Shown: one piece after another, positions 1-64,000 of the stretch
How positions within the stretch are numbered: the stretch's first letter is position 1
How the letters are laid out: each line of letters starts with the position of its first letter
Assembly: GCF_009695655.1 (NCBI RefSeq)
Contig: NZ_VUNM01000003.1
Coordinates: forward strand, 1-64,000
Length of the DNA: 64,000 bases
DNA from: Sharpea porci
GTDB taxonomy: Bacteria; Bacillota_I; Bacilli_A; Erysipelotrichales; Coprobacillaceae
Direction: 5' to 3'
Program-made: the position numbers and the translations under genes
Notes under the pieces: generated by a model
Told to the model about the DNA's origin: nothing
Database searches by the model: none
Seen by the model: the letters and a program-made list of their open reading frames with translations, nothing else

Positions 1-104
1 GGAAATGGCGCGGCGGGCACACCTGTACCCATCCCGAACACAGAAGTTAAGCGCCGCAGCGGCGACGATAGTGCGCAAGTGCGACAATAGCGCTCTGCCA
101 GGTA
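1..104 (+). rRNA. rrf: 5S ribosomal RNA (5' end cut by window edge)
   Basis: The conserved 5S core (CCCATCCCGAACACAGAAGTT, about positions 32-51) is present. The 3' strand of helix I (CCAGG, 98-102) would pair with CCTGG at the 5' end, of which only GG is inside the window, so a few bases are missing. It is the last gene of an rRNA operon that lies upstream. Confidence 0.95.
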
Positions 105-107
105 GGC

Positions 108-129
108 AAAGGACCGGAAGGTCCTTTTT
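108..129 (+). terminator. rRNA operon terminator
   Basis: Stem AAAGGACC / GGTCCTTT with a GGAA loop is followed by a T run; it sits immediately after the 5S rRNA. Confidence 0.9.
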
Positions 130-152
130 CTTTTGCTTAAATTTCTGGCGCT

Positions 153-634
153 TTAAATAATCGTGGGGTTTGACGAATTTCGCTATAAGAAATCGTGGGG
201 TCGAAGCTGATAAAATTTAAATTCGCTATAAAAAACTGTGGGGTCAGTATGCACCTGATGCATATGATTCCACAGTTTTCTAGCTTCAATACTTATATTA
301 TTTTGAAAGTCGTTCAAGTTATTTTTGCTTTCCATTCATGATGTAATATTTCATTTATTTGATGAGTACAATAATATAACCCTTTATGAATGAATATCAT
401 TTAATACATTGATCAATAGAATAAGACCTCAAATTACATTAAATAGGCAGTATTTTTGATTATTCATAAATTTTGATCTCAGGCTGAATAAATAGCAATT
501 CACTTTAGCAATATACTTAATGAATACATGCTGATTTTCTCTAAAACAATCAAACTGAAAATGATTTCACACATATCAGGTTCTTATGACCCCACAATTA
601 TTTAAAGGGAGATCTCGACCCCACGATTATTTAA
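153..634. mobile_element. Non-coding IS/MITE-like remnant bounded by GTGGGGT repeats
   Basis: A perfect 17-bp inverted repeat (TTAAATAATCGTGGGGT at 153-169, its complement at 618-634) bounds about 480 bp without a gene. Inside the left end two direct copies of a 24-bp unit ending in GTGGGGTC lie at 179-202 and 222-245 (21 of 24 identical). The right end holds a second inverted copy of the core (about 587-605). Multiple internal end-repeats on both sides resemble the ends of IS21-type elements, but no transposase is present, so family assignment is inference. A hairpin (232-241 with 270-279) lies at the inner edge of the left end. The remaining 280-585 shows nothing I recognise. Confidence 0.55.
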
Positions 635-2178
<1,544 letters not shown>

Positions 2179-2179
<1 letters not shown>

Positions 2180-3576
2180 TGATGCAAACAGAACAACTTG
2201 CGACAAAGAATATTCGCAAACTTCTATTAGAATTAGCTATTCCTTCAATCATAGCCCAGCTTGTCAATGTAGCCTATAATATGGTTGATCGTATTTATAT
2301 TGGCCAACTTGCCAACGGTACGAAGGCTATGGCTGCATTATCCGTTACCTTGCCTATTATTACCTTTATTACCGCTTTTACACAGCTCTTTGGAATTGGT
2401 GGTGCACCTATTGCGGCTATTAGATTAGGTGAAGGGAATAAAGAAGAAGCAGAACGGACAATGATGAATAGCTTTGTCATGCTTGTCGTATGTGGTCTTA
2501 TTCTCACTGCTATTATCCTTTTCTTTCAAAAACCCTTATTATATATGTTTGGGGCAAACAAAGAAACGATTGATCTTGGTTCATCCTATATTACTATTTA
2601 TGCATTAGGGACAATCTTTGTGATGATTACACTGGGAATGAATGCTTATATTAATACACAAGGTAATGCAAAAATGGGCATGATGACAGTCTTAATTGGC
2701 GCAGTCTTAAATATTATCCTTGATCCTATTTTCATTTTTAAGCTTCATATGGGTGTTGCCGGTGCTGCACTTGCTACGATTATTTCTCAAGCTGTAAGCT
2801 GTATTTGGGTTATCATATTCTTGTTGGGTCAAAAAAGTATCTTACATTTAAGAAAAAAGTATATTCATCTCAAATATAAAACAGCTTTTGCGATTATTGC
2901 CTTAGGCATATCACCATTTACGATGAATGCGACAGAAAGCTTATTACAAATGGCATTTAATAATAGTCTCAAGCTTTATTCAGGAACAATTGGTGTTGCT
3001 GCAATGGCGATATTAGTAAGCTTATGGCAGTTCATCATGTTGCCTCTACAGGGATTATGCCAGGGGGCACAACCGATTATGAGCTATAACTATGGCGCTA
3101 AGAACTATCAGCGTGTCAAAGATACCTTTAAGCTTTGTTTGGCTTTATGTGTAGGTTTTGGCTTTATTGCTCAAATCATCATGATTCTTTTTGCGAATAC
3201 ATTTGTCGCCATCTTCTCTAAAGCCCCATCGACAATACGCTTTACATCATGGGCATTACGTATTTATCTTATTGGAGCTGGATTATTTGGTGCACAGATT
3301 ACCTGCCAACAATCCTTCATGGCCTTAAACCAGCCTAAAATCTCCTTATTAATGGCACTGACAAGAAAGATTATTTTACTGATACCATTGATCTATATTC
3401 TACCTTATCTTATAGGTACAACACCATTTGCCTTGTCGATGAGTCATTCTATTGCATCGTTTGTATATGATGGAGGAAGAACATTTAGTGTATTGTTGGC
3501 TGAACCTATCTCTGATATTCTTGCTGCTACAATTACAACAACAATGTTTATGCGTTTTTATAAAAAGATGGATTAA
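2179..3576 (+). CDS. MATE family multidrug/sodium-type efflux protein
   Basis: A 465-residue integral membrane protein with about twelve hydrophobic segments and the two-fold repeat of the MATE (NorM/DinF) family. Family features are an N-terminal region with PSIIAQLVNVAYNMVDRIY, a mid-protein loop, and the second-half repeat starting near residue 240. It is expected to export cationic compounds by H+ or Na+ antiport. The start codon overlaps the stop of the GH1 gene (TAATG), so translation is likely coupled. A bidirectional hairpin follows directly. No substrate can be assigned. Confidence 0.9.
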
Positions 3577-3603
3577 AAAAGATATGGGTCACCATATCTT
3601 TTT
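3576..3603. terminator. Bidirectional terminator between MATE and YitT genes
   Basis: A 12-bp stem AAAAAGATATGG / CCATATCTTTTT with a GTCA loop; A and T runs on both sides serve the convergent genes. Confidence 0.9.
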
Positions 3604-3605
3604 CG

Positions 3606-4466
3606 TTAGAATACTTTTTCTTCCAATACTTTTGAACGATATTGCATATTCGCAACCTTATAAACTGTGATAAAGGCATCTTCATCAATTTCATGGACAA
3701 AATTCATCAGTTTCCTAAATTCTGCCTTATCTGTAATACAGACAATTTCATCATGTACATCACCATGATAGGCACCAATACATTTGTAGATTGAAGCACC
3801 AGAATGTAATTCATTAAGAATGAAGTCGCGTATTTCCTCTATCTTTGGTGATACGATACAGACCCTTTTCTTCATATTCTGATCAAAGATAAAATGATCA
3901 AGGACGATACCATTGAGATAAGATCCAAGTAATGACAAAATGACCGTCTTGGAATCATAGGCTAACAGGCTTGAAAAAGAAATCAGCAGGCCAGCAATGG
4001 ATACAGCTTTACCTAGCTCAACATGAAAATAAACATTCATTATCTTAGCAATAATATCAATACCACCAGATGAAGCATTCATATTAAAGAGAATAGCTAA
4101 GCCAATACTCACCACAAATATATAGCAAACTACATCCAACAAGGCATCATGAGTAAAGGATGTAAAGTGTGGGAAAAGCATTTCAAACATCCCAATAAAG
4201 AGGGGAAGAAGAATGGATGTATAGACAGTCTTATAGCCAAACTCCTTACCCACGGTGAAAAAGCCAATAATTAATAATGAGATATTCAGAATCATCGTAA
4301 TAACAGATATGGGCAGATGAACAAATTGTCGAATGACAATCGCTAATCCAGAAACAGATGAAACAGCGGCATGACTTGGAACTAGGAAGAAAAAGACAGC
4401 GGCACTAATAATGAGTGTAGCGAAAGAAAGCATCATAAGTTCTTTGAATAATTGTTTAGTTTTCAT
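3606..4466 (-). CDS. YitT family membrane protein (DUF161 + DUF2179)
   Basis: A 286-residue protein with about five to six N-terminal membrane segments (residues 10-185) and a soluble C-terminal DUF2179 domain (about 205-280, including GASIYKCIGAYHGDVHDEI). This is the usual layout of the YitT/YvjA family, whose members are widespread in Firmicutes and lack a settled function. The start at 4466 is preferred over the in-frame ATG at 4484 because AAAAGGGGA sits six bases upstream. It is convergent with the MATE gene and a single-gene unit. Confidence 0.88.
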   Translation of the reverse strand: MKTKQLFKELMMLSFATLIISAAVFFFLVPSHAAVSSVSGLAIVIRQFVHLPISVITMILNISLLIIGFFTVGKEFGYKTVYTSILLPLFIGMFEMLFPHFTSFTHDALLDVVCYIFVVSIGLAILFNMNASSGGIDIIAKIMNVYFHVELGKAVSIAGLLISFSSLLAYDSKTVILSLLGSYLNGIVLDHFIFDQNMKKRVCIVSPKIEEIRDFILNELHSGASIYKCIGAYHGDVHDEIVCITDKAEFRKLMNFVHEIDEDAFITVYKVANMQYRSKVLEEKVF

Positions 4467-4581
4467 AATATTCCCCTTTTCCATGCATGATAGAATATTT
4501 TTTAAGATTCTACAATAATATATAGTATTTCAAGGAGAAAAAAGTCATTTGTGTTAAAATATAATTACTGGAGGAATACAT

Positions 4582-5796
4582 ATGAAATATGATTTTACGA
4601 CGATTATGGATCGTCACAATAAAGATGCGCTTGCAGTTGACGGGCTAGGGTTAAATCCAGGCTTCACCCCTGATCGCCCAAAAGAAGGCTTTGATATTAT
4701 TCCAATGTGGGTGGCAGATATGAACTTTCCGACCGTTCCAACTATTACAGAAGCCATCATTGAGCGTGCAAAACATCCTGCCTTTGGCTATTTTAGACCG
4801 ACAAAAAAATATTATAAGTCTATTATTGACTGGCATAAGAACCGTAATGGGGTAACAGATTTAAAGGCAGAATATATTGGCTATGAAAATGGTGTGCTTG
4901 GGGGAGTTGTCTCTGCTGCAAATGTTCTTTGTTCTAAGGGCGATAATATTCTTGTCAATGCTCCTACTTATATTGGTTTCACAAATGCTCTCGCCAAAAA
5001 GAATGGCTATCATCTTATTGCTTCAAAATTGATAAAAGATGAAAAAAATATTTGGCGTATGGATTATGAAGATATGGAAAGAAAGATTGTGGAGAACCAT
5101 ATTCATACAGCTATTATTTGTTCACCCTATAATCCAGCTGGACGTGTCTGGGAGCGTGAAGAATTAGAAAAGATTATGGCAATCTATGAAAAACATAATG
5201 TCTATATTATTTCTGATGAGATATGGTCAGATCTTATTCTAGAAGGGCATAAACATATCCCAACACAACAAGTGAATGCCTATGCGAAATCTCATACTAT
5301 CGCTTTCTATGCCCCAAGTAAAACATTTAATCTGGCAGGTCTTGTTGGTTCCTATCATATTGTCTATGACACTTGGCTGAGAGAACGCTTGCTTCGAGAA
5401 AGTGCCACTAGTAATTATAATGATATGAATGTACTAAGTATGCATGCACTCATTGGTGCCTACAAGAAAGAGGGGTATGAATGGCTTGATGAATTAAGAC
5501 AAGTACTCACTGCCAATGTTCAATATGCCTATCAACATATTCAAGATCATTATGAAGGAATTGATGTTTCTATGCCCGAAGGGACTTATATGTTGTTTTT
5601 GGATTGTCAGGAATATCTAGAAAAGCATCATATGTCTTTAGAAGAACTTGAGAAGAAAGGCTGGGATGTTGGTGTAGCTTGGCAGGATGGTAAGATGTTT
5701 GGTGATCCTTATGGCATTAGAATGAATCTCGCTTTACCTCTTAGCCGTATTCAAGAAGCATTTAAGCGCTTAGATACATATGTTTTTAACGATTAA
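4582..5796 (+). CDS. patB: MalY/PatB-type PLP C-S lyase (cystathionine beta-lyase-like aminotransferase)
   Basis: A 404-residue fold-type I PLP enzyme. The lysine that binds PLP is in SKTFNLAGL, and the family motifs ADMNFPT, NAPTYIGF, CSPYNPAGRVW and ISDEIWSDL are present. MalY/PatB enzymes cleave C-S bonds of cystathionine or cysteine conjugates; some act as aminotransferases. GGAGG stands eight bases before the ATG, and a TATAAT box lies upstream. It is monocistronic, ended by a hairpin. The precise physiological substrate is not shown by the sequence. Confidence 0.9.
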   Translation: MKYDFTTIMDRHNKDALAVDGLGLNPGFTPDRPKEGFDIIPMWVADMNFPTVPTITEAIIERAKHPAFGYFRPTKKYYKSIIDWHKNRNGVTDLKAEYIGYENGVLGGVVSAANVLCSKGDNILVNAPTYIGFTNALAKKNGYHLIASKLIKDEKNIWRMDYEDMERKIVENHIHTAIICSPYNPAGRVWEREELEKIMAIYEKHNVYIISDEIWSDLILEGHKHIPTQQVNAYAKSHTIAFYAPSKTFNLAGLVGSYHIVYDTWLRERLLRESATSNYNDMNVLSMHALIGAYKKEGYEWLDELRQVLTANVQYAYQHIQDHYEGIDVSMPEGTYMLFLDCQEYLEKHHMSLEELEKKGWDVGVAWQDGKMFGDPYGIRMNLALPLSRIQEAFKRLDTYVFND

Positions 5797-5820
5797 ACCA
5801 CAAGTTAATGTGGTTTTTTT
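5796..5820 (+). terminator. Terminator after patB-like gene
   Basis: Stem AACCACA / TGTGGTT with a 6-nt loop, followed by seven Ts. Confidence 0.9.
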
Positions 5821-5888
5821 CTTGAATGCATTTTGTGTTTTTTCTATTAGTGCTATGATGTTGTTATGATGAAGGAGGCTTGAAGGCA

Positions 5889-8225
5889 ATGAAACGCGCA
5901 CGTAATCAGCTTAAAAAAGATATTGTCATGATATTTATTGCAGTGATTATGATTGTGGCTGTCTTTTTTTGGAATCAAGGCATTATTGCGTCTCGTAAAG
6001 CTAATGTGCGTTATCATATTGATACGATTGCTCAATATAAAATCAAAGATGCTGTGAATGATTATATTGAAGAAAGTAGTGAATGGGCTGATTTATTTAT
6101 TGATCAGAATGGCCAGTTCAATCAAAAATTTTTTGAAAAAAGCTATCATAAACCTGCCGTCCTACGCATCAACCTCTTACATGAACAACAATATCATACC
6201 GTTTACCAAACTCAAAACACACATTTAAAGGAACCTATACAACTCACTTCTTCACAACAAGAAGATATGCGCAAGAGCGCTCAAGCTATGCTTTTTGGCC
6301 CAATAGAAAATATCTGTGTCATCTATAATCCTCTTTATTATTATAATACATACAATGAAAAAGTCTTTTGGGGATTTGTCTGCTTTGAATTACGCTTTCC
6401 AGAAATGTTGGAAATTGTAAAACATGAAAATCAAATGTATGATTATACACTTACATCCAACCATCATGTCATTTTAGCCTCCTCAAAAAAACAATTACAA
6501 AATCCTGTCTCAACAACCATCCCGCTCGCAAACACAACATGGGTGATGAAGGCGTCATGGAAAGGAGGCTGGATGAATACACTTGAATATGGATTTGAAG
6601 CTCTGATTGTCGCACTCATTCTATTTTTAATCTATTATTTCATGCATGTCTATGGCAAAATCCATGAAAATGAAAAAGCAACAGCCGCCATCATTAATAA
6701 TAGTAATGATGCTCTCAGTATTGTTGTGGCTGATGGGGAAGAAGTTGTGATTTGTAATAAGGGATTTAAACATTTATTGCAGGTCCATGTACCACTTACG
6801 AACGGCATCTCTTTTGGCGACTATTACCTAAACTGTCCTCTTAGCTTCCATGAAATTATAGAAAATGGTTTATCCATTATTGATATTAATAATCAATCAA
6901 AAATTGTCATCCGTTCAACAATGACTTCATGGAAAGGAAAGAAGGCCTATATCTTAAGAGCCAAAGAATATGATCCAGATTACTTTGATAGTTTAACCCT
7001 ACTCCCTAATCAATATTACTTCGAAAAAGAAGCACCAAGTCGTATTACAACAATGACAAATGGTTGTGTTGCTTATTTTGATGTCTATCAAATGAAACTC
7101 TACAATATCGAAAATGGCTTTGCGGCCGGGGACTTACTGTTGAAGCATGCAGCATTCGTCATTCAAGAAATCTTCCCTCAGGACCTCTTAGCCCGTTTTA
7201 CCAATGACCGTTTTTGTTTACTTACAACAACACAAGACATTATCATGAAAATCAAGAAGGTCAATGAAGCAATGAATCAATTCAGTGGTCTTTCTAAAGC
7301 TAACTTTAAGTGTGGCATCTATCTCATTACGAGCGGTGACACATTAACGGTTGCCCAAATGTGCGATCGCGCAAAGATGGCCGTTGACAGCATTCATGAT
7401 GACCAGGATACAGAATTCCGTTTCTATGACCAAAAGCTCCAACAGGATATCCTGACAGAAAAATATATCACGGATCATATTGAAGAAGCCATCAAAGAAA
7501 AAGAAATCAAACTCTATTATCAGCCTCTTGTCAATACAAAAACCAAGAAGCTCATAGGCTTTGAAGTCTTAACACGCTGGCAAAGTAAAGAGCTTGGCTT
7601 CTTAAATCCTTCAAGATATATACCAATACTTGAAAAGAACCACAAGATTACCAAGCTGAATTGTTATGTGATTCATGAATTATGTCGAAGATATCAGGAA
7701 ATAAGCACTTCGTTATTCCCTGTTGTACCAGTTTCCTTTAATCTCTCTTTACTTGACTTGCAGATGGCAGATATGTGTCACTATCTGATTGAGGAAACAA
7801 AACAATACCAAGTCCCTCATGATTACTTCCATATTGAATTTACAGAGAGTATTTTCTTTAAAGACAAAGAAAAAATGCTTTTTGAAATACAACGTTTTCA
7901 TGATGCAGGCTTTGATGTCTGGATGGATGATTTTGGTTCAGGTTATTCAACGTTGAATCTTTTAAAGGACTTTGATTTTGATTTGATTAAAATTGATATG
8001 GAATTTCTTTCATCTAATACCAATAAATCCAAAGAAATCCTACAATCCCTTATTGATCTGATTAGGAAAATAGATGAAAAGAGTTTAGTAGAAGGCTGTG
8101 AAACAGAAGAACAGGTGCAATTATTAACGGAGTTGGGTTGTGATTATATTCAAGGTTATTACTATGGCAAACCACTTCCACTTAATGAAGCACTAGCCAA
8201 TGCCTTAGAAAAACATCTTATAGAA

Positions 8226-8231
<6 letters not shown>
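5889..8231 (+). CDS. Membrane sensor with degenerate GGDEF and EAL c-di-GMP phosphodiesterase domain
   Basis: A 780-residue protein. TM1 (about 10-30), an extracytoplasmic sensor domain (about 30-235, reminiscent of CHASE4/Cache types), TM2 (about 240-260), a PAS-like linker, a GGDEF-like domain (about 370-510) and an EAL domain (about 530-775). The GGDEF motif is replaced by FTNDRF, so cyclase activity is unlikely. The EAL domain keeps its key residues: E in EVL (for EAL), N in SFNLS, E in FTESIFF, DD in DDFGSGYSTL, K in LIKID, E in EGCE, Q in IQGYYYG. It is therefore predicted to be a c-di-GMP phosphodiesterase. The start at 5889 is used because GGAGG (5874-5878) fits it; the TTG at 5880 is too close. 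Confidence 0.88.
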
Positions 8232-9382
<1,151 letters not shown>

Positions 9383-9407
9383 GTAATTGTTGGAGGTTCT
9401 ATTAGAA

Positions 9408-10886
9408 ATGAACAAATATATCAATCAAATCATTAAATATGCCCTTGAAAATCACTTAATCGAAGAAAATGAAGTAAATTATTCAGTAAATTTACTATTG
9501 GATATATTTCACTTAAATGAATTTCATGAGGAAGACGTTGATGCTGATAGCCTATATAACATCTTAGATCACATGTTAGATTATGCTATTAGTCAACATC
9601 TAATTGAAGATAGCATTACGCAAAAAGATCTCTTTGATACAAGAATCATGAATGCCATCATGCCTCGTCCTTCTACTGTCCAGCATACATTTGACACTCT
9701 TTACCAACAAAATCCTGTTGATGCGACAAACTATTTTTATGATCTTGCAATAAAATCTAACTATATTCGTAAAAATAGGGTTGATCGTAATATTAAATTC
9801 ACACGCAACAATCAATATGGACATATAGACATTACCATTAATCTATCAAAACCAGAAAAAGACCCAAAAGCTATTGCAGCTGCTAAGCTCATTAAGAAGT
9901 CAAGCTATCCAAAATGTCTTCTTTGTAAGGAGAATGTAGGTTTTGCAGGTACATTAAATCATCCTGCGCGTCAGACACTGAGACTTATTGAACTTGATTT
10001 AAGTGGGGATACATACTATATGCAGTATTCACCATATGTTTACTACAATGAACATTGCATCATCCTCAATAAGAATCATGTCCCAATGAAGATTGATCAT
10101 CATACCTTCATGCACCTTTTAGACTTTGTGACAATTTTCCCTCATTATATGCTTGGATCAAATGCTGACTTACCTATTGTAGGTGGATCAATATTGACAC
10201 ATGATCATTATCAGGGTGGTCGTTACCACTTCCCAATGGAGGATGCTAAGGTGATTAAAAGTTATACGTTTGATGGTGTGCAGGTGGATATGATGTACTG
10301 GCCATTATCAACATTACGCCTGACATCTTCTTCAAAAGAAAAGATTGTGGAACTAGCTGATAAGATTTTACTTAAATGGCGTAATTATAGTGATGAGGAA
10401 GTTGGTATTTTGGCCTATACGGATGCACCACATAATACCATTACACCAATCGCAAGAAGACAGGGAAAACTGTATCAGTTAGATTTAGTTCTACGTAATA
10501 ACCGTACTACAGAAGAATATCCTTTAGGAATCTTCCATCCACATCAGGAACATCACCATATCAAGAAAGAAAATATTGGTCTTATAGAAGTTATGGGGCT
10601 TGCGATTCTTCCTGCTCGATTGAAAGAAGAATTAAATGAAATCAAGAGCTGCTTACTTCAACAACATCAGTTTGATGAATTTGAAGACTTAGACAAACAT
10701 CGTGATTGGTATAAGTATCTTGAAACACTTGATATCAATGAAGAAAATATTGATGATGTTATTGAAGAAGAAGTTGCGAAAAAGTTTACGGCTGTCTTAG
10801 AGAATGCTGGCGTATTTAAGATGGATGAAAATGGTATCGAGCACTTTATGCGCTTTGTTGAAAGTTTGGAGGAGACATATGATTGA
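9408..10886 (+). CDS. galT: UDP-glucose--hexose-1-phosphate uridylyltransferase (type 2)
   Basis: A 492-residue Firmicute-type (type 2) GalT, the central Leloir enzyme exchanging UMP between UDP-glucose and galactose-1-phosphate. Family motifs include CLLCKENVGFAG, the ILTHDHYQGGRY segment and DAPHNTITPIARR. The ATG at 9408 follows TGGAGGT (9390-9396); an in-frame TTG at 9387 has none. It is the first gene of galT-galM-galK and overlaps galM by 8 bases. It is transcribed from the promoter at 9354-9382. No galE is in the window, so UDP-glucose regeneration must be encoded elsewhere. Confidence 0.95.
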   Translation: MNKYINQIIKYALENHLIEENEVNYSVNLLLDIFHLNEFHEEDVDADSLYNILDHMLDYAISQHLIEDSITQKDLFDTRIMNAIMPRPSTVQHTFDTLYQQNPVDATNYFYDLAIKSNYIRKNRVDRNIKFTRNNQYGHIDITINLSKPEKDPKAIAAAKLIKKSSYPKCLLCKENVGFAGTLNHPARQTLRLIELDLSGDTYYMQYSPYVYYNEHCIILNKNHVPMKIDHHTFMHLLDFVTIFPHYMLGSNADLPIVGGSILTHDHYQGGRYHFPMEDAKVIKSYTFDGVQVDMMYWPLSTLRLTSSSKEKIVELADKILLKWRNYSDEEVGILAYTDAPHNTITPIARRQGKLYQLDLVLRNNRTTEEYPLGIFHPHQEHHHIKKENIGLIEVMGLAILPARLKEELNEIKSCLLQQHQFDEFEDLDKHRDWYKYLETLDINEENIDDVIEEEVAKKFTAVLENAGVFKMDENGIEHFMRFVESLEETYD

Positions 10887-11889
10887 AGTCGTAAAAAGCT
10901 ATGAAGACGGTAAAAAGATTTTTCGCTTAAAAAATGAAAAGCTCAGTGTTGATGTGAGTAATTATGGTGGTACTATCTTAAGTATTGTCGTTGTTGACAA
11001 GAATGGGAAGAAACAGGATGTTGTATTAGGCTATGATCATTTAGAGGACTATGCTCATTATGATGGCTATCTTGGGGCACTCGTAGGCCGTGTAGCCAAC
11101 CGTATCGCCAAGGGAACATTCACGCTTAATGACAAGACTTATCAGCTTGCCATCAACAATGGTCCTAACTGCTTACATGGTGGTGTAAAAGGGTTCTCCT
11201 ATTGTATCTTTGATGATGAAATTAAGAATGATCAGCTTATTCTGCATTATTTCTCTCCTGATGGAGAAGAACATTTCCCAGGAAATCTTGACCTTTATGC
11301 CACATATGAACTAAAAGAAGATGCCCTTGTCATCAACTATCATGCCACAAGTGACCAGGATACCCTGATCAATATCACGAACCACTCTTATTTTAATCTT
11401 AATGGATACCCATCATCCATTGATAATCACACCTTACAAGTACAAGCACAGTATTTTGCCTGCAGCGATGAAGATGGACTTGTCACTGGAGCACTCAGAG
11501 ATGTTGATCATACACCATTTGATTTTAAAGAAGAGAAAACCATTGGTTCACAGATTCATCGAGAGGATGAACAGCTTACAATTGGCCATGGCTATGATCA
11601 TCCTTTCATCTTCAATGCCAACGAAGCCCAAGTAAAACTCTATTCACCATTAACAGGTATTGAACTCACAGTCTCAACAACATTACCACAGGCACAGCTC
11701 TATAGTGCTAACTATCTTGATGGACGCCTAGGCAAGAATGGCCAACCGATGAATGCCCGTGATGCATTGGCTATCGAAACACAATATATGCCCGATAGCA
11801 TTCATAAAGAAAGAAACTCAAAAACAATATTAAGAAAGGGAGAAGCCTATGATGAAACAACATCATATTGCTTCAAAGTAAGATCATGA
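10879..11889 (+). CDS. galM: Aldose 1-epimerase (galactose mutarotase)
   Basis: A 336-residue cytoplasmic mutarotase that interconverts alpha and beta galactose before phosphorylation. The two active-site histidines are in CLHGGVKGF and NHSYFNL, and the catalytic glutamate in AIETQYMPDS. The start at 10879 follows GGAGGAG, and the gene overlaps galT by 8 bases; longer upstream frames read through galT codons. It also overlaps galK (ATGA), so the three genes form a coupled operon. Confidence 0.95.
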   Translation: MIEVVKSYEDGKKIFRLKNEKLSVDVSNYGGTILSIVVVDKNGKKQDVVLGYDHLEDYAHYDGYLGALVGRVANRIAKGTFTLNDKTYQLAINNGPNCLHGGVKGFSYCIFDDEIKNDQLILHYFSPDGEEHFPGNLDLYATYELKEDALVINYHATSDQDTLINITNHSYFNLNGYPSSIDNHTLQVQAQYFACSDEDGLVTGALRDVDHTPFDFKEEKTIGSQIHREDEQLTIGHGYDHPFIFNANEAQVKLYSPLTGIELTVSTTLPQAQLYSANYLDGRLGKNGQPMNARDALAIETQYMPDSIHKERNSKTILRKGEAYDETTSYCFKVRS

Positions 11890-13163
11890 AAGCAACAGAA
11901 ATAAAAAACTATATCCTTAACCATCAGCTTGATGAAGAATTAAAAGAACTCTATGTTGATGAACATCTCTTAGAAAAACAATATCAACGCTATATCCAAG
12001 CATTGGACAAATTTATTGAACTTTATGGAGATCAAGACGTTCATATCTTTACAACATCAGGAAGAAGTGAGGTTGGTGGTAACCATACAGATCACCAGCA
12101 TGGTCGTGTCCTTGCGGCTGCACTTAATTTGGATATGATTGGTATCGCCGCTAAAAATGAAGATACAATTAAAATTCTCTCTGATGACTATGATATCAAA
12201 GCAATCAACGTCAATAATTTAGAAAAGAAAGATGATGAAGCAGGTACTTCTGAAGCACTTATTAGAGGTGTGAGTGCTAAGTTGAAAGATCTAGGTTATC
12301 AGGTAGGTGGCTTCAATGCTTATTTGACTTCTGATGTTCTACAAGGTTCTGGTATGAGCTCATCAGCTGCTTTTGAAGACATGATTGGGGTTATTCTAGA
12401 TGGTCTTTATAATGATATGAAGATTGATATGGTCACAATTGCGAAGGTTGGTCAGTATGCCGAAAATGTTTACTTTGAAAAACCATGTGGTTTGATGGAC
12501 CAGTGTGCATGTGCTGTAGGTGGTCTTATTGCGATTGACTTCAAAGATCCATCGCAGCCTGTTGTTACACCAGTTGATGTGGATTTTGCTTCATTCCATC
12601 ATTCATTATGTATCGTTGATGCCAAAGGCTCACATGCCAAGCTTACCCATGAATATGCAGCTATTCCTGAAGAAATGCATGCCGTCGCACAGTATTTTGG
12701 CAAGGAATACTTACGTGATGTGGATTTCAATGACTTCATTAGTCATTTAGCTGATGTAAGAGAAGCTCTTGATAATGATCGTGCTGTTCTTCGTGCTTAT
12801 CATTTCTTTAAAGAAAATGAACGTGTTCCAAAGCTTGTCAATGCCTTAAACAACAACGACTTTGATAGTTTTAAGAAGTATATTAAAGAATCAGGTGATT
12901 CTTCTTATAAAGCCTTACAGAATGTCTTTGCGGCAAGTGATCCTATTCATCAGTCTGTTGCCTTAGCTCTAGTACATTCAGAAGCTATTTTAGGTGATAA
13001 GGGTGTTTGCAGAGTTCATGGCGGAGGCTTTGCAGGTACAATGCAGGCATTTGTGGAAGATGACTTTGTTTCAACATATAAAGAAGAAATAGAAAAGCTC
13101 TTTGGTGAAGGAAGCTGTCATGTTTTAAAAGTAAGAAAATATGGTGGCAAACAGGTATTATAA
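11886..13163 (+). CDS. galK: Galactokinase
   Basis: A 425-residue GHMP kinase that phosphorylates galactose at C1. Motif 1 is GRSEVGGNHTDHQHG, the ATP loop is LQGSGMSSSAAFE, and motif 3 is VHGGGFAGTMQAF. An N-terminal extension of about 45 residues precedes the substrate-binding motif. The start ATG overlaps the galM stop (ATGA); no strong ribosome site is present, so it depends on coupling. Strong hairpin terminator follows. It is the last gene of the gal operon. Confidence 0.95.
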   Translation: MKATEIKNYILNHQLDEELKELYVDEHLLEKQYQRYIQALDKFIELYGDQDVHIFTTSGRSEVGGNHTDHQHGRVLAAALNLDMIGIAAKNEDTIKILSDDYDIKAINVNNLEKKDDEAGTSEALIRGVSAKLKDLGYQVGGFNAYLTSDVLQGSGMSSSAAFEDMIGVILDGLYNDMKIDMVTIAKVGQYAENVYFEKPCGLMDQCACAVGGLIAIDFKDPSQPVVTPVDVDFASFHHSLCIVDAKGSHAKLTHEYAAIPEEMHAVAQYFGKEYLRDVDFNDFISHLADVREALDNDRAVLRAYHFFKENERVPKLVNALNNNDFDSFKKYIKESGDSSYKALQNVFAASDPIHQSVALALVHSEAILGDKGVCRVHGGGFAGTMQAFVEDDFVSTYKEEIEKLFGEGSCHVLKVRKYGGKQVL

Positions 13164-13169
13164 GGTCGT

Positions 13170-13203
13170 TGGTGCTATGTGTAGACATAGCACCATTTTT
13201 TTT
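13170..13203 (+). terminator. gal operon terminator
   Basis: Stem TGGTGCTATGT / ACATAGCACCA with a GTAG loop, then eight Ts. Confidence 0.93.
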
Positions 13204-13231
13204 AAAATGATTTTCAAATTCTGCAAGTAAG

Positions 13232-13260
13232 TTGTTGAAAGGAAAATGATTACATAAAAT
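13232..13260 (+). promoter_or_regulatory. Promoter of the second GH1 gene
   Basis: TTGTTG, 17-bp spacer, TAAAAT; a TTTTCAAA element (13210-13217) upstream resembles one arm of the inverted repeat before the third GH1 gene. Confidence 0.55.
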
Positions 13261-13262
13261 AG

Positions 13263-14747
<1,485 letters not shown>

Positions 14748-14753
14748 TTAAAG

Positions 14754-14781
14754 AACACATCCTAGATGGGGATGTGTTTTT
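14754..14781 (+). terminator. Terminator after second GH1 gene
   Basis: Stem AACACATCC / GGATGTGTT with a 7-nt loop and T run. Confidence 0.9.
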
Positions 14782-14824
14782 CTTTAGAATCATTTCATCA
14801 ATTAATTAAAACAAGGCGTAATAG

Positions 14825-14853
14825 GGGACAGGAGTGTATTTGATTAGTATAAT
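14825..14853 (+). promoter_or_regulatory. Promoter placing the transcript start on the GNAT start codon
   Basis: GGGACA (4 of 6 to TTGACA), 17-bp spacer, TATAAT (14848-14853). The predicted start site, about 7 bases downstream, coincides with the ATG at 14860, and there is no ribosome-binding site, so the mRNA may be leaderless. Confidence 0.55.
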
Positions 14854-14859
14854 AAAGCT

Positions 14860-15288
14860 ATGATTAAAGAAATAGAATATACTCAAGAAGTTCATGATTT
14901 AGTTTTAGAAGTCTTTGAGGACTGTATAGCCAAGGATTATTCTCTTGAAGGACAGGCTTATTTTAGGGCTGTGATTGATGAATATGCATATGTGAATGAT
15001 CATCATGTCTTCTATGGTCTCTATGAAGAAAGTAAGATTGTCGGGGTTGTTGGATATCAGGATGATGTCATTACTTTCTTCTATGTGCTTAAAGACAAAC
15101 AGGGAAAAGGCTATGGCAGACAGTTAATCACATATGTCTTAAAGAAGATGAAAGGTGAATATGTTTATGTGGATGCATCACCGTATGCTTTGGCTATCTA
15201 TGAACATCTTGGCTTTAAGAAAATGGAAGAAATGAAGATTGTTGATGGGATTAAGACGATATCAATGGTCTATGGAGGTAAAAGATGA
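14860..15288 (+). CDS. GNAT family N-acetyltransferase
   Basis: A 142-residue single-domain acetyltransferase. The acetyl-CoA loop is KDKQGKGYGRQLI (about residues 80-92), followed by a C-terminal strand with SPYALAIYEHLGF, both typical of GNAT proteins. The substrate is unknown. No Shine-Dalgarno is visible and the -10 box is seven bases away. It overlaps the following Spx/ArsC-like gene (ATGA), so the two are co-translated. Confidence 0.85.
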   Translation: MIKEIEYTQEVHDLVLEVFEDCIAKDYSLEGQAYFRAVIDEYAYVNDHHVFYGLYEESKIVGVVGYQDDVITFFYVLKDKQGKGYGRQLITYVLKKMKGEYVYVDASPYALAIYEHLGFKKMEEMKIVDGIKTISMVYGGKR

Positions 15289-15638
15289 ATACGTTGATTT
15301 GTTTTGAAAGATGCAGTACATGCAAGAAAGCCGAAAAGTGGCTAATAGCCCATGATATTGCTTATACAAAAAGACCTATAAAAGAAGAAAATCCAACAGT
15401 TGAAGAACTGAAGGACTTTAAAGAAAGAAGTGGCTTGCCACTCAAGCGTTTCTTCAACACATCAGGACAGCTTTATCGTTCACAGAATATCAAAGATAAG
15501 CTCAAAGATATGAGTGAAGAAGAGCAGTATGCGCTCTTGGCAAGTGATGGGATGATGGTCAAAAGACCTATTTTCGTGACTGATCAAGGTGTCCTGGTTG
15601 GTTTTAAGGAAGCAGAATGGGAAGAAATGTTAGGATAG
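15285..15638 (+). CDS. ArsC/Spx family thioredoxin-fold protein
   Basis: A 117-residue protein with the family CXXC pair in FERCSTCKKAEKWL (near residue 11), the RPIKEENPTVEEL segment and the RPIFV loop that contacts the active site. The family includes glutaredoxin-type arsenate reductases and the RNA-polymerase-binding stress regulator Spx. No arsenic genes are nearby, so a Spx/YffB-like role is as likely as arsenate reduction. It overlaps the GNAT gene by four bases. Confidence 0.85.
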   Translation: MNTLICFERCSTCKKAEKWLIAHDIAYTKRPIKEENPTVEELKDFKERSGLPLKRFFNTSGQLYRSQNIKDKLKDMSEEEQYALLASDGMMVKRPIFVTDQGVLVGFKEAEWEEMLG

Positions 15639-15669
15639 TTTTCAAATATTGAAATTAACTTTGAAAACT
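15637..15669 (+). promoter_or_regulatory. Inverted repeat operator overlapping the third GH1 promoter
   Basis: AGTTTTCAAA (15637-15646) and TTTGAAAACT (15660-15669) are perfect 10-bp arms; the right arm contains a TTGAAA -35-like hexamer, with TACAAT downstream. Confidence 0.5.
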
Positions 15670-15702
15670 CCTGTAATGCCTTACAATGTGTGTAGATATT
15701 GA

Positions 15703-17187
<1,485 letters not shown>

Positions 17188-17192
17188 TGTTG

Positions 17193-17217
17193 AGCAGGAT
17201 GTAAATCCTGCTTTTTT
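17193..17217 (+). terminator. Terminator after third GH1 gene
   Basis: Stem AGCAGGAT / ATCCTGCT with a GTAA loop and six Ts. A second small hairpin (17229-17245, CACCTTG / CAAGGTG) preceded by seven As follows. Confidence 0.9.
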
Positions 17218-17385
17218 GCGTAAAAAAACACCTTGCTTCAAGGTGCTTTAAGAATTGTGGGTTATAAATTTGTGGCGAAAAAACCACATGCTTGCGTGTG
17301 GGATGAAAGCCGCTTTTCTTTGACTTGCTAAACACATAGAACAGGTATATAATCTATGTATAATATAAACACAGAAAGGAAGTAT

Positions 17386-17751
17386 ATGTTTACTTTAAAA
17401 TGTGAATATTGTGGTTTTGAGCAAGTAATCAAAAAGCGAATAGATAAATATACATACTACGAATTAACACATTGCAAGCATTTGTGGTGTCCTTGCAATA
17501 AATGCAAAAAGGAACATCCAAGACCAAGGCAATTAGAAAAAGGAATGGTTAAACATGGCTGGGTGCTGGGAGAATGGGACTGCTTACTTACTGAAGAAGA
17601 TGCTGCATACGTTCAACCTCGTCAGAATTATGGAATTTGGAGCAAAATAGTAAATCCAACCATTGAAGATTGCAAAGCAATTATAAGAGCAAGAGAATTA
17701 AGAGATATAGGATTAAGGATATTACAGGAGGATTCTAATGGCAAGACCTAA
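17386..17751 (+). CDS. Cys-rich, probable zinc-binding accessory protein of the IS element
   Basis: A 121-residue protein I cannot assign to a family. It has a CEYCGF pair near the N-terminus and a second cluster, C-x4-C-x-C-x2-C (CKHLWCPCNKC, about residues 30-40), which together could bind one or two zinc ions. The rest is basic, then rich in charged residues with a helical C-terminus. The start at 17386 follows AGAAAGGA. It overlaps the next gene and lies between the element's own promoter and tnpA, so it is carried by the element. A DNA- or RNA-binding helper role is only inference. Confidence 0.65.
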   Translation: MFTLKCEYCGFEQVIKKRIDKYTYYELTHCKHLWCPCNKCKKEHPRPRQLEKGMVKHGWVLGEWDCLLTEEDAAYVQPRQNYGIWSKIVNPTIEDCKAIIRARELRDIGLRILQEDSNGKT

Positions 17752-17935
17752 GAGCGATAATGTACAAATCAATATTTCCATTCCTTCCGAATGGAAAACA
17801 GAGCTTGAAAACCTTGCGCGTATCTATTCTGTTGAGGAAGGTGAAACTATCACATTCCTTGACTTGATGCGTAGAGGTATTCAGGAAAAATATCAGTTAG
17901 GAGAAAAAGGCAATGAGCGAAGAACAATATCATAG
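17738..17935 (+). CDS. Small ribbon-helix-helix-like protein of the IS element
   Basis: A 65-residue protein beginning MARPKSDNVQINISIPSEW. The alternating strand, then helix-turn-helix pattern (INISIPSEWKTELENLARIY) looks like an Arc/CopG-type DNA-binding fold, without a detectable close family. TACAGGAGG precedes the ATG. It overlaps the gene before it by 14 bases and tnpA by 23 bases, so expression is coupled. It may regulate the element's promoter; this is inference. Confidence 0.6.
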   Translation: MARPKSDNVQINISIPSEWKTELENLARIYSVEEGETITFLDLMRRGIQEKYQLGEKGNERRTIS

Positions 17936-18326
17936 CGCTTCGCATTGCAAGTATCTGATACAGTATCATATTATCTGGTGCCCGAAATTCAGGTTTTCAG
18001 TATTAAAGGGTAATGTAGAAGATACACTTAAACAGATACTACATAAAATCTGCGATGATTATAGCTATCATATTAAGTCACTTGAAGTAATGCCCGACCA
18101 TATACATATTTTTATAGATGTCCCACAGACTGTCGCTCCGTGCGATGTCGTAAGAACCCTTAAAAGCATCAGCGCTATTGAATTATTTAAGACATTTCCG
18201 CAATTAAAACAGTTCTATGCAAGATGCGGCGTTTTATGGTCAAGAGGATATTTTGTATCGACAGTAGGTCACATAAGCGAAGCTACGGTAATTAAGTACA
18301 TTGAGGAACAGAAAGATCATGATTGA
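17913..18326 (+). CDS. tnpA: IS200/IS605 family Y1 transposase TnpA
   Basis: A 137-residue HUH transposase that excises and inserts single-stranded element DNA. The HUH motif is intact (DHIHIF, near residue 64) and the catalytic tyrosine is in VIKYIEEQ near the C-terminus. Length and the YHIIWCPKFRF start are typical. It overlaps both neighbours, consistent with a single polycistronic transcript. It appears functional. Confidence 0.92.
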   Translation: MSEEQYHSASHCKYLIQYHIIWCPKFRFSVLKGNVEDTLKQILHKICDDYSYHIKSLEVMPDHIHIFIDVPQTVAPCDVVRTLKSISAIELFKTFPQLKQFYARCGVLWSRGYFVSTVGHISEATVIKYIEEQKDHD

Positions 18327-19929
18327 TGAAGAGTACAATAAGATTCTGAAACAATATCATAAACTATCTGGCAGGCATATTTTAGTTGCTGAGACCGATA
18401 TGCCTTATTCCGATGTGCTAAAAGTCGTGGCTCTTTCTGATAAAATTCGTAAAGCAGGCAATGAACTTGTAGGTATTATGAGAAAGAATTATGACCAGCT
18501 TCTGCGTACAAAAAGATATCGCAAACTGCTATCTTTATATGGTAATACAGAAGGCAAGGATAAACGTAAGATGCTTGCCAATCAACTCAATGAGATGCAG
18601 AAATCTTATGATGTAACATGGGATTATTGCAGAAAGTCCATGATTCCGATAGGCAAGAAATATGGAATAGATGCTGTATTTGCCTTGACTAAAGCCGAAG
18701 ATGTATGGCGCGGTATCGAAAAATGTTTATACGATAATGGCAAAATTATTCATTTTTCAAAATATGGAGAACTGCCTTGTATCAGAGCAAAACAGATAAA
18801 TCGTGGCATTCCAATGTCTGTTAAAAATGGCAAACTGCAATTCAAGCTTGGTAAGACCGTCTTTGGGATACAGATAAATGACAGATTCCAACAGGATGAA
18901 GTAAATTCGGTTCTATCATATCTTGCTGAACCTGAGATTACGGATAACAAGGCGGTCAACACTCTCATAGAAGATGCTTGCTGCATAGATACATACAGAC
19001 CTTGCTACGTTACGCTTGTTCCAAAAATGATAAGAGGTAAATACAGAGTGTATCTCCATCTTACTATCGAGGGCAGAGCAAAGCCCAAATATGATAAGCA
19101 TGGCAATCCTCGTCACGAGTATGGCAAAGGGATGATAGGTGCCGATATTGGAACACAGACGGTTGCTTACACATCTGATACGGAAGTCGGTCTGAAGAAT
19201 CTATCAGAGCGTGGTAATAGTATTCGGACTTCCGAAAGAAAAGAGCGACTGCTCTATCGTGCTATGGACAGGTCGAGACGAGCAGCTAATCCTCAAAATT
19301 ATAATGATGATGGCACTGTTAAGAAAGGTCGCAAGACTTGGAAGCATTCAAACCATTACAAGAAGTTAAAAGCAAAACATTCTGAATTATGCCGTATCAA
19401 TGCTGTAAACAGGCAACTTGCAATCAATGAAGACGCTAATCACCTGCGAAGTCTTGGAGATACATTCGTCACAGAGCCTAAAAATGCAAGCAAACTCATG
19501 AAACGAGCTAAAGAAACCGCTAAAAACGATAAAGGCAAGTTCAACAAGAAAAAGCGGTTTGGCAAATCCATAAAGAACCGATGTCCATCTGGATTCCAAA
19601 CAACGGTGGAAAAGAAATTCAAAGTAACAGGCGGCACATATATAGAAGTACCAAACAATTATAGAGCCTCACAGTACGACCATACGGTTGATGACTATAT
19701 CAAAAAGAAACTATCTGACCGATTGTATAAGCTACAGGATGGTACTGAGGTACAAAGGGATTGGTATTCATCATTCCTGCTCTATTGTTACAATTATAAG
19801 ACGCAAGATATAGATAAAAATAAATGCATTACAGAATTTGATGATTGCTACAAGAAAGAAAAAGCTCTAATCACATGGATTAAGGCTCATAAAATTAAAG
19901 TATTAAACAGCGGGATTAAAATAGCTTAA
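18319..19929 (+). CDS. tnpB: Large divergent TnpB-like RuvC nuclease lacking the zinc ribbon
   Basis: A 536-residue protein of the TnpB (IS605 OrfB) family, larger than the usual 350-420. The RuvC triad appears intact: D276 in IGADIGTQ, E386 in FVTEPKNAS, D481 in VQRDWYSS. The segment that normally holds the four zinc-binding cysteines (between E386 and D481) keeps the S-Q before it (ASQYDH) but has no CXXC pairs. The N-terminal 270 residues (WED/REC-equivalent) are long. The start at 18319 overlaps tnpA by 8 bases. TnpB proteins are RNA-guided DNA nucleases using an RNA from the element's right end; activity of this variant is unproven. Confidence 0.8.
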   Translation: MIDEEYNKILKQYHKLSGRHILVAETDMPYSDVLKVVALSDKIRKAGNELVGIMRKNYDQLLRTKRYRKLLSLYGNTEGKDKRKMLANQLNEMQKSYDVTWDYCRKSMIPIGKKYGIDAVFALTKAEDVWRGIEKCLYDNGKIIHFSKYGELPCIRAKQINRGIPMSVKNGKLQFKLGKTVFGIQINDRFQQDEVNSVLSYLAEPEITDNKAVNTLIEDACCIDTYRPCYVTLVPKMIRGKYRVYLHLTIEGRAKPKYDKHGNPRHEYGKGMIGADIGTQTVAYTSDTEVGLKNLSERGNSIRTSERKERLLYRAMDRSRRAANPQNYNDDGTVKKGRKTWKHSNHYKKLKAKHSELCRINAVNRQLAINEDANHLRSLGDTFVTEPKNASKLMKRAKETAKNDKGKFNKKKRFGKSIKNRCPSGFQTTVEKKFKVTGGTYIEVPNNYRASQYDHTVDDYIKKKLSDRLYKLQDGTEVQRDWYSSFLLYCYNYKTQDIDKNKCITEFDDCYKKEKALITWIKAHKIKVLNSGIKIA

Positions 19930-20123
19930 TAACTTAATAATAAGGGAGATTGACTGTACTTCCTTGCTGAAAAGCAGAAATTTACCGCTAATGTGGTCGT
20001 TGGGCTGCTTGGTAATGAAAGTTCTGATTCAAATAGATTTACACTTGTAACTCCAAAGTCTGAGAATGATGTACGATTACAAGCTACACTTGGCAATCAG
20101 AACCCCACGGGCTTGCCCGTGGG
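19930..20123 (+). ncRNA. Putative omegaRNA/right-end region of the IS element
   Basis: A non-coding stretch between the tnpB stop and the right-end hairpin (20104-20123). In IS605 elements this part, with the 3' end of tnpB, gives the guide scaffold; the guide would be the flanking DNA just beyond about 20128. Boundaries are inferred from family knowledge. Confidence 0.5.
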
Positions 20124-20948
20124 AGCAGTCAGGATTGTATTCTTATTATGATGATTTTTAGCATAATGCTTAGAGTAAATCATCGCATAAAGTGTATTGA
20201 GGATGTAGTCAAAAGCTATTTGTGAGTAGAAGGTTCCAATGGAATCAGAGCTTCTTTCTAAATCTTCAATAAGAATGTACTCATCTGCATAGTCCATAAG
20301 CTTTGAATTACGATGGGCAGTGATGGCAAGAATCTTTGTATTTTTCTTTTTAAGAATCGACAAATATTCTTTAAACCCCTCACCTGAATAACTAATAAAC
20401 AGAGCACAGTCATCTTTTGAAGCATATTTTGCGTAAGGCAATGGGTCGGATAAATAATTCACATCAAGCATATGTTTACCAAGCTTAATCATCTTATTCG
20501 CAAAGCTCTGTCCCCTTATTTCCGAGTCGCCAATTGAATAGAAGTAGATCAGATGCGCCTCATCAAGCAAGGCTGTCATGCGCTCAAGGGCGTGTCTGTC
20601 CAGCTCCTGATAACAATGATCGATGGTTGCTTGAGTAAGATTGGCCATCTTGTGGGCAATTGTTTGTGCCGACTCAGTGGAATCAATGGGATAGTTGAAA
20701 TCAACATAGCTTTGTTGATGGCGGGCTTTTTCAAGCTCCTGGACAAAAGTTAAACGAAAGTCTTTGTAGCCATCAATACCAATACGCTTACAAAAACGTA
20801 TGATTGAGGCATTGGATGAATAGGTTGCCTTGGCAAGATCATTGATGGATAATGTCGCAATCTCCTCTTGATGTTCTAGAATGTAATTGGCAATCTCCTG
20901 TTCACTGTTTGAGAAAGAGGTTGTCTTGATCTTATGTAATATACTCAT
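20097..20948 (-). CDS. RpiR family sugar-responsive regulator with IS-derived C-terminus
   Basis: A 283-residue regulator with an N-terminal HTH_6 domain (residues 1-77, including ATYSSNASIIRFCKRIG) and a SIS sugar-phosphate-binding domain (about 105-245, with YFYSIGDSEIRG and ALFISYSGEG). The start at 20948 follows AGGTGAT; a longer frame begins at 20993 without one. The last ten residues (TAPTGKPVGF) and the stop are encoded by the right end of the IS element, so the native C-terminus was replaced. It is divergent from the UPF0303/dehydrogenase operon, which it probably controls. Confidence 0.88.
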   Translation of the reverse strand: MSILHKIKTTSFSNSEQEIANYILEHQEEIATLSINDLAKATYSSNASIIRFCKRIGIDGYKDFRLTFVQELEKARHQQSYVDFNYPIDSTESAQTIAHKMANLTQATIDHCYQELDRHALERMTALLDEAHLIYFYSIGDSEIRGQSFANKMIKLGKHMLDVNYLSDPLPYAKYASKDDCALFISYSGEGFKEYLSILKKKNTKILAITAHRNSKLMDYADEYILIEDLERSSDSIGTFYSQIAFDYILNTLYAMIYSKHYAKNHHNKNTILTAPTGKPVGF

Positions 20949-20982
20949 ATTATCACCTAATTTATTAAACCATTTTTTGAAA

Positions 20983-21034
20983 GAAAAGTACAAATATTCA
21001 AACTTTAAAGTCGTGAATATTGTACTTTCTTTTC
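20983..21034. promoter_or_regulatory. Palindromic operator between rpiR and the dehydrogenase operon
   Basis: Imperfect inverted repeat: GAAAAGTACAAATATTCA (20983-21000) against TGAATATTGTACTTTCTTTTC (21014-21034). Its size and place between divergent genes fit an RpiR dimer/tetramer site. Confidence 0.6.
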
Positions 21035-21097
21035 AGAATCACCGATTTTGTAGAAGGGTATTTTTTTCTATGTTAGGGTGTTAGCGAGGTGAGAGAG

Positions 21098-21493
21098 ATG
21101 TATAAGAATTTCGCAAAATTTACGAATGAAGATGCCTGGCATTTTGGTGAAGAAGTTCTAAATATTGTCAAACAAAGACAACTCAAACCTGTAAGAATCA
21201 GAGTGGTCAAAGATGGCGATATTATTTTCCAGTATATGATGGAGGGCAAGAAGGGTGACGAATGGTTGAACAAGAAACAAAGAACAGTTGAACATACACA
21301 TCAGTCATCACTCTATGTTTATAACCACCAACAGTACTATCCAGAGCTTCTACAAGAAGACTATGCAATCTGTGGTGGGGGATATCCTTTATTGATTGAA
21401 AATGTGTATCGAGGCTGCTTGATTGTTTCAGGTCTTGATCATCAAGATGATCATAAGTTGATTTTAGAGGCGTTAGGAGGAATGGATAAATGA
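21098..21493 (+). CDS. UPF0303 / heme-degrading-domain (DUF336-like) protein
   Basis: A 131-residue protein matching the UPF0303 family, with an N-terminal helix (NFAKFTNEDAWHFGE), a central KGDEWLNKKQRTVEHTHQSS segment and the C-terminal CGGGYPLLI ... GCLIVSGLDHQDDH motif. Members share a fold with GlcG/HbpS proteins; cellular function is not established. The ATG at 21098 follows GAGGTGAG. It is the first gene of a four-gene operon and overlaps the next (ATGA). Confidence 0.8.
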   Translation: MYKNFAKFTNEDAWHFGEEVLNIVKQRQLKPVRIRVVKDGDIIFQYMMEGKKGDEWLNKKQRTVEHTHQSSLYVYNHQQYYPELLQEDYAICGGGYPLLIENVYRGCLIVSGLDHQDDHKLILEALGGMDK

Positions 21494-22470
21494 AACTCGG
21501 TATTTTAGGAACAGGTATGATTGTTAAAGACTTATTATCAACTATCCATGAACTTGCTTTTGATAAAGTTGTCTTGTTGGCAACAGAACAAACACAAAAA
21601 GAAGCGCAGGAGATGGTTGAAAGTTATGGCTTAGATGATGTTTATGTTAATTGTGATGAACTCTTAAAGAGTGATGTGGATACGATTTATGTGGCTTTAC
21701 CTAATCATCTACACTATGCCTTTGCGAAGAAAGCACTTGAAGCAGACAAGAATGTCATTGTTGAAAAGCCCTTTACTTCCAACAGTAAAGAAGCACAAGA
21801 ACTTGTGGATCTTGCTAAAAACAAGCAATGCTTTCTCTTTGAAGCGATGACTGTGCATTATATGCCAGCCATGCTACAGCTTAAGAAAGATGTTATGCAG
21901 CTTGGCAAAATGAAAATCATCTCATTGAACTATTCTCAATATTCTTCACGCTATGACGCATTCAAGCAGGGGCAAATACTCCCAGCATTTGATTATCATA
22001 AATCTGGTGGTGCGCTCTATGATCTTAATGTCTATAATATTCATTTTGTCCTAGATTTATTTGGCCAGCCAAAAGAAGTCAACTATTATCCTAATATTGA
22101 AAGAGGCATTGATACATCCGGTGTATTAATCCTCGATTATGATAACTTCAAAGCCGTCCTTATAGGGGCAAAAGATTGTCGTGCACCACTCATGAACACC
22201 CTTCAGGCTAACCAGGGACATGTTGTTATCACAACACCCGTCAGTAGATTGAGGGATTATCAGGTTTCCCAAAATCAACATGAAGAACATAAAACATTTA
22301 CTTCGCAAACACATGCAATGTACTATGAATTTAAGGAAATGAAGAGAATGATTGAAGATAACGATCATGTAAAAGCAGACGCAATGTTGAAGCTTTCATT
22401 AATGGCAAGTCAAGTTATGACAGAGGCAAGAAGAAAGGCAGGTATTGTATTTGATGCAGACAAGGATTAA
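21490..22470 (+). CDS. Gfo/Idh/MocA family oxidoreductase
   Basis: A 326-residue NAD(P)-dependent sugar or cyclitol dehydrogenase. The Rossmann start is LGILGTGMIVKDLL and the catalytic EKP motif is in VEKPFTSN (about residue 95). The C-terminal alpha/beta domain follows. It overlaps the genes on both sides, so it is co-expressed with UPF0303 and a second dehydrogenase. The substrate is unknown. Confidence 0.9.
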   Translation: MKLGILGTGMIVKDLLSTIHELAFDKVVLLATEQTQKEAQEMVESYGLDDVYVNCDELLKSDVDTIYVALPNHLHYAFAKKALEADKNVIVEKPFTSNSKEAQELVDLAKNKQCFLFEAMTVHYMPAMLQLKKDVMQLGKMKIISLNYSQYSSRYDAFKQGQILPAFDYHKSGGALYDLNVYNIHFVLDLFGQPKEVNYYPNIERGIDTSGVLILDYDNFKAVLIGAKDCRAPLMNTLQANQGHVVITTPVSRLRDYQVSQNQHEEHKTFTSQTHAMYYEFKEMKRMIEDNDHVKADAMLKLSLMASQVMTEARRKAGIVFDADKD

Positions 22471-23488
22471 TGTAGGATTCATTGGTGCAGGTAAATCAAC
22501 ACACCGTTATCAGGCACCATTTATTCTTAGACGTAATGACAAATTCACAATCAAGACAATCTGGGCAAGAAATCTTAATCATATCAAATGGGAAAGAATT
22601 CCCAATGTCAATTATACCGATGACTTAGAAAGCATGCTCAATGATGAGGAAATTGAACTCATCGTTGTTTCAACGCCAGTCATGCACTATGAATATGCCT
22701 TAATGGCACTAGAACATGGCAAGCATGTGCTTGTCGAAAAGCCTTTCGCAAACACAAGTGAAGAAGCTAAAGAGATCTTTGATCTTGCTAGTCAGAAGGG
22801 ATTGATGGCTATGTGCATCCAGAATCGACGTTTTGACTCAGACTTTCTAACGACACAAAAAGTCATTGAATCAGGTAAGCTAGGTGATATCTATGAAGTA
22901 GAGATGCATTATGATTATTATCGCAAGGATGTTGTTGATGCGACTGATCATTTCGATAGCTATCTTAGCTTCTTATATGGCCATGCCTGTCATACGCTTG
23001 ATCAGGCACTAAGCTATTTTGGCAAGCCCAATGATTATCATATGGAAGTTAAGCAGATTATGGGCAAAGGCAGAATGAATGATTATTTCGATATTGATTT
23101 CTATTATGACAATGCCCTCAAGGTGACAATTGCTTCATCCTATATGCGCATTAAGCCTCGTTCTCGATTTACCGTCTATGGTACAAAGGGAATGTTTGTG
23201 AAAGTCACAGAGGACTGTCAGGAAGCAGACCTGAAACGTTTTTATATGCCAACTCCTGAACATCCAGACTTTGGCATGGACCGTGAGGAACATTATGGCA
23301 CGATCACTTACTACAATGAACATCAGGAATATGTCGAAGAGAAGGTGCCAACAGTAACGGGTGACTATAGCCGTATGTATGATGCCATCTTTGAGACAAT
23401 AAGAAACCACAAGCCTCAGCTTGTTACCCCAGAACAGACATTACTACAATTGAAATTACTTGAAGAAGGCATTAAGCAGTGTAGCTAG
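22454..23488 (+). CDS. Gfo/Idh/MocA family oxidoreductase (second)
   Basis: A 344-residue dehydrogenase of the YhhX/IolX-like branch, with VGFIGAGKSTHRYQAPF at the dinucleotide-binding site and VEKPFANT as the EKP motif. It is distant from its upstream neighbour, so this is not a recent duplication. The ATG at 22454 is preferred to an in-frame TTG at 22445; it overlaps the previous gene by 17 bases. Two dehydrogenases plus an acetyltransferase suggest breakdown or modification of an unusual sugar. Confidence 0.9.
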   Translation: MQTRINVGFIGAGKSTHRYQAPFILRRNDKFTIKTIWARNLNHIKWERIPNVNYTDDLESMLNDEEIELIVVSTPVMHYEYALMALEHGKHVLVEKPFANTSEEAKEIFDLASQKGLMAMCIQNRRFDSDFLTTQKVIESGKLGDIYEVEMHYDYYRKDVVDATDHFDSYLSFLYGHACHTLDQALSYFGKPNDYHMEVKQIMGKGRMNDYFDIDFYYDNALKVTIASSYMRIKPRSRFTVYGTKGMFVKVTEDCQEADLKRFYMPTPEHPDFGMDREEHYGTITYYNEHQEYVEEKVPTVTGDYSRMYDAIFETIRNHKPQLVTPEQTLLQLKLLEEGIKQCS

Positions 23489-23511
23489 ATATAAGAGAGG
23501 AGAGATGAGAT

Positions 23512-24099
23512 ATGAAGAATATTGAAGATATGACTGAATGTGAGAAACTCGATGCGGGTCTACCTTATTCATTTTGGGATGAAGAGGTCAATTTGAGAAA
23601 AGAGAATGCAATGAAGAAAACGCAGGAATTGCATGCGATTGATCCTCAAGATTCACCAGCAATTGAAAATTGTCTAAGAGCGTTATTTGGATCTTGTGGG
23701 GATGCACCCTACACATGCCCGGGATTTCAATGTGATAATGGTAAGAATATCAAAGTTGGTCATAACTTCCTTGCTAATTACAATGTGACAATCTTAGATA
23801 TTGGTCCTGTTCAGATTGGCAATGATGTCATGATTGATCCAGGAACACTCATAACAACAGTCAACCATCCTCTTTCACCAAAAGGAAGAAGAAATCATTT
23901 GGGCATTATGAAGCCAGTCATCATCGGAAATGATGTATGGATTGGTGGGAATGCGACAATCCTTCCTGGTGTAACGATTGGAAATAATGTCGTTGTTGCA
24001 GCTGGTGCAGTTGTGACGAAAGATGTACCTGATAATTGTGTTGTGGGCGGTGTACCTGCTCGTATCATCAAGGAAATTGAAGACGATACAGAAGATTAA
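23512..24099 (+). CDS. Maltose/galactoside O-acetyltransferase-like hexapeptide-repeat protein
   Basis: A 195-residue left-handed beta-helix acetyltransferase of the LacA/Maa family. The N-terminal helical cap (DMTECEKLDAGLPY) is followed by hexapeptide repeats (GNDVWIGGNATILPGVTIG) and the conserved PARIIKEI end. It would transfer acetyl from acetyl-CoA to a sugar hydroxyl. AGAGGAG precedes the ATG; it is the last gene of the operon, 23 bases after the second dehydrogenase. Confidence 0.9.
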   Translation: MKNIEDMTECEKLDAGLPYSFWDEEVNLRKENAMKKTQELHAIDPQDSPAIENCLRALFGSCGDAPYTCPGFQCDNGKNIKVGHNFLANYNVTILDIGPVQIGNDVMIDPGTLITTVNHPLSPKGRRNHLGIMKPVIIGNDVWIGGNATILPGVTIGNNVVVAAGAVVTKDVPDNCVVGGVPARIIKEIEDDTED

Positions 24100-24536
24100 A
24101 ACGATAACTTTTCATAAGAGCCATGATTTGCAGGGGGGGTGTCAATAAACTGCAAATCTTATATTCATTGTCATACTTACCTCCCTTGTATGACAAGTTT
24201 CAAATTCAAACAAATTCATCAAAACATATAAATATTTCATCATATATTATTCTCTTTTATCATGTTATTGAACTTGGCATGGGGTTCTTTATAAGTAAGA
24301 ATATTTTCGACATACTATTTAAGATTATGTAAGATTTATATGAAATGGACATAGACAATTCTTGGCACCACCATGTATATCATGGTTCTATTAATTAAAT
24401 TAATATAAAACAAAGCGGGCATTCTGAAACCAGAATGCCCTTTAGTGGATAATGTTTAAAAGCTACATATGTAGTTGTTTTTTATTGTAGGGGGAAGAAA
24501 GAATTCCTATAATGAAAGACAAAGGAGGTATTGTGA
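24100..24536 (+). other. Intergenic region with two hairpins
   Basis: A hairpin GATTTGCAG / CTGCAAATC (24125-24133, 24150-24158) encloses seven Gs and follows the operon, possibly its 3' end. A second, strong hairpin GGGCATTCTG / CAGAATGCCC (24417-24426, 24431-24440) ends with TTTAG. The 69-codon frame between them has no ribosome site and no recognisable product. A TATAAT (24509-24514) and AAAGGAGG lead into the next gene. Confidence 0.6.
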
Positions 24537-25478
24537 ATGATTCTAAATACAGGCAATCGAACAGATATACCGGCATTTTATAGTCAATGGTTTATGAATC
24601 GTATTCATGAGGGCTATGTTTTAAGTCGTAATCCTTATAATGAAGATCTTGTATTGCGTTATCGGCTTTCACCGGATGTGGTTGACTTGATACAGTTTTG
24701 TACAAAGAATCCAACACCATTATTACCTTATATTGATGAACTTAAAAGAAGCTATCGTATGTACTTTATGGTCACCATTACACCCTATGGCACAGAAATA
24801 GAACCTCATGTACCTAATAAGAATAGAATTATTGATGCCACAAAATCCTTATCAAAAAAACTTGGCAAAGAGAATGTAATATGGCGTTATGATCCTATTT
24901 TTATCAACGATAAATATACCCTACACTATCATATCCATATCTTTGAAGAAATGTGTAAGAAGTTAAGTGGTTATGTTGATGCATGTATCTTTTCCTATAT
25001 TGATCTCTATAAGAAAACAGAAAAAAACTTCCCTGAAGTCAGGGAAGTGACACGAGAAGAGAAGGAAGTTCTCGCCCAGAGTTTCAGTGCAATAGCCTCA
25101 AGATATGCCATCAAGCTAAGAACATGTCTGGAAAATGATGCCTTCTTGAATAAGTACAACATTGATACTTCAGGTTGTGCTACAAAGGATAAGCTTGAAG
25201 CAGCAACCAATCTCCATTTCAACATTCCTAAGAGTGATATGATGGCAAGAACTGGATGTCAGTGTCTTCTAGGCAATGATATTGGGGCTTATAATACATG
25301 TTTTCATGAATGTCGGTATTGTTATGCGAATTATGATAATAAGCTTGTAGAAAAGAATATGAAGCTCCATGATCCATCTTCACCACTTCTTATTGGTCAT
25401 GTAAAACCTACTGATATGATTCGTGATGCCAAACAGATCAGTTATATTGATCATCAAACAACCATTTTTGATTTTTAG
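24537..25478 (+). CDS. DUF1848 family protein with C-terminal Cys cluster
   Basis: A 313-residue protein of the DUF1848 family, recognised by NTGNRTDIPAFYSQWFMNRI at the start, WRYDPIF in the middle and the C-terminal cluster CFHECRYCYAN (C-x3-C-x2-C). That spacing matches the [4Fe-4S]-binding site of radical SAM enzymes, but at the C-terminus rather than the N-terminus. The function is not known. AAAGGAGG precedes the ATG. It appears to be a single-gene unit. Confidence 0.82.
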   Translation: MILNTGNRTDIPAFYSQWFMNRIHEGYVLSRNPYNEDLVLRYRLSPDVVDLIQFCTKNPTPLLPYIDELKRSYRMYFMVTITPYGTEIEPHVPNKNRIIDATKSLSKKLGKENVIWRYDPIFINDKYTLHYHIHIFEEMCKKLSGYVDACIFSYIDLYKKTEKNFPEVREVTREEKEVLAQSFSAIASRYAIKLRTCLENDAFLNKYNIDTSGCATKDKLEAATNLHFNIPKSDMMARTGCQCLLGNDIGAYNTCFHECRYCYANYDNKLVEKNMKLHDPSSPLLIGHVKPTDMIRDAKQISYIDHQTTIFDF

Positions 25479-25519
25479 TAAGTTTTTTTGTATGATGGTG
25501 ATGAAAGTGAGAATAATTT

Positions 25520-26317
25520 ATGAAAGCATTATTTTTTGATATCGATGGGACACTCATCGATCCTAATAAAGGTATAATGAATGTACCTGAATCTGTAAAA
25601 AGTGAACTTCAGCGAATAAAGAGTCTAGGCCATAAGCTCTTTATTGCGACAGGTCGACCAAAAGCAATGTTGAATGAAGATCTACTGAGTTTACCAATGG
25701 ATGGCTATATTCTTTACAATGGTGGAGTCATTGAAGTGGAAGACAAAGTAATTTATGAAAACAAGATGGATTATGAATTAGCGAAAGCAACATGTGATAT
25801 GTTGGAAAAGCTTGGCTCTGACTACATGTTGGAGACAGCACACCATATCTATATCGATCCCGCCTTCCATGAGCTCTATGACTTCTTTAAGGAATTAGGC
25901 ATGGAGAAGATGTTTTCACAAGACTTTGATCGTGATGAAGTCTTACATCGTACAATTAAAGTAGAAGCTAATGTCAAACATCAAGATTATGATCTTCTAG
26001 AACATCATCTTGAACATGATTTCGGTTATATGATCAAGAATGATGAACATGGCAGTGATCATTGTTTTGAATTCTATTCACCAACAATCTCTAAAGCCTT
26101 AGCAATAGAAAGAGTCTTGAATTATTACCAGATTCCTAAAAAGCAGAGTTATGGCTTTGGTGATGGTGAAAATGATATTGAAATGTTTAACTATGTCAAA
26201 CACTCCATTGCCATGGGTAATGCTTCAGCTGATGTTATGGCTGCTGCAGATATTACAACCGATACTATTGAGAATGATGGATTGGCAAAGATCTTAAAAG
26301 TCATTATTCCAAACTAA
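25520..26317 (+). CDS. Cof-type HAD-IIB phosphatase
   Basis: A 265-residue HAD hydrolase. Motif I is FFDIDGTLID with the nucleophile and acid/base aspartates, motif II is the threonine in IATGRPK, and motif IV is GFGDGENDIEMF. The C2-type cap lies at about residues 80-185. Such enzymes dephosphorylate sugar phosphates, nucleotides or cofactors; specificity cannot be read from the sequence. It lies 41 bases after the DUF1848 gene on the same strand. Confidence 0.9.
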   Translation: MKALFFDIDGTLIDPNKGIMNVPESVKSELQRIKSLGHKLFIATGRPKAMLNEDLLSLPMDGYILYNGGVIEVEDKVIYENKMDYELAKATCDMLEKLGSDYMLETAHHIYIDPAFHELYDFFKELGMEKMFSQDFDRDEVLHRTIKVEANVKHQDYDLLEHHLEHDFGYMIKNDEHGSDHCFEFYSPTISKALAIERVLNYYQIPKKQSYGFGDGENDIEMFNYVKHSIAMGNASADVMAAADITTDTIENDGLAKILKVIIPN

Positions 26318-26509
26318 AACAAAAAGAAGTCTTTCTTGGGAGGAAAAAGGCTTCTCATTGTTGTCGAAATATTTAAAAGGGAAAATTTATGAACATCAGG
26401 AGTTTTCTCCTGACACTTAGTATAGTAAAGTAGAATTATGAACTGAATGTGTACAAATTTCATAAATAAAAAGTTTATGAAAAAATATTTAATGAAAGAA
26501 GGGTTAAGC
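26318..26509 (+). promoter_or_regulatory. Leader region of the threonine aldolase gene with hairpins and a possible 14-codon peptide
   Basis: A hairpin AGAAGTCTTT / AAAGGCTTCT (26326-26355) may end the HAD transcript. A second hairpin TCAGGAG / CTCCTGA (26396-26413) lies in a 14-codon frame (26389-26433) that has AAAAGGGA before its ATG. Whether this is a translated leader is uncertain. Confidence 0.35.
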
Positions 26510-27535
26510 ATGTTGTCATTTGAAAATGATTATAGTGAAGGTTGTCATCCACAAGTATTAGAAGCACTTGTAAAGACAAATATGGAACCATTACCTGGCT
26601 ATGGCAATGATTATTATAGCGAAGAAGCAAAGAAGAAAATCAGAAAAGTCTTACATAATGATGATACAGATATTTATTTCTTAACGGGTGGCACACAAAC
26701 CAATGAAACCATCATCACATCGCTCTTAAAGCCTTATGAAGGTGTAATTGCGGCAGAAACAGGACATATTGCCGTCCATGAAGCAGGTGCTATCGAAAAT
26801 CATGGGCATAAAGTCCTCACTATTCCTAGTTATGAAGGCAAAATCAAAGCCAGTGATTTAGAAGCTTATGTTGCAACATTCTATCAGGATGGCAATCATG
26901 AACATATGGTCTTTCCAGGTATGGTCTATATTTCTTTCTCAACGGAATATGGGACAATTTATTCACTTGAAGAATTAAAGGACATTGCGAAAATCTGTAA
27001 ACAATACAAGATGCATTTCTTTATTGATGGCGCAAGACTAGGTTATGGCTTAATGGCAAAAGAGAATGATGTGGATATAACGGATTTAAGTGCACTTTGT
27101 GATGTCTTTACAATTGGTGGGACAAAGGTTGGTGCACTTTGTGGCGAAGCTGTTGTTTTCACGCATCATAATGCCCCTTGGCACTTTATCCCTATTATCA
27201 AGCAACATGGGGCCTTATTAGCCAAAGGAAGACTGACAGGCATCCAGTTTAATGCGCTCTTTACGGATGATCTCTATTTTAAGATATCTGCTCATGCCAT
27301 TACACAAGCCAACAAACTCAAGAAGCTATTACAAGATAAAGGCTATCAGTTCTACCTCGATTCACCTACAAACCAACAATTTGTGATTGTGGACAATGAG
27401 AAGTATGCATCACTCTTGAAGAATGTACGTGTCTCATACATGGAAAAGTATGATGAGACACATACGGTCATTCGTTTCTGTACATCATGGGCTACAACTG
27501 ATGAACAATTATTAGAATTAGAGAAACTCTTATAA
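26510..27535 (+). CDS. Low-specificity L-threonine aldolase
   Basis: A 341-residue PLP enzyme of the beta-eliminating lyase fold that splits threonine/allo-threonine to glycine and acetaldehyde. The PLP lysine is in TIGGTKVGALCGE; FLTGGTQTNE near the N-terminus and FIDGARLGYGL are further family motifs. The start at 26510 (MLSFENDYSEG) is chosen because GAAGGG precedes it; earlier in-frame codons at 26447-26500 lack a site and add a non-conserved tail. A terminator follows. Confidence 0.9.
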   Translation: MLSFENDYSEGCHPQVLEALVKTNMEPLPGYGNDYYSEEAKKKIRKVLHNDDTDIYFLTGGTQTNETIITSLLKPYEGVIAAETGHIAVHEAGAIENHGHKVLTIPSYEGKIKASDLEAYVATFYQDGNHEHMVFPGMVYISFSTEYGTIYSLEELKDIAKICKQYKMHFFIDGARLGYGLMAKENDVDITDLSALCDVFTIGGTKVGALCGEAVVFTHHNAPWHFIPIIKQHGALLAKGRLTGIQFNALFTDDLYFKISAHAITQANKLKKLLQDKGYQFYLDSPTNQQFVIVDNEKYASLLKNVRVSYMEKYDETHTVIRFCTSWATTDEQLLELEKLL

Positions 27536-27562
27536 GATATGATTTTGGTCATATCTTTTCTT
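27534..27562 (+). terminator. Terminator after threonine aldolase
   Basis: Stem AAGATATGA / TCATATCTT with loop TTTTGG and T-rich tail. Confidence 0.85.
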
Positions 27563-27643
27563 TTGGAATTGTATTTGTTTTTTTAGAAATACTTTGTTGA
27601 AGTATAGTGTTTTGATAGAATAAGAAAATAAAGGAGTATGAAC

Positions 27644-28984
27644 ATGGCAAAAGAGACAAGTAAGACATTACGAAATGATGTGATTTATAGTATTTATGTA
27701 CGCAATTATAGTGAAGAAGGGACTTTTGAAGCTGTTAGAAAAGATTTGAATCGTATTCAACAGTTAGGTGTGGATATTATCTGGTTGATGCCCATTCATC
27801 CCATTGGCAAGATGCATCGTAAGGGAACACTAGGATCACCTTATGCGATACAGGACTATCGTGCTATTAATCCAGAATTTGGTACAATGGAAGACTTTAT
27901 CAATTTATGTGAGGCCATTCATGAAAGAGGCATGAAGGTTATCATTGATGTTGTCTATAATCATACATCACCCGATTCCTATCTTGCGAAAAACCATCCT
28001 GAATGGTTCTTTCATAAAGCAGATGGTACATTAGGTAATCGTGTTGGTAACTGGTGGGATGTTGTCGATTTGGATTATAGGCATCAAGAACTATGGGATT
28101 ATCAGATTGAGACACTCAAGATGTGGGCAAAGTATGTGGACGGATTTAGATGTGATGTGGCTTCTATGGTGCCTATAGATTTCTGGTTAAGAGCGCGTCA
28201 AGAAGTCAAGGATGTACGTCCGGATGCATTGTGGCTTGCAGAAAGCGTCGATCCAAACTTTGTGACCTATAATCGCAGCCATGGTATAGAGTGTGCGAGC
28301 GATAGCCAGATCTTTGAAGCTTTCGATATGAGCTATGATTATGATATCTTTAATACCTTTAAGAACTATGTCATCGGCAAAGAAACACTAGAAGCCTATA
28401 GTCAGGCTATTAACTTACAGGAAATGATTTATCCTGATAATTATGTCAAGGCTCGTTTCTTAGAAAACCATGACCGCAATCGTGCCCATTCACTCATTCG
28501 CAATGAACAGGCTTTAAAAAATCACTTAGCTTTCATCTATTTCAATAAAGGTACAACACTCCTTTATAATGGACAGGAAGTCGCAAGCATTCACACACCA
28601 GCCCTCTTCGATCATGATCCCATTGAATGGAATACGGACTTAGATTTAAGTGACTATATGCATAAACTCTATGACATGAAAAAGAACAGTATCTTAACGA
28701 ACTCTACTTATAGTACAACAGTGATTCGCAAGGATGTTTTAATGGCCATTCATTTAGAAAATGCTTCTTCTCCTTATGATTCTACAGAACATCCATCATT
28801 AGTAGGTATCTTCCAGTTTGATGGTCAGCCAACAGCCTGTGATGTCTCTAAAGCTCACTTGCATGATGGCATTTATCAGAATCTTATCGATGGCAAGAGC
28901 TATGAAATAAGAGAAGCAACACTTTATACGGATGGTGAACCTATCATTATTCAAAGCAATTGCGGACAAGAAATTATTCATTAG
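27644..28984 (+). CDS. GH13 alpha-amylase family enzyme
   Basis: A 446-residue, compact intracellular GH13 enzyme without signal peptide. Catalytic residues: nucleophile D in GFRCDVASM, acid/base E in WLAESV, and the transition-state stabiliser in LENHDRNRAHS; region I is DVVYNHTS. The barrel starts immediately (VIYSIYVRNY), and the C-terminal domain is short, so it probably acts on small maltooligosaccharides. The ATG at 27644 fits AAGGAG (27631-27636) better than the ATG at 27638. Confidence 0.88.
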   Translation: MAKETSKTLRNDVIYSIYVRNYSEEGTFEAVRKDLNRIQQLGVDIIWLMPIHPIGKMHRKGTLGSPYAIQDYRAINPEFGTMEDFINLCEAIHERGMKVIIDVVYNHTSPDSYLAKNHPEWFFHKADGTLGNRVGNWWDVVDLDYRHQELWDYQIETLKMWAKYVDGFRCDVASMVPIDFWLRARQEVKDVRPDALWLAESVDPNFVTYNRSHGIECASDSQIFEAFDMSYDYDIFNTFKNYVIGKETLEAYSQAINLQEMIYPDNYVKARFLENHDRNRAHSLIRNEQALKNHLAFIYFNKGTTLLYNGQEVASIHTPALFDHDPIEWNTDLDLSDYMHKLYDMKKNSILTNSTYSTTVIRKDVLMAIHLENASSPYDSTEHPSLVGIFQFDGQPTACDVSKAHLHDGIYQNLIDGKSYEIREATLYTDGEPIIIQSNCGQEIIH

Positions 28985-29014
28985 ATGATCATCCATAGGC
29001 TGGTCATCTTTTTT
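28983..29014 (+). terminator. Terminator after GH13 gene
   Basis: Stem AGATGATCA / TGGTCATCT followed by six Ts. Confidence 0.85.
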
Positions 29015-29044
29015 GTGCTATGATGAGGGAAAAGGAGAATGAAG

Positions 29045-29821
29045 ATGAACGAGGAAAATCTTGTCACATATTATAATAAATTCAACGAAGATAAACGCTT
29101 AAAGACAAAGCATGCCCGCGTGGAATACAACACAGCTATGCATTATATCAACGAGTGTTTGGATCAATGTCAAACCCACCGTATTCTTGATGTGGGAGCA
29201 GGAACAGGAGCTTATGCCATTCCTTTATTTCAGGCAGGCAATGATGTCCATGCGATTGAACTTGTCAAACACAATCTTCGTACAATGCAGAAGAAATGTC
29301 GTAATCTTGATGCAAGAGAAGGCAATGCCATGGATCTTTCAAAGTTTGAAGATGATTCATTTGATATCGTTTTATTGTTTGGACCAATGTATCATTTAAT
29401 TTCCCATGAAAATAAACTGAAAGCCTTAAATGAAGCCAAGAGAGTTGTCAAAGATACTGGCTTTATTCTAATCAGCTATTGTCTTAATGAATATGCGATT
29501 ATTGAACATGGTATTAAAGAAGGCTTTTTAAAACAGGCTGTAGAAAAGGGAGAAGTTGATGCAAACTTCCATGTCATTTCTAAAGAAGATGATCTCTATT
29601 CCTATGTCCGTATTGAAGATATCAACAAGCTTAAAGATGAAGCGGGATTGACAAGATATAAGATTATTGGTCAGGATGGTGCCGCCGAGTACTTAAAAAG
29701 AGAAATCAATCATATGGATGAAGAAAGCTTTGCCTGCTTCATGGCTTATCACTTGGCTAACTGTGAACGTTATGAATTACTTGGAGCAAGCAGACATGCC
29801 CTGGATATATTAAGGAAGTGA
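29045..29821 (+). CDS. SAM-dependent class I methyltransferase
   Basis: A 258-residue methyltransferase with motif I LDVGAGTGAYAIPL (about residue 45), the acidic residue in HAIELV, and the post-motif VLLFGPMYHL. The substrate is unknown. The ATG at 29045 lies eight bases after AAAAGGAG, whereas the ATG at 29039 is too close. Four bases after its stop the broken rpiR gene begins, so they probably formed one transcript. Confidence 0.85.
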   Translation: MNEENLVTYYNKFNEDKRLKTKHARVEYNTAMHYINECLDQCQTHRILDVGAGTGAYAIPLFQAGNDVHAIELVKHNLRTMQKKCRNLDAREGNAMDLSKFEDDSFDIVLLFGPMYHLISHENKLKALNEAKRVVKDTGFILISYCLNEYAIIEHGIKEGFLKQAVEKGEVDANFHVISKEDDLYSYVRIEDINKLKDEAGLTRYKIIGQDGAAEYLKREINHMDEESFACFMAYHLANCERYELLGASRHALDILRK

Positions 29822-29825
29822 GTCT

Positions 29826-30556
29826 ATGATTTATAGTAAGTTACCGGTCGTCTTTCTCAATACAATAGCTTCAGAAAAACAAGGCTCGACCAATGGTGAA
29901 ATTGCTTCCATATCATTACCCATCTAGATGAAGTCAAATATATGGGTATTAACCAGCTTGCTCAGTCTTGCCATGTGGCTAATAGTTCAATCTCTCGCTT
30001 TGTGAAAGCTATTGGCTTGAAGAATTATAATGAGTTAAGGGAACTGATGCTTTCATCCTCACTTCATTTTGAATGTGAAGATTCCCTAGAGAGCTATACA
30101 AACCATCTTCAACATGCCATCAATGATGCCTATCAAACCATTAATCATCATGAAATCGATAGACTTTGTCAGAAAATCAAGACATATAAAAAAGTTGCTG
30201 CCTTTGGCTTATTAAAAGCCGAAACAGCAGCAATGAATTTTGTCGATGAAATGATGATGCTAGGTAAATCTATCTATACCAACGTTTCCTACTTTGAACA
30301 AATAGATTATATCCTCAATGCCTCAGAAGAAGATTTAATCATTATTTTCTCTTATACAGGTGCTTATTTTTATTATCCTGGGTTACGAAGTGATCTCAAG
30401 AAACCCCATATCGTCTTCATTAGTCCTGCTTGTGATCAATATCCTGATTATATCAATCAGGTCATTGATTTTCGCTCGGATGGTTCATTGGTAGGACATC
30501 CCTATACATTAATGTTGGTAGGAAGTTATATCAGTCAGGTCTATGCGAGAAGCTAG
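29826..30556 (+). pseudogene. RpiR family regulator, broken by a one-base frameshift
   Basis: The N-terminus (MIYSKLPVVFLNTIASE) is in one frame and stops at TAG 29925-29927; the rest, from about 29910 to 30556, is in another frame and contains the HTH (GINQLAQSCHVANSSISRF) and a SIS domain (AFGLLKAETAAM, IIFSYTGAY). Adding one T after 29909 would join them as ...IASYIITHLDEV..., a normal RpiR start. Either a true frameshift or a sequencing error. A shorter, N-terminally incomplete product could start at the ATG at 29942. Confidence 0.8.
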
Positions 30557-30798
30557 GCCTTTTTCTCTATTTCTACCATCCCTTTAATCACATCAGGTGA
30601 GAGATGAACAATCTCGGCAATCTTTTCAATCGACATGCCAGATTTATACATTCCTTGAATGATATCCATCTTTTCTCCCATCACATCCTCACGTATACTC
30701 TGAACTTCAACACGGGCATTCTGTATTTCTTTACGGGATTCTTTGATTTCCTGTAATGTCTCGATATTATGATATGTTCGTTTTTGATCTTTTTTCAT
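30553..30798 (-). pseudogene. Short protein resembling the C-terminus of Rpn/PD-(D/E)XK transposases
   Basis: An 81-residue frame with a basic start (MKKDQKRTYHN), a coiled-coil-like charged middle and a C-terminal YKSGMSIEKIAEIVHLSPD segment, the helix-turn-helix tail seen at the end of Rpn-type recombination nucleases. The nuclease domain is absent, and the IS605 element lies directly upstream, so it is probably a gene remnant, although GAAAGGG before the ATG would allow translation. It is convergent with the rpiR pseudogene and overlaps it by four bases. Confidence 0.55.
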
Positions 30799-30876
30799 AA
30801 ATAAAACCCTTTCGTTTGTTGTAGGCGGAAACCCACTGCCTTTAGGCGGTGGGAGGAGCCTTGTATATTTTAATCA

Positions 30877-31280
30877 CTAACCTTGGCTTTCAATATATTT
30901 TTGTATAGTTGCTGACGATACTTCTCCAATACTACAGGCAAAATATCCATCAGGCCAAAATATCTTTTTTTCCAATACTGACTTGATAGACGCGAAGTGT
31001 ATTTTTGCCACAAATAATGTGTAGTTTCTTGTCTGACAGCTTTCACAATATCGCAAACTCTATCAGTCGTGTCATAACTCAGCAGAAAATGCATATAGTC
31101 TTTATCGGTTTCCATAGCAATGATTTTGTAGCCTTTTGTATTTGCTATATCGAAAATCTTCTGCTTAACATCGTCAGCAACAGATCCGTTTAATAGTGGC
31201 TTGCGGTATTTGGTTACAAGAACTATATGCACTTTTAGACTTTATTTCCGTCTGTTGCGATGATTATATCTATTATCCAT
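30877..31280 (-). pseudogene. tnpA: tnpA (Y1 transposase) inactivated by three lesions
   Basis: The gene starts at ATG 31280 after AGGTGACC, reads MDNRYNHRNRRK, then hits TAA (31242-31244) before the conserved VHIVLVTKYRKP. The HUH motif is changed from the expected H-x-H to Y-x-H (KDYMHF, codon 31095-31097). A run of seven Ts (30965-30971 on the plus strand) has lost one base; restoring it gives the catalytic-tyrosine end FACSIGEVSSATIQKYIESQ and a stop at 30877-30879. The element can no longer move by itself. Confidence 0.88.
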
Positions 31281-31363
31281 AGGTCACCTCTGATCATCAT
31301 TGATTTTCACTAATTATTATTTTATAATATATCTAGTGAAGAATAAATGAAAGGAGTTCATCT

Positions 31364-32503
31364 ATGGAACAGATGACTATAACAGCAAAAGTCCAAATAG
31401 TTGCTGCCGATGCTGAAAAGGTTTTGCTGGATAAAACCATGTCTGTCTATCGTGATGCCTGTAATTATGTTTCAAGCTATGTATTCCAGTCTCACGATTT
31501 AAAACAGTTTTCGCTGAACAAGGCTTTATATTCTGTTCTGAGAAAAAAGTTTGGTCTTAAATCACAAATGGCTCAGTCTGTTTTTAAGACAGTTATTGCG
31601 AGATATAAAACCATTCTTGAAAATCAGAAGGAGTGGATAAAACCTTCGTTCAAGAAACCACAGTATGATTTGGTCTGGAACAGGGATTATTCTTTAACGC
31701 AGAACTGCTTCTCTGTGAATACTCTTGACGGCCGTGTTAAACTTCAATATTTCGCTGAAGGCATGTCTAAATATTTTGACCATACGATATACAGGTTTGG
31801 CACAGCCAGGCTTGTAAATAAGCATGGGAAATATTATCTTCACATACCTGTAATTTTTGATGTCGAAGAAAGCAATATTTCTGACATCTGCAATGTTGTA
31901 GGCATTGACAGAGGCATTAATTTTGTTGTCGCTACTTATGACAGTAATCATAAGTCTGGATTCGTCAGCGGTAAGGCCATCAAGCAGAAACGAGCTAACT
32001 ATTCCAAGCTTCGTAAAGAACTTCAGATGCGTCAGACTCCATCTTCAAGACGAAGAATTAAAGCTATTGGTCAGCGAGAAAACCGTTGGATGCAAGATAT
32101 TAACCATCAGGTATCAAAGGCACTCGTTGAGAACAGCCCAAAGCATACACTCTTTGTGTTGGAAGATTTGTCAGGTATCCGTAATGCTACAGAACGTGTC
32201 AGAACAAAAGACCGTTATGTTTCCGTATCGTGGTCGTTCTATGACTTAGAACAGAAACTCATTTACAAAGCAAAACAAAATCAATCTTCTGTAATTAAAG
32301 TGGACCCTCGATATACGAGTCAGTGTTGTCCAATATGTGGACATACTGAAAAATCTAATCGCAATAAGAAGATACATTTGTTTACTTGTAAAAATTGTGG
32401 CTATAAATCCAATGATGACCGCATAGGAGCTATGAATCTGTATCGTATGGGAATAAACTATCTTGCTGATAGCCAAGTACCTAATACAGTTGTAACAGAG
32501 TAA
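31364..32503 (+). CDS. tnpB: TnpB RNA-guided nuclease (IS605 OrfB), intact
   Basis: A 379-residue protein of ordinary TnpB size. RuvC residues are D182 (GIDRGIN), E267 (FVLEDLSG) and D352 (DDRIGAMN); the zinc ribbon C322-x2-C325 ... C342-x2-C345 is complete. The ATG follows AAAGGAG. Nothing suggests decay, in contrast with its tnpA partner. TnpB proteins cut DNA next to a short target-adjacent motif using right-end RNA as guide. It lies about 0.9 kb upstream of the opp operon. Confidence 0.92.
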   Translation: MEQMTITAKVQIVAADAEKVLLDKTMSVYRDACNYVSSYVFQSHDLKQFSLNKALYSVLRKKFGLKSQMAQSVFKTVIARYKTILENQKEWIKPSFKKPQYDLVWNRDYSLTQNCFSVNTLDGRVKLQYFAEGMSKYFDHTIYRFGTARLVNKHGKYYLHIPVIFDVEESNISDICNVVGIDRGINFVVATYDSNHKSGFVSGKAIKQKRANYSKLRKELQMRQTPSSRRRIKAIGQRENRWMQDINHQVSKALVENSPKHTLFVLEDLSGIRNATERVRTKDRYVSVSWSFYDLEQKLIYKAKQNQSSVIKVDPRYTSQCCPICGHTEKSNRNKKIHLFTCKNCGYKSNDDRIGAMNLYRMGINYLADSQVPNTVVTE

Positions 32504-32650
32504 ACTCTGCTGCAAAGGGTGTTGTCAACCACCCTATGATGTAACGCCACTTTAGATAGCAATATCTATCGGGGTTAAAGGTCGGAGGTGTGAGCCGTTA
32601 GTACGACTGGGCAGTTACAAGCCCATGACCTTTAGGTCGTGGGTAGTTGA
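32504..32650 (+). ncRNA. Putative omegaRNA/right end of second IS605 element
   Basis: A structured non-coding tail after tnpB ending in the hairpin at 32622-32643 and TAGTTGAC. The expected guide would be the adjoining host DNA from about 32651 (GTCTGTATCCTCGTAG). Boundaries are inferred from the family. Confidence 0.55.
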
Positions 32651-32683
32651 CGTCTGTATCCTCGTAGAATCATTATACTACAA

Positions 32684-32713
32684 AAAAGAAGTGAAAGATG
32701 TCTTTCACTCCTT
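32684..32713. terminator. Bidirectional hairpin after the small minus-strand gene
   Basis: Stem GTGAAAGA / TCTTTCAC (32691-32708), flanked by an A run on the left, which is the T run for the minus-strand gene ending at 32746. Confidence 0.6.
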
Positions 32714-32745
32714 TTTCATGAAAAAGCCCATATAAATAGTATGTT

Positions 32746-32919
32746 CTATTCAAATTGTCTTGATTTTGGGTTATATTTCATATCTTTTGATAAAGTAACA
32801 AGGATAATATCTTCATTATGAAGACGATAGGCATCAATAAATTCATCTAAAGTATGTTTATTGTCTTTAAGTTCTCTATTTAATAATTCAACTAAAGCAT
32901 CCGCATAATTAATTGTCAT
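32746..32919 (-). CDS. Small hypothetical protein, 57 residues
   Basis: A short protein (MTINYADALVELLNRELKDN...) with an amphipathic helix followed by a second half NEDIILVTLSKDMKYNPKSRQFE. No family recognised. The ATG at 32919 has an excellent AGGAGG seven bases upstream, which makes it a real gene; the longer frame to 32970 adds codons before that site. It is flanked by the IS605 right end and the opp promoter region. Confidence 0.65.
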   Translation of the reverse strand: MTINYADALVELLNRELKDNKHTLDEFIDAYRLHNEDIILVTLSKDMKYNPKSRQFE

Positions 32920-32996
32920 AATTGACCTCCTAACCATATTTGGCTGTAAGACAATATACCATGGCGTCAATAAATGTAAAGAGGGTAAGAAGATAT

Positions 32997-33226
32997 ATAA
33001 CGCTTACAAATAGATGTTAACGTTTTTTTGTGATTTGAAATTAAAAATTTGATATTGATAATATACAAATGTGATAAATATTTAACGCGACTATACATAT
33101 AAGCGCTTAGAATTTCCTGATAAGAAGAAAAATATTTTTGAAATTAGTACAAAATAGAATATATTGTTCGAAAATTCATACAATATATGAAAAAATATTG
33201 ACGTTTTGCCTTTGAAAGTTTAGCAT
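32997..33226 (+). promoter_or_regulatory. opp upstream region: promoter and cre-like palindrome
   Basis: TTGACG (33198-33203), 17-bp spacer, TAGCAT (33221-33226) is the likely opp promoter. A palindrome TATAAGCGCTTAGA (33098-33111) matches the catabolite-responsive element consensus at all but two symmetric positions; a weaker similar site lies at 32997-33010. The rest of 32920-33421 holds no gene apart from a short leader. Confidence 0.5.
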
Positions 33227-33335
33227 AGTTCTATGATTTATAAAAATCATTTGTGTTAATTGAAGAGAATTCTTGTTTGTAGAGAATGAAATGCATTTTC
33301 TTAGCAGCAGTAAGTCCATAGTGGGAGAAGATAAC

Positions 33336-33368
33336 ATGCGTGCACTCATAAGTGTTGTTTTCAGTTGA
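33336..33368 (+). CDS. Possible 10-residue leader peptide of the opp operon
   Basis: ATG...TGA encoding MRALISVVFS, with GGGAGAAG six bases before the ATG, between the promoter and oppB. A hairpin (GAATGAAATGCATTTTC region, about 33283-33300) precedes it. Translation is plausible but unproven. Confidence 0.35.
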   Translation: MRALISVVFS

Positions 33369-33421
33369 CAAAGAGTATGTATCAAAGTAGATGCTTTGAA
33401 TTTAGGAAGAGAGGGATAAAA

Positions 33422-34336
33422 GTGTCAAAGTACATCCTAAAGCGTGTCATTCTTGCGATTGTCTCAATCGTAATTGTCAGCGCCATTACATTCTTCGCCA
33501 TGAACTTAATTCCTGGCGGTCCATTTAATAAAGAAAAGGCTGTAAGTCCTCAGGTTATTGAAGAATTAAATAAACGTTACAACTTAGATAAACCTGTACC
33601 ACAACAGTATGTTCTTTATATGCAGAACATTTTAAAAGGTGACTGGGGCGTTTCATTAAATAACGGTCGTCCTATCTGGCCTGATATTACTTCTAGATTT
33701 GCGGTATCCGCAAAACTTGGTTTTTCAGCCGTCTTTATCGCCACAATTATTGGTGTCATCCTGGGATCAATTGCTGCCTTAATGCGTAATCGTTGGCCCG
33801 ATCGAATCATTGTCTTCTTTACAACACTCGGTACAGCGATGCCATCATTCGTCTTAGCGACATTATTATTGTTGGTGATCTGTTTACAGTTAGGCTGGAT
33901 TCCAGTATTCGATGCCGATAATCCAAACTATATTCTCCCAATTATCGCCTTATCCGTTTATCCAATGGCTTATATCACACGTCTTACAAAGACAAGTATG
34001 TTGGATGCATTAAACCAGGACTATATCCGTACAGCTAAGGCTAAAGGTGTTGCAAGATCAAAATTAATCTTCGTTCATGCTTTGCGTAATGCCTTAATTC
34101 CAGTTGTCACATATTTAGGCCCTGAAATTGCTTATATCTTAACAGGTTCTATGGTTGTTGAAAGTATCTTTACAATTGGTGGCTTAGGTTCAGCATTCGT
34201 TACTTCAATCAATAACCGTGACTATACAATGATTATGGCTGTGACAATTTTCTTAGCCATCTTAATGGTTGTTGCGAACTTATTAACTGATATTGCTTAT
34301 AAGTTTATCGATCCTCGTATCGACTTTAATAACTAG
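33422..34336 (+). CDS. oppB: Oligopeptide ABC transporter permease OppB
   Basis: A 304-residue inner-membrane permease with six transmembrane segments and the family loop EAA-like motif (DYIRTAKAKGVARSKLIFVHALRNALIPV). GTG at 33422 is the chosen start because GAGAGGGA stands before it; the longer frame from 33365 begins MTKSMYQ with no site and would encode a polar tail. It is the first gene of oppB-C-D-F-A. Confidence 0.93.
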   Translation: MSKYILKRVILAIVSIVIVSAITFFAMNLIPGGPFNKEKAVSPQVIEELNKRYNLDKPVPQQYVLYMQNILKGDWGVSLNNGRPIWPDITSRFAVSAKLGFSAVFIATIIGVILGSIAALMRNRWPDRIIVFFTTLGTAMPSFVLATLLLLVICLQLGWIPVFDADNPNYILPIIALSVYPMAYITRLTKTSMLDALNQDYIRTAKAKGVARSKLIFVHALRNALIPVVTYLGPEIAYILTGSMVVESIFTIGGLGSAFVTSINNRDYTMIMAVTIFLAILMVVANLLTDIAYKFIDPRIDFNN

Positions 34337-34351
34337 GAAAGGACTTCGAAC

Positions 34352-35443
34352 ATGGAAAAAGAAAATGTTGTATATAAGAAAAGACAGATTCTCTCTAGCC
34401 AGGTAGATTTGTCTAAGTTCAATAAAAAAGAATTTGAAAAAGCAACAGATGAAGAAAAGAAACAACAAGATGTAATGGGCGAGTCTACAACCTTCTTTAA
34501 AGACGGTATGAGAAGACTTCGTAAGAATCCTCTTGCGATGGGTTCAATTATTATCTTAGTTGCATTAATTCTTATTATCTTAATTACACCTCATATTGTA
34601 CCTTATAGCTATTCAGAAATGATTACAGTCAATGGTGTACGTGATAAAGGTACTGCTAACTTAGCACCATTCCAGTTCTCACCACGTGAACAGGCTTATA
34701 TGACTCAGACAGGTAAGAATCTCTTCCCACATATCTTTGGAACTGATTCACTTGGCCGTGACTACTTCATTCGTTGTGTCTATGGTACACGTGTCAGCCT
34801 TTCAGTAGGTATTGTGGCAGCAATCATGGTCTTGATTATCGGTCTGATCTATGGTTCGATTTCAGGTTATTTTGGTGGTCGTGTCGATATGATTATGATG
34901 CGTATTGTCGATATTATTTACTCATTACCTGATATGTTGTTGATTATCTTATTATCAGTTGTCTTCAAACAGGTCTTAAGTGGTTATATCAAAGGTACAG
35001 TCTTTGAATCTTTAGGTAGTAATATGTTGGCAATGTTTATTGTCTTTGGTTTATTGTATTGGGTAACGATGGCACGTTTAGTACGTGGACAGATCTTACA
35101 GATTAAAAACAATGAATATGTCTTAGCAGCTAAAGCTATTGGTACACCAAATAGACGTATTCTTCTTCGTCATATTATTCCTAACTGCTTATCCGTTATC
35201 ATTATTACAACTGCTCTTCAGGTACCAAGTGCCATCTTTACAGAAAGTTATCTTTCATTCTTAGGTTTAGGTGTTTCTGCACCAATGCCATCACTTGGTT
35301 CACTTGCGAATGATGCACGTCAGGCTATGCAGTCTTACCCATCTCGTTTGATCATTCCAGCAGTTATCATTGTCTTGATCGTATTAGCCCTTAACCTTTT
35401 AGGTGATGGTTTAAGAGATGCGTTCGATTCTAAGTTGAATTAA
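34352..35443 (+). CDS. oppC: Oligopeptide ABC transporter permease OppC
   Basis: A 363-residue permease. A charged N-terminal tail (about 60 residues) precedes the first membrane segment, then an extracytoplasmic loop containing GTDSLGRDYFIR and five further segments; the EAA-like motif is YVLAAKAIGTPNRRILLRHIIPN. AGGAAAGGA precedes the ATG. It pairs with OppB to form the pore. Confidence 0.93.
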   Translation: MEKENVVYKKRQILSSQVDLSKFNKKEFEKATDEEKKQQDVMGESTTFFKDGMRRLRKNPLAMGSIIILVALILIILITPHIVPYSYSEMITVNGVRDKGTANLAPFQFSPREQAYMTQTGKNLFPHIFGTDSLGRDYFIRCVYGTRVSLSVGIVAAIMVLIIGLIYGSISGYFGGRVDMIMMRIVDIIYSLPDMLLIILLSVVFKQVLSGYIKGTVFESLGSNMLAMFIVFGLLYWVTMARLVRGQILQIKNNEYVLAAKAIGTPNRRILLRHIIPNCLSVIIITTALQVPSAIFTESYLSFLGLGVSAPMPSLGSLANDARQAMQSYPSRLIIPAVIIVLIVLALNLLGDGLRDAFDSKLN

Positions 35444-35453
35444 GGAGTTTACT

Positions 35454-36461
35454 ATGAGTGAAGATACAAATGTATTATTAGATGTTGAAAACCTTCATAC
35501 ATCTTTCTTTACCGAAAATGGTGAAGTTAAGGCTGTCAACGGTATCTCTTTCAAGCTTGAAAAGGGAAAGACATTGGGTATTGTCGGTGAATCTGGTTCT
35601 GGTAAATCAGTAACAGCCTACTCTATCATGCAGATCTTAGCTGAAACAGGTCGTGTAACAGAAGGTAAGGTCTTATTCAAAGGTGACAATATCTTAGAAT
35701 ATTCAGAAAGTGAGATGCAGAAGTTCCGTGGGGAAAAGATTTCAATTATCTTCCAGGACCCTATGACATCTTTAAACCCAGTATTTACTGTTGGCTACCA
35801 GCTTGAAGAAGCCGTCCTTCTTCATACAAACAAAACAAAAGCTGAAGCCAAAGCACGTGCTATTGAAATGTTGACACTTGTTGGGGTTAATGAACCAGAA
35901 TCACGTGTAAAACAATATCCACATGAATTATCAGGTGGTATGAGACAGCGTGTTATGATTGCCATGGCATTATGTTGTGAACCTGATGTACTTATTGCCG
36001 ATGAACCAACAACAGCTCTTGATGTTACTATTCAGGCACAGATTCTTGAATTAATGCAAGATTTGCAGAAGAAGCTCGGAATGGCTATTATCATGGTTAC
36101 TCATGACTTGGGTGTCATTGCTTCAATGTGTGATGAAATTCTTGTTATGTATGGTGGACGTGTATGTGAACGTGGTACTGCTGATGCCATCTTCTATGAA
36201 CCAGCCCATGAATATACAAAAGGCTTACTTGCTTCTATTCCAAGAAAAGACAATATGAACGAGAAGCTTGTACCTATTGGTGGTACACCAATCAACTTAT
36301 TGAACATGCCTAAGGGCTGTGCGTTCTGTCCTAGATGTAAGAATGCCATGAAGGTCTGTCTGGAAAAACAGCCTGATGAATATTGGGTTGGTGAAGATCA
36401 TCTTGCAAGCTGCTGGATGAATATCAAAGACCTTTATGAATCACAGGAAGGAGTTCACTAA
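35454..36461 (+). CDS. oppD: Oligopeptide ABC transporter ATPase OppD
   Basis: A 335-residue ATPase with Walker [10 protein letters not shown]-loop in [11 protein letters not shown], signature LSGGMRQR, Walker [13 protein letters not shown] and the oligopeptide-type C-terminal Cys region ([14 protein letters not shown]), which in this family may bind an iron-sulfur cluster. AAGGAG precedes the ATG, ten bases after oppC. It overlaps oppF by one base. Confidence 0.95.
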
Positions 36462-37501
36462 TGAGCGAAGAAAAGAATATTCTTGAAGTCTCTCACTTAA
36501 AGCAGTATTTCACTGTTAAGCAGGGCTTTAAGAAAAAGACATTAAAAGCCGTTGATGATATCTCATTTGCGATTAAGCCAGGTGAAACACTTGGTTTAGT
36601 AGGTGAATCAGGATGCGGTAAGACAACTGTAGGACGTACATTACTTCGTCTTTATGAACCAACTGCTGGTAAAATCACTTTTAATGGAGAAGTGTTATTT
36701 GATAGTGGCGAAGAGTATGATGAAAATGATAAAATAATTCTAGATGCGAATGGAAACCCTCAAAAACATAAATCTGTTTCTAAGAATATGCTTCCATATC
36801 GTAAAGAGATGCAGATGGTTTTCCAGGATCCTTATTCATCATTGGATCCACGTATGACTGTTGAAGATATTATTGGTGAACCATTAGATGTTCATCATCT
36901 CTATAAATCAAAAGAAGAACGTCGTAAGAAGATTCTTGATTTAATGGAATTAGTTGGTTTGAATGCTGAACATGCGATGCGTTATGCCCATGAATTCTCA
37001 GGTGGACAGAGACAGCGTATCGGTATTGCGAGAGCATTAGCTGTTAATCCAAAATTCATTGTCTGCGATGAAGCGGTATCAGCCCTAGACGTATCTATTC
37101 AGGCTCAGGTTATCAACATGTTTGAAGAGCTTCAGGATAAACTTGGGGTGGCATATCTCTTTATTGCCCATGACTTACTTGTCGTACAACATATCTCAGA
37201 CCGTATTGCCGTCATGTATTTAGGGAAGATGATGGAAATTGCGGATGCTGATGAATTGAACAACAATCCAATTCATCCATATACATTAAGCTTACTTTCT
37301 GCGGTACCTATTCCAGACCCAGAAACAGCTAGACATTCAAAACGTATTGTTCTTGAAGGTGATGTACCATCACCATTGAACATGCCATCAGGTTGTCCAT
37401 TTAGAACAAGATGTCGTTACGCTACTGAACAATGTGCCAAGGAAATGCCACAATTAAAAGATCGTGGTAATGGACACTTTGTCGCATGTCATAATCGTTA
37501 A
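36461..37501 (+). CDS. oppF: Oligopeptide ABC transporter ATPase OppF
   Basis: A 346-residue ATPase with Walker [10 protein letters not shown], signature [10 protein letters not shown], Walker [13 protein letters not shown], and the C-terminal Cys region [15 protein letters not shown] non-conserved insert (about residues 85-110, acidic) sits between Walker A and the Q-loop, normal for OppF proteins of Firmicutes. It starts in TAATG with oppD. Confidence 0.95.
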
Positions 37502-37518
37502 GATTTGACAAAAATTGG

Positions 37519-37544
37519 TTTAAAACTCGCGGGGGGGTTTTAAA
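37519..37544 (+). other. Hairpin between oppF and oppA
   Basis: TTTAAAAC / GTTTTAAA stem around a G-rich loop containing seven Gs. It lacks a T tail; it could stabilise or partially attenuate the oppA part of the message. Confidence 0.4.
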
Positions 37545-37576
37545 TAAAGGATTAATTTTTAGAAGGAGGAAAGTTT

Positions 37577-39295
37577 ATGAAGAAATTAGTTACTTTAGTT
37601 CTTTCAGGTGCTATGGCTTTCTCTTTAGCAGGCTGTGGCTCTTCAAAGAAAACAAGCAATGCAAATGCTACTAAAACTAACAGTGACACAAGTACTTTGT
37701 TCATCAATTTGGCTTCAGAACCAGATAAGTTAGACCCTGCTCTTAACACAACTATTGATGGCGCTGCACTTGCAGTCAACTCATTTGTAGGTTTATTAAC
37801 TTACGGAAAGGATGGCAAGTTAAAGCCAGCATTAGCCAAGGCTATGCCAACTGTATCTGAGGACGGGAAGACTTATACAGTTGAATTAAAAGAATCTAAA
37901 TGGTCTGATGGTACTGAATTAACTGCTAAAGATTTCGTTTATAGCTGGAATAGAGCTGTAAACCCTAAAACTGCATCTGACTACTCATACTTATTTGATG
38001 TAGTAGCTCGTGCTGCAAACTCTACTGATGCTAATCCAGTATTGGATGTAACTGCTGAAGGTGATTACAAGTTAGTCATCAAATTAAATGCTCCTACTCC
38101 ATACTTCGATCAGTTACTAGCATTCCCAGTATTCATGCCAGTTCCACAGGCTGCTGTAGAAAAGGCTAACCCTAATGGTGACAAGCCAGGTGCTTGGGCA
38201 CAGGAAGCAGGATTCGTATCAAATGGTGCTTATACGCTTACTAAGTGGAAACACAACGAATCAATGACTTATGAAAAGAATAACAACTACTATGATGCTA
38301 AAAATGTATCTATCAAGAAATTAAACTTCATGTTATCTGCTGATGATACTGCTACTTATGCAGCATATAAATCAGGTGACCTTGATTTCATTGATAGTGT
38401 ACCAAATGATGAATTAAAGAACGTTCTTAAGAGTAAAGAATTAAAGACTGTTGACCAGTTAGGTACATACTACATTGGCTTCAACGTTAACTCTGATTTA
38501 TTCAGTGGTATGACTCCAGAACAGGCTACTTCATTCCGTAAAGGTGTCTCTGACTTAATTGACAGAAAGTATATCGTTGATACTGTAGGTCAGACTGGTC
38601 AGGTTCCAGCAGGCGCATTCGTACCAAAAGGTATGCATGATGGTAATGGTAAAGTTTACAAGTCTAACTACTTCGATGCAACTAAGACTGGTTCAAGCAA
38701 CATTGAACAGGCTAAGAAAGATTTCAAGGCTGCCGGCTTAGAAGTTAAGAATGGTAAAGATAAGAGCTCATTCAAAGTTACTAAGAATGGTCAGGAAATC
38801 ACTATTCCTTACATGATCAATACTAACACTGGTCACCAGAAAGTTGCTGAATGTATCCAGCAGGATTTAGCAGTTGCAGGTATCAAGGTTAATATCGATA
38901 CAGAAGAATGGAATGTATTCATTCAGGACCGTAAAGATGGTAAGTTCACAGTTGCACGTGAAGGTTGGGTAGCTGACTATGATGACCCTATCAACATGTT
39001 AGAAATCTTCTCAACTAAGTCAGGTAACAACGATGTACAGCTTGGTAAAGGTAATTCAACAGCTGCTCCAGATTGGAAGCATTATGATGAATTAATCAAC
39101 AAGATCTACTCATCAACTGATAACGCAGAACGTGCTAAATTATTACATGAAGCAGAAAAAGAATTAATGGCTACTTATGCAGCAGTTCCAATCTACTTCT
39201 ACAACGATATCTACATGCAGAAATCTAACGTTACTGGTGTTTACTCAACAGTATTCGGTAACAAGTACTTCATGTATGCTAAGAAAACAAAATAA
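37577..39295 (+). CDS. oppA: Oligopeptide-binding lipoprotein OppA
   Basis: A 572-residue SBP_bac_5 family binding protein. The signal peptide (residues 1-19) ends in the lipobox SLAGC with C20 as lipidation site, followed by a Ser/Thr/Asn-rich linker. Family motifs include EPDKLDPALN, LKESKWSDGTELTAKDFVYSW and the C-terminal VPIYFYNDIYM. AGAAGGAGG precedes the ATG. It is the last gene of the opp operon, behind a hairpin and before a strong terminator. Codon use is distinctly optimal (highly expressed). Confidence 0.95.
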   Translation: MKKLVTLVLSGAMAFSLAGCGSSKKTSNANATKTNSDTSTLFINLASEPDKLDPALNTTIDGAALAVNSFVGLLTYGKDGKLKPALAKAMPTVSEDGKTYTVELKESKWSDGTELTAKDFVYSWNRAVNPKTASDYSYLFDVVARAANSTDANPVLDVTAEGDYKLVIKLNAPTPYFDQLLAFPVFMPVPQAAVEKANPNGDKPGAWAQEAGFVSNGAYTLTKWKHNESMTYEKNNNYYDAKNVSIKKLNFMLSADDTATYAAYKSGDLDFIDSVPNDELKNVLKSKELKTVDQLGTYYIGFNVNSDLFSGMTPEQATSFRKGVSDLIDRKYIVDTVGQTGQVPAGAFVPKGMHDGNGKVYKSNYFDATKTGSSNIEQAKKDFKAAGLEVKNGKDKSSFKVTKNGQEITIPYMINTNTGHQKVAECIQQDLAVAGIKVNIDTEEWNVFIQDRKDGKFTVAREGWVADYDDPINMLEIFSTKSGNNDVQLGKGNSTAAPDWKHYDELINKIYSSTDNAERAKLLHEAEKELMATYAAVPIYFYNDIYMQKSNVTGVYSTVFGNKYFMYAKKTK

Positions 39296-39308
39296 GTTTT
39301 AAAGCACT

Positions 39309-39338
39309 GATCCAGGGGGAAACCTCTGGATCTTTTTT
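39309..39338 (+). terminator. opp operon terminator
   Basis: Stem GATCCAGGGG / CCTCTGGATC (one G-T pair) with GAAA loop and six Ts. Confidence 0.92.
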
Positions 39339-39428
39339 GCCATTAATGTCATGAATAGACCACTCATGTTCACTCTATTGTGTTTTGTCATGAACATGTT
39401 AGGATGATAATACAAGGAGGAAAGAAAT

Positions 39429-39851
39429 GTGAAAAAGAAGATAATGTGGGTTTCAATCATATATGGCATTCTATTATTATTTGCAGTAGTAGGGGTGAAA
39501 AATAGATTTCGTCCTTTGCCTGCCTTTCAATGTGGCATCCAGATTATTCCCTTTCTAGACGCATACAAACAATATGTAGAAGGGACACTCATAGCTCATT
39601 ATCTTATCGGTGATCTGTTTTTGAATTTTATCCTGTTTATGCCTTTAGTTGTTGCTTTATTGGTCATTGACAAAGATATATCGTTTAAAACAATCACGAT
39701 ATCAATATTGAGTGTTTCTACAGCAGTTGAAATACTGGAAGTTGTCTTACGGTTTGGATCTTTTGATACGCAGGACATTCTGATGAACTTTCTTGGGGTG
39801 CTATTAGCTTATTTTATTGTAAAAAAATTAATAAAGATTAGAACAAATTAG
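39429..39851 (+). CDS. VanZ family membrane protein
   Basis: A 140-residue protein with about four membrane segments and the VanZ-type end FDTQDILMNFLGVLLAYFIV. VanZ-like proteins are widespread; the founding member lowers teicoplanin sensitivity, most have no known role. The start is GTG at 39429, seven bases after AAGGAGG; the ATG overlapping it is out of frame (ATGTGA). It is followed 13 bases later by a secreted protein gene. Confidence 0.82.
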   Translation: MKKKIMWVSIIYGILLLFAVVGVKNRFRPLPAFQCGIQIIPFLDAYKQYVEGTLIAHYLIGDLFLNFILFMPLVVALLVIDKDISFKTITISILSVSTAVEILEVVLRFGSFDTQDILMNFLGVLLAYFIVKKLIKIRTN

Positions 39852-39864
39852 GAGAAGTGATTAT

Positions 39865-40389
39865 ATGTTTAAAAGATTTGCTTTTAGTTTTTTCTCGTTT
39901 TGTCTCGTTGCAATATTGTCCATGTCTTCAGTTTTTGCATCAAATGAAAATCAATATATTGATGCTAAAGGAAATTATTACAATCCAATTACAAAGGAAT
40001 CTTTTACCTGGAAAAATGATTCTGTCACTTTAGACAGTGCTCGTACAGCAAAAAGTTTTACATTTACAATTAGAAATTCTTTAACAAGTGGATATTTTCG
40101 TTTATCTCGATCAAATGCTAAAATAATAATGACAACAGCTTATTTTTGTAACTATTTAGGGGATATGCGAAGTGGAAATAGCGGCCATAGATATACAATT
40201 GATCTTCAAAGAAAAGCTACATTGTTTTCTAGTAATCCTGCACATTTTACATGTCCTACTACAAATGTTACTAAGAACTTGGGCGGTGGCTTTAGTAAAA
40301 CAGACCAATATAGTATTTATATTACTAATAACGATTCTTTGTCACCGGGACTTTATATTCATGGTGAAGGAAAGGTAGTAGCCTGGTAA
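39865..40389 (+). CDS. Secreted protein of unknown function
   Basis: A 174-residue protein with a signal peptide (KRFAFSFFSFCLVAILSM, cleavage near VFA|SNE) and a beta-rich mature part (SFTFTIRNSLTSGYFRLSRSNA, two internal Cys). No family recognised. RBS AGGAGAAG precedes the ATG. It lies between VanZ and a LytTR response regulator, so it might be made or sensed by that system. Confidence 0.7.
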   Translation: MFKRFAFSFFSFCLVAILSMSSVFASNENQYIDAKGNYYNPITKESFTWKNDSVTLDSARTAKSFTFTIRNSLTSGYFRLSRSNAKIIMTTAYFCNYLGDMRSGNSGHRYTIDLQRKATLFSSNPAHFTCPTTNVTKNLGGGFSKTDQYSIYITNNDSLSPGLYIHGEGKVVAW

Positions 40390-40504
40390 ATAAATGTAGG
40401 ATTTCTTACGAAAAATAATTCTCATGTTTACTTTTATTTGATAGGGTACTTCTCTCAGTTAGAGAGATTCCCTATTATATATTTTATATGGAGATTTTAT
40501 TGAT

Positions 40505-41179
40505 ATGAATATCGCATTATTAGATGATAATATTGATTATCATCAATTTCTATCCAATATAATTCATGATGTCCTTAAATCAGAAGACCTCACTTATACA
40601 ATTGATTGTTTTAGTGATACAAAGCGTTTTATGAATAAATGTGAGCAGTATGATGTGGTCTTTCTGGACGTAGAACTTGGTGAAGAGAATGGCATTGATA
40701 TCGCAAAGAAGATCACCCAAAGCGATATTATCTTTGTCAGCTCGCATAAGAATTATGTTTTTCATGCCTTCCATGTATCACCCTTCAGCTATATTCTTAA
40801 ACAGGATGAAAAGCAGGCAAGAAGTGAAATTAAAAGATATGTTGCTTATTATAAACATATGCATCAATCAATCACCATTCAAAATCAGGATATCTTACTT
40901 AGCCATATTTCCTATTTCTCTCAATATGAGCATGATCGTATCACTCATATTCATTCCAAAGAGATTATTGAAAAAGGAAAAACACTAAAAGAGATTCATG
41001 CATTATTACCTAACTATTTTATCCAAATTAATCGTTCAGAGATTATTAATATGTATCATGTTGAGAATGTTAAGAGGGATGTTGTATTGATGGATGATGG
41101 GACACAATTATATGCCTCAAGAAGAAGGGAGAAAATCCTGATGAAAGCTTTTATTGAAATGTTGGAGAATAAGTTATGA
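40505..41179 (+). CDS. LytTR family response regulator
   Basis: A 224-residue AgrA-like regulator: receiver domain with the acceptor aspartate in VVFLDVELG (about residue 57), and a C-terminal LytTR DNA-binding domain (about 125-222, including NYFIQINRSEIINM). It would bind imperfect 9-bp direct repeats in target promoters. GGAG precedes the ATG. It overlaps the sensor gene (ATGA). Confidence 0.88.
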   Translation: MNIALLDDNIDYHQFLSNIIHDVLKSEDLTYTIDCFSDTKRFMNKCEQYDVVFLDVELGEENGIDIAKKITQSDIIFVSSHKNYVFHAFHVSPFSYILKQDEKQARSEIKRYVAYYKHMHQSITIQNQDILLSHISYFSQYEHDRITHIHSKEIIEKGKTLKEIHALLPNYFIQINRSEIINMYHVENVKRDVVLMDDGTQLYASRRREKILMKAFIEMLENKL

Positions 41180-42297
41180 TATGGAATGTAGAAGTCTTTA
41201 TGGATATGTTTGGCTACTCCCTTCAAGCCTTGTTGCAGGCATCTGTTATTTATAATGAGATACGTGTTGAAGAGAGAAGGCAATCCTATTGGGTATTTGT
41301 AGGAATCTATTTTATTTCGTTGATTGTACGCATATTTATGCCTGCTTATTACTGGTGGATCAGTATATTAGTTGTCGGCGTGTTGTTTGTATATGGGAAA
41401 AGCGTCAGCTCGTTTCATCCAATAGAAGTATTATTAACCATTCTATTCTATCAAGCCTTTGATTATGGCTTAGTTTTGATTTCAAGTTTACTGAATTCTC
41501 ATATATTTTATATGAATGATCTTTCTGAAAACTTCATGTCATTAATTGGCTTTTCTCTAGTAGCTTATTTCGCATATAAGAATAGGGATGAGTTTCAGCC
41601 TCATATTCTTATAACTTCATCACTAAAGATGGGTACGGTACTATTTATCATTGATTATTTGTTGGGGTCATATATGATCTGGAATCTCCATATAAAAACA
41701 AATATTCTGTACTTGGTTATCGTAATGGTATTGATGACCAATATTGTTGTGATGCGTATGCAGTTTTATAAGCAGGTTGCGGAAGTGAATGACTATATGC
41801 AAAGTAAGATTCTTGCCTTCAACAGTCAACGTATTGCCATCTATATGCAGGCTGTTAGCACAATGCAAAGAGAGAATGCTAATCTTCGCCATGTTCTTTC
41901 AAATATCAATGTCTTGTTGAAAGAAAAACATGATATGCCCATTGATCTTCCTGAATATATCTATGATGCATCAAAGACTATGACAACAATCTTGAATGGG
42001 GCGATGACTATTATGCCTGATATAGACTGGCGTCTTCACCTTCTTTCCTCATTAGAGGGAATACCTGAAAATCAGTTAAGAATGTTGTTGTTGGGGATTG
42101 TTGATTATGTCATGGTGACACTTCAAGGTAAACAAGTCATCTTTTCTACAAGAGAAACAGACCAGATCTATTTTATTCATGTGGAATATGTTGGAAACAA
42201 AGAACATCATCAAGATGAATTAATGGCTATTATTGATCAAATGAAAGGAACAATACGCTTTGAAAATACTGGTATCAGTATCCTTCTTAATAAATGA
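41176..42297 (+). CDS. AgrC-like sensor protein with degenerate ATPase domain
   Basis: A 373-residue protein with five to six N-terminal membrane segments (about 10-195), a dimerisation helix with NLRHVLSNIN (the RH-x3-N pattern of AgrC-type kinases) and a C-terminal domain at the place of HATPase_c_5. That domain lacks the normal N-box asparagines (LLLGIVDYVM) and a glycine-rich G box, so ATP binding is doubtful. Start codon overlaps the response regulator stop. It could be a phosphatase-only or pseudokinase sensor. Confidence 0.75.
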   Translation: MIWNVEVFMDMFGYSLQALLQASVIYNEIRVEERRQSYWVFVGIYFISLIVRIFMPAYYWWISILVVGVLFVYGKSVSSFHPIEVLLTILFYQAFDYGLVLISSLLNSHIFYMNDLSENFMSLIGFSLVAYFAYKNRDEFQPHILITSSLKMGTVLFIIDYLLGSYMIWNLHIKTNILYLVIVMVLMTNIVVMRMQFYKQVAEVNDYMQSKILAFNSQRIAIYMQAVSTMQRENANLRHVLSNINVLLKEKHDMPIDLPEYIYDASKTMTTILNGAMTIMPDIDWRLHLLSSLEGIPENQLRMLLLGIVDYVMVTLQGKQVIFSTRETDQIYFIHVEYVGNKEHHQDELMAIIDQMKGTIRFENTGISILLNK

Positions 42298-42343
42298 TTG
42301 AGTAGGATATAGAGGAATGATAAAATATTTCTAGGTGATAATC

Positions 42344-43369
42344 ATGTTGGAATATTTTAAATTTACACTTTCATCCTACGGGGAAGGATATTTAGAAACT
42401 GAAGTCTTCTTAAAAGATAATCCTCATTATCATGTTGTGGGGACAAAGTTTGAGGAATTTGAAAGAAATATAAGTGAAAAAGAAGCCAATTACTTCAATA
42501 CAAGAATGACACTATTAAATCTAGATCATTTAGAACGCCAATATATGCATTCGGAAAAAATGCTTCTAGATGGTCAAACATGGTCCATTGAATATCAATA
42601 TACAAATAAGCCAAGAGAGAGTATCTTTGGTGATAATAGTTATCCTGATTGTTGGGAGAAGCTCTTGGATATTCTTGATGAGCTTGTCGAAGAAGTGCCT
42701 TATGTTGACCCTGAGCGTATTGAGAATTTCACAATGCACTATCATCATAGACTGGTGATTGAGACGAATGAACAGGTTGATTATGAGGAAGACTTAGCGA
42801 TTAGCCGTAAACATCAAACACTCATCTATACAAAGAATATTGCTCCTGATTGTGTCATTACCCACCAATATGAAACAAAGCATTCGATTAGTACGTTGTT
42901 GGATCATTTAAATGATGATATTCCTGATATGCAGAGTGCTGAAGTGGGGGAATATGAGGAAGGTATAGTCATTGATATCACATGGCATAATGGAGATCAG
43001 TTCCACTATCAGCTTCCTTACAACCGCCATTATATGCCTGGTGACTGGTATAAAGTGATGGCTCATATTGAAGAATATATGCGTGCTTTTGGATTCTTTG
43101 GCAGTATCTTTGCGCAAAGTATCTATGAACATGGTGTTAGGGACGGGGAATATATTTATTGTTCGGTTATTTTTGAAGAAAATGGTCGTAGTTATTATTA
43201 TGTCACTGATGATGACTCTATTAGGATAGGTGATCATGTACTTGTTCCTGCAGGTCCTCATAATGATGAAGTAGAAGGGATTGTTGATAAGATTACTTAT
43301 CATTATCGTGGCAGTGTCCCTTATCCTTATGAGAGCTGTAAACATATTATTAAGAAAATGAAGCATTAA
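42344..43369 (+). CDS. Unrecognised cytoplasmic protein, 341 residues
   Basis: No family recognised. The sequence is rich in acidic and aromatic residues, with no membrane segments or signal. The N-terminal half alternates strands and helices (MLEYFKFTLSSYGEGYLETEVF); the C-terminal 60 residues (YYVTDDDSIRIGDHVLVPAG ... EGIVDKITYH) look like a small beta-barrel. The ATG at 42344 follows TAGGTG by eight bases. A hairpin terminator (43368-43388) follows directly. Confidence 0.7.
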   Translation: MLEYFKFTLSSYGEGYLETEVFLKDNPHYHVVGTKFEEFERNISEKEANYFNTRMTLLNLDHLERQYMHSEKMLLDGQTWSIEYQYTNKPRESIFGDNSYPDCWEKLLDILDELVEEVPYVDPERIENFTMHYHHRLVIETNEQVDYEEDLAISRKHQTLIYTKNIAPDCVITHQYETKHSISTLLDHLNDDIPDMQSAEVGEYEEGIVIDITWHNGDQFHYQLPYNRHYMPGDWYKVMAHIEEYMRAFGFFGSIFAQSIYEHGVRDGEYIYCSVIFEENGRSYYYVTDDDSIRIGDHVLVPAGPHNDEVEGIVDKITYHYRGSVPYPYESCKHIIKKMKH

Positions 43370-43388
43370 GGCAGATTTCTGCCTTTTT
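43368..43388 (+). terminator. Short-stem terminator
   Basis: AAGGCAGA / TCTGCCTT inverted repeat followed by T5. Confidence 0.7.
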
Positions 43389-43464
43389 GTTTACAATAAT
43401 AGTTTTAAAATAACTATAAAGTCTATACTAAGATGAGAGTTTTGAAGTAAAATAGAGATGGGTG

Positions 43465-44328
43465 ATGGATATGGAAGAATTGCTGAGTATTGGTGATATG
43501 GCTAAAATCAACCATGTTACAGTCAATACATTAAGACTTTATGACAAGTGGGGCTTGTTGAAACCTGCCTATATTAATCATGAAACGAACTATCGTTACT
43601 ATGATGTGAAACAGAATGCCAGATTAGACCTTATTGCCTATATGAAAGAATTAGGCATGAACTTAAAGGAAATCAAAGAACTTCTTGATAAAGAAGATCT
43701 CAATCTCATTGAAGCCATTCTGATTAAGAAAAAAGCAGCTATTGATCAAGAAATAGCCGAACGTGTTAGACAGCGTGATGCTATTAAGCGTACAATCTAC
43801 TCTCTTGAGCGCTACCGCAAATCACCAACACCGGGCACACTCACAACCGAATTTATCGATGAAAGATCCATCTATAAAGCCCATGTTTCTAAGAATTTCT
43901 ATGATTATGGTCTTGATGCCTATGAAATGATTCTCAAAGAATTCAAAAATAATCTTATTCATGAAAATCTTCCTGAAGTCTATTATTGTAATGTCGGTAC
44001 ATTCTTATCAAAAGAAAACTTTCTCCAACAACACTTTGAAACACATACAAGCTTTATCTTTGTGAATGAACATTTTCCCTTAAAAGAGAAGGTGGAGAAA
44101 TTAGAGAGTGGGATGTATGCTTGTATTTATCTTGATGATTTTATGGATGAAAAGGAGTATGCGAAAAGACTGCTTGATTATTGTGAAAGAAATCATTATG
44201 AGATTATTGGGGATTATATTTGTGAAGTATTGATTGAATTAACTTTCTTTAATCAGAATAATCGTTCGATGTACTTGCGCTTACAAGTCCCTATTGCCTT
44301 TAAAAAAACACTTGACCCTCATCAATGA
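43465..44328 (+). CDS. MerR family regulator with GyrI-like effector domain
   Basis: A 287-residue activator with an N-terminal winged HTH (IGDMAKINHVTVNTLRLYDKWGLL), coiled-coil linker (about 80-125) and C-terminal domain (about 130-285) like the multidrug-binding GyrI/BmrR type. The start is ambiguous between GTG 43462, ATG 43465 and ATG 43471; AGAGATGG is the only upstream site. It lies just before the DapB-like dehydrogenase, its probable target. Confidence 0.85.
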   Translation: MDMEELLSIGDMAKINHVTVNTLRLYDKWGLLKPAYINHETNYRYYDVKQNARLDLIAYMKELGMNLKEIKELLDKEDLNLIEAILIKKKAAIDQEIAERVRQRDAIKRTIYSLERYRKSPTPGTLTTEFIDERSIYKAHVSKNFYDYGLDAYEMILKEFKNNLIHENLPEVYYCNVGTFLSKENFLQQHFETHTSFIFVNEHFPLKEKVEKLESGMYACIYLDDFMDEKEYAKRLLDYCERNHYEIIGDYICEVLIELTFFNQNNRSMYLRLQVPIAFKKTLDPHQ

Positions 44329-44337
44329 TGAGGGTTT
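44315..44337 (+). terminator. Hairpin overlapping the MerR gene stop
   Basis: ACCCTCATC / GATGAGGGT with a 3-nt loop; T tail is short, so termination may be partial. Confidence 0.6.
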
Positions 44338-44365
44338 AACCTACTAAGTAGGAGGTGACTTAATA

Positions 44366-45391
44366 ATGAGAAAAGTCAGAGTTGTACAGTACGGTTGTGG
44401 TAAGATGAGTAAATTTATCTTACGTTATTTAGTGGAGAATGGATGCCAAATTGTGGGTGCGATTGATAATAATCCTGAAATCGTTGGCATGGATGTCGGT
44501 CAGTTTGCCGGGTTAGGTTTGGATCTTGGTGTTAAGATCAGTGATAATGCGGATGAGGTCTTGGATACATGTGATCCTGATATTGCGATTGTGACATTGT
44601 TCTCTTTAGTTAGTGATTGTTTCCCACATTTTGAAAAATGCTTGTCAAGAGGTATTAATGTAGTCTCAACATGTGAAGAAACAACATATGCCTGGACGAC
44701 AAGTGCAGCATTAATGAATAAGCTTGATGTCATTGCGAAAGCCCATAATTGCACATTCCTTGGTACAGGTATGGAAGATGTTTTCTGGGTAAATATGGTA
44801 GGGATGGTCGCAAGTGCCTGCCATAAGATTACTAAGATTGAAGGCGCAGTCTCTTATAATGTTGAAGACTATGGACTCGCTCTTGCTAAGGCACATGGTG
44901 TTGGCTTAACACCTGATGAATTTGAAGCAAGTATTGCTCATCCAGAAGTGATTGAACCAAGTTATGTTTGGAATTCTAATGAAGCTCTAGCACAGAAATT
45001 AGGATTGACAATTAAGTCACAGACACAAAAATGTGTTCCATATTTCCATGATGAAGATCTCTATTCATCAACAATGAAAGCCACAATTCCAAAGGGTAAT
45101 TGTATTGGTATGGCTGCTGTTGTTACAACCGAAACAATGCAGGGCATTACCCTTGAAACACAGTGTATAGGTAAGGTCTATGGACCTGATGATGGTGATA
45201 TGTGTGATTGGAAGATCTTAGGTGAACCTAATACAGAATTCCATGTTGTGAAACCAGCAACACCAGAACATACATGTGCAACAATCGTTAATAGAATTCC
45301 TAGTGTTCTCAATGCTCCTGCCGGTGTTGTGACAATGGATGAACTTGAAGATATGGATTATCTTGCTTATCCAATGGAATATTATATTTAA
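44366..45391 (+). CDS. DapB-like dehydrogenase (2,4-diaminopentanoate dehydrogenase family)
   Basis: A 341-residue protein with an N-terminal Rossmann fold ([19 protein letters not shown]) and a dihydrodipicolinate-reductase-like substrate domain. Length and layout match 2,4-diaminopentanoate dehydrogenase of the oxidative ornithine pathway. Other genes of that pathway (ornithine aminomutase, OrtAB) are not in the window, so the substrate is uncertain. TAGGAGGTGA precedes the ATG. A terminator follows. Confidence 0.75.
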
Positions 45392-45398
45392 TCATATC

Positions 45399-45426
45399 AA
45401 CACTCCTTATTCGGGAGTGTTTTTTT
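45399..45426 (+). terminator. Terminator after DapB-like gene
   Basis: AACACTCC / GGAGTGTT stem, 7-nt loop, T7. Confidence 0.92.
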
Positions 45427-45515
45427 ATGCAAAAAAAGACAGTCAACAAGGCAATTAGCGTCATGGTATAAAAGGGCTTTCATAAGTAAGATAGTAAGCG
45501 AAGTGGAGGTAAGAT

Positions 45516-46877
45516 ATGTATTATTTAGCTGTTGATATTGGTGCAAGTAGTGGAAGACATATCTTGTGCAGTGTAGAAAATCATAAAATGCAGATAGAAG
45601 AAATCTATCGCTTTCAAAATAATGTGGAAGAAAGAAATGGTCATTTCTTCTGGAATACGGACTATCTCTTTAATGCGATTGTTGCAGGTTTAAAGAAATG
45701 TAAGGAAATAGGCAAGATTCCTGTAAGTATGGCTATTGATACCTGGGGTTGTGACTATGTTCTCGCCAACAAGACAAGTGAAGCTTATGCCTATCGTGAT
45801 CATCGTTCGCTTAAAGGTGTTGATGAAGTCAGTCAGCTCATCAGTGATGAAGATCTCTATAAGAGAACAGGTATCCAGCATCAAAGCTTCAATACGATTT
45901 ATCAATTAAAGAGTGAAGAAAACTTAAATGAAGATGATGCATTCTTGATGATCCCAGATTATTTCAATTATCTTCTTACAGGTAAGAAGGTCAATGAATA
46001 TACGAATATGTCAACAACAGGATTATTAAATATTCGTACAAATACAGTTGATCAAGATTTACTTAGTCAGCTTGATATCCCTAATATCTTTCAGGAAATG
46101 GTAGAACCAGGAACAATTGTGGGTTCATTAAAGGAAGATATCAAGAAGGAAGTCGGCTTTGATTTACAGGTTGTTGTATGTGCATCCCATGATACAGGAA
46201 GTGCCTATATGGCATCCGTTGCATCAGATGGCATTATTCTTTCATCAGGAACGTGGTCACTTCTTGGTATCGAAAGTGATATGGCTTATACGACAAGTAA
46301 GGCAAGAGAAGCCAACTTCACAAACGAAGGTGGGTACAATCATACATATCGCTTCTTGAAGAATATTATGGGCATGTGGATTATTCAGGAAGTTGCCCGT
46401 AATCTAGACAATCAATATAGCTTCCAGACATTACAGGATCTAGCACGTACATCGAATTATGAAAATACCTTTGATGTCAATAAGCAGCGCTTCTTAAAGC
46501 CTGAACATATGATTACGGAAATTCAGAAAGACTTTGAAGAACGCAACATTGTACCACCAACAGCAGTAGAAGATATTGCTTATTGCGTATTTCATTCATT
46601 AGCTTTATCTTACAAGCTTGCGATTGATGAACTTGAGGATATTACTGGGAAGAAGTATAAGACAATCAATATTATTGGTGGTGGTTGTCAGAATCTCTTA
46701 CTTGATGAAATGATTGCGAAAATGACATGTATGAAAGTGATTGCAGGGCCTATTGAAGCAACAGCAATCGGTAATATCGTTGCTCAGATGATTGCTTTTA
46801 ATGAAGTCAAAGATATTGATGAAGCAAGAGAAATGATCAAAGAACCATTTGATATGAAAGAATTTGAGGAGAAATAG
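45516..46877 (+). CDS. rhaB: L-rhamnulokinase
   Basis: A 453-residue FGGY-family kinase phosphorylating L-rhamnulose at C1. The ATP/phosphate loop is DIGASSGRH, the rhamnulokinase-specific AIDTWGCDYVL follows, and GGGCQNLLLDEMIA is the second FGGY motif. GTGGAGG precedes the ATG. It is the first gene of rhaB-rhaD-isomerase, three bases before rhaD. Confidence 0.93.
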   Translation: MYYLAVDIGASSGRHILCSVENHKMQIEEIYRFQNNVEERNGHFFWNTDYLFNAIVAGLKKCKEIGKIPVSMAIDTWGCDYVLANKTSEAYAYRDHRSLKGVDEVSQLISDEDLYKRTGIQHQSFNTIYQLKSEENLNEDDAFLMIPDYFNYLLTGKKVNEYTNMSTTGLLNIRTNTVDQDLLSQLDIPNIFQEMVEPGTIVGSLKEDIKKEVGFDLQVVVCASHDTGSAYMASVASDGIILSSGTWSLLGIESDMAYTTSKAREANFTNEGGYNHTYRFLKNIMGMWIIQEVARNLDNQYSFQTLQDLARTSNYENTFDVNKQRFLKPEHMITEIQKDFEERNIVPPTAVEDIAYCVFHSLALSYKLAIDELEDITGKKYKTINIIGGGCQNLLLDEMIAKMTCMKVIAGPIEATAIGNIVAQMIAFNEVKDIDEAREMIKEPFDMKEFEEK

Positions 46878-46880
46878 AAA

Positions 46881-47714
46881 ATGGCAGTATTAGAACAGGA
46901 ATTTGTGAAAGGTTTTATTAGATTATGTAATGGTGGTTTCTTACAGGGCTGGCATGAAAGAAATGGCGGTAATCTGACTTATCGTATGAAGAAAGAAGAA
47001 GTCGAAGCTGTCAAAGATGAATTAAGTGATAAAAGAGAATGGCAGGAAATTGGTACAGAAGTACCAGGTCTAGCCAATGAATATTTCTTAACAACAGGTT
47101 CAGGTAAATATTTCAGAAATGTTATTCTTGATCCAGTACATTCTATTGGAATTGCAAGAATTGATGAAACAGGAACGAAATTCCAGGTTGTCTGGGGCTT
47201 AGAAAATGGCGCTAGACCAACAAGTGAATTCCCTTCACATTTAATGAATCATGAAGTCAAGAAAGCTATTAATGAAAACTATCGTGTTATTTATCATGCC
47301 CATACTACAAATCTTATCGCTTTGACATTTGTCTTGCCATTAGATGATAAAGTCTTTACAAGAGAACTTTGGGAAATGGCAACAGAATGTCCAGTTGTCT
47401 TCCCAGATGGTATTGGTGTTGTTGACTGGATGGTTCCAGGAGGCAAAGATATTGCCATTGCGACAAGCAAATTAATGAAGAAATATGACGCTGCTGTTTG
47501 GGCACATCATGGATTATTTGCGGCTGGTTATGATTTTGACTTAACATTTGGTCTTATGCATACAATTGAAAAATCAGCTGAAATATTAGTAAAGGTTCTT
47601 TCTATGACACCACATAAGAGACAGACAATCCAGCCTGATCAATTCAGAGCCCTTGCCAAGGACTTCAATGTGACATTGCCAGAAAGATTCCTATATGAAA
47701 AGGAGGAAGCATAA
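46881..47714 (+). CDS. rhaD: Rhamnulose-1-phosphate aldolase
   Basis: A 277-residue class II (zinc) aldolase splitting rhamnulose-1-phosphate into DHAP and lactaldehyde. Motifs are WHERNGGNLTYRM, the zinc site HAHTTNLIAL and the later HHGLFAAG. TTGAGGAG precedes the ATG. It is three bases from rhaB and two from the isomerase-like gene, a tight operon. Confidence 0.95.
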   Translation: MAVLEQEFVKGFIRLCNGGFLQGWHERNGGNLTYRMKKEEVEAVKDELSDKREWQEIGTEVPGLANEYFLTTGSGKYFRNVILDPVHSIGIARIDETGTKFQVVWGLENGARPTSEFPSHLMNHEVKKAINENYRVIYHAHTTNLIALTFVLPLDDKVFTRELWEMATECPVVFPDGIGVVDWMVPGGKDIAIATSKLMKKYDAAVWAHHGLFAAGYDFDLTFGLMHTIEKSAEILVKVLSMTPHKRQTIQPDQFRALAKDFNVTLPERFLYEKEEA

Positions 47715-47716
47715 AT

Positions 47717-49135
47717 ATGTTAGTAGATACAAAAGCAAGAGTAGGGGTCTTTGCGATTGCTCTTCAGGCCTACCTACCACAATTTCCATCACTCGTACCA
47801 GAATTCAATAACCAATATCAGGCTTTTAAAGCCAGCCTCCCAGAAACAGTGGAAATTGTCGATGGTGGTGTTGTAACGACAAAGGAAGCCTCTCAAGAAG
47901 TCGGTGACAAACTCCGTGCTGCCGATGTTGACTTAGTGTTCGTCCAGCTATTAACTTATGCAACAAGCTATAATATGCTTCCTGCTGTTAAAGATTTAGA
48001 TGTTCCTGTTGTTCTTGTAAATTTACAGAAACTTAAGGCTCTTGATTATAAACATACTGATATTGCTTCATGGCTTGGTGAAGGCTATGCTTGTGGGGCT
48101 GTTGGGGAAATGGTCGCTGACTTAAACCGTTATGGCAAACGTTCAGATGTCATTACCGGTGTTGTTGAAGGTGGCGATGAAAAAGCCCAGGCAGAAATTG
48201 AAGACTGGTGCAAGGCTGCACAGACAAGAAGACGTTTCAGAGACACAAATATTGCCCAGATTGGTAGACCTTATCCAGGTATGATGGACCTCTATATTGA
48301 TGAAAGCAATCTCTATCGTCGTATGGGCCTTTATACAAAACAGTTTGACTGGGAAAAGATGTGGGCTATTGCCGACAACATCGATGATGAAGAAGCTATC
48401 CAAAATAAAGTTCAAGATATCTTGGATACATTTGATATCTTAGGTTCTTACAAGAAAGAAGATATTTATGAAATGGCAAGATATGTCATTGCCTTTGAAA
48501 AATGGGTTAAGGATGAAAAGCTAGGCTTAATTGCTTCCCACTATGATGGTTTTGCGAAAGGTCAGGCTGGTGTACTTGATGCGATGCTTATTCCTGCTTT
48601 CTCAATGTTGATCAAACAGGGTACAGCATGTGCTGTCGAAGGCGATATGAAGGTTGCAATGGCTATGTCCATTCTTAAGACGATTTCTGGAACAGGACAG
48701 TTAGCAGAAATGTATTCGATTGACTTTAATGATGATATTGCGATTATTGGTCATTCAGGCTCAGGTGATGCAGCTATTTCAGATAAGAAGCCAACAATGA
48801 AGATTGTCGATGTCTTCCATGGTAAGACTGGTGGAGGCTATCTCACACAGTTCTATCCATATCTTGGTCCTGTAACTTATTTAGCAATTACGCAGGATGG
48901 TGAGGGACACTTTAAGTTTGTCGTTGCTGAAGGGGTTAATGAAGAAGGTCCAATTCTTTCCTTTGGTGATACAAATATGCGTACACGCTTTAGTTGTGGA
49001 GCACGTGAATTTGTGACAAAATGGTCACTTGCAGGACCTACACATCACTTTGGTGCTGCAAAAGGCAGACATATTGAAACATTAAAGAAAGTCGCAAAGA
49101 TCTTTAATGTTGATATTGAAGTTATCACACAATAG
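47717..49135 (+). CDS. L-arabinose/L-fucose isomerase-like protein in the rhamnose operon
   Basis: A 472-residue protein of the fucose/arabinose isomerase superfamily (COG2407-like), with GVFAIALQAYLPQFP at the start, metal-ligand-type E in CAVEGDMKVA and H in VFHGKTGGG and THHFGAAKG near the C-terminus. Canonical RhaA is not found in the operon, so this protein probably does rhamnose isomerisation or extends the pathway to other sugars; this is inferred from context. AAGGAGG overlaps the end of rhaD. A palindromic terminator follows. Confidence 0.8.
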   Translation: MLVDTKARVGVFAIALQAYLPQFPSLVPEFNNQYQAFKASLPETVEIVDGGVVTTKEASQEVGDKLRAADVDLVFVQLLTYATSYNMLPAVKDLDVPVVLVNLQKLKALDYKHTDIASWLGEGYACGAVGEMVADLNRYGKRSDVITGVVEGGDEKAQAEIEDWCKAAQTRRRFRDTNIAQIGRPYPGMMDLYIDESNLYRRMGLYTKQFDWEKMWAIADNIDDEEAIQNKVQDILDTFDILGSYKKEDIYEMARYVIAFEKWVKDEKLGLIASHYDGFAKGQAGVLDAMLIPAFSMLIKQGTACAVEGDMKVAMAMSILKTISGTGQLAEMYSIDFNDDIAIIGHSGSGDAAISDKKPTMKIVDVFHGKTGGGYLTQFYPYLGPVTYLAITQDGEGHFKFVVAEGVNEEGPILSFGDTNMRTRFSCGAREFVTKWSLAGPTHHFGAAKGRHIETLKKVAKIFNVDIEVITQ

Positions 49136-49143
49136 TCAGAAAG

Positions 49144-49166
49144 CACGTAGAATTCTACGTGTTTTT
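49144..49166 (+). terminator. Rhamnose operon terminator
   Basis: CACGTAG / CTACGTG stem with AATT loop and T5. Confidence 0.9.
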
Positions 49167-49287
49167 CTTTTATCTTAGTTTGTTTAGAAATAGATATGGG
49201 TTATTATTTTATTAAGGAGTAAATGATTATGGATGAATATATCTCAATACAATAAAGATGTTATTTAATGAGATATGTTTCTAACTG

Positions 49288-49358
49288 TTGACATAGATCA
49301 TGCATATAGTAAAATATATTTTAGTAAAACGTATTTTAGTAAAATGTATTTTACTAAG
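49288..49358 (+). promoter_or_regulatory. Promoter with tandem 15-bp operator repeats before the ATPase gene
   Basis: TTGACA (49288-49293), 16-bp spacer, TAAAAT (49310-49315). Three copies of TATTTTA(G/C)TAA start at 49317, 49332 and 49347 with an exact 15-bp period, and a partial fourth (ATATAGTAAAA) overlaps the -10. The repeats cover the transcript start. A 10-codon frame with AAGGAG (ATG 49223) lies upstream of the promoter. Confidence 0.7.
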
Positions 49359-49370
49359 TGAGGTGATTCT

Positions 49371-50774
49371 ATGTTTATTGGAAGAAAAGCTGAATTAAAA
49401 GTGTTGGAAGAAACTTATGAGAAAAAGGGATTTCAAATGACAATCGTGTATGGCCGTAGAAGAATAGGTAAATCAACGCTTATTACCGAGTTCATGCGTG
49501 ATAAGAAAGCGTCTTACTATATGGCAAGTCAATCATCACTTGAAGATAATGTCAGAAAGTGGAGTGTACAGTTTATAGAAGATATTATTCCTGAAATGCA
49601 AGGTGTCCAATTTCAAGAACTTAGCACATTCTTTCAGTTTGTAGCACGTATTTGTAAGGATGAAAAGATTATTCTTGCGTTGGATGAAATTCCCTATATT
49701 GCTGAAACAGAATCGTCATTTTTATCACAATTTCAGAGTGTGATTGATACTATTCTTGTTAAGACAAATATTTATTTAATTATTTGTGGATCAGCCATAA
49801 GTTTTATGGAGAAAGAAGTCATGAGTGAGAAAAGTCCTTTATTTGGAAGACGCACAAATCAAATCTTCTTAAAACCATTTGATTATCTAGAATCAGCACA
49901 GTTTGTTCCTCATTATACAAATGAAGAAAAAGCAATTGTTTATGGTGTAACTGGTGGTGTGGCAAAGTACTTAACACTCTTTGATGACTCATTATCTCTT
50001 GATCAAAATCTTATCAATAACTTCTTTACATCATCAGGCTATTTATATGAAGAACCACGCAATTTATTAATGCAAGAGTTTAGAAATGTCCATACCTATA
50101 ATACAGTCATTGAAGTAATGGCGTCTGGCGCAAATAAATTCAATGAAATATCAGACAAAGCTCATATATCAACAGCTTCTTTAACCTACATTATCAATAA
50201 TCTCATAACAGTTGGTATTGTCTCAAAAGTATATTGTATGACTGATATAAAGAATAAGAGAAAAATCCAATATAGAATAACTGATGGTATGTATAATTTT
50301 TGGTATCGATTTGTCCTTAATGGAAGATCATCGATTGAGTTTCATAAAGGTGATGTCTACTATAATGCATATGTAAAGAAGAACTTACATGACTTTATGG
50401 GTGATATTTTTGAAAATATGTGTCAGTACTATCTTATGATGCAATCATTGAATGGCCATATTCCTTATATGATTACTCAGGTTGGTAAATGGTGGGGAGT
50501 AGGTCATGACCATATTCCTACTGATATCGATGTAGTAGGTATTGATGAAATGGGTAAGAAAGCTATTTTAGGTGAATGTAAGTTTAGGAACAGTCTTCTT
50601 GATCAAGCTGTCTATGATGATTTAATGAGGAAAAAAGGTCTTATTAATAAGAAATATCAAGAAGTGCTCTTTATTTATTTTTCATTATCTGGATTCTCTC
50701 AAGGCGTTTTAGAAGGCTATGATAAAAAAGAAGTCAAACTTGTTACGTTGGATGATTTATATAAGGTGACATAG
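49371..50774 (+). CDS. AAA-type ATPase with C-terminal DUF234 nuclease-like domain
   Basis: A 467-residue protein of the 'archaeal ATPase' (ATPase_2 + DUF234) family. Walker A is YGRRRIGKSTLI, Walker B is IILALDEIPYI, a winged-helix segment (STASLTYIINNL) follows, and the C-terminus resembles PD-(D/E)XK nucleases (PTDIDVVGIDE ... ILGECKFRN). Function is unknown; a role in DNA handling or toxin-like activity has been supposed for the family. GTGAGGTG precedes the ATG. Repeats in its promoter suggest tight autoregulation. Confidence 0.88.
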   Translation: MFIGRKAELKVLEETYEKKGFQMTIVYGRRRIGKSTLITEFMRDKKASYYMASQSSLEDNVRKWSVQFIEDIIPEMQGVQFQELSTFFQFVARICKDEKIILALDEIPYIAETESSFLSQFQSVIDTILVKTNIYLIICGSAISFMEKEVMSEKSPLFGRRTNQIFLKPFDYLESAQFVPHYTNEEKAIVYGVTGGVAKYLTLFDDSLSLDQNLINNFFTSSGYLYEEPRNLLMQEFRNVHTYNTVIEVMASGANKFNEISDKAHISTASLTYIINNLITVGIVSKVYCMTDIKNKRKIQYRITDGMYNFWYRFVLNGRSSIEFHKGDVYYNAYVKKNLHDFMGDIFENMCQYYLMMQSLNGHIPYMITQVGKWWGVGHDHIPTDIDVVGIDEMGKKAILGECKFRNSLLDQAVYDDLMRKKGLINKKYQEVLFIYFSLSGFSQGVLEGYDKKEVKLVTLDDLYKVT

Positions 50775-50850
50775 TTCTTTTTAGTGATGTGTGGTTCTTT
50801 CTTGAAAAGGGAAAATTGTTCGTAATACAATAGGAGTAGGAGGTTTTCTT

Positions 50851-52695
50851 ATGGTTACACTTGACTCATCAATAGCCGATATTTACGCTTCACCGGTAGG
50901 GCATGATGTCTTAACGATGGCATGCCATTATGCAAAAATACCAACCTGGATACTACGAACACCCCTTGCGAAAACAATCAAGATCAAGTCTCTTTCACGT
51001 TTCACAAAAGATCTTGATGAGAATTTCTATCAAACATTAATAAAGATGATTAATGCCGAACAAGATACACCACCATCAATTGATGGTGAAATCAAACATA
51101 CATGGTGGAAAGAAGCTGTTTTCTATCAGATTTATCCACGGACATTTATGGATAGTAATCATGATGGTATTGGTGATCTTCAGGGAATTATTGATCGTCT
51201 TGATTATTTAAAGGATTTAGGTGTTGATGCATTATGGTTGTCACCTATCTATGATTCACCACTAGATGATAATGGATATGATATACGTGATTATTATAAG
51301 ATTCATGAAGATTTAGGCACGATGGAGGATTTTAAGAGATTGCTTCAGGAAGTGCATAAAAGGGATATGAAGCTGATTATGGATTTAGTAGTCAATCATA
51401 CAAGTGATGAACATCCATGGTTCCAAGAAGCACTAAAAGACCCCAACTCACCTTATCGCAACTACTATTTTCTTTATCCCAAAGATAATGATACACCACC
51501 TAATAACTGGGAATCTTTCTTTTCAGGAAGTGCTTGGAATAAGTATGAAGAAGAGAAATTATGGGGACTTCATCTCTTTAGTAAGAAACAGATGGATCTT
51601 AACTGGGATAATCCAGATTTGAGAGATGACATCATTCGGATGATCAATGATTATCTTGATTTAGGTGTTGATGGTTTTAGAATGGATGTCATTAATTTGA
51701 TTTCTAAGACAAAGGGTTTACCCGATGGAAATGTAAAGCTAGGTAAGATGATGGGATATTGTGGTATAGAGCATTATTTCTATGGACCACATCTTCATGA
51801 ATATTTACGTGAAATACATGAAAAAGCCTTCAAGCCACATAATGCTTTCTCTGTTGGCGAAGTACCAGGTTTATCAATGGCTTTAAGTCAGATGGTGACA
51901 AGTGATGAGCGAGGAGAGCTGGATATGGCTTTTAGTTTTGACTTGTTGGAAAGTCCGGGGCATACACGTTATGAAGACTATCGCTATGATCTTAATGCTT
52001 ATCGTGATCAAATAGATGAATGGATGACACAATATGGCAATCATTGTTGGATGGCGCTTTTCTACAACAACCATGATAATCCACGAATGGTCAGCAAGGT
52101 TGACGAGACCCACCAATATGACAAACAAATAGAAACACTCTTAGCCATCATGCAGATGACTCTCAAAGGCACACCATTTATATACCAGGGTGATGAAATG
52201 GGCTTAACTAACTATAACTTTACATCCATCAATCAAATTCATGATATTGAAGGTATTAATCTTTATCATGAACTTATCAAAACAATGAGTGAAGAAGACG
52301 CTTTTGCAATCATCAAAGCTGGTACACGTGATCATACCCGAATGATGCTCCCTTGGAACAAAGCACCTAAAGAAACAATGGGTTCTCTCTATCAGGATGC
52401 ACATGTTTCGATGATCCAAATCTATAAAGAACTCATTCATCTTAGAAAAACACATCAGTCTCTCATCTATGGCACATATCATTGTTTAAGCTCACAACAT
52501 AATACTTATATCTATGAACGTTCATACAAAAATGAAAGATGTATCATTGAATGTAACCTCTCCAATACTGTCCTCAAAGCTCATCATTATCCTGATATGC
52601 AACGTATTTTCCCACGAAAAGTTGAAAATACAAAAACACTAGGCCCTTATGAGGCAAGAATATATATGATGGATACAAACCATGAATCTCATTAA
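50851..52695 (+). CDS. GH13 alpha-glucosidase with extra N-terminal domain
   Basis: A 614-residue enzyme. The catalytic barrel begins only at about residue 88 (WWKEAVFYQIYPRTF); the nucleophile is D in GFRMDVINL, the acid/base E in SVGEVPGL, the third carboxylate in NNHDNPRM, all as in oligo-1,6-glucosidase/trehalose-6-phosphate hydrolase types. The 85-residue N-terminal part (DSSIADIYASPVGHDVLTM...) is helical and unlike other GH13 enzymes. No signal peptide, so it is cytoplasmic. TAGGAGG precedes the ATG. Confidence 0.9.
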   Translation: MVTLDSSIADIYASPVGHDVLTMACHYAKIPTWILRTPLAKTIKIKSLSRFTKDLDENFYQTLIKMINAEQDTPPSIDGEIKHTWWKEAVFYQIYPRTFMDSNHDGIGDLQGIIDRLDYLKDLGVDALWLSPIYDSPLDDNGYDIRDYYKIHEDLGTMEDFKRLLQEVHKRDMKLIMDLVVNHTSDEHPWFQEALKDPNSPYRNYYFLYPKDNDTPPNNWESFFSGSAWNKYEEEKLWGLHLFSKKQMDLNWDNPDLRDDIIRMINDYLDLGVDGFRMDVINLISKTKGLPDGNVKLGKMMGYCGIEHYFYGPHLHEYLREIHEKAFKPHNAFSVGEVPGLSMALSQMVTSDERGELDMAFSFDLLESPGHTRYEDYRYDLNAYRDQIDEWMTQYGNHCWMALFYNNHDNPRMVSKVDETHQYDKQIETLLAIMQMTLKGTPFIYQGDEMGLTNYNFTSINQIHDIEGINLYHELIKTMSEEDAFAIIKAGTRDHTRMMLPWNKAPKETMGSLYQDAHVSMIQIYKELIHLRKTHQSLIYGTYHCLSSQHNTYIYERSYKNERCIIECNLSNTVLKAHHYPDMQRIFPRKVENTKTLGPYEARIYMMDTNHESH

Positions 52696-52849
52696 CTGGT
52701 ATATTAAGAATCACTTTCTCATAGGTACAATGGTAAATGGGGAAATGTATATTGGGCGTATTGAGGATATTGTTGAAGAAGAGGATGCTTATATTGTATG
52801 TACGGAACATAGTTGTTTTCGTTGTTTGAAAAAAGATCAAAAGAAATAG
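52682..52849 (+). CDS. Small 55-residue protein, possible SH3/Sm-like barrel
   Basis: A frame MNLINWYIKNHFLIGTMVNG... that overlaps the end of the GH13 gene by 14 bases. After a hydrophobic helix the pattern GEMYIGRIEDIVEEEDAYIVC ... SCFRCLKK suggests a short beta-barrel with three Cys. No strong ribosome site, so translation would be coupled. Its stop lies inside the terminator hairpin, as with other genes here. No family recognised. Confidence 0.5.
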   Translation: MNLINWYIKNHFLIGTMVNGEMYIGRIEDIVEEEDAYIVCTEHSCFRCLKKDQKK

Positions 52850-52871
52850 GTTGGAGTGATCCAACCTATTT
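52844..52871. terminator. Bidirectional terminator between the small gene and pilin operon
   Basis: AAATAGGTTGGA / TCCAACCTATTT stem with loop GTGA, including the stop codons of both convergent genes. Confidence 0.9.
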
Positions 52872-54552
52872 ATCGTTGAGGTAAACTTGCATAATAACCA
52901 GGTTGATTATTTTGAAGTTTCCACCAATATTGTAGATTTTGTGTTTGGCCATTGGCTGTTCTAGAGCTTTGAATAATAGCTTTCATCGTGCGATTAGTAG
53001 GAATCTTATACATATAATTATTCTGTTCAGGATTACTTGTCATCGTCTCAAGAACATCTTCATATTTCCCTATTTTTACAGCAATATATGTTGTAGTCGT
53101 AAAGCTTGTGCCATAACATGTTCCCGATTCACTGAGTACATTACCATTTTCATCAGCAATCGTATGTCCTTTATTTTGTGTCGTTGATAAAGACATTTGT
53201 TGGATATAGAAGAGATAGCCATTTTGCACAACGAGATCACCGGGCATATAAGTAGAAAAGATATCGAACTGGGCTGGCTGAGGTGTTTCTGTTGGTGCAT
53301 TCATATAAGATGTATTTGCGATTTTTTCCCACCCGGCATAAGCATAATTATTGCCTAGCTTGATATAAGCGCCCGGAGCTAACATCATGCGCACTGTGGG
53401 ATTATCATTATTCCCCGACGTATAATTCAGAACGACATTAAAAATTGGATCATCAGCAGTGATATTCGTATTTGTTTTGAAATAATCCGTTGTCTCGTTT
53501 GTGACAGGTGCACATGTGATAACTTGGTTTTTATTGGAAGATTTAAATTTGAAGCTGTAGTGTGTTTGGAACCAGCTTTTATATTTTTCAACATAATCCT
53601 TATGCACATATAACTGAGTGCCATCCGAGAGTTTCATAATATAGCACTGAGGAATAGCACTTGTTTCCTGGATATCGCTGCTTTTCATGCTTCTTGTATA
53701 GAAATCAAAATCATACATCGAAGTACGCATATAGGTAAAACCGTTAAAGGAAACAATATCCCCTGGCTGATAGTTAGGAATATTTGTAGCCTGGAACTGT
53801 CCTTTATTTCTATTTTTATCAGAAAGAAGGTTGAGTTTATCAGCTATTGTATAGGTTGCTTCAACAACCGGTTGAACATTTAATTTCTTTTCATTTGCGA
53901 AATAGATAATATGATTCTTATCAATATGACCATTCTTACCATCCGTCAATTTACCTTCATTTGTATTGTCAGTAATCTTTTCTTGATAGTTTTTAGTGAC
54001 AATATTACTGAGGGCAATCGTATTCATCTTCTGGTATTTCTCTTTATAGGGATCATCACTAGCAGTATTATCAAGTATTGTTGTGAGATCTAAGCTCATG
54101 GCTTTCTTATTTTGTGTATCAACATGAACTTGATAAGATAAAGAAAGCTTAGTATTTTGAGAACCATAGAAGCCTGATGCCTGACTGCCACCAAACATCA
54201 TTTCACCATCAACGACAAGTCTGCCTGCACTATTGATAAATAGATAATGCCAGTTCTCATTGTCATTGAGTTTTGTCGCAGGAAGATTAGCTGTATTTGC
54301 GGGAACGGTTAAACTACTAGAAGCATTAGCAATTGTCTTAATACGCAAGTCTGAAGCATCTTTAAGGATATCGCTGATATAGGATATGACATTATCATTT
54401 GTCTCTTTACTTTGGCTTTCTTGCGCTGATTGGTCAAAGAGACGGAATGATGTCACAAGTAGCGATAAGACAATCCCAAGAATAATAGAACCAACCGCAA
54501 CTGAGACAATAACTTCAATTAATGTAAAACCTTTTTCATTCTTCATCTCCAT
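52870..54552 (-). CDS. Large pilin-like protein with CBM5/12-like repeats
   Basis: A 560-residue protein with a type IV prepilin leader: MEMKNEKGFTLIEVIVSVAVG, cleavage expected between G and F, and E at +5. After the N-terminal helix comes a long ectodomain with two repeats of Y-x2-GD-x-V-x2-NG-x2-Y: NYQPGDIVSFNGFTYM (about 261-275) and TYMPGDLVVQNGYLFY (about 435-449). The spacing resembles carbohydrate-binding modules of families 5/12. It overlaps the upstream gene (TGATG) and is the last gene of its operon. No pilus ATPase or platform gene is nearby. Confidence 0.75.
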   Translation of the reverse strand: MEMKNEKGFTLIEVIVSVAVGSIILGIVLSLLVTSFRLFDQSAQESQSKETNDNVISYISDILKDASDLRIKTIANASSSLTVPANTANLPATKLNDNENWHYLFINSAGRLVVDGEMMFGGSQASGFYGSQNTKLSLSYQVHVDTQNKKAMSLDLTTILDNTASDDPYKEKYQKMNTIALSNIVTKNYQEKITDNTNEGKLTDGKNGHIDKNHIIYFANEKKLNVQPVVEATYTIADKLNLLSDKNRNKGQFQATNIPNYQPGDIVSFNGFTYMRTSMYDFDFYTRSMKSSDIQETSAIPQCYIMKLSDGTQLYVHKDYVEKYKSWFQTHYSFKFKSSNKNQVITCAPVTNETTDYFKTNTNITADDPIFNVVLNYTSGNNDNPTVRMMLAPGAYIKLGNNYAYAGWEKIANTSYMNAPTETPQPAQFDIFSTYMPGDLVVQNGYLFYIQQMSLSTTQNKGHTIADENGNVLSESGTCYGTSFTTTTYIAVKIGKYEDVLETMTSNPEQNNYMYKIPTNRTMKAIIQSSRTANGQTQNLQYWWKLQNNQPGYYASLPQR

Positions 54553-55373
54553 CACGCTCCTTGATTCTTCCAACTCTCATTTAAATACATCTGATTGTCT
54601 TTCCATTCATCAAAATAATGAATGGCATTTTTATCATAGGCATAGGGATTATCTTTTTTGATTTCATGAGTTTTTGGATCATAGGCACCAATCCAGGTAA
54701 AAGGGTTGGAATCTAAATAGACGAAAGCTTGAATCTCATCCCCATTATTTTGGAGAAAAATATCGCCGTTCAAGTAGGTTGTAAAGAGTGGGGCGGAAGG
54801 ATTATACATGTCAAGAAGCTGCCAGCCTGATTGATATGTACCAGGAGCTTTATATGTATAAGGTTCCCAGTTAGTCTTAAGATTATTATCAGTGACAAGA
54901 ACATACTGACGATCTTCATATGTGACAAAGTCACCTTTTCGATAGCTTGAAGCTTTACTTAATGACCATTCGCCTTTATCATTCGTGCTATTTTTAAACT
55001 GGAGACGGTCATAGACAGTATTGGTGAGTTGTTGTGTGGTTTTGTCTGCGAGAGGAATATCATTGGTGAGATTGAAGTAAGCAACAATGACATCATCATA
55101 GGATTTAGATGTATTGGTTGTAAGACTGAGATTGTTGATGCTTGCTTCTTCTTTGTCATCAATTGTACATTTTAAGGTATAGTGATCAGTACTAGTGGCT
55201 TTAGGATTTAAGACAGCTTGATATTGTGTATCAGATAATGCTTTGATTTTATTAGAAGCTGTGTAATAGCGATAGGTTGTTGTGATTACAGTCGATAATG
55301 CAGCAAAGACCATGGTTGCAATCGCAAAAGCAACAAGACTTTCAATTAATGTAAAACCTTTTTCATTCTTCAT
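54552..55373 (-). CDS. Pilin-like protein with one CBM5/12-like repeat
   Basis: A 273-residue protein with the prepilin leader MKNEKGFTLIESLVAFAIATM. The ectodomain holds WSLSKASSYRKGDFVTYEDRQ (about 136-156), continuing with QYVLVTDNN and a closing W about 30 residues on, the layout of a CBM5/12 module, plus a TYLNGDIFLQNNG segment. The start at 55373 lies six bases after AGAGGTG; two earlier in-frame codons (55379, 55382) sit inside that site. It lies between the other pilin-like genes. Confidence 0.75.
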   Translation of the reverse strand: MKNEKGFTLIESLVAFAIATMVFAALSTVITTTYRYYTASNKIKALSDTQYQAVLNPKATSTDHYTLKCTIDDKEEASINNLSLTTNTSKSYDDVIVAYFNLTNDIPLADKTTQQLTNTVYDRLQFKNSTNDKGEWSLSKASSYRKGDFVTYEDRQYVLVTDNNLKTNWEPYTYKAPGTYQSGWQLLDMYNPSAPLFTTYLNGDIFLQNNGDEIQAFVYLDSNPFTWIGAYDPKTHEIKKDNPYAYDKNAIHYFDEWKDNQMYLNESWKNQGA

Positions 55374-55385
55374 TGCCATCACCTC

Positions 55386-55835
55386 TTATTTCAACTTTCC
55401 CATTTGCCATTGGCTGTCCGTTTCTTTATCTTTCAACATTGTCAGTGTTGATGTGGCTTGGCCTGTTTTATAGGTGGCATTGATTGTGATTTTAAGTGTT
55501 TTTGCATCAACTATTTCGACAGTACCATTCATTTGTACATCTTTATAGATATCAGCATTCTTACCATCTTTCGTTAATGTAAAATTGGATAATGTTTTGG
55601 TATGATCTTTAGGAATGAATTGTTGGTAATCTGTTTGACTATCAGCATTGTGAATCGTTTTCCCAATAATCTCACAAGCTGACGAAGCGCATAGTGAGGC
55701 CTGTCTTGTATAGATTTCTTTATAGCTATGCATATAGTAGCTATAGGCCATTGACAACATGGTACCACTTAAGATCATAACGACGAGTGTGATCACAATA
55801 ACGGCTGTAATTGTTGAACCACGATTATTTTTCAT
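55386..55835 (-). CDS. Small pilin-like membrane-anchored protein
   Basis: A 149-residue protein with a hydrophobic N-terminal helix (GSTITAVIVITLVVMILSG) preceded by MKNNR, like PilX/PilW-type minor pilins, though without the usual E5. It has two Cys in the helix-proximal region. The start at 55835 follows GAAGGTGA. First gene of the operon, 12 bases before the next. Confidence 0.7.
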   Translation of the reverse strand: MKNNRGSTITAVIVITLVVMILSGTMLSMAYSYYMHSYKEIYTRQASLCASSACEIIGKTIHNADSQTDYQQFIPKDHTKTLSNFTLTKDGKNADIYKDVQMNGTVEIVDAKTLKITINATYKTGQATSTLTMLKDKETDSQWQMGKLK

Positions 55836-55976
55836 CAAAAATCACCTTCCATTCCCCTTATTGGACCTTATTTTAACACACTCTTTTTACATGAAATATG
55901 TGATTTTATTATATGTGCACTTGTTTGGAATTATGTGTATTTCTTTGATATAGTTTTCAAGAAGAGGTGGATGAAC

Positions 55977-57065
55977 ATGATGTTATTTTTACTTGTGACA
56001 ATACTTATTATTGGATTCTGTATATTTGGAACCATACATATATTAAGACAAATAAGAAAACAAACATTCTTTCAACATAATAAAACTGCACGATGGCTCA
56101 TCACATTGATTCCTATTATACTTATAGGAATAGGGTTGAGATTTGATTATGTGAATACATTTATTGTTCTTTTACATATCATTATTATTTGGTTGATCAT
56201 TGATGCTTTATGCCATCTCATCAGCAAAATTAAACATCAACCAATCAAGGCTTACTGGACAGCAATCTTAACGTTCATTCTTTGTTTTGGCTATTTAAGC
56301 TATGGCTATTATCAAGCTCATCATGTTGTTACAACGCATTACAGTTTGACAACATCGAAAGCCATCGATAAAAACTTGCGTATAGTCCAGATTTCAGATA
56401 GCCATATTGGAGCGACATTCCATGCTCAGGGCTTCAAGAAACATATGCAGACTATTCAAAACTTACATCCTGATCTTGTCGTTGTCACAGGGGATTATGT
56501 CGATGATGATACAACAAAAAAAGATATGCTTGCTTCAACAAAAGCACTTGGTCAAGTTAAGAGTACTTATGGCACATACTTCGTCTATGGTAATCATGAT
56601 AAAGGATATATGAACTATCGTAATTTCTCTAACCAAGATCTCGTAACAGCACTAAAAGAAAACAATATTCATATTCTTAATGATGAAAGTGTCCAGATCA
56701 CACGACATATTACAGTCGTTGGTAGACAGGATGCACAAACAACATCCAATCGTAAAAGTGCTGAGGTATTAATGCAATCCATTGACCCTAAGCAATATGT
56801 CATTATGTTGGATCATGAACCAACTGATTATACAAATGAAGCCAATAGTCATCCTGATCTTGTCTTAAGTGGTCATACTCATGGTGGACAGATGTTCCCA
56901 ATTGGCATTACAGGCGAATTGTCAGGCGCTAATGATATGACTTATGGCCTCAAGACAATCAAAGATACAACCTTTATTATCAATTCAGGGATCTCTGACT
57001 GGGCTATTCAATTTAAGACAGGTGGAGCTAAAGCTGAAATAGGTGTCATTGATATTAAAAAATAG
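55977..57065 (+). CDS. Membrane-anchored calcineurin-like metallophosphoesterase
   Basis: A 362-residue protein with four N-terminal membrane segments (about 1-125) and a phosphoesterase domain with all five metal motifs: DSHIGA, GDYVDD, GNHD, an H in MLDHEP, and GHTHGG. The layout resembles YkuE/YaeI-type enzymes; substrates may be cell-envelope phosphodiesters. The ATG at 55977 follows GAAGAGGTGG; earlier frames lack that spacing. Single-gene unit. Confidence 0.88.
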   Translation: MMLFLLVTILIIGFCIFGTIHILRQIRKQTFFQHNKTARWLITLIPIILIGIGLRFDYVNTFIVLLHIIIIWLIIDALCHLISKIKHQPIKAYWTAILTFILCFGYLSYGYYQAHHVVTTHYSLTTSKAIDKNLRIVQISDSHIGATFHAQGFKKHMQTIQNLHPDLVVVTGDYVDDDTTKKDMLASTKALGQVKSTYGTYFVYGNHDKGYMNYRNFSNQDLVTALKENNIHILNDESVQITRHITVVGRQDAQTTSNRKSAEVLMQSIDPKQYVIMLDHEPTDYTNEANSHPDLVLSGHTHGGQMFPIGITGELSGANDMTYGLKTIKDTTFIINSGISDWAIQFKTGGAKAEIGVIDIKK

Positions 57066-57129
57066 AGTGTTAGGCTTGATTAATCTATAATGTTCGTGTA
57101 GACTAACATTATAGAAGGGAGATGTGTTT

Positions 57130-57198
57130 ATGCGAAAAACAGTATTAAAGCGCATCTTAGTATTAGAAAGAATAGCGCAGACACTTAAAGTGAGATAA
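57130..57198 (+). CDS. Putative 22-residue basic peptide
   Basis: ATG...TAA encoding a short, strongly basic amphipathic peptide (MRKTVLKRILVLERIAQTLK followed by VR). AGAAGGGAG stands ten bases before. A TATAAT (57086-57091) and a 10-bp hairpin CTATAATGTT / AACATTATAG (57085-57113) precede it, and a terminator follows, so it looks like an independent small transcript. It could also be an sRNA. Confidence 0.45.
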   Translation: MRKTVLKRILVLERIAQTLKVR

Positions 57199-57205
57199 AT
57201 AGAAA

Positions 57206-57240
57206 AGAGGCACCTCAATTGAGATGTCTCTTTGTTTTTA
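57206..57240 (+). terminator. Terminator of the small gene
   Basis: GAGGCACCTC / GAGATGTCTC imperfect stem with G-T pairs and loop AATT, then TTTGTTTTT; overlaps the preA stop side. Confidence 0.65.
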
Positions 57241-58497
57241 GAGCCAATGTTTATTAAATGGATGTTTGTCTGAAGGCTGTCCGCTTCTACCTTCCTTAAG
57301 CACAATTTCTCCCATGCCAATCGCATGTACAGGGCAAACAAGTGAACATAGATGACACCCAACACACTTCTCATGATCACATGTTGGCTTTCTAGTCTCG
57401 CTGTCAAAGCTAATAGCCTGATGGGCACCATCAAAGCAAGAAACATAACAACGCCCACAACCAATACAAGCATCAAGATTGAATTCAGGATAAACCTTAT
57501 AATCACGATCCAATGCTTCAGCAGGAATGATATTCTTATTAGCTAAACCAACAAGATCACTAAGGTGATCAACACCTTGTTCTTCCATATAATGCATTAA
57601 ACCATTCTTCATATCTTCAACAATACGATAACCATATTGCATAATGGCTGTTGTAACCTGAAGAGTTGTAGCTCCACATAGAATAAATTCAGCTGCATCT
57701 TCCCATGTTTCAATACCACCAATACCTGAAATTGGTAAATCAGGAATACCATCTCTTAGTTGTTGGATAAAGCGTAAGGCAACAGGCTTGACGGCTTTAC
57801 CAGAATAACCAGAGATAGAAGATTTGCCATTGATGATAGGCATGGCTGTTTTTCTTTCTAAGTCAATATCGGTAATAGATTTAATGGTATTAATGGCACT
57901 AATGGCATCCGCACCGGCTTCCTTGCATGCCTTTGCGCAAGGAACCATATCAGTAATGTTAGGTGTCATTTTAGCAATTAATGGCAATGAAGAACCACGC
58001 TTACATGCACGTACATATTTTGCACATAGTTCAGGATTTGTCCCAACATCACTGCCCATGGCATGACTTGTCATTTGAGGACAGGAGAAGTTTGTTTCAA
58101 TCATATCTGCCCCAGCTTCAGTGACCAATCTAGCGAGCTCTTCCCAGTCCTGTTCATTTGTCCCCATGATGGATGCAATCAGAACTTGATCAGGAAATTC
58201 TTCTTTCAGTCTCTTGATATCAGCCAGATTCTCTTCTAATGGATGTTCAGCAATCTGTTCCATGTTTTTAAAGCCTACAAAATCCGTACTCTCTTTATTT
58301 AAGATATCAAAGCGAGGTGATACCTCATCAACGACAAAGCTCTTAGGACCAATAGTCTTAAAAACAATACCACCCCATCCTGTTTCATAAGCTTTCTTAC
58401 ACATTTCATAACAGTTACCTACTGGTGAAGAAGAAAGGCAGAATGGATTTTCAAAATGTACACCACAAAAATCAATCGATAAATCTTTCTTAATCAT
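57238..58497 (-). CDS. preA: NAD-dependent dihydropyrimidine dehydrogenase subunit PreA
   Basis: A 419-residue flavoprotein (FMN TIM barrel) reducing uracil/thymine to dihydropyrimidines. The catalytic Cys lies in NFSCPQM, and the C-terminus has two [4Fe-4S] motifs: [11 protein letters not shown] and [11 protein letters not shown]. The ATG at 58497 follows TTGGAGGT and overlaps preT by 8 bases; the longer frame from 58530 adds preT-coding codons. Homologous gut enzymes inactivate 5-fluorouracil (known biology). Dihydropyrimidinase genes are not in the window. Confidence 0.92.
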
Positions 58498-59719
58498 GAT
58501 TCTTACCTCCAAGATAATGATCAATAGCACATGCCGCTTCTTTACCCTTCTTAACTGCCCAGACTACAGTCTTATCACCTTTGGTGATATCTCCAGCGAC
58601 AAAGACATTCTCATCGACATGATAATCATTTTCTTTGACTTCATTATTTTCCATTGGTAAACCCAATGTCATCTCTGGCTTCTGACCAACAGCTAAGATA
58701 ATCTGATCAGCAGTCAATGTATAGGTTGCATCAATATGTCTAGCCTTGAATGTCACAACATTCCCATTTACAGCATCAGGGACATAGCCATCAATAATTG
58801 TAACACCAGCTTCTCTTGCCCCCGCAAGTTCCTTTTCACTAGCGAGGAATTCAGATAACTCTTCATAGACAACATCTGTTACATGTTCACAACCAAGTTT
58901 TTTCAATGTCGTTACAACATCCATGGCAACATCACCACCACCAATAACGAGAATATTATTCTTAACATCATGTGATCCCTGATCAGCCTTCACATTATGT
59001 AAGAAGTCAATGGCACTTATGACATAAGGATTCTTTTCAAACATAGGCAGGCTCTTCGCTTTAGAATAACCAATAGCTACAAGAACTGCATCAAATTTAT
59101 GTTTCAGGTCTTCAAGAGCTAAATCCTTTCCAATTTCTGTATTATAGTGGAATATAGCACCTAAGTTTTCTAGACGATGAATATTATCATCAACAATCGC
59201 ATTAGGAAGACGATATTCAGGAATACCTGTTCGTAAATAGCCTCCTGCTAAACCTTCTTTTTCATAGAAATCAACTTGATAGCCCATAGTGAGAAGTCTT
59301 AAGCCAGCTTCTAGAGCAGCTGGTCCACTTCCAACAATACCGACTTTCTTGCCATTAGGTGTTCCTTTTTCAAGAATATGCATATGACTTGCTTTTTCAA
59401 AATCCGTCACAAACTTCTGAATACCAGCAATATCAATAGGGCGATCAATACCACTGCGTGAACAACCTAACTGGCAATATTTCTCAGTTGGGCAGACACG
59501 TGCGCATATATCTCCTAGACCATTATTCTCCCTGATGATTTCAGCCGCTCCTTTATAATTCTTAAAGCGCACAGAACGAATAAAGCGTGCTGGATCTGTG
59601 TTTGCGGGACAAGCCTTGGAACAAGGTGCATCAAAACAAAGCAAACAACGTGATGCTTCTTCGTTCACTGTTAAAGCGTTGAAAGATGTACCGCATTCTT
59701 TCATATAGCTCTCTTTCAT
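58490..59719 (-). CDS. preT: NAD-dependent dihydropyrimidine dehydrogenase subunit PreT
   Basis: A 409-residue GltD-like NADH-oxidising subunit. N-terminal cysteine clusters [14 protein letters not shown] and [15 protein letters not shown] bind Fe-S; FAD site [17 protein letters not shown](P) site [12 protein letters not shown], and the C-terminal [10 protein letters not shown]. The ATG at 59719 follows GGAGG. Partner of PreA. The upstream region has a promoter and a perfect cre site, indicating catabolite repression. Confidence 0.92.
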
Positions 59720-59737
59720 AATATACCTCCTCGAATA

Positions 59738-59788
59738 TGTAAACGATTTCATATATATTATTATAGGCCTGAATTGTGTTTTTGAAAA
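59738..59788 (-). promoter_or_regulatory. preTA promoter with cre site
   Basis: Minus-strand promoter: TTTTCA (59783-59788), 17-bp spacer, TATAAT (59760-59765). TGTAAACGATTTCA (59738-59751) matches the 14-bp CcpA cre consensus TGWAANCGNTNWCA at every position and lies just downstream of the predicted start, a roadblock position. Confidence 0.75.
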
Positions 59789-59864
59789 GACTATATTTAG
59801 GATATTAAGAACGCAATATCTTTATATAAACCAATATTTCTATAAAACACAAAATAAGTATTTC

Positions 59865-59896
59865 ACAAGTTGAATAAATACAAATATTCAACTTGT
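59865..59896. repeat. 12-bp perfect inverted repeat
   Basis: ACAAGTTGAATA / TATTCAACTTGT, spacer 8 bases, between divergent preT and the next gene; no T tail, so a protein-binding site is more likely than a terminator. It contains TACAAATATTCAA, also found in the rpiR operator at 20983-21034. Confidence 0.5.
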
Positions 59897-60003
59897 TTAT
59901 ATCAAACTTTTTTCATTGCTTAAGTCTACATAAACCATTCCAACAATCTTTATTTCTTTTATGACTACAAATATGTTAAACTGTGGCAAAGGAGCTAACT
60001 TAT

Positions 60004-60801
60004 ATGAGAATTCGTCAATATATTAAAAGACAAAAAGAATTAATTAAAGAACATAAGGGAACATATAAACTCTATAAAATACTAAGATTTCTAGTCATTG
60101 TAACAGCAGTACTTGCCTTTATTAGAGGAAGCTATGAAAGTGTTGCTTTATGTATATTGTCTTTATTGTTGTTTTTATTACCATCCATTTTTGAAGAAAC
60201 ATTAAGAGTTGATATACCAGGATTATTTCAGGGCATTATTTATCTTTTTATCTTTGCGGCAGAGATATTAGGAGAAGTGAATCACTACTATACAGCTATT
60301 CCAGGTTGGGACACGATGCTGCATACCATCAATGGTTTCTTGTGTGCCGCAATTGGCTTTTCTCTTGTCTATATTCTTAATCGTAATTCAAAAAATATAA
60401 ACTTGTCTCCTTTCTATCTTATTCTTGTCTCTTTCTGTTTCTCGATGACTATTGGGGTTTTATGGGAATTTATTGAATTTACGGCTGATCAGTTATTTTA
60501 TCTGGATATGCAGAAAGACTTTATTATCAAAAACATTGGTTCAGTAACATTGGATCCAACCCATTCCCAAATACCTTATCAAGTCAAAGATATCATCAAG
60601 ACAGTAATTTATACAAAGAGTGGTACACAGGTTGTTATTCCTCATGGTTATCTTGATATTGGTCTTCTTGATACAATGAAGGATTTACTAGTGAATTTTC
60701 TTGGTGCTATTGTCTTTAGTATTATTGGCTATTTGTATCTTAAGGGAGAGGGCAAACATCATCATTTCCTCAAAGGTCTTATCGTCAAACCAAAACCATA
60801 A
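60004..60801 (+). CDS. Membrane protein of the DUF2238/YjdF-like type
   Basis: A 265-residue protein with about six membrane segments. WDTMLHTINGFLCAAIGF and GVLWEFIEFTADQLF are typical of the YjdF-like group of membrane proteins of unknown function. The ATG at 60004 follows AAAGGAG; the GTG at 59983 lies before that site. It is a single-gene unit, with a terminator at 60906. Confidence 0.65.
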   Translation: MRIRQYIKRQKELIKEHKGTYKLYKILRFLVIVTAVLAFIRGSYESVALCILSLLLFLLPSIFEETLRVDIPGLFQGIIYLFIFAAEILGEVNHYYTAIPGWDTMLHTINGFLCAAIGFSLVYILNRNSKNINLSPFYLILVSFCFSMTIGVLWEFIEFTADQLFYLDMQKDFIIKNIGSVTLDPTHSQIPYQVKDIIKTVIYTKSGTQVVIPHGYLDIGLLDTMKDLLVNFLGAIVFSIIGYLYLKGEGKHHHFLKGLIVKPKP

Positions 60802-60905
60802 TCTCACATAATAAGATGATAATTCTAACAACTTCTTTGTTTATTCTATAAGTGTAGTCAAGAAAACTTCATAAACTTTCCTTACAATTCCCAAAGACTA
60901 CTTAA

Positions 60906-60940
60906 GCTCTAGATCACTTCCCAATCTAGGGCATTTTTTT
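60906..60940 (+). terminator. Terminator before the ZIP gene
   Basis: GCTCTAGAT / ATCTAGGGC stem (one G-T pair) with T7. The rest of 60802-61007 shows nothing else recognisable. Confidence 0.85.
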
Positions 60941-61007
60941 ATTTCTCTATCATCTTCGTTGACTATTGCAAGAAGGCATGATAACGTGTGGAAAAGGAAG
61001 GAAAATT

Positions 61008-61790
61008 ATGAATAAGAATATATTAATTGGGTTGCTTATTCCTTTTGTAGGAACGACTTTAGGGAGTGCTATGGTCTTCCTTATGAAGAAGGAAATGAAT
61101 CAGCTCTTACAAAAAATACTATTGGGATTTGCCGGGGGTGTCATGATGGCAGCTTCAGTCTGGAGTCTCTTGATTCCATCTATGGATATGTCAAGTAAGA
61201 TGGGAAAACTTGCCTTTATACCTGCTTTAATTGGTTTAATGCTAGGAATCTTCTTCTTACTAGCTATTGATGCCTTGACACCACATCTCCATATTAATGA
61301 AACAGAACCTGAAGGCTTACATGCCCATCTCAAGAAAACAACAATGATGGTATTGGCTGTTACCATCCACAATATTCCAGAAGGAATGGCTGTTGGTGTT
61401 GTTTTAGCAGGTAGTGCTGCTAATAATGCGACAATTACTCTTGCGGGAGCGTTGGCATTATCGATTGGTATTGCCATTCAGAACTTCCCCGAAGGCGCAA
61501 TTATCTCCATGCCATTAGCTGCTGAAGGTAGCAGTAAGAAAAAGGCTTTTCTCATGGGGACACTTTCTGGTATTGTTGAACCTATTGCGGGGCTGATTAC
61601 AATTTTATTATCAAGTATTATGATTCCTATTCTCCCATATTTATTATCATTTGCGGCAGGAGCTATGATTTATGTCATTGTTGAAGAAATGATTCCTGAA
61701 GCAAGCGTGGGAAAACACTCAAATATCGCAACAATTGGTTTTGCAGTTGGTTTTGCAGTCATGATGGTACTTGATGTTGCCCTTAGTTAA
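61008..61790 (+). CDS. ZIP family metal transporter (GufA subfamily)
   Basis: A 260-residue divalent metal (Zn2+/Fe2+) importer with eight membrane segments. The metal-site helices are HNIPEGMAVGVV (TM4) and NFPEGAIISMPL (TM5); the His-containing TM2-3 region has HLHINE. The ATG at 61008 lies after AAGGAAGG; earlier in-frame codons (from 60966) add a soluble non-conserved tail. Single gene. Confidence 0.9.
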   Translation: MNKNILIGLLIPFVGTTLGSAMVFLMKKEMNQLLQKILLGFAGGVMMAASVWSLLIPSMDMSSKMGKLAFIPALIGLMLGIFFLLAIDALTPHLHINETEPEGLHAHLKKTTMMVLAVTIHNIPEGMAVGVVLAGSAANNATITLAGALALSIGIAIQNFPEGAIISMPLAAEGSSKKKAFLMGTLSGIVEPIAGLITILLSSIMIPILPYLLSFAAGAMIYVIVEEMIPEASVGKHSNIATIGFAVGFAVMMVLDVALS

Positions 61791-61908
61791 AGCAATCTAT
61801 ATTTTATAGGTTGTTTTTTCTTTCTCAGGAAGTAAAGAAAAACGAATTTGAAGTATTGTATAGTCCTGATATCAACATGTATAATGATGACATTGGGGGA
61901 AAGATAAT

Positions 61909-62304
61909 ATGAAGAATTTATGGAATGAATTTAAAGAATTCGCATTTACTGGTAATGTCATTGATATGGCAGTCGGTGTTATTCTAGGTGGTGCCTTAAA
62001 GGATGTTGTTACAGCATTAGTAAATATGTTTATGGGCGTTGTTTCAGCTATCATCAAGATTCCTGCATCACTCGATAAAGCAACAGCACAGGTAGGTCCT
62101 GTTCATATTGCTTATGGAGCATTTGTTTCATCATTCATTAACTTCTTGCTTTTAGCTTTATGTGTCTTTGTGATTGTAAAGGCGCTTAATACAGCTAAGA
62201 GTCGTTTCAAGAAGGAAGAAGCTGCTGAAGAAGTAGCACCGGCAAAGAGCGATGAAGTTGTATTGCTTGAAGAAATTAGAGATTTACTGAAAAAGAATGC
62301 CTAA
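61909..62304 (+). CDS. mscL: Large-conductance mechanosensitive channel
   Basis: A 131-residue MscL: amphipathic N-terminal helix (NEFKEFAFTGNVIDMAVGV), TM1, periplasmic loop, TM2 (FINFLLLALCVFVIVKALN) and a C-terminal helix bundle (LLEEIRDLLKK). It opens under hypo-osmotic stress. GGGGGAAAG precedes the ATG. Confidence 0.95.
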   Translation: MKNLWNEFKEFAFTGNVIDMAVGVILGGALKDVVTALVNMFMGVVSAIIKIPASLDKATAQVGPVHIAYGAFVSSFINFLLLALCVFVIVKALNTAKSRFKKEEAAEEVAPAKSDEVVLLEEIRDLLKKNA

Positions 62305-62332
62305 AAAAGCCTCATCATATAGATGAGGTTTT
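62303..62332. terminator. Bidirectional terminator mscL / small acidic protein
   Basis: CCTCATC / GATGAGG stem with A and T runs on both sides. Confidence 0.85.
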
Positions 62333-62335
62333 GTA

Positions 62336-62539
62336 TTATAGATCAGAATTCTTGAGTTCTTCATTCTCGTATGTTGAACGTTTACTGTGGTCATCCGCAA
62401 GTTCATCAGATTCTACTTTGACAACCTTCTCTTTCTCATCGCTTGTTTCAACAGTCTGGAAAAGGTTCATATTCATTGACCATTCTTCTAATTCTTTTTC
62501 TAAATCATCAGTATCTTTTGCCTTATATTTAATAGCCAT
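62336..62539 (-). CDS. Small acidic protein of unknown function
   Basis: A 67-residue, very acidic and hydrophilic protein (MAIKYKAKDTDDLEKELEEW...), probably disordered after a short N-terminal helix. No family recognised. AAGGAG stands ten bases before the ATG, and a terminator follows, which supports a real gene. Confidence 0.6.
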   Translation of the reverse strand: MAIKYKAKDTDDLEKELEEWSMNMNLFQTVETSDEKEKVVKVESDELADDHSKRSTYENEELKNSDL

Positions 62540-62639
62540 AATATTCCACTCCTTGTATTTCCATTATAATAATCGTAATACTGACTTGTCAATTTACACT
62601 ATACTTTCACACATTTCATGATATAATAACAAAGGACTT

Positions 62640-62716
62640 GCCGGAGTAGCTCCAATTGGTAGAGCAACTGACTCGTAACCAGTAGGTCGTGGGTTCGAAT
62701 CCCATCTCCGGCACCA
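62640..62716 (+). tRNA. tRNA-Thr (anticodon CGT)
   Basis: Cloverleaf: acceptor GCCGGAG / CTCCGGC, D-arm GCTC...GAGC, anticodon loop CTCGTAA with CGT at 34-36, T-arm GTGGGTTCGAATCCCAT; the 3' CCA is encoded. Reads ACG (Thr). A TATAAT (62622-62627) lies upstream. Confidence 0.93.
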
Positions 62717-62732
62717 TTCCTTTTAATACCTA

Positions 62733-62767
62733 AGATGTATAATGGCATAACCTATACATCTTTTTTT
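62733..62767 (+). terminator. tRNA-Thr terminator
   Basis: GATGTATA / TATACATC stem followed by seven Ts. Confidence 0.85.
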
Positions 62768-63037
62768 ATTCTGAATTTTGATATAAAAGATATGAATCCT
62801 GATGTCTATCAAGCCTATACAGGTGTGACAATAGAACATATGAAAGATAATTTACTTAAGCTATCTCGTCTCGTTCCAAAAGAAAGATTACATATTCGTA
62901 TTCCCCATATCACTCACTATAATGATAAATATTATATGGCTTATTCCAAGATGTGGGTTGAGGATCATTTGGGCGTAAAACCTGAATTGTTTGAGTATTT
63001 GGAATTACCGTACAATGAAGATGAAAAAAGAGTCTGA
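62765..63037 (+). pseudogene. 3' fragment of a radical SAM activase-like gene
   Basis: About 90 codons whose sequence (ILNFDIKDMNPDVYQAYTGV ... RLHIRIPHITHYND ... GVKPELFEYLELPYN) matches the C-terminal half of radical SAM activating enzymes. The [4Fe-4S]-binding N-terminal half is missing, and the fragment starts immediately after the tRNA terminator without a ribosome site. It is probably the remainder of a gene lost by deletion or by excision of an element at the tRNA. Confidence 0.65.
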
Positions 63038-63056
63038 TTATTCAGGCTCATTTTTG
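63030..63056. terminator. Hairpin between fragment and XRE gene
   Basis: GAGTCTGA / TCAGGCTC (one G-T pair) with T5; includes the XRE stop region. Confidence 0.75.
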
Positions 63057-63406
63057 TTAGGAGTTGGTTGTAGGCTTTTGATAAGAAGAATTATTTTTAG
63101 AATAGATTTTTTATCTACTGGATCAGTAAATGTGGAAAGCTCTTGTATGATTTCTCTGTCTATAAATTCTAGATCATCAGCTGTTGGAAGAACCTGTTCA
63201 TCAAAGAATTCCGCTAATGACATACAAAAAGCTTGGGCAATGTGTGTAATGACATGAAATGTTGGATTCTTTGTATTGCGTTCTATATCACCTAAATAAG
63301 CTGTCGTAACACCCACCTTTGTCGCTAATTTCTCTTGACTCCAGCCTCTGTTTTCACGTAGTGTCTTAACACGACTACCCAAATTATAGTTTACATTTTT
63401 AGACAT
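63038..63406 (-). CDS. XRE family transcriptional regulator
   Basis: A 122-residue regulator with an HTH_3 domain (RVKTLRENRGWSQEKLATKVGVTTAYLGDIE, about residues 12-42) and an unassigned helical C-terminal part ending in a charged tail. The start at 63406 is directly behind one of its likely operator boxes; only a weak GAAG serves as ribosome site. Repeated palindromic boxes upstream indicate autorepression. Confidence 0.88.
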   Translation of the reverse strand: MSKNVNYNLGSRVKTLRENRGWSQEKLATKVGVTTAYLGDIERNTKNPTFHVITHIAQAFCMSLAEFFDEQVLPTADDLEFIDREIIQELSTFTDPVDKKSILKIILLIKSLQPTPNKNEPE

Positions 63407-63476
63407 GACTATAGTTTACTTCACATCTATTTATTCTTCAATTCACTATAGTTTGTATAAAAAGACAAACTATAGT
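63381..63476. promoter_or_regulatory. Four ACTATAGTTT boxes, XRE operator cluster
   Basis: ACTATAGTTTAC (63408-63419), ACTATAGTTTGT (63445-63456), ACAAACTATAGT (63465-63476, inverted to the previous), and a variant AATTATAGTTTAC (63382-63394) inside the coding region. The last two upstream boxes form a perfect inverted repeat. Confidence 0.7.
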
Positions 63477-63491
63477 ATGTATTGTTATAAT

Positions 63492-63518
63492 AAAAAATAG
63501 CTATTAAAGCTATTTTTT
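63492..63518. terminator. Bidirectional terminator upstream of XRE region
   Basis: AAAAAATAGCT / AGCTATTTTTT with loop ATTAA; contains the stop codon of the O-antigen-ligase-like gene. Confidence 0.85.
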
Positions 63519-64000
63519 ATACATATCAATATCTTCTCGATAAATATCAAAGCTACTAATGACCATAAAGAGTGTGAAGCTTGTTTGGATAAAGAAAATG
63601 GTATAATCGAGTAAACCATGAATATATGTCATAACGATTAAGCCAATAATCAAGGCTACAAGAGTATCATTTTTATGGAGTTTATAGGTAATATAGGTTC
63701 TCTTAATACAGCTGATGAAATAAGGCAATATTGTAAGAATACCAACAATCCCAAAGGAGAGAGGTGGGTCGAGGAAGATATTATGGGCATGCTGGGTATT
63801 GTGCCCGTTATATTGCTTCCAGACATGCATATAGGTTAATGGGCCTTCTCCAAAGAGGGGATGATCTTTAATAGAAGCAATCGCAGCACGCCATATTTTC
63901 TGTCTTACGCCTAGATATTTTGTGATATTGCTTGCTCGTGGAATATAGTTCTTATGGGTGAAGAGAAAGCCTGCTGAAGCAACACCGCCAGCTACAATAA
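63510..64000 (-). CDS. O-antigen ligase/polymerase-like membrane protein (5' part beyond window)
   Basis: The frame is open to the window edge; about 163 codons are visible. Motifs typical of the Wzy/WaaL (O-antigen ligase) superfamily are HPLFGEGPLTYM and the HAHNIFLD motif, followed by three membrane segments (GIVGILTILPYFISC, LVALIIGLIVMTYIHG, YTIFFIQTSFTLFMV). It would be involved in linking or polymerising surface polysaccharide. The N-terminus and its operon are outside the window. Confidence 0.85.
   Translation of the reverse strand, partial: IVAGGVASAGFLFTHKNYIPRASNITKYLGVRQKIWRAAIASIKDHPLFGEGPLTYMHVWKQYNGHNTQHAHNIFLDPPLSFGIVGILTILPYFISCIKRTYITYKLHKNDTLVALIIGLIVMTYIHGLLDYTIFFIQTSFTLFMVISSFDIYREDIDMYKK

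What the first reader, a model, noticed from the sequence alone, without database searches (positions are those of the whole stretch)
17386..20123. Four-gene IS605 element with a zinc-ribbon-less, oversized TnpB
The TnpB-like protein (536 residues) keeps a RuvC D/E/D triad (D276, E386, D481) but lacks the four cysteines that normally sit between the second and third catalytic residues. It is encoded as the last of four overlapping genes with a Cys-rich protein and a small ribbon-helix-helix-like protein upstream of tnpA, an arrangement I do not know from standard IS200/IS605 elements. The Cys-rich protein might supply in trans the zinc module that TnpB has lost (speculative). This is a candidate for a distinct RNA-guided system.
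Basis: partly seen in the sequence, partly recalled or inferred. Interest (0 to 1): 0.75.

Follow-up and report, generated by a model that had tools for sequence, protein, structure and literature searches.

The report
IS605 element with zinc-free TnpB
This is a mobile DNA element of a known kind (IS200/IS605) whose RNA-guided DNA-cutting protein has lost the zinc-binding ribbon that such proteins usually carry, and whose extra 'cysteine-rich' gene is one of several exchangeable passengers rather than a replacement for that ribbon.

Summary
Window 17267-20132 is an IS200/IS605-type element: TAM-like GTTATA, left-end hairpin, promoter, [Cys-rich gene], small RHH-like gene, tnpA, 536-aa tnpB, then a 203-nt structured right end closing on ...AGCAGTCAG. 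TnpB keeps the D276/E386/D481 triad, invariant in 44 relatives, and folds like TnpB/Cas12f, but has no C4 ribbon and no other conserved Cys cluster. It belongs to a well-supported clade of long TnpBs in several phyla in which the ribbon was lost repeatedly; sisters keep it on the same KK-LSxR scaffold. The right-end RNA has strong covariation (24 compensatory pairs; 97% of cells paired, 32-47% when slid), as expected of an omegaRNA. The RHH-like gene is in 39 of 45 close relatives. The Cys-rich gene is in 5 of 45; others carry unrelated small genes at that spot or none, although all lack the ribbon. So zinc supplied in trans is not supported. Best reading: a ribbon-less TnpB variant, a probable self-regulator, and a passenger slot just behind the promoter. 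New variant of a known kind.

The parts
17261..17266 (+). Target / TAM-like hexamer GTTATA directly left of the element
   Evidence: GTTATA in 30 of 31 left junctions, GATATA in one, with unrelated DNA further left
17267..17315 (+). Left end with subterminal hairpin CCACATGC-TT-GCGTGTGG (17284-17301), flanked by a second short complementary pair
   Evidence: same hairpin with compensating changes in the other copies
17334..17359 (+). Perfect 7-bp inverted repeat ACATAGA-N12-TCTATGT over the TATAAT box: candidate operator for the RHH-like protein (inference)
   Evidence: only match in the window, 0.04 expected by chance; recognisable in about half of the copies, with a compensated form in L030
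17386..17751 (+). Cys-rich 121-aa protein: exchangeable passenger gene
   Evidence: in 5 of 45 close copies; dN/dS 0.08-0.12
17738..17935 (+). 65-aa RHH-like protein, probable autoregulator
   Evidence: in 39 of 45 close copies, dN/dS 0.05-0.13; fold model of low confidence
17913..18326 (+). tnpA, Y1 HUH transposase
   Evidence: Pfam/NCBIfam; aligned with solved IS200-type TnpA structures 2ec2 and 2vhg
18319..19929 (+). tnpB, 536 aa, RuvC triad D276/E386/D481, no C4 ribbon; residues 450-481 replace it
19930..20132 (+). Right-end structured RNA (candidate omegaRNA scaffold); outer stem 19950-19957 with 20125-20132; the guide would be the flank from 20133 on
   Evidence: folding z -3.5; 24 of 48 pairs with compensatory changes
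20104..20123 (+). Right-end hairpin CCCACGGG-CTTG-CCCGTGGG
   Evidence: helix 11 of the covariation count

Best explanation
An IS200/IS605-family element. TnpA (a Y1 HUH enzyme) excises and inserts it as a single strand 3' of GTTATA, using the left and right hairpins. TnpB binds the structured right-end RNA (19930-20132), whose 3' extension into the flank at 20133 on acts as the guide, and cuts the empty donor site next to GTTATA, so that repair copies the element back and it is not lost. The target-nucleic-acid-binding part of TnpB works without zinc: the small beta module (453-479) is kept, with the cysteines replaced by a Q-Y-D-H...KKxLSxR core. The RHH-like protein represses the element's own promoter through ACATAGA-N12-TCTATGT. 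The Cys-rich gene is a passenger in a slot between that promoter and the rhh gene. Shown here: gene content, triad, ribbon loss, predicted fold, covarying RNA, shared junctions, passenger exchange. Inferred: nuclease activity, guide use, repression, passenger function.
For: Family of TnpA. TnpB: PHROG transposase family E 7e-19; its clade matches guided_TnpB in 34 of 44 members; profile to PDB 9j09 E 1.3e-8; AlphaFold2 model pLDDT 88.5 matching Cas12f 8j3r, ISFba1 TnpB 8iaz and ISDra2 TnpB 8h1j at E 1e-14 to 1e-12. Triad invariant. Purifying selection, dN/dS about 0.04-0.07. RNA. Junctions: GTTATA in 30 of 31 left junctions, 53 right ends closing on AGTCAG. Mobility: four copies in the own genome, copies in Lachnospiraceae, Butyrivibrio, Kandleria and Spirochaetes, tnpA-less copies at different sites in Bullifex. 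Passenger slot.
Against: No expression or cleavage data. The window TnpB alone meets no Pfam or NCBIfam model, and its TM-scores to solved structures are moderate (0.44-0.54 on its own length). No clean empty site was found, so the last base at the left end is not fixed. The RHH fold rests on sequence pattern and a low-confidence model; the operator is only partly conserved.
Confidence: 0.82

Rival explanations
1. The Cys-rich protein supplies in trans the zinc module that TnpB has lost.
For: The protein has a plausible metal-binding set (CxxC, CxxxxCxC, CxxC), is under purifying selection and is encoded in the same operon.
Against: Present in 5 of 45 close copies, while all lack the ribbon; no homologue in 295 relatives outside the element copies of the own genome, 2 weak ones in 299 Lachnospiraceae-type genomes without a neighbouring tnpB in the fetched stretch; replaced by unrelated genes in the same slot; not seen next to the wider ribbon-less clade.
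Confidence: 0.03
2. TnpB here is a catalytically impaired regulator (TldR-like) rather than a nuclease; ribbon loss is a sign of exaptation.
For: Loss of the ribbon removes part of the target-binding module.
Against: The triad is invariant in 44 diverse members, selection is strong, the gene stays inside mobile copies with tnpA and a covarying right-end RNA.
Confidence: 0.06
3. The small upstream protein is not an autorepressor but an accessory of TnpA or TnpB (for example a DNA-binding helper).
For: Tight linkage to tnpA-tnpB of this subclade (39 of 45); overlap with tnpA.
Against: The RHH-like pattern and an inverted repeat over the -10 box fit autoregulation.
Confidence: 0.25
4. The element is a decayed relic and the structures are leftovers.
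For: Several copies have broken tnpA or lack the left end (C14, C38, C24).
Against: The window copy has all genes open and both ends; low dN/dS; a 98% identical copy elsewhere in the genome.
Confidence: 0.1

Closest known systems
TnpB of ISDra2 / ISFba1 (IS200/IS605)
   Same: Fold, RuvC D/E/D triad, position behind tnpA, structured right-end RNA ending at the element's edge, target motif at the left end
   Different: No C4 zinc ribbon; 536 aa instead of about 380-410; about 12% sequence identity in structure matches
ISCbt1-type elements (annotated in a C. difficile phage, L096) and PHROG 506 transposases
   Same: Same ribbon-less long-TnpB clade
   Different: Two-gene layout or tnpB alone; no RHH-like gene; about 32% identity
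Ribbon-bearing sisters, e.g. Acidithiobacillus caldus pLAtc1 TnpB (L092) and Pontibacillus (L235)
   Same: Same clade, same KK-LSxRW and QRDLYSA-type motifs
   Different: Keep a CxC...CxC or CxxC ribbon
Cas12f, Cas12n, C2c8 (type V)
   Same: Related RuvC effector fold or profile
   Different: CRISPR-linked; here the guide RNA would come from the transposon end

Membership tests
IS200/IS605 family element | Y1 HUH TnpA | tested here: met
IS200/IS605 family element | Subterminal hairpins at both ends | tested here: met
IS200/IS605 family element | Insertion 3' of a fixed short target | tested here: met
   GTTATA at 30 of 31 left junctions
IS200/IS605 family element | No target duplication, shown by an empty site | tested here: inconclusive
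   joined flanks found no intact empty site
TnpB | RuvC D/E/D triad and TnpB/Cas12f fold | tested here: met
TnpB | C4 zinc ribbon between RuvC-II and RuvC-III (motif called strictly conserved in PMC3627910; said of 'many' TnpBs in PMC10711439) | tested here: not met
   lost repeatedly within one TnpB clade, so it is filed as a ribbon-less variant nested in TnpB, not as a standard member
TnpB | Right-end RNA with conserved structure | tested here: met
TnpB | RNA-guided DNA cleavage | not testable with these tools
   needs biochemistry
Ribbon-helix-helix regulator | beta-alpha-alpha dimer fold | tested here: inconclusive
   two helices at 17-34 and 40-51, pLDDT 63, no strand in the monomer; no PDB match

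The most novel reading that the evidence does not exclude
A lineage of active RNA-guided nucleases that has replaced the zinc ribbon by a metal-free module several times, inside an IS605 element that also evolved its own repressor and a one-gene passenger slot through which small genes are swapped and carried.
Probability: 0.3. Interest if true: 0.65.

Novelty: new variant of a known kind. Interest (0 to 1): 0.45.

Why it matters
The C4 ribbon has been described as strictly conserved in TnpB. A clade in which ribbon-bearing and ribbon-less members sit side by side on the same scaffold allows a direct test of what the ribbon does in TnpB and Cas12, and could yield zinc-free compact nucleases with a ready right-end RNA and a defined target motif. 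The passenger slot suggests that even minimal IS605 elements can carry exchangeable genes.

Tried and rejected
Zinc in trans: rejected on distribution. A zinc site elsewhere in TnpB: none. tRNA as cargo in L018: it looked tRNA-like by eye, but ARAGORN found none and Rfam gave only sub-threshold matches, the best to HEARO. Rfam on the window element: no match. Empty-site search: only the two flanks themselves and paralogous glucosidase genes. Cys protein in phages, plasmids, viral contigs: none. Pfam Transpos_assoc for the Cys protein, E 0.003 and below the cut-off: a lead, not a finding. RHH fold by AlphaFold2: too weak to use. Two large TnpB/Cas12 surveys (2021, 2023) were not held, so earlier notice of this clade there cannot be excluded; searches of the held papers for TnpB with passenger or cargo genes, zinc ribbon or ribbon-helix-helix found nothing that describes it.

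Full report
Anatomy. The element runs from about 17267 to 20132. Its left junction is GTTATA (17261-17266), the same hexamer as in 30 of 31 left junctions examined, with unrelated DNA further left. A hairpin (17284-17301) and a promoter with a perfect ACATAGA-N12-TCTATGT repeat over the -10 box follow. Then come a Cys-rich ORF (17386-17751), a 65-aa RHH-like ORF (17738-17935), tnpA (17913-18326) and tnpB (18319-19929). The right end is a 203-nt non-coding stretch closing on AGCAGTCAG; the same closing AGTCAG was found in 53 distinct right ends.

TnpA is an ordinary Y1 HUH transposase. TnpB has no Pfam or NCBIfam match on its own but matches PHROG 506 transposases. A 44-member alignment finds a solved type V effector by sequence (9j09, E 1.3e-8), 34 of the 44 members match guided_TnpB, and the AlphaFold2 model (pLDDT 88.5) matches Cas12f and TnpB structures. 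D276, E386 and D481 are invariant.

The ribbon. No CxxC occurs in the protein. The place of the ribbon reads SQYDHTVDDYIKKKLSDRLYKLQDGTEVQRD; ribbon-bearing sisters read SQTCHCGQTKKKKLSDRWHRCECGIVAQRD (L235) or SQSCHCGDVVKKPLSQRWHDCSCGAHAQRD (L092). In a 39-row tree the long TnpBs form one clade (100/98), with ribbon-bearing and ribbon-less members mixed; well-supported branches force at least 3 changes of state, and the shortest count is 5. The four-cysteine pattern is shared with all canonical TnpBs used, so repeated loss is the natural reading. The model keeps short strands at 453-479, that is, the module without its metal. Among the most conserved residues there are S451, Q452, H455, K463 and R468.

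The RNA. The right end folds better than shuffles (z -3.5). On 37 sequences, 97.3% of cells pair against 32-47% when the partners are slid, and 24 pairs show compensatory changes against 0-6. The outer stem closes at the last base of the element, which would leave the flank as the guide, as in ISDra2 (PMC8612924).

The upstream genes. Of 45 distinct close relatives (after removing six re-fetched duplicates from the table), 39 have the RHH-like gene and 38 a tnpA match. The Cys-rich gene is in 5 (window, L002, L020, L021, L031; the script looked only 900 bases up and so missed two of them). The same slot holds a 191-aa gene (L016, L019, L022, L035), a 151-aa gene (L042, L103, L104) or its 38-aa remnants (L010, L017, L033, L043), a 47-49-aa Cys-containing gene (L029, L034), or nothing (L011, L027, L038, L046, L065, L105 and others). 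Relatives of the 151-aa protein occur on lactobacillus and enterococcus plasmids, in the one inspected away from any IS605 gene. The Cys-rich gene is under purifying selection, so it does something, but not something that ribbon-less TnpB needs. The wider ribbon-less clade shows no RHH-like gene in front of tnpA.

Mobility. The own genome holds four close copies; closely related elements occur in Lachnospiraceae, Butyrivibrio, Kandleria, Anaerobutyricum and the spirochaete Bullifex. In Bullifex three insertions share one deletion that removes tnpA and joins the start of rhh to tnpB, beside a copy with tnpA, which suggests movement in trans.

Verdict. Ribbon-less TnpB in an IS200/IS605 element, with a probable self-regulator and a passenger slot. 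It works like TnpB (inference from triad, fold and RNA) and is nested in TnpB, but fails the C4-ribbon criterion of the older motif (PMC3627910); another survey says only that many TnpBs carry it (PMC10711439).

Noticed in passing
window 31364-32503: A second, canonical TnpB with a full C4 ribbon (SQCCPICG...CKNCG) lies 11 kb away.
   Followed up: partly
L023, L025, L026 (Bullifex porci): Three insertions share one deletion; in L023 rhh codons 1-37 are fused in frame to tnpB (573 aa), tnpA being gone; a copy with tnpA is present in L040.
   Followed up: partly
L016, L019, L022, L029, L034, L035, L042, L103, L104: Unrelated small genes occupy the slot between promoter and rhh; none has a known function.
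   Followed up: partly
L018:3100-3254: Sub-threshold HEARO (IscB-type RNA) match (32 bits, cut-off 83) overlapping the left end of the element.
   Followed up: no
L016, L018, L019 right ends: An extra hairpin of about 28 nt is inserted in the right-end RNA at one place, with changes on both arms that keep the pairing.
   Followed up: no
G000 C24, C14, C38 (L009, L010, L011): The other own copies are damaged: no left hairpin and a shifted end of the Cys gene in C24, broken tnpA in C14 and C38.
   Followed up: partly
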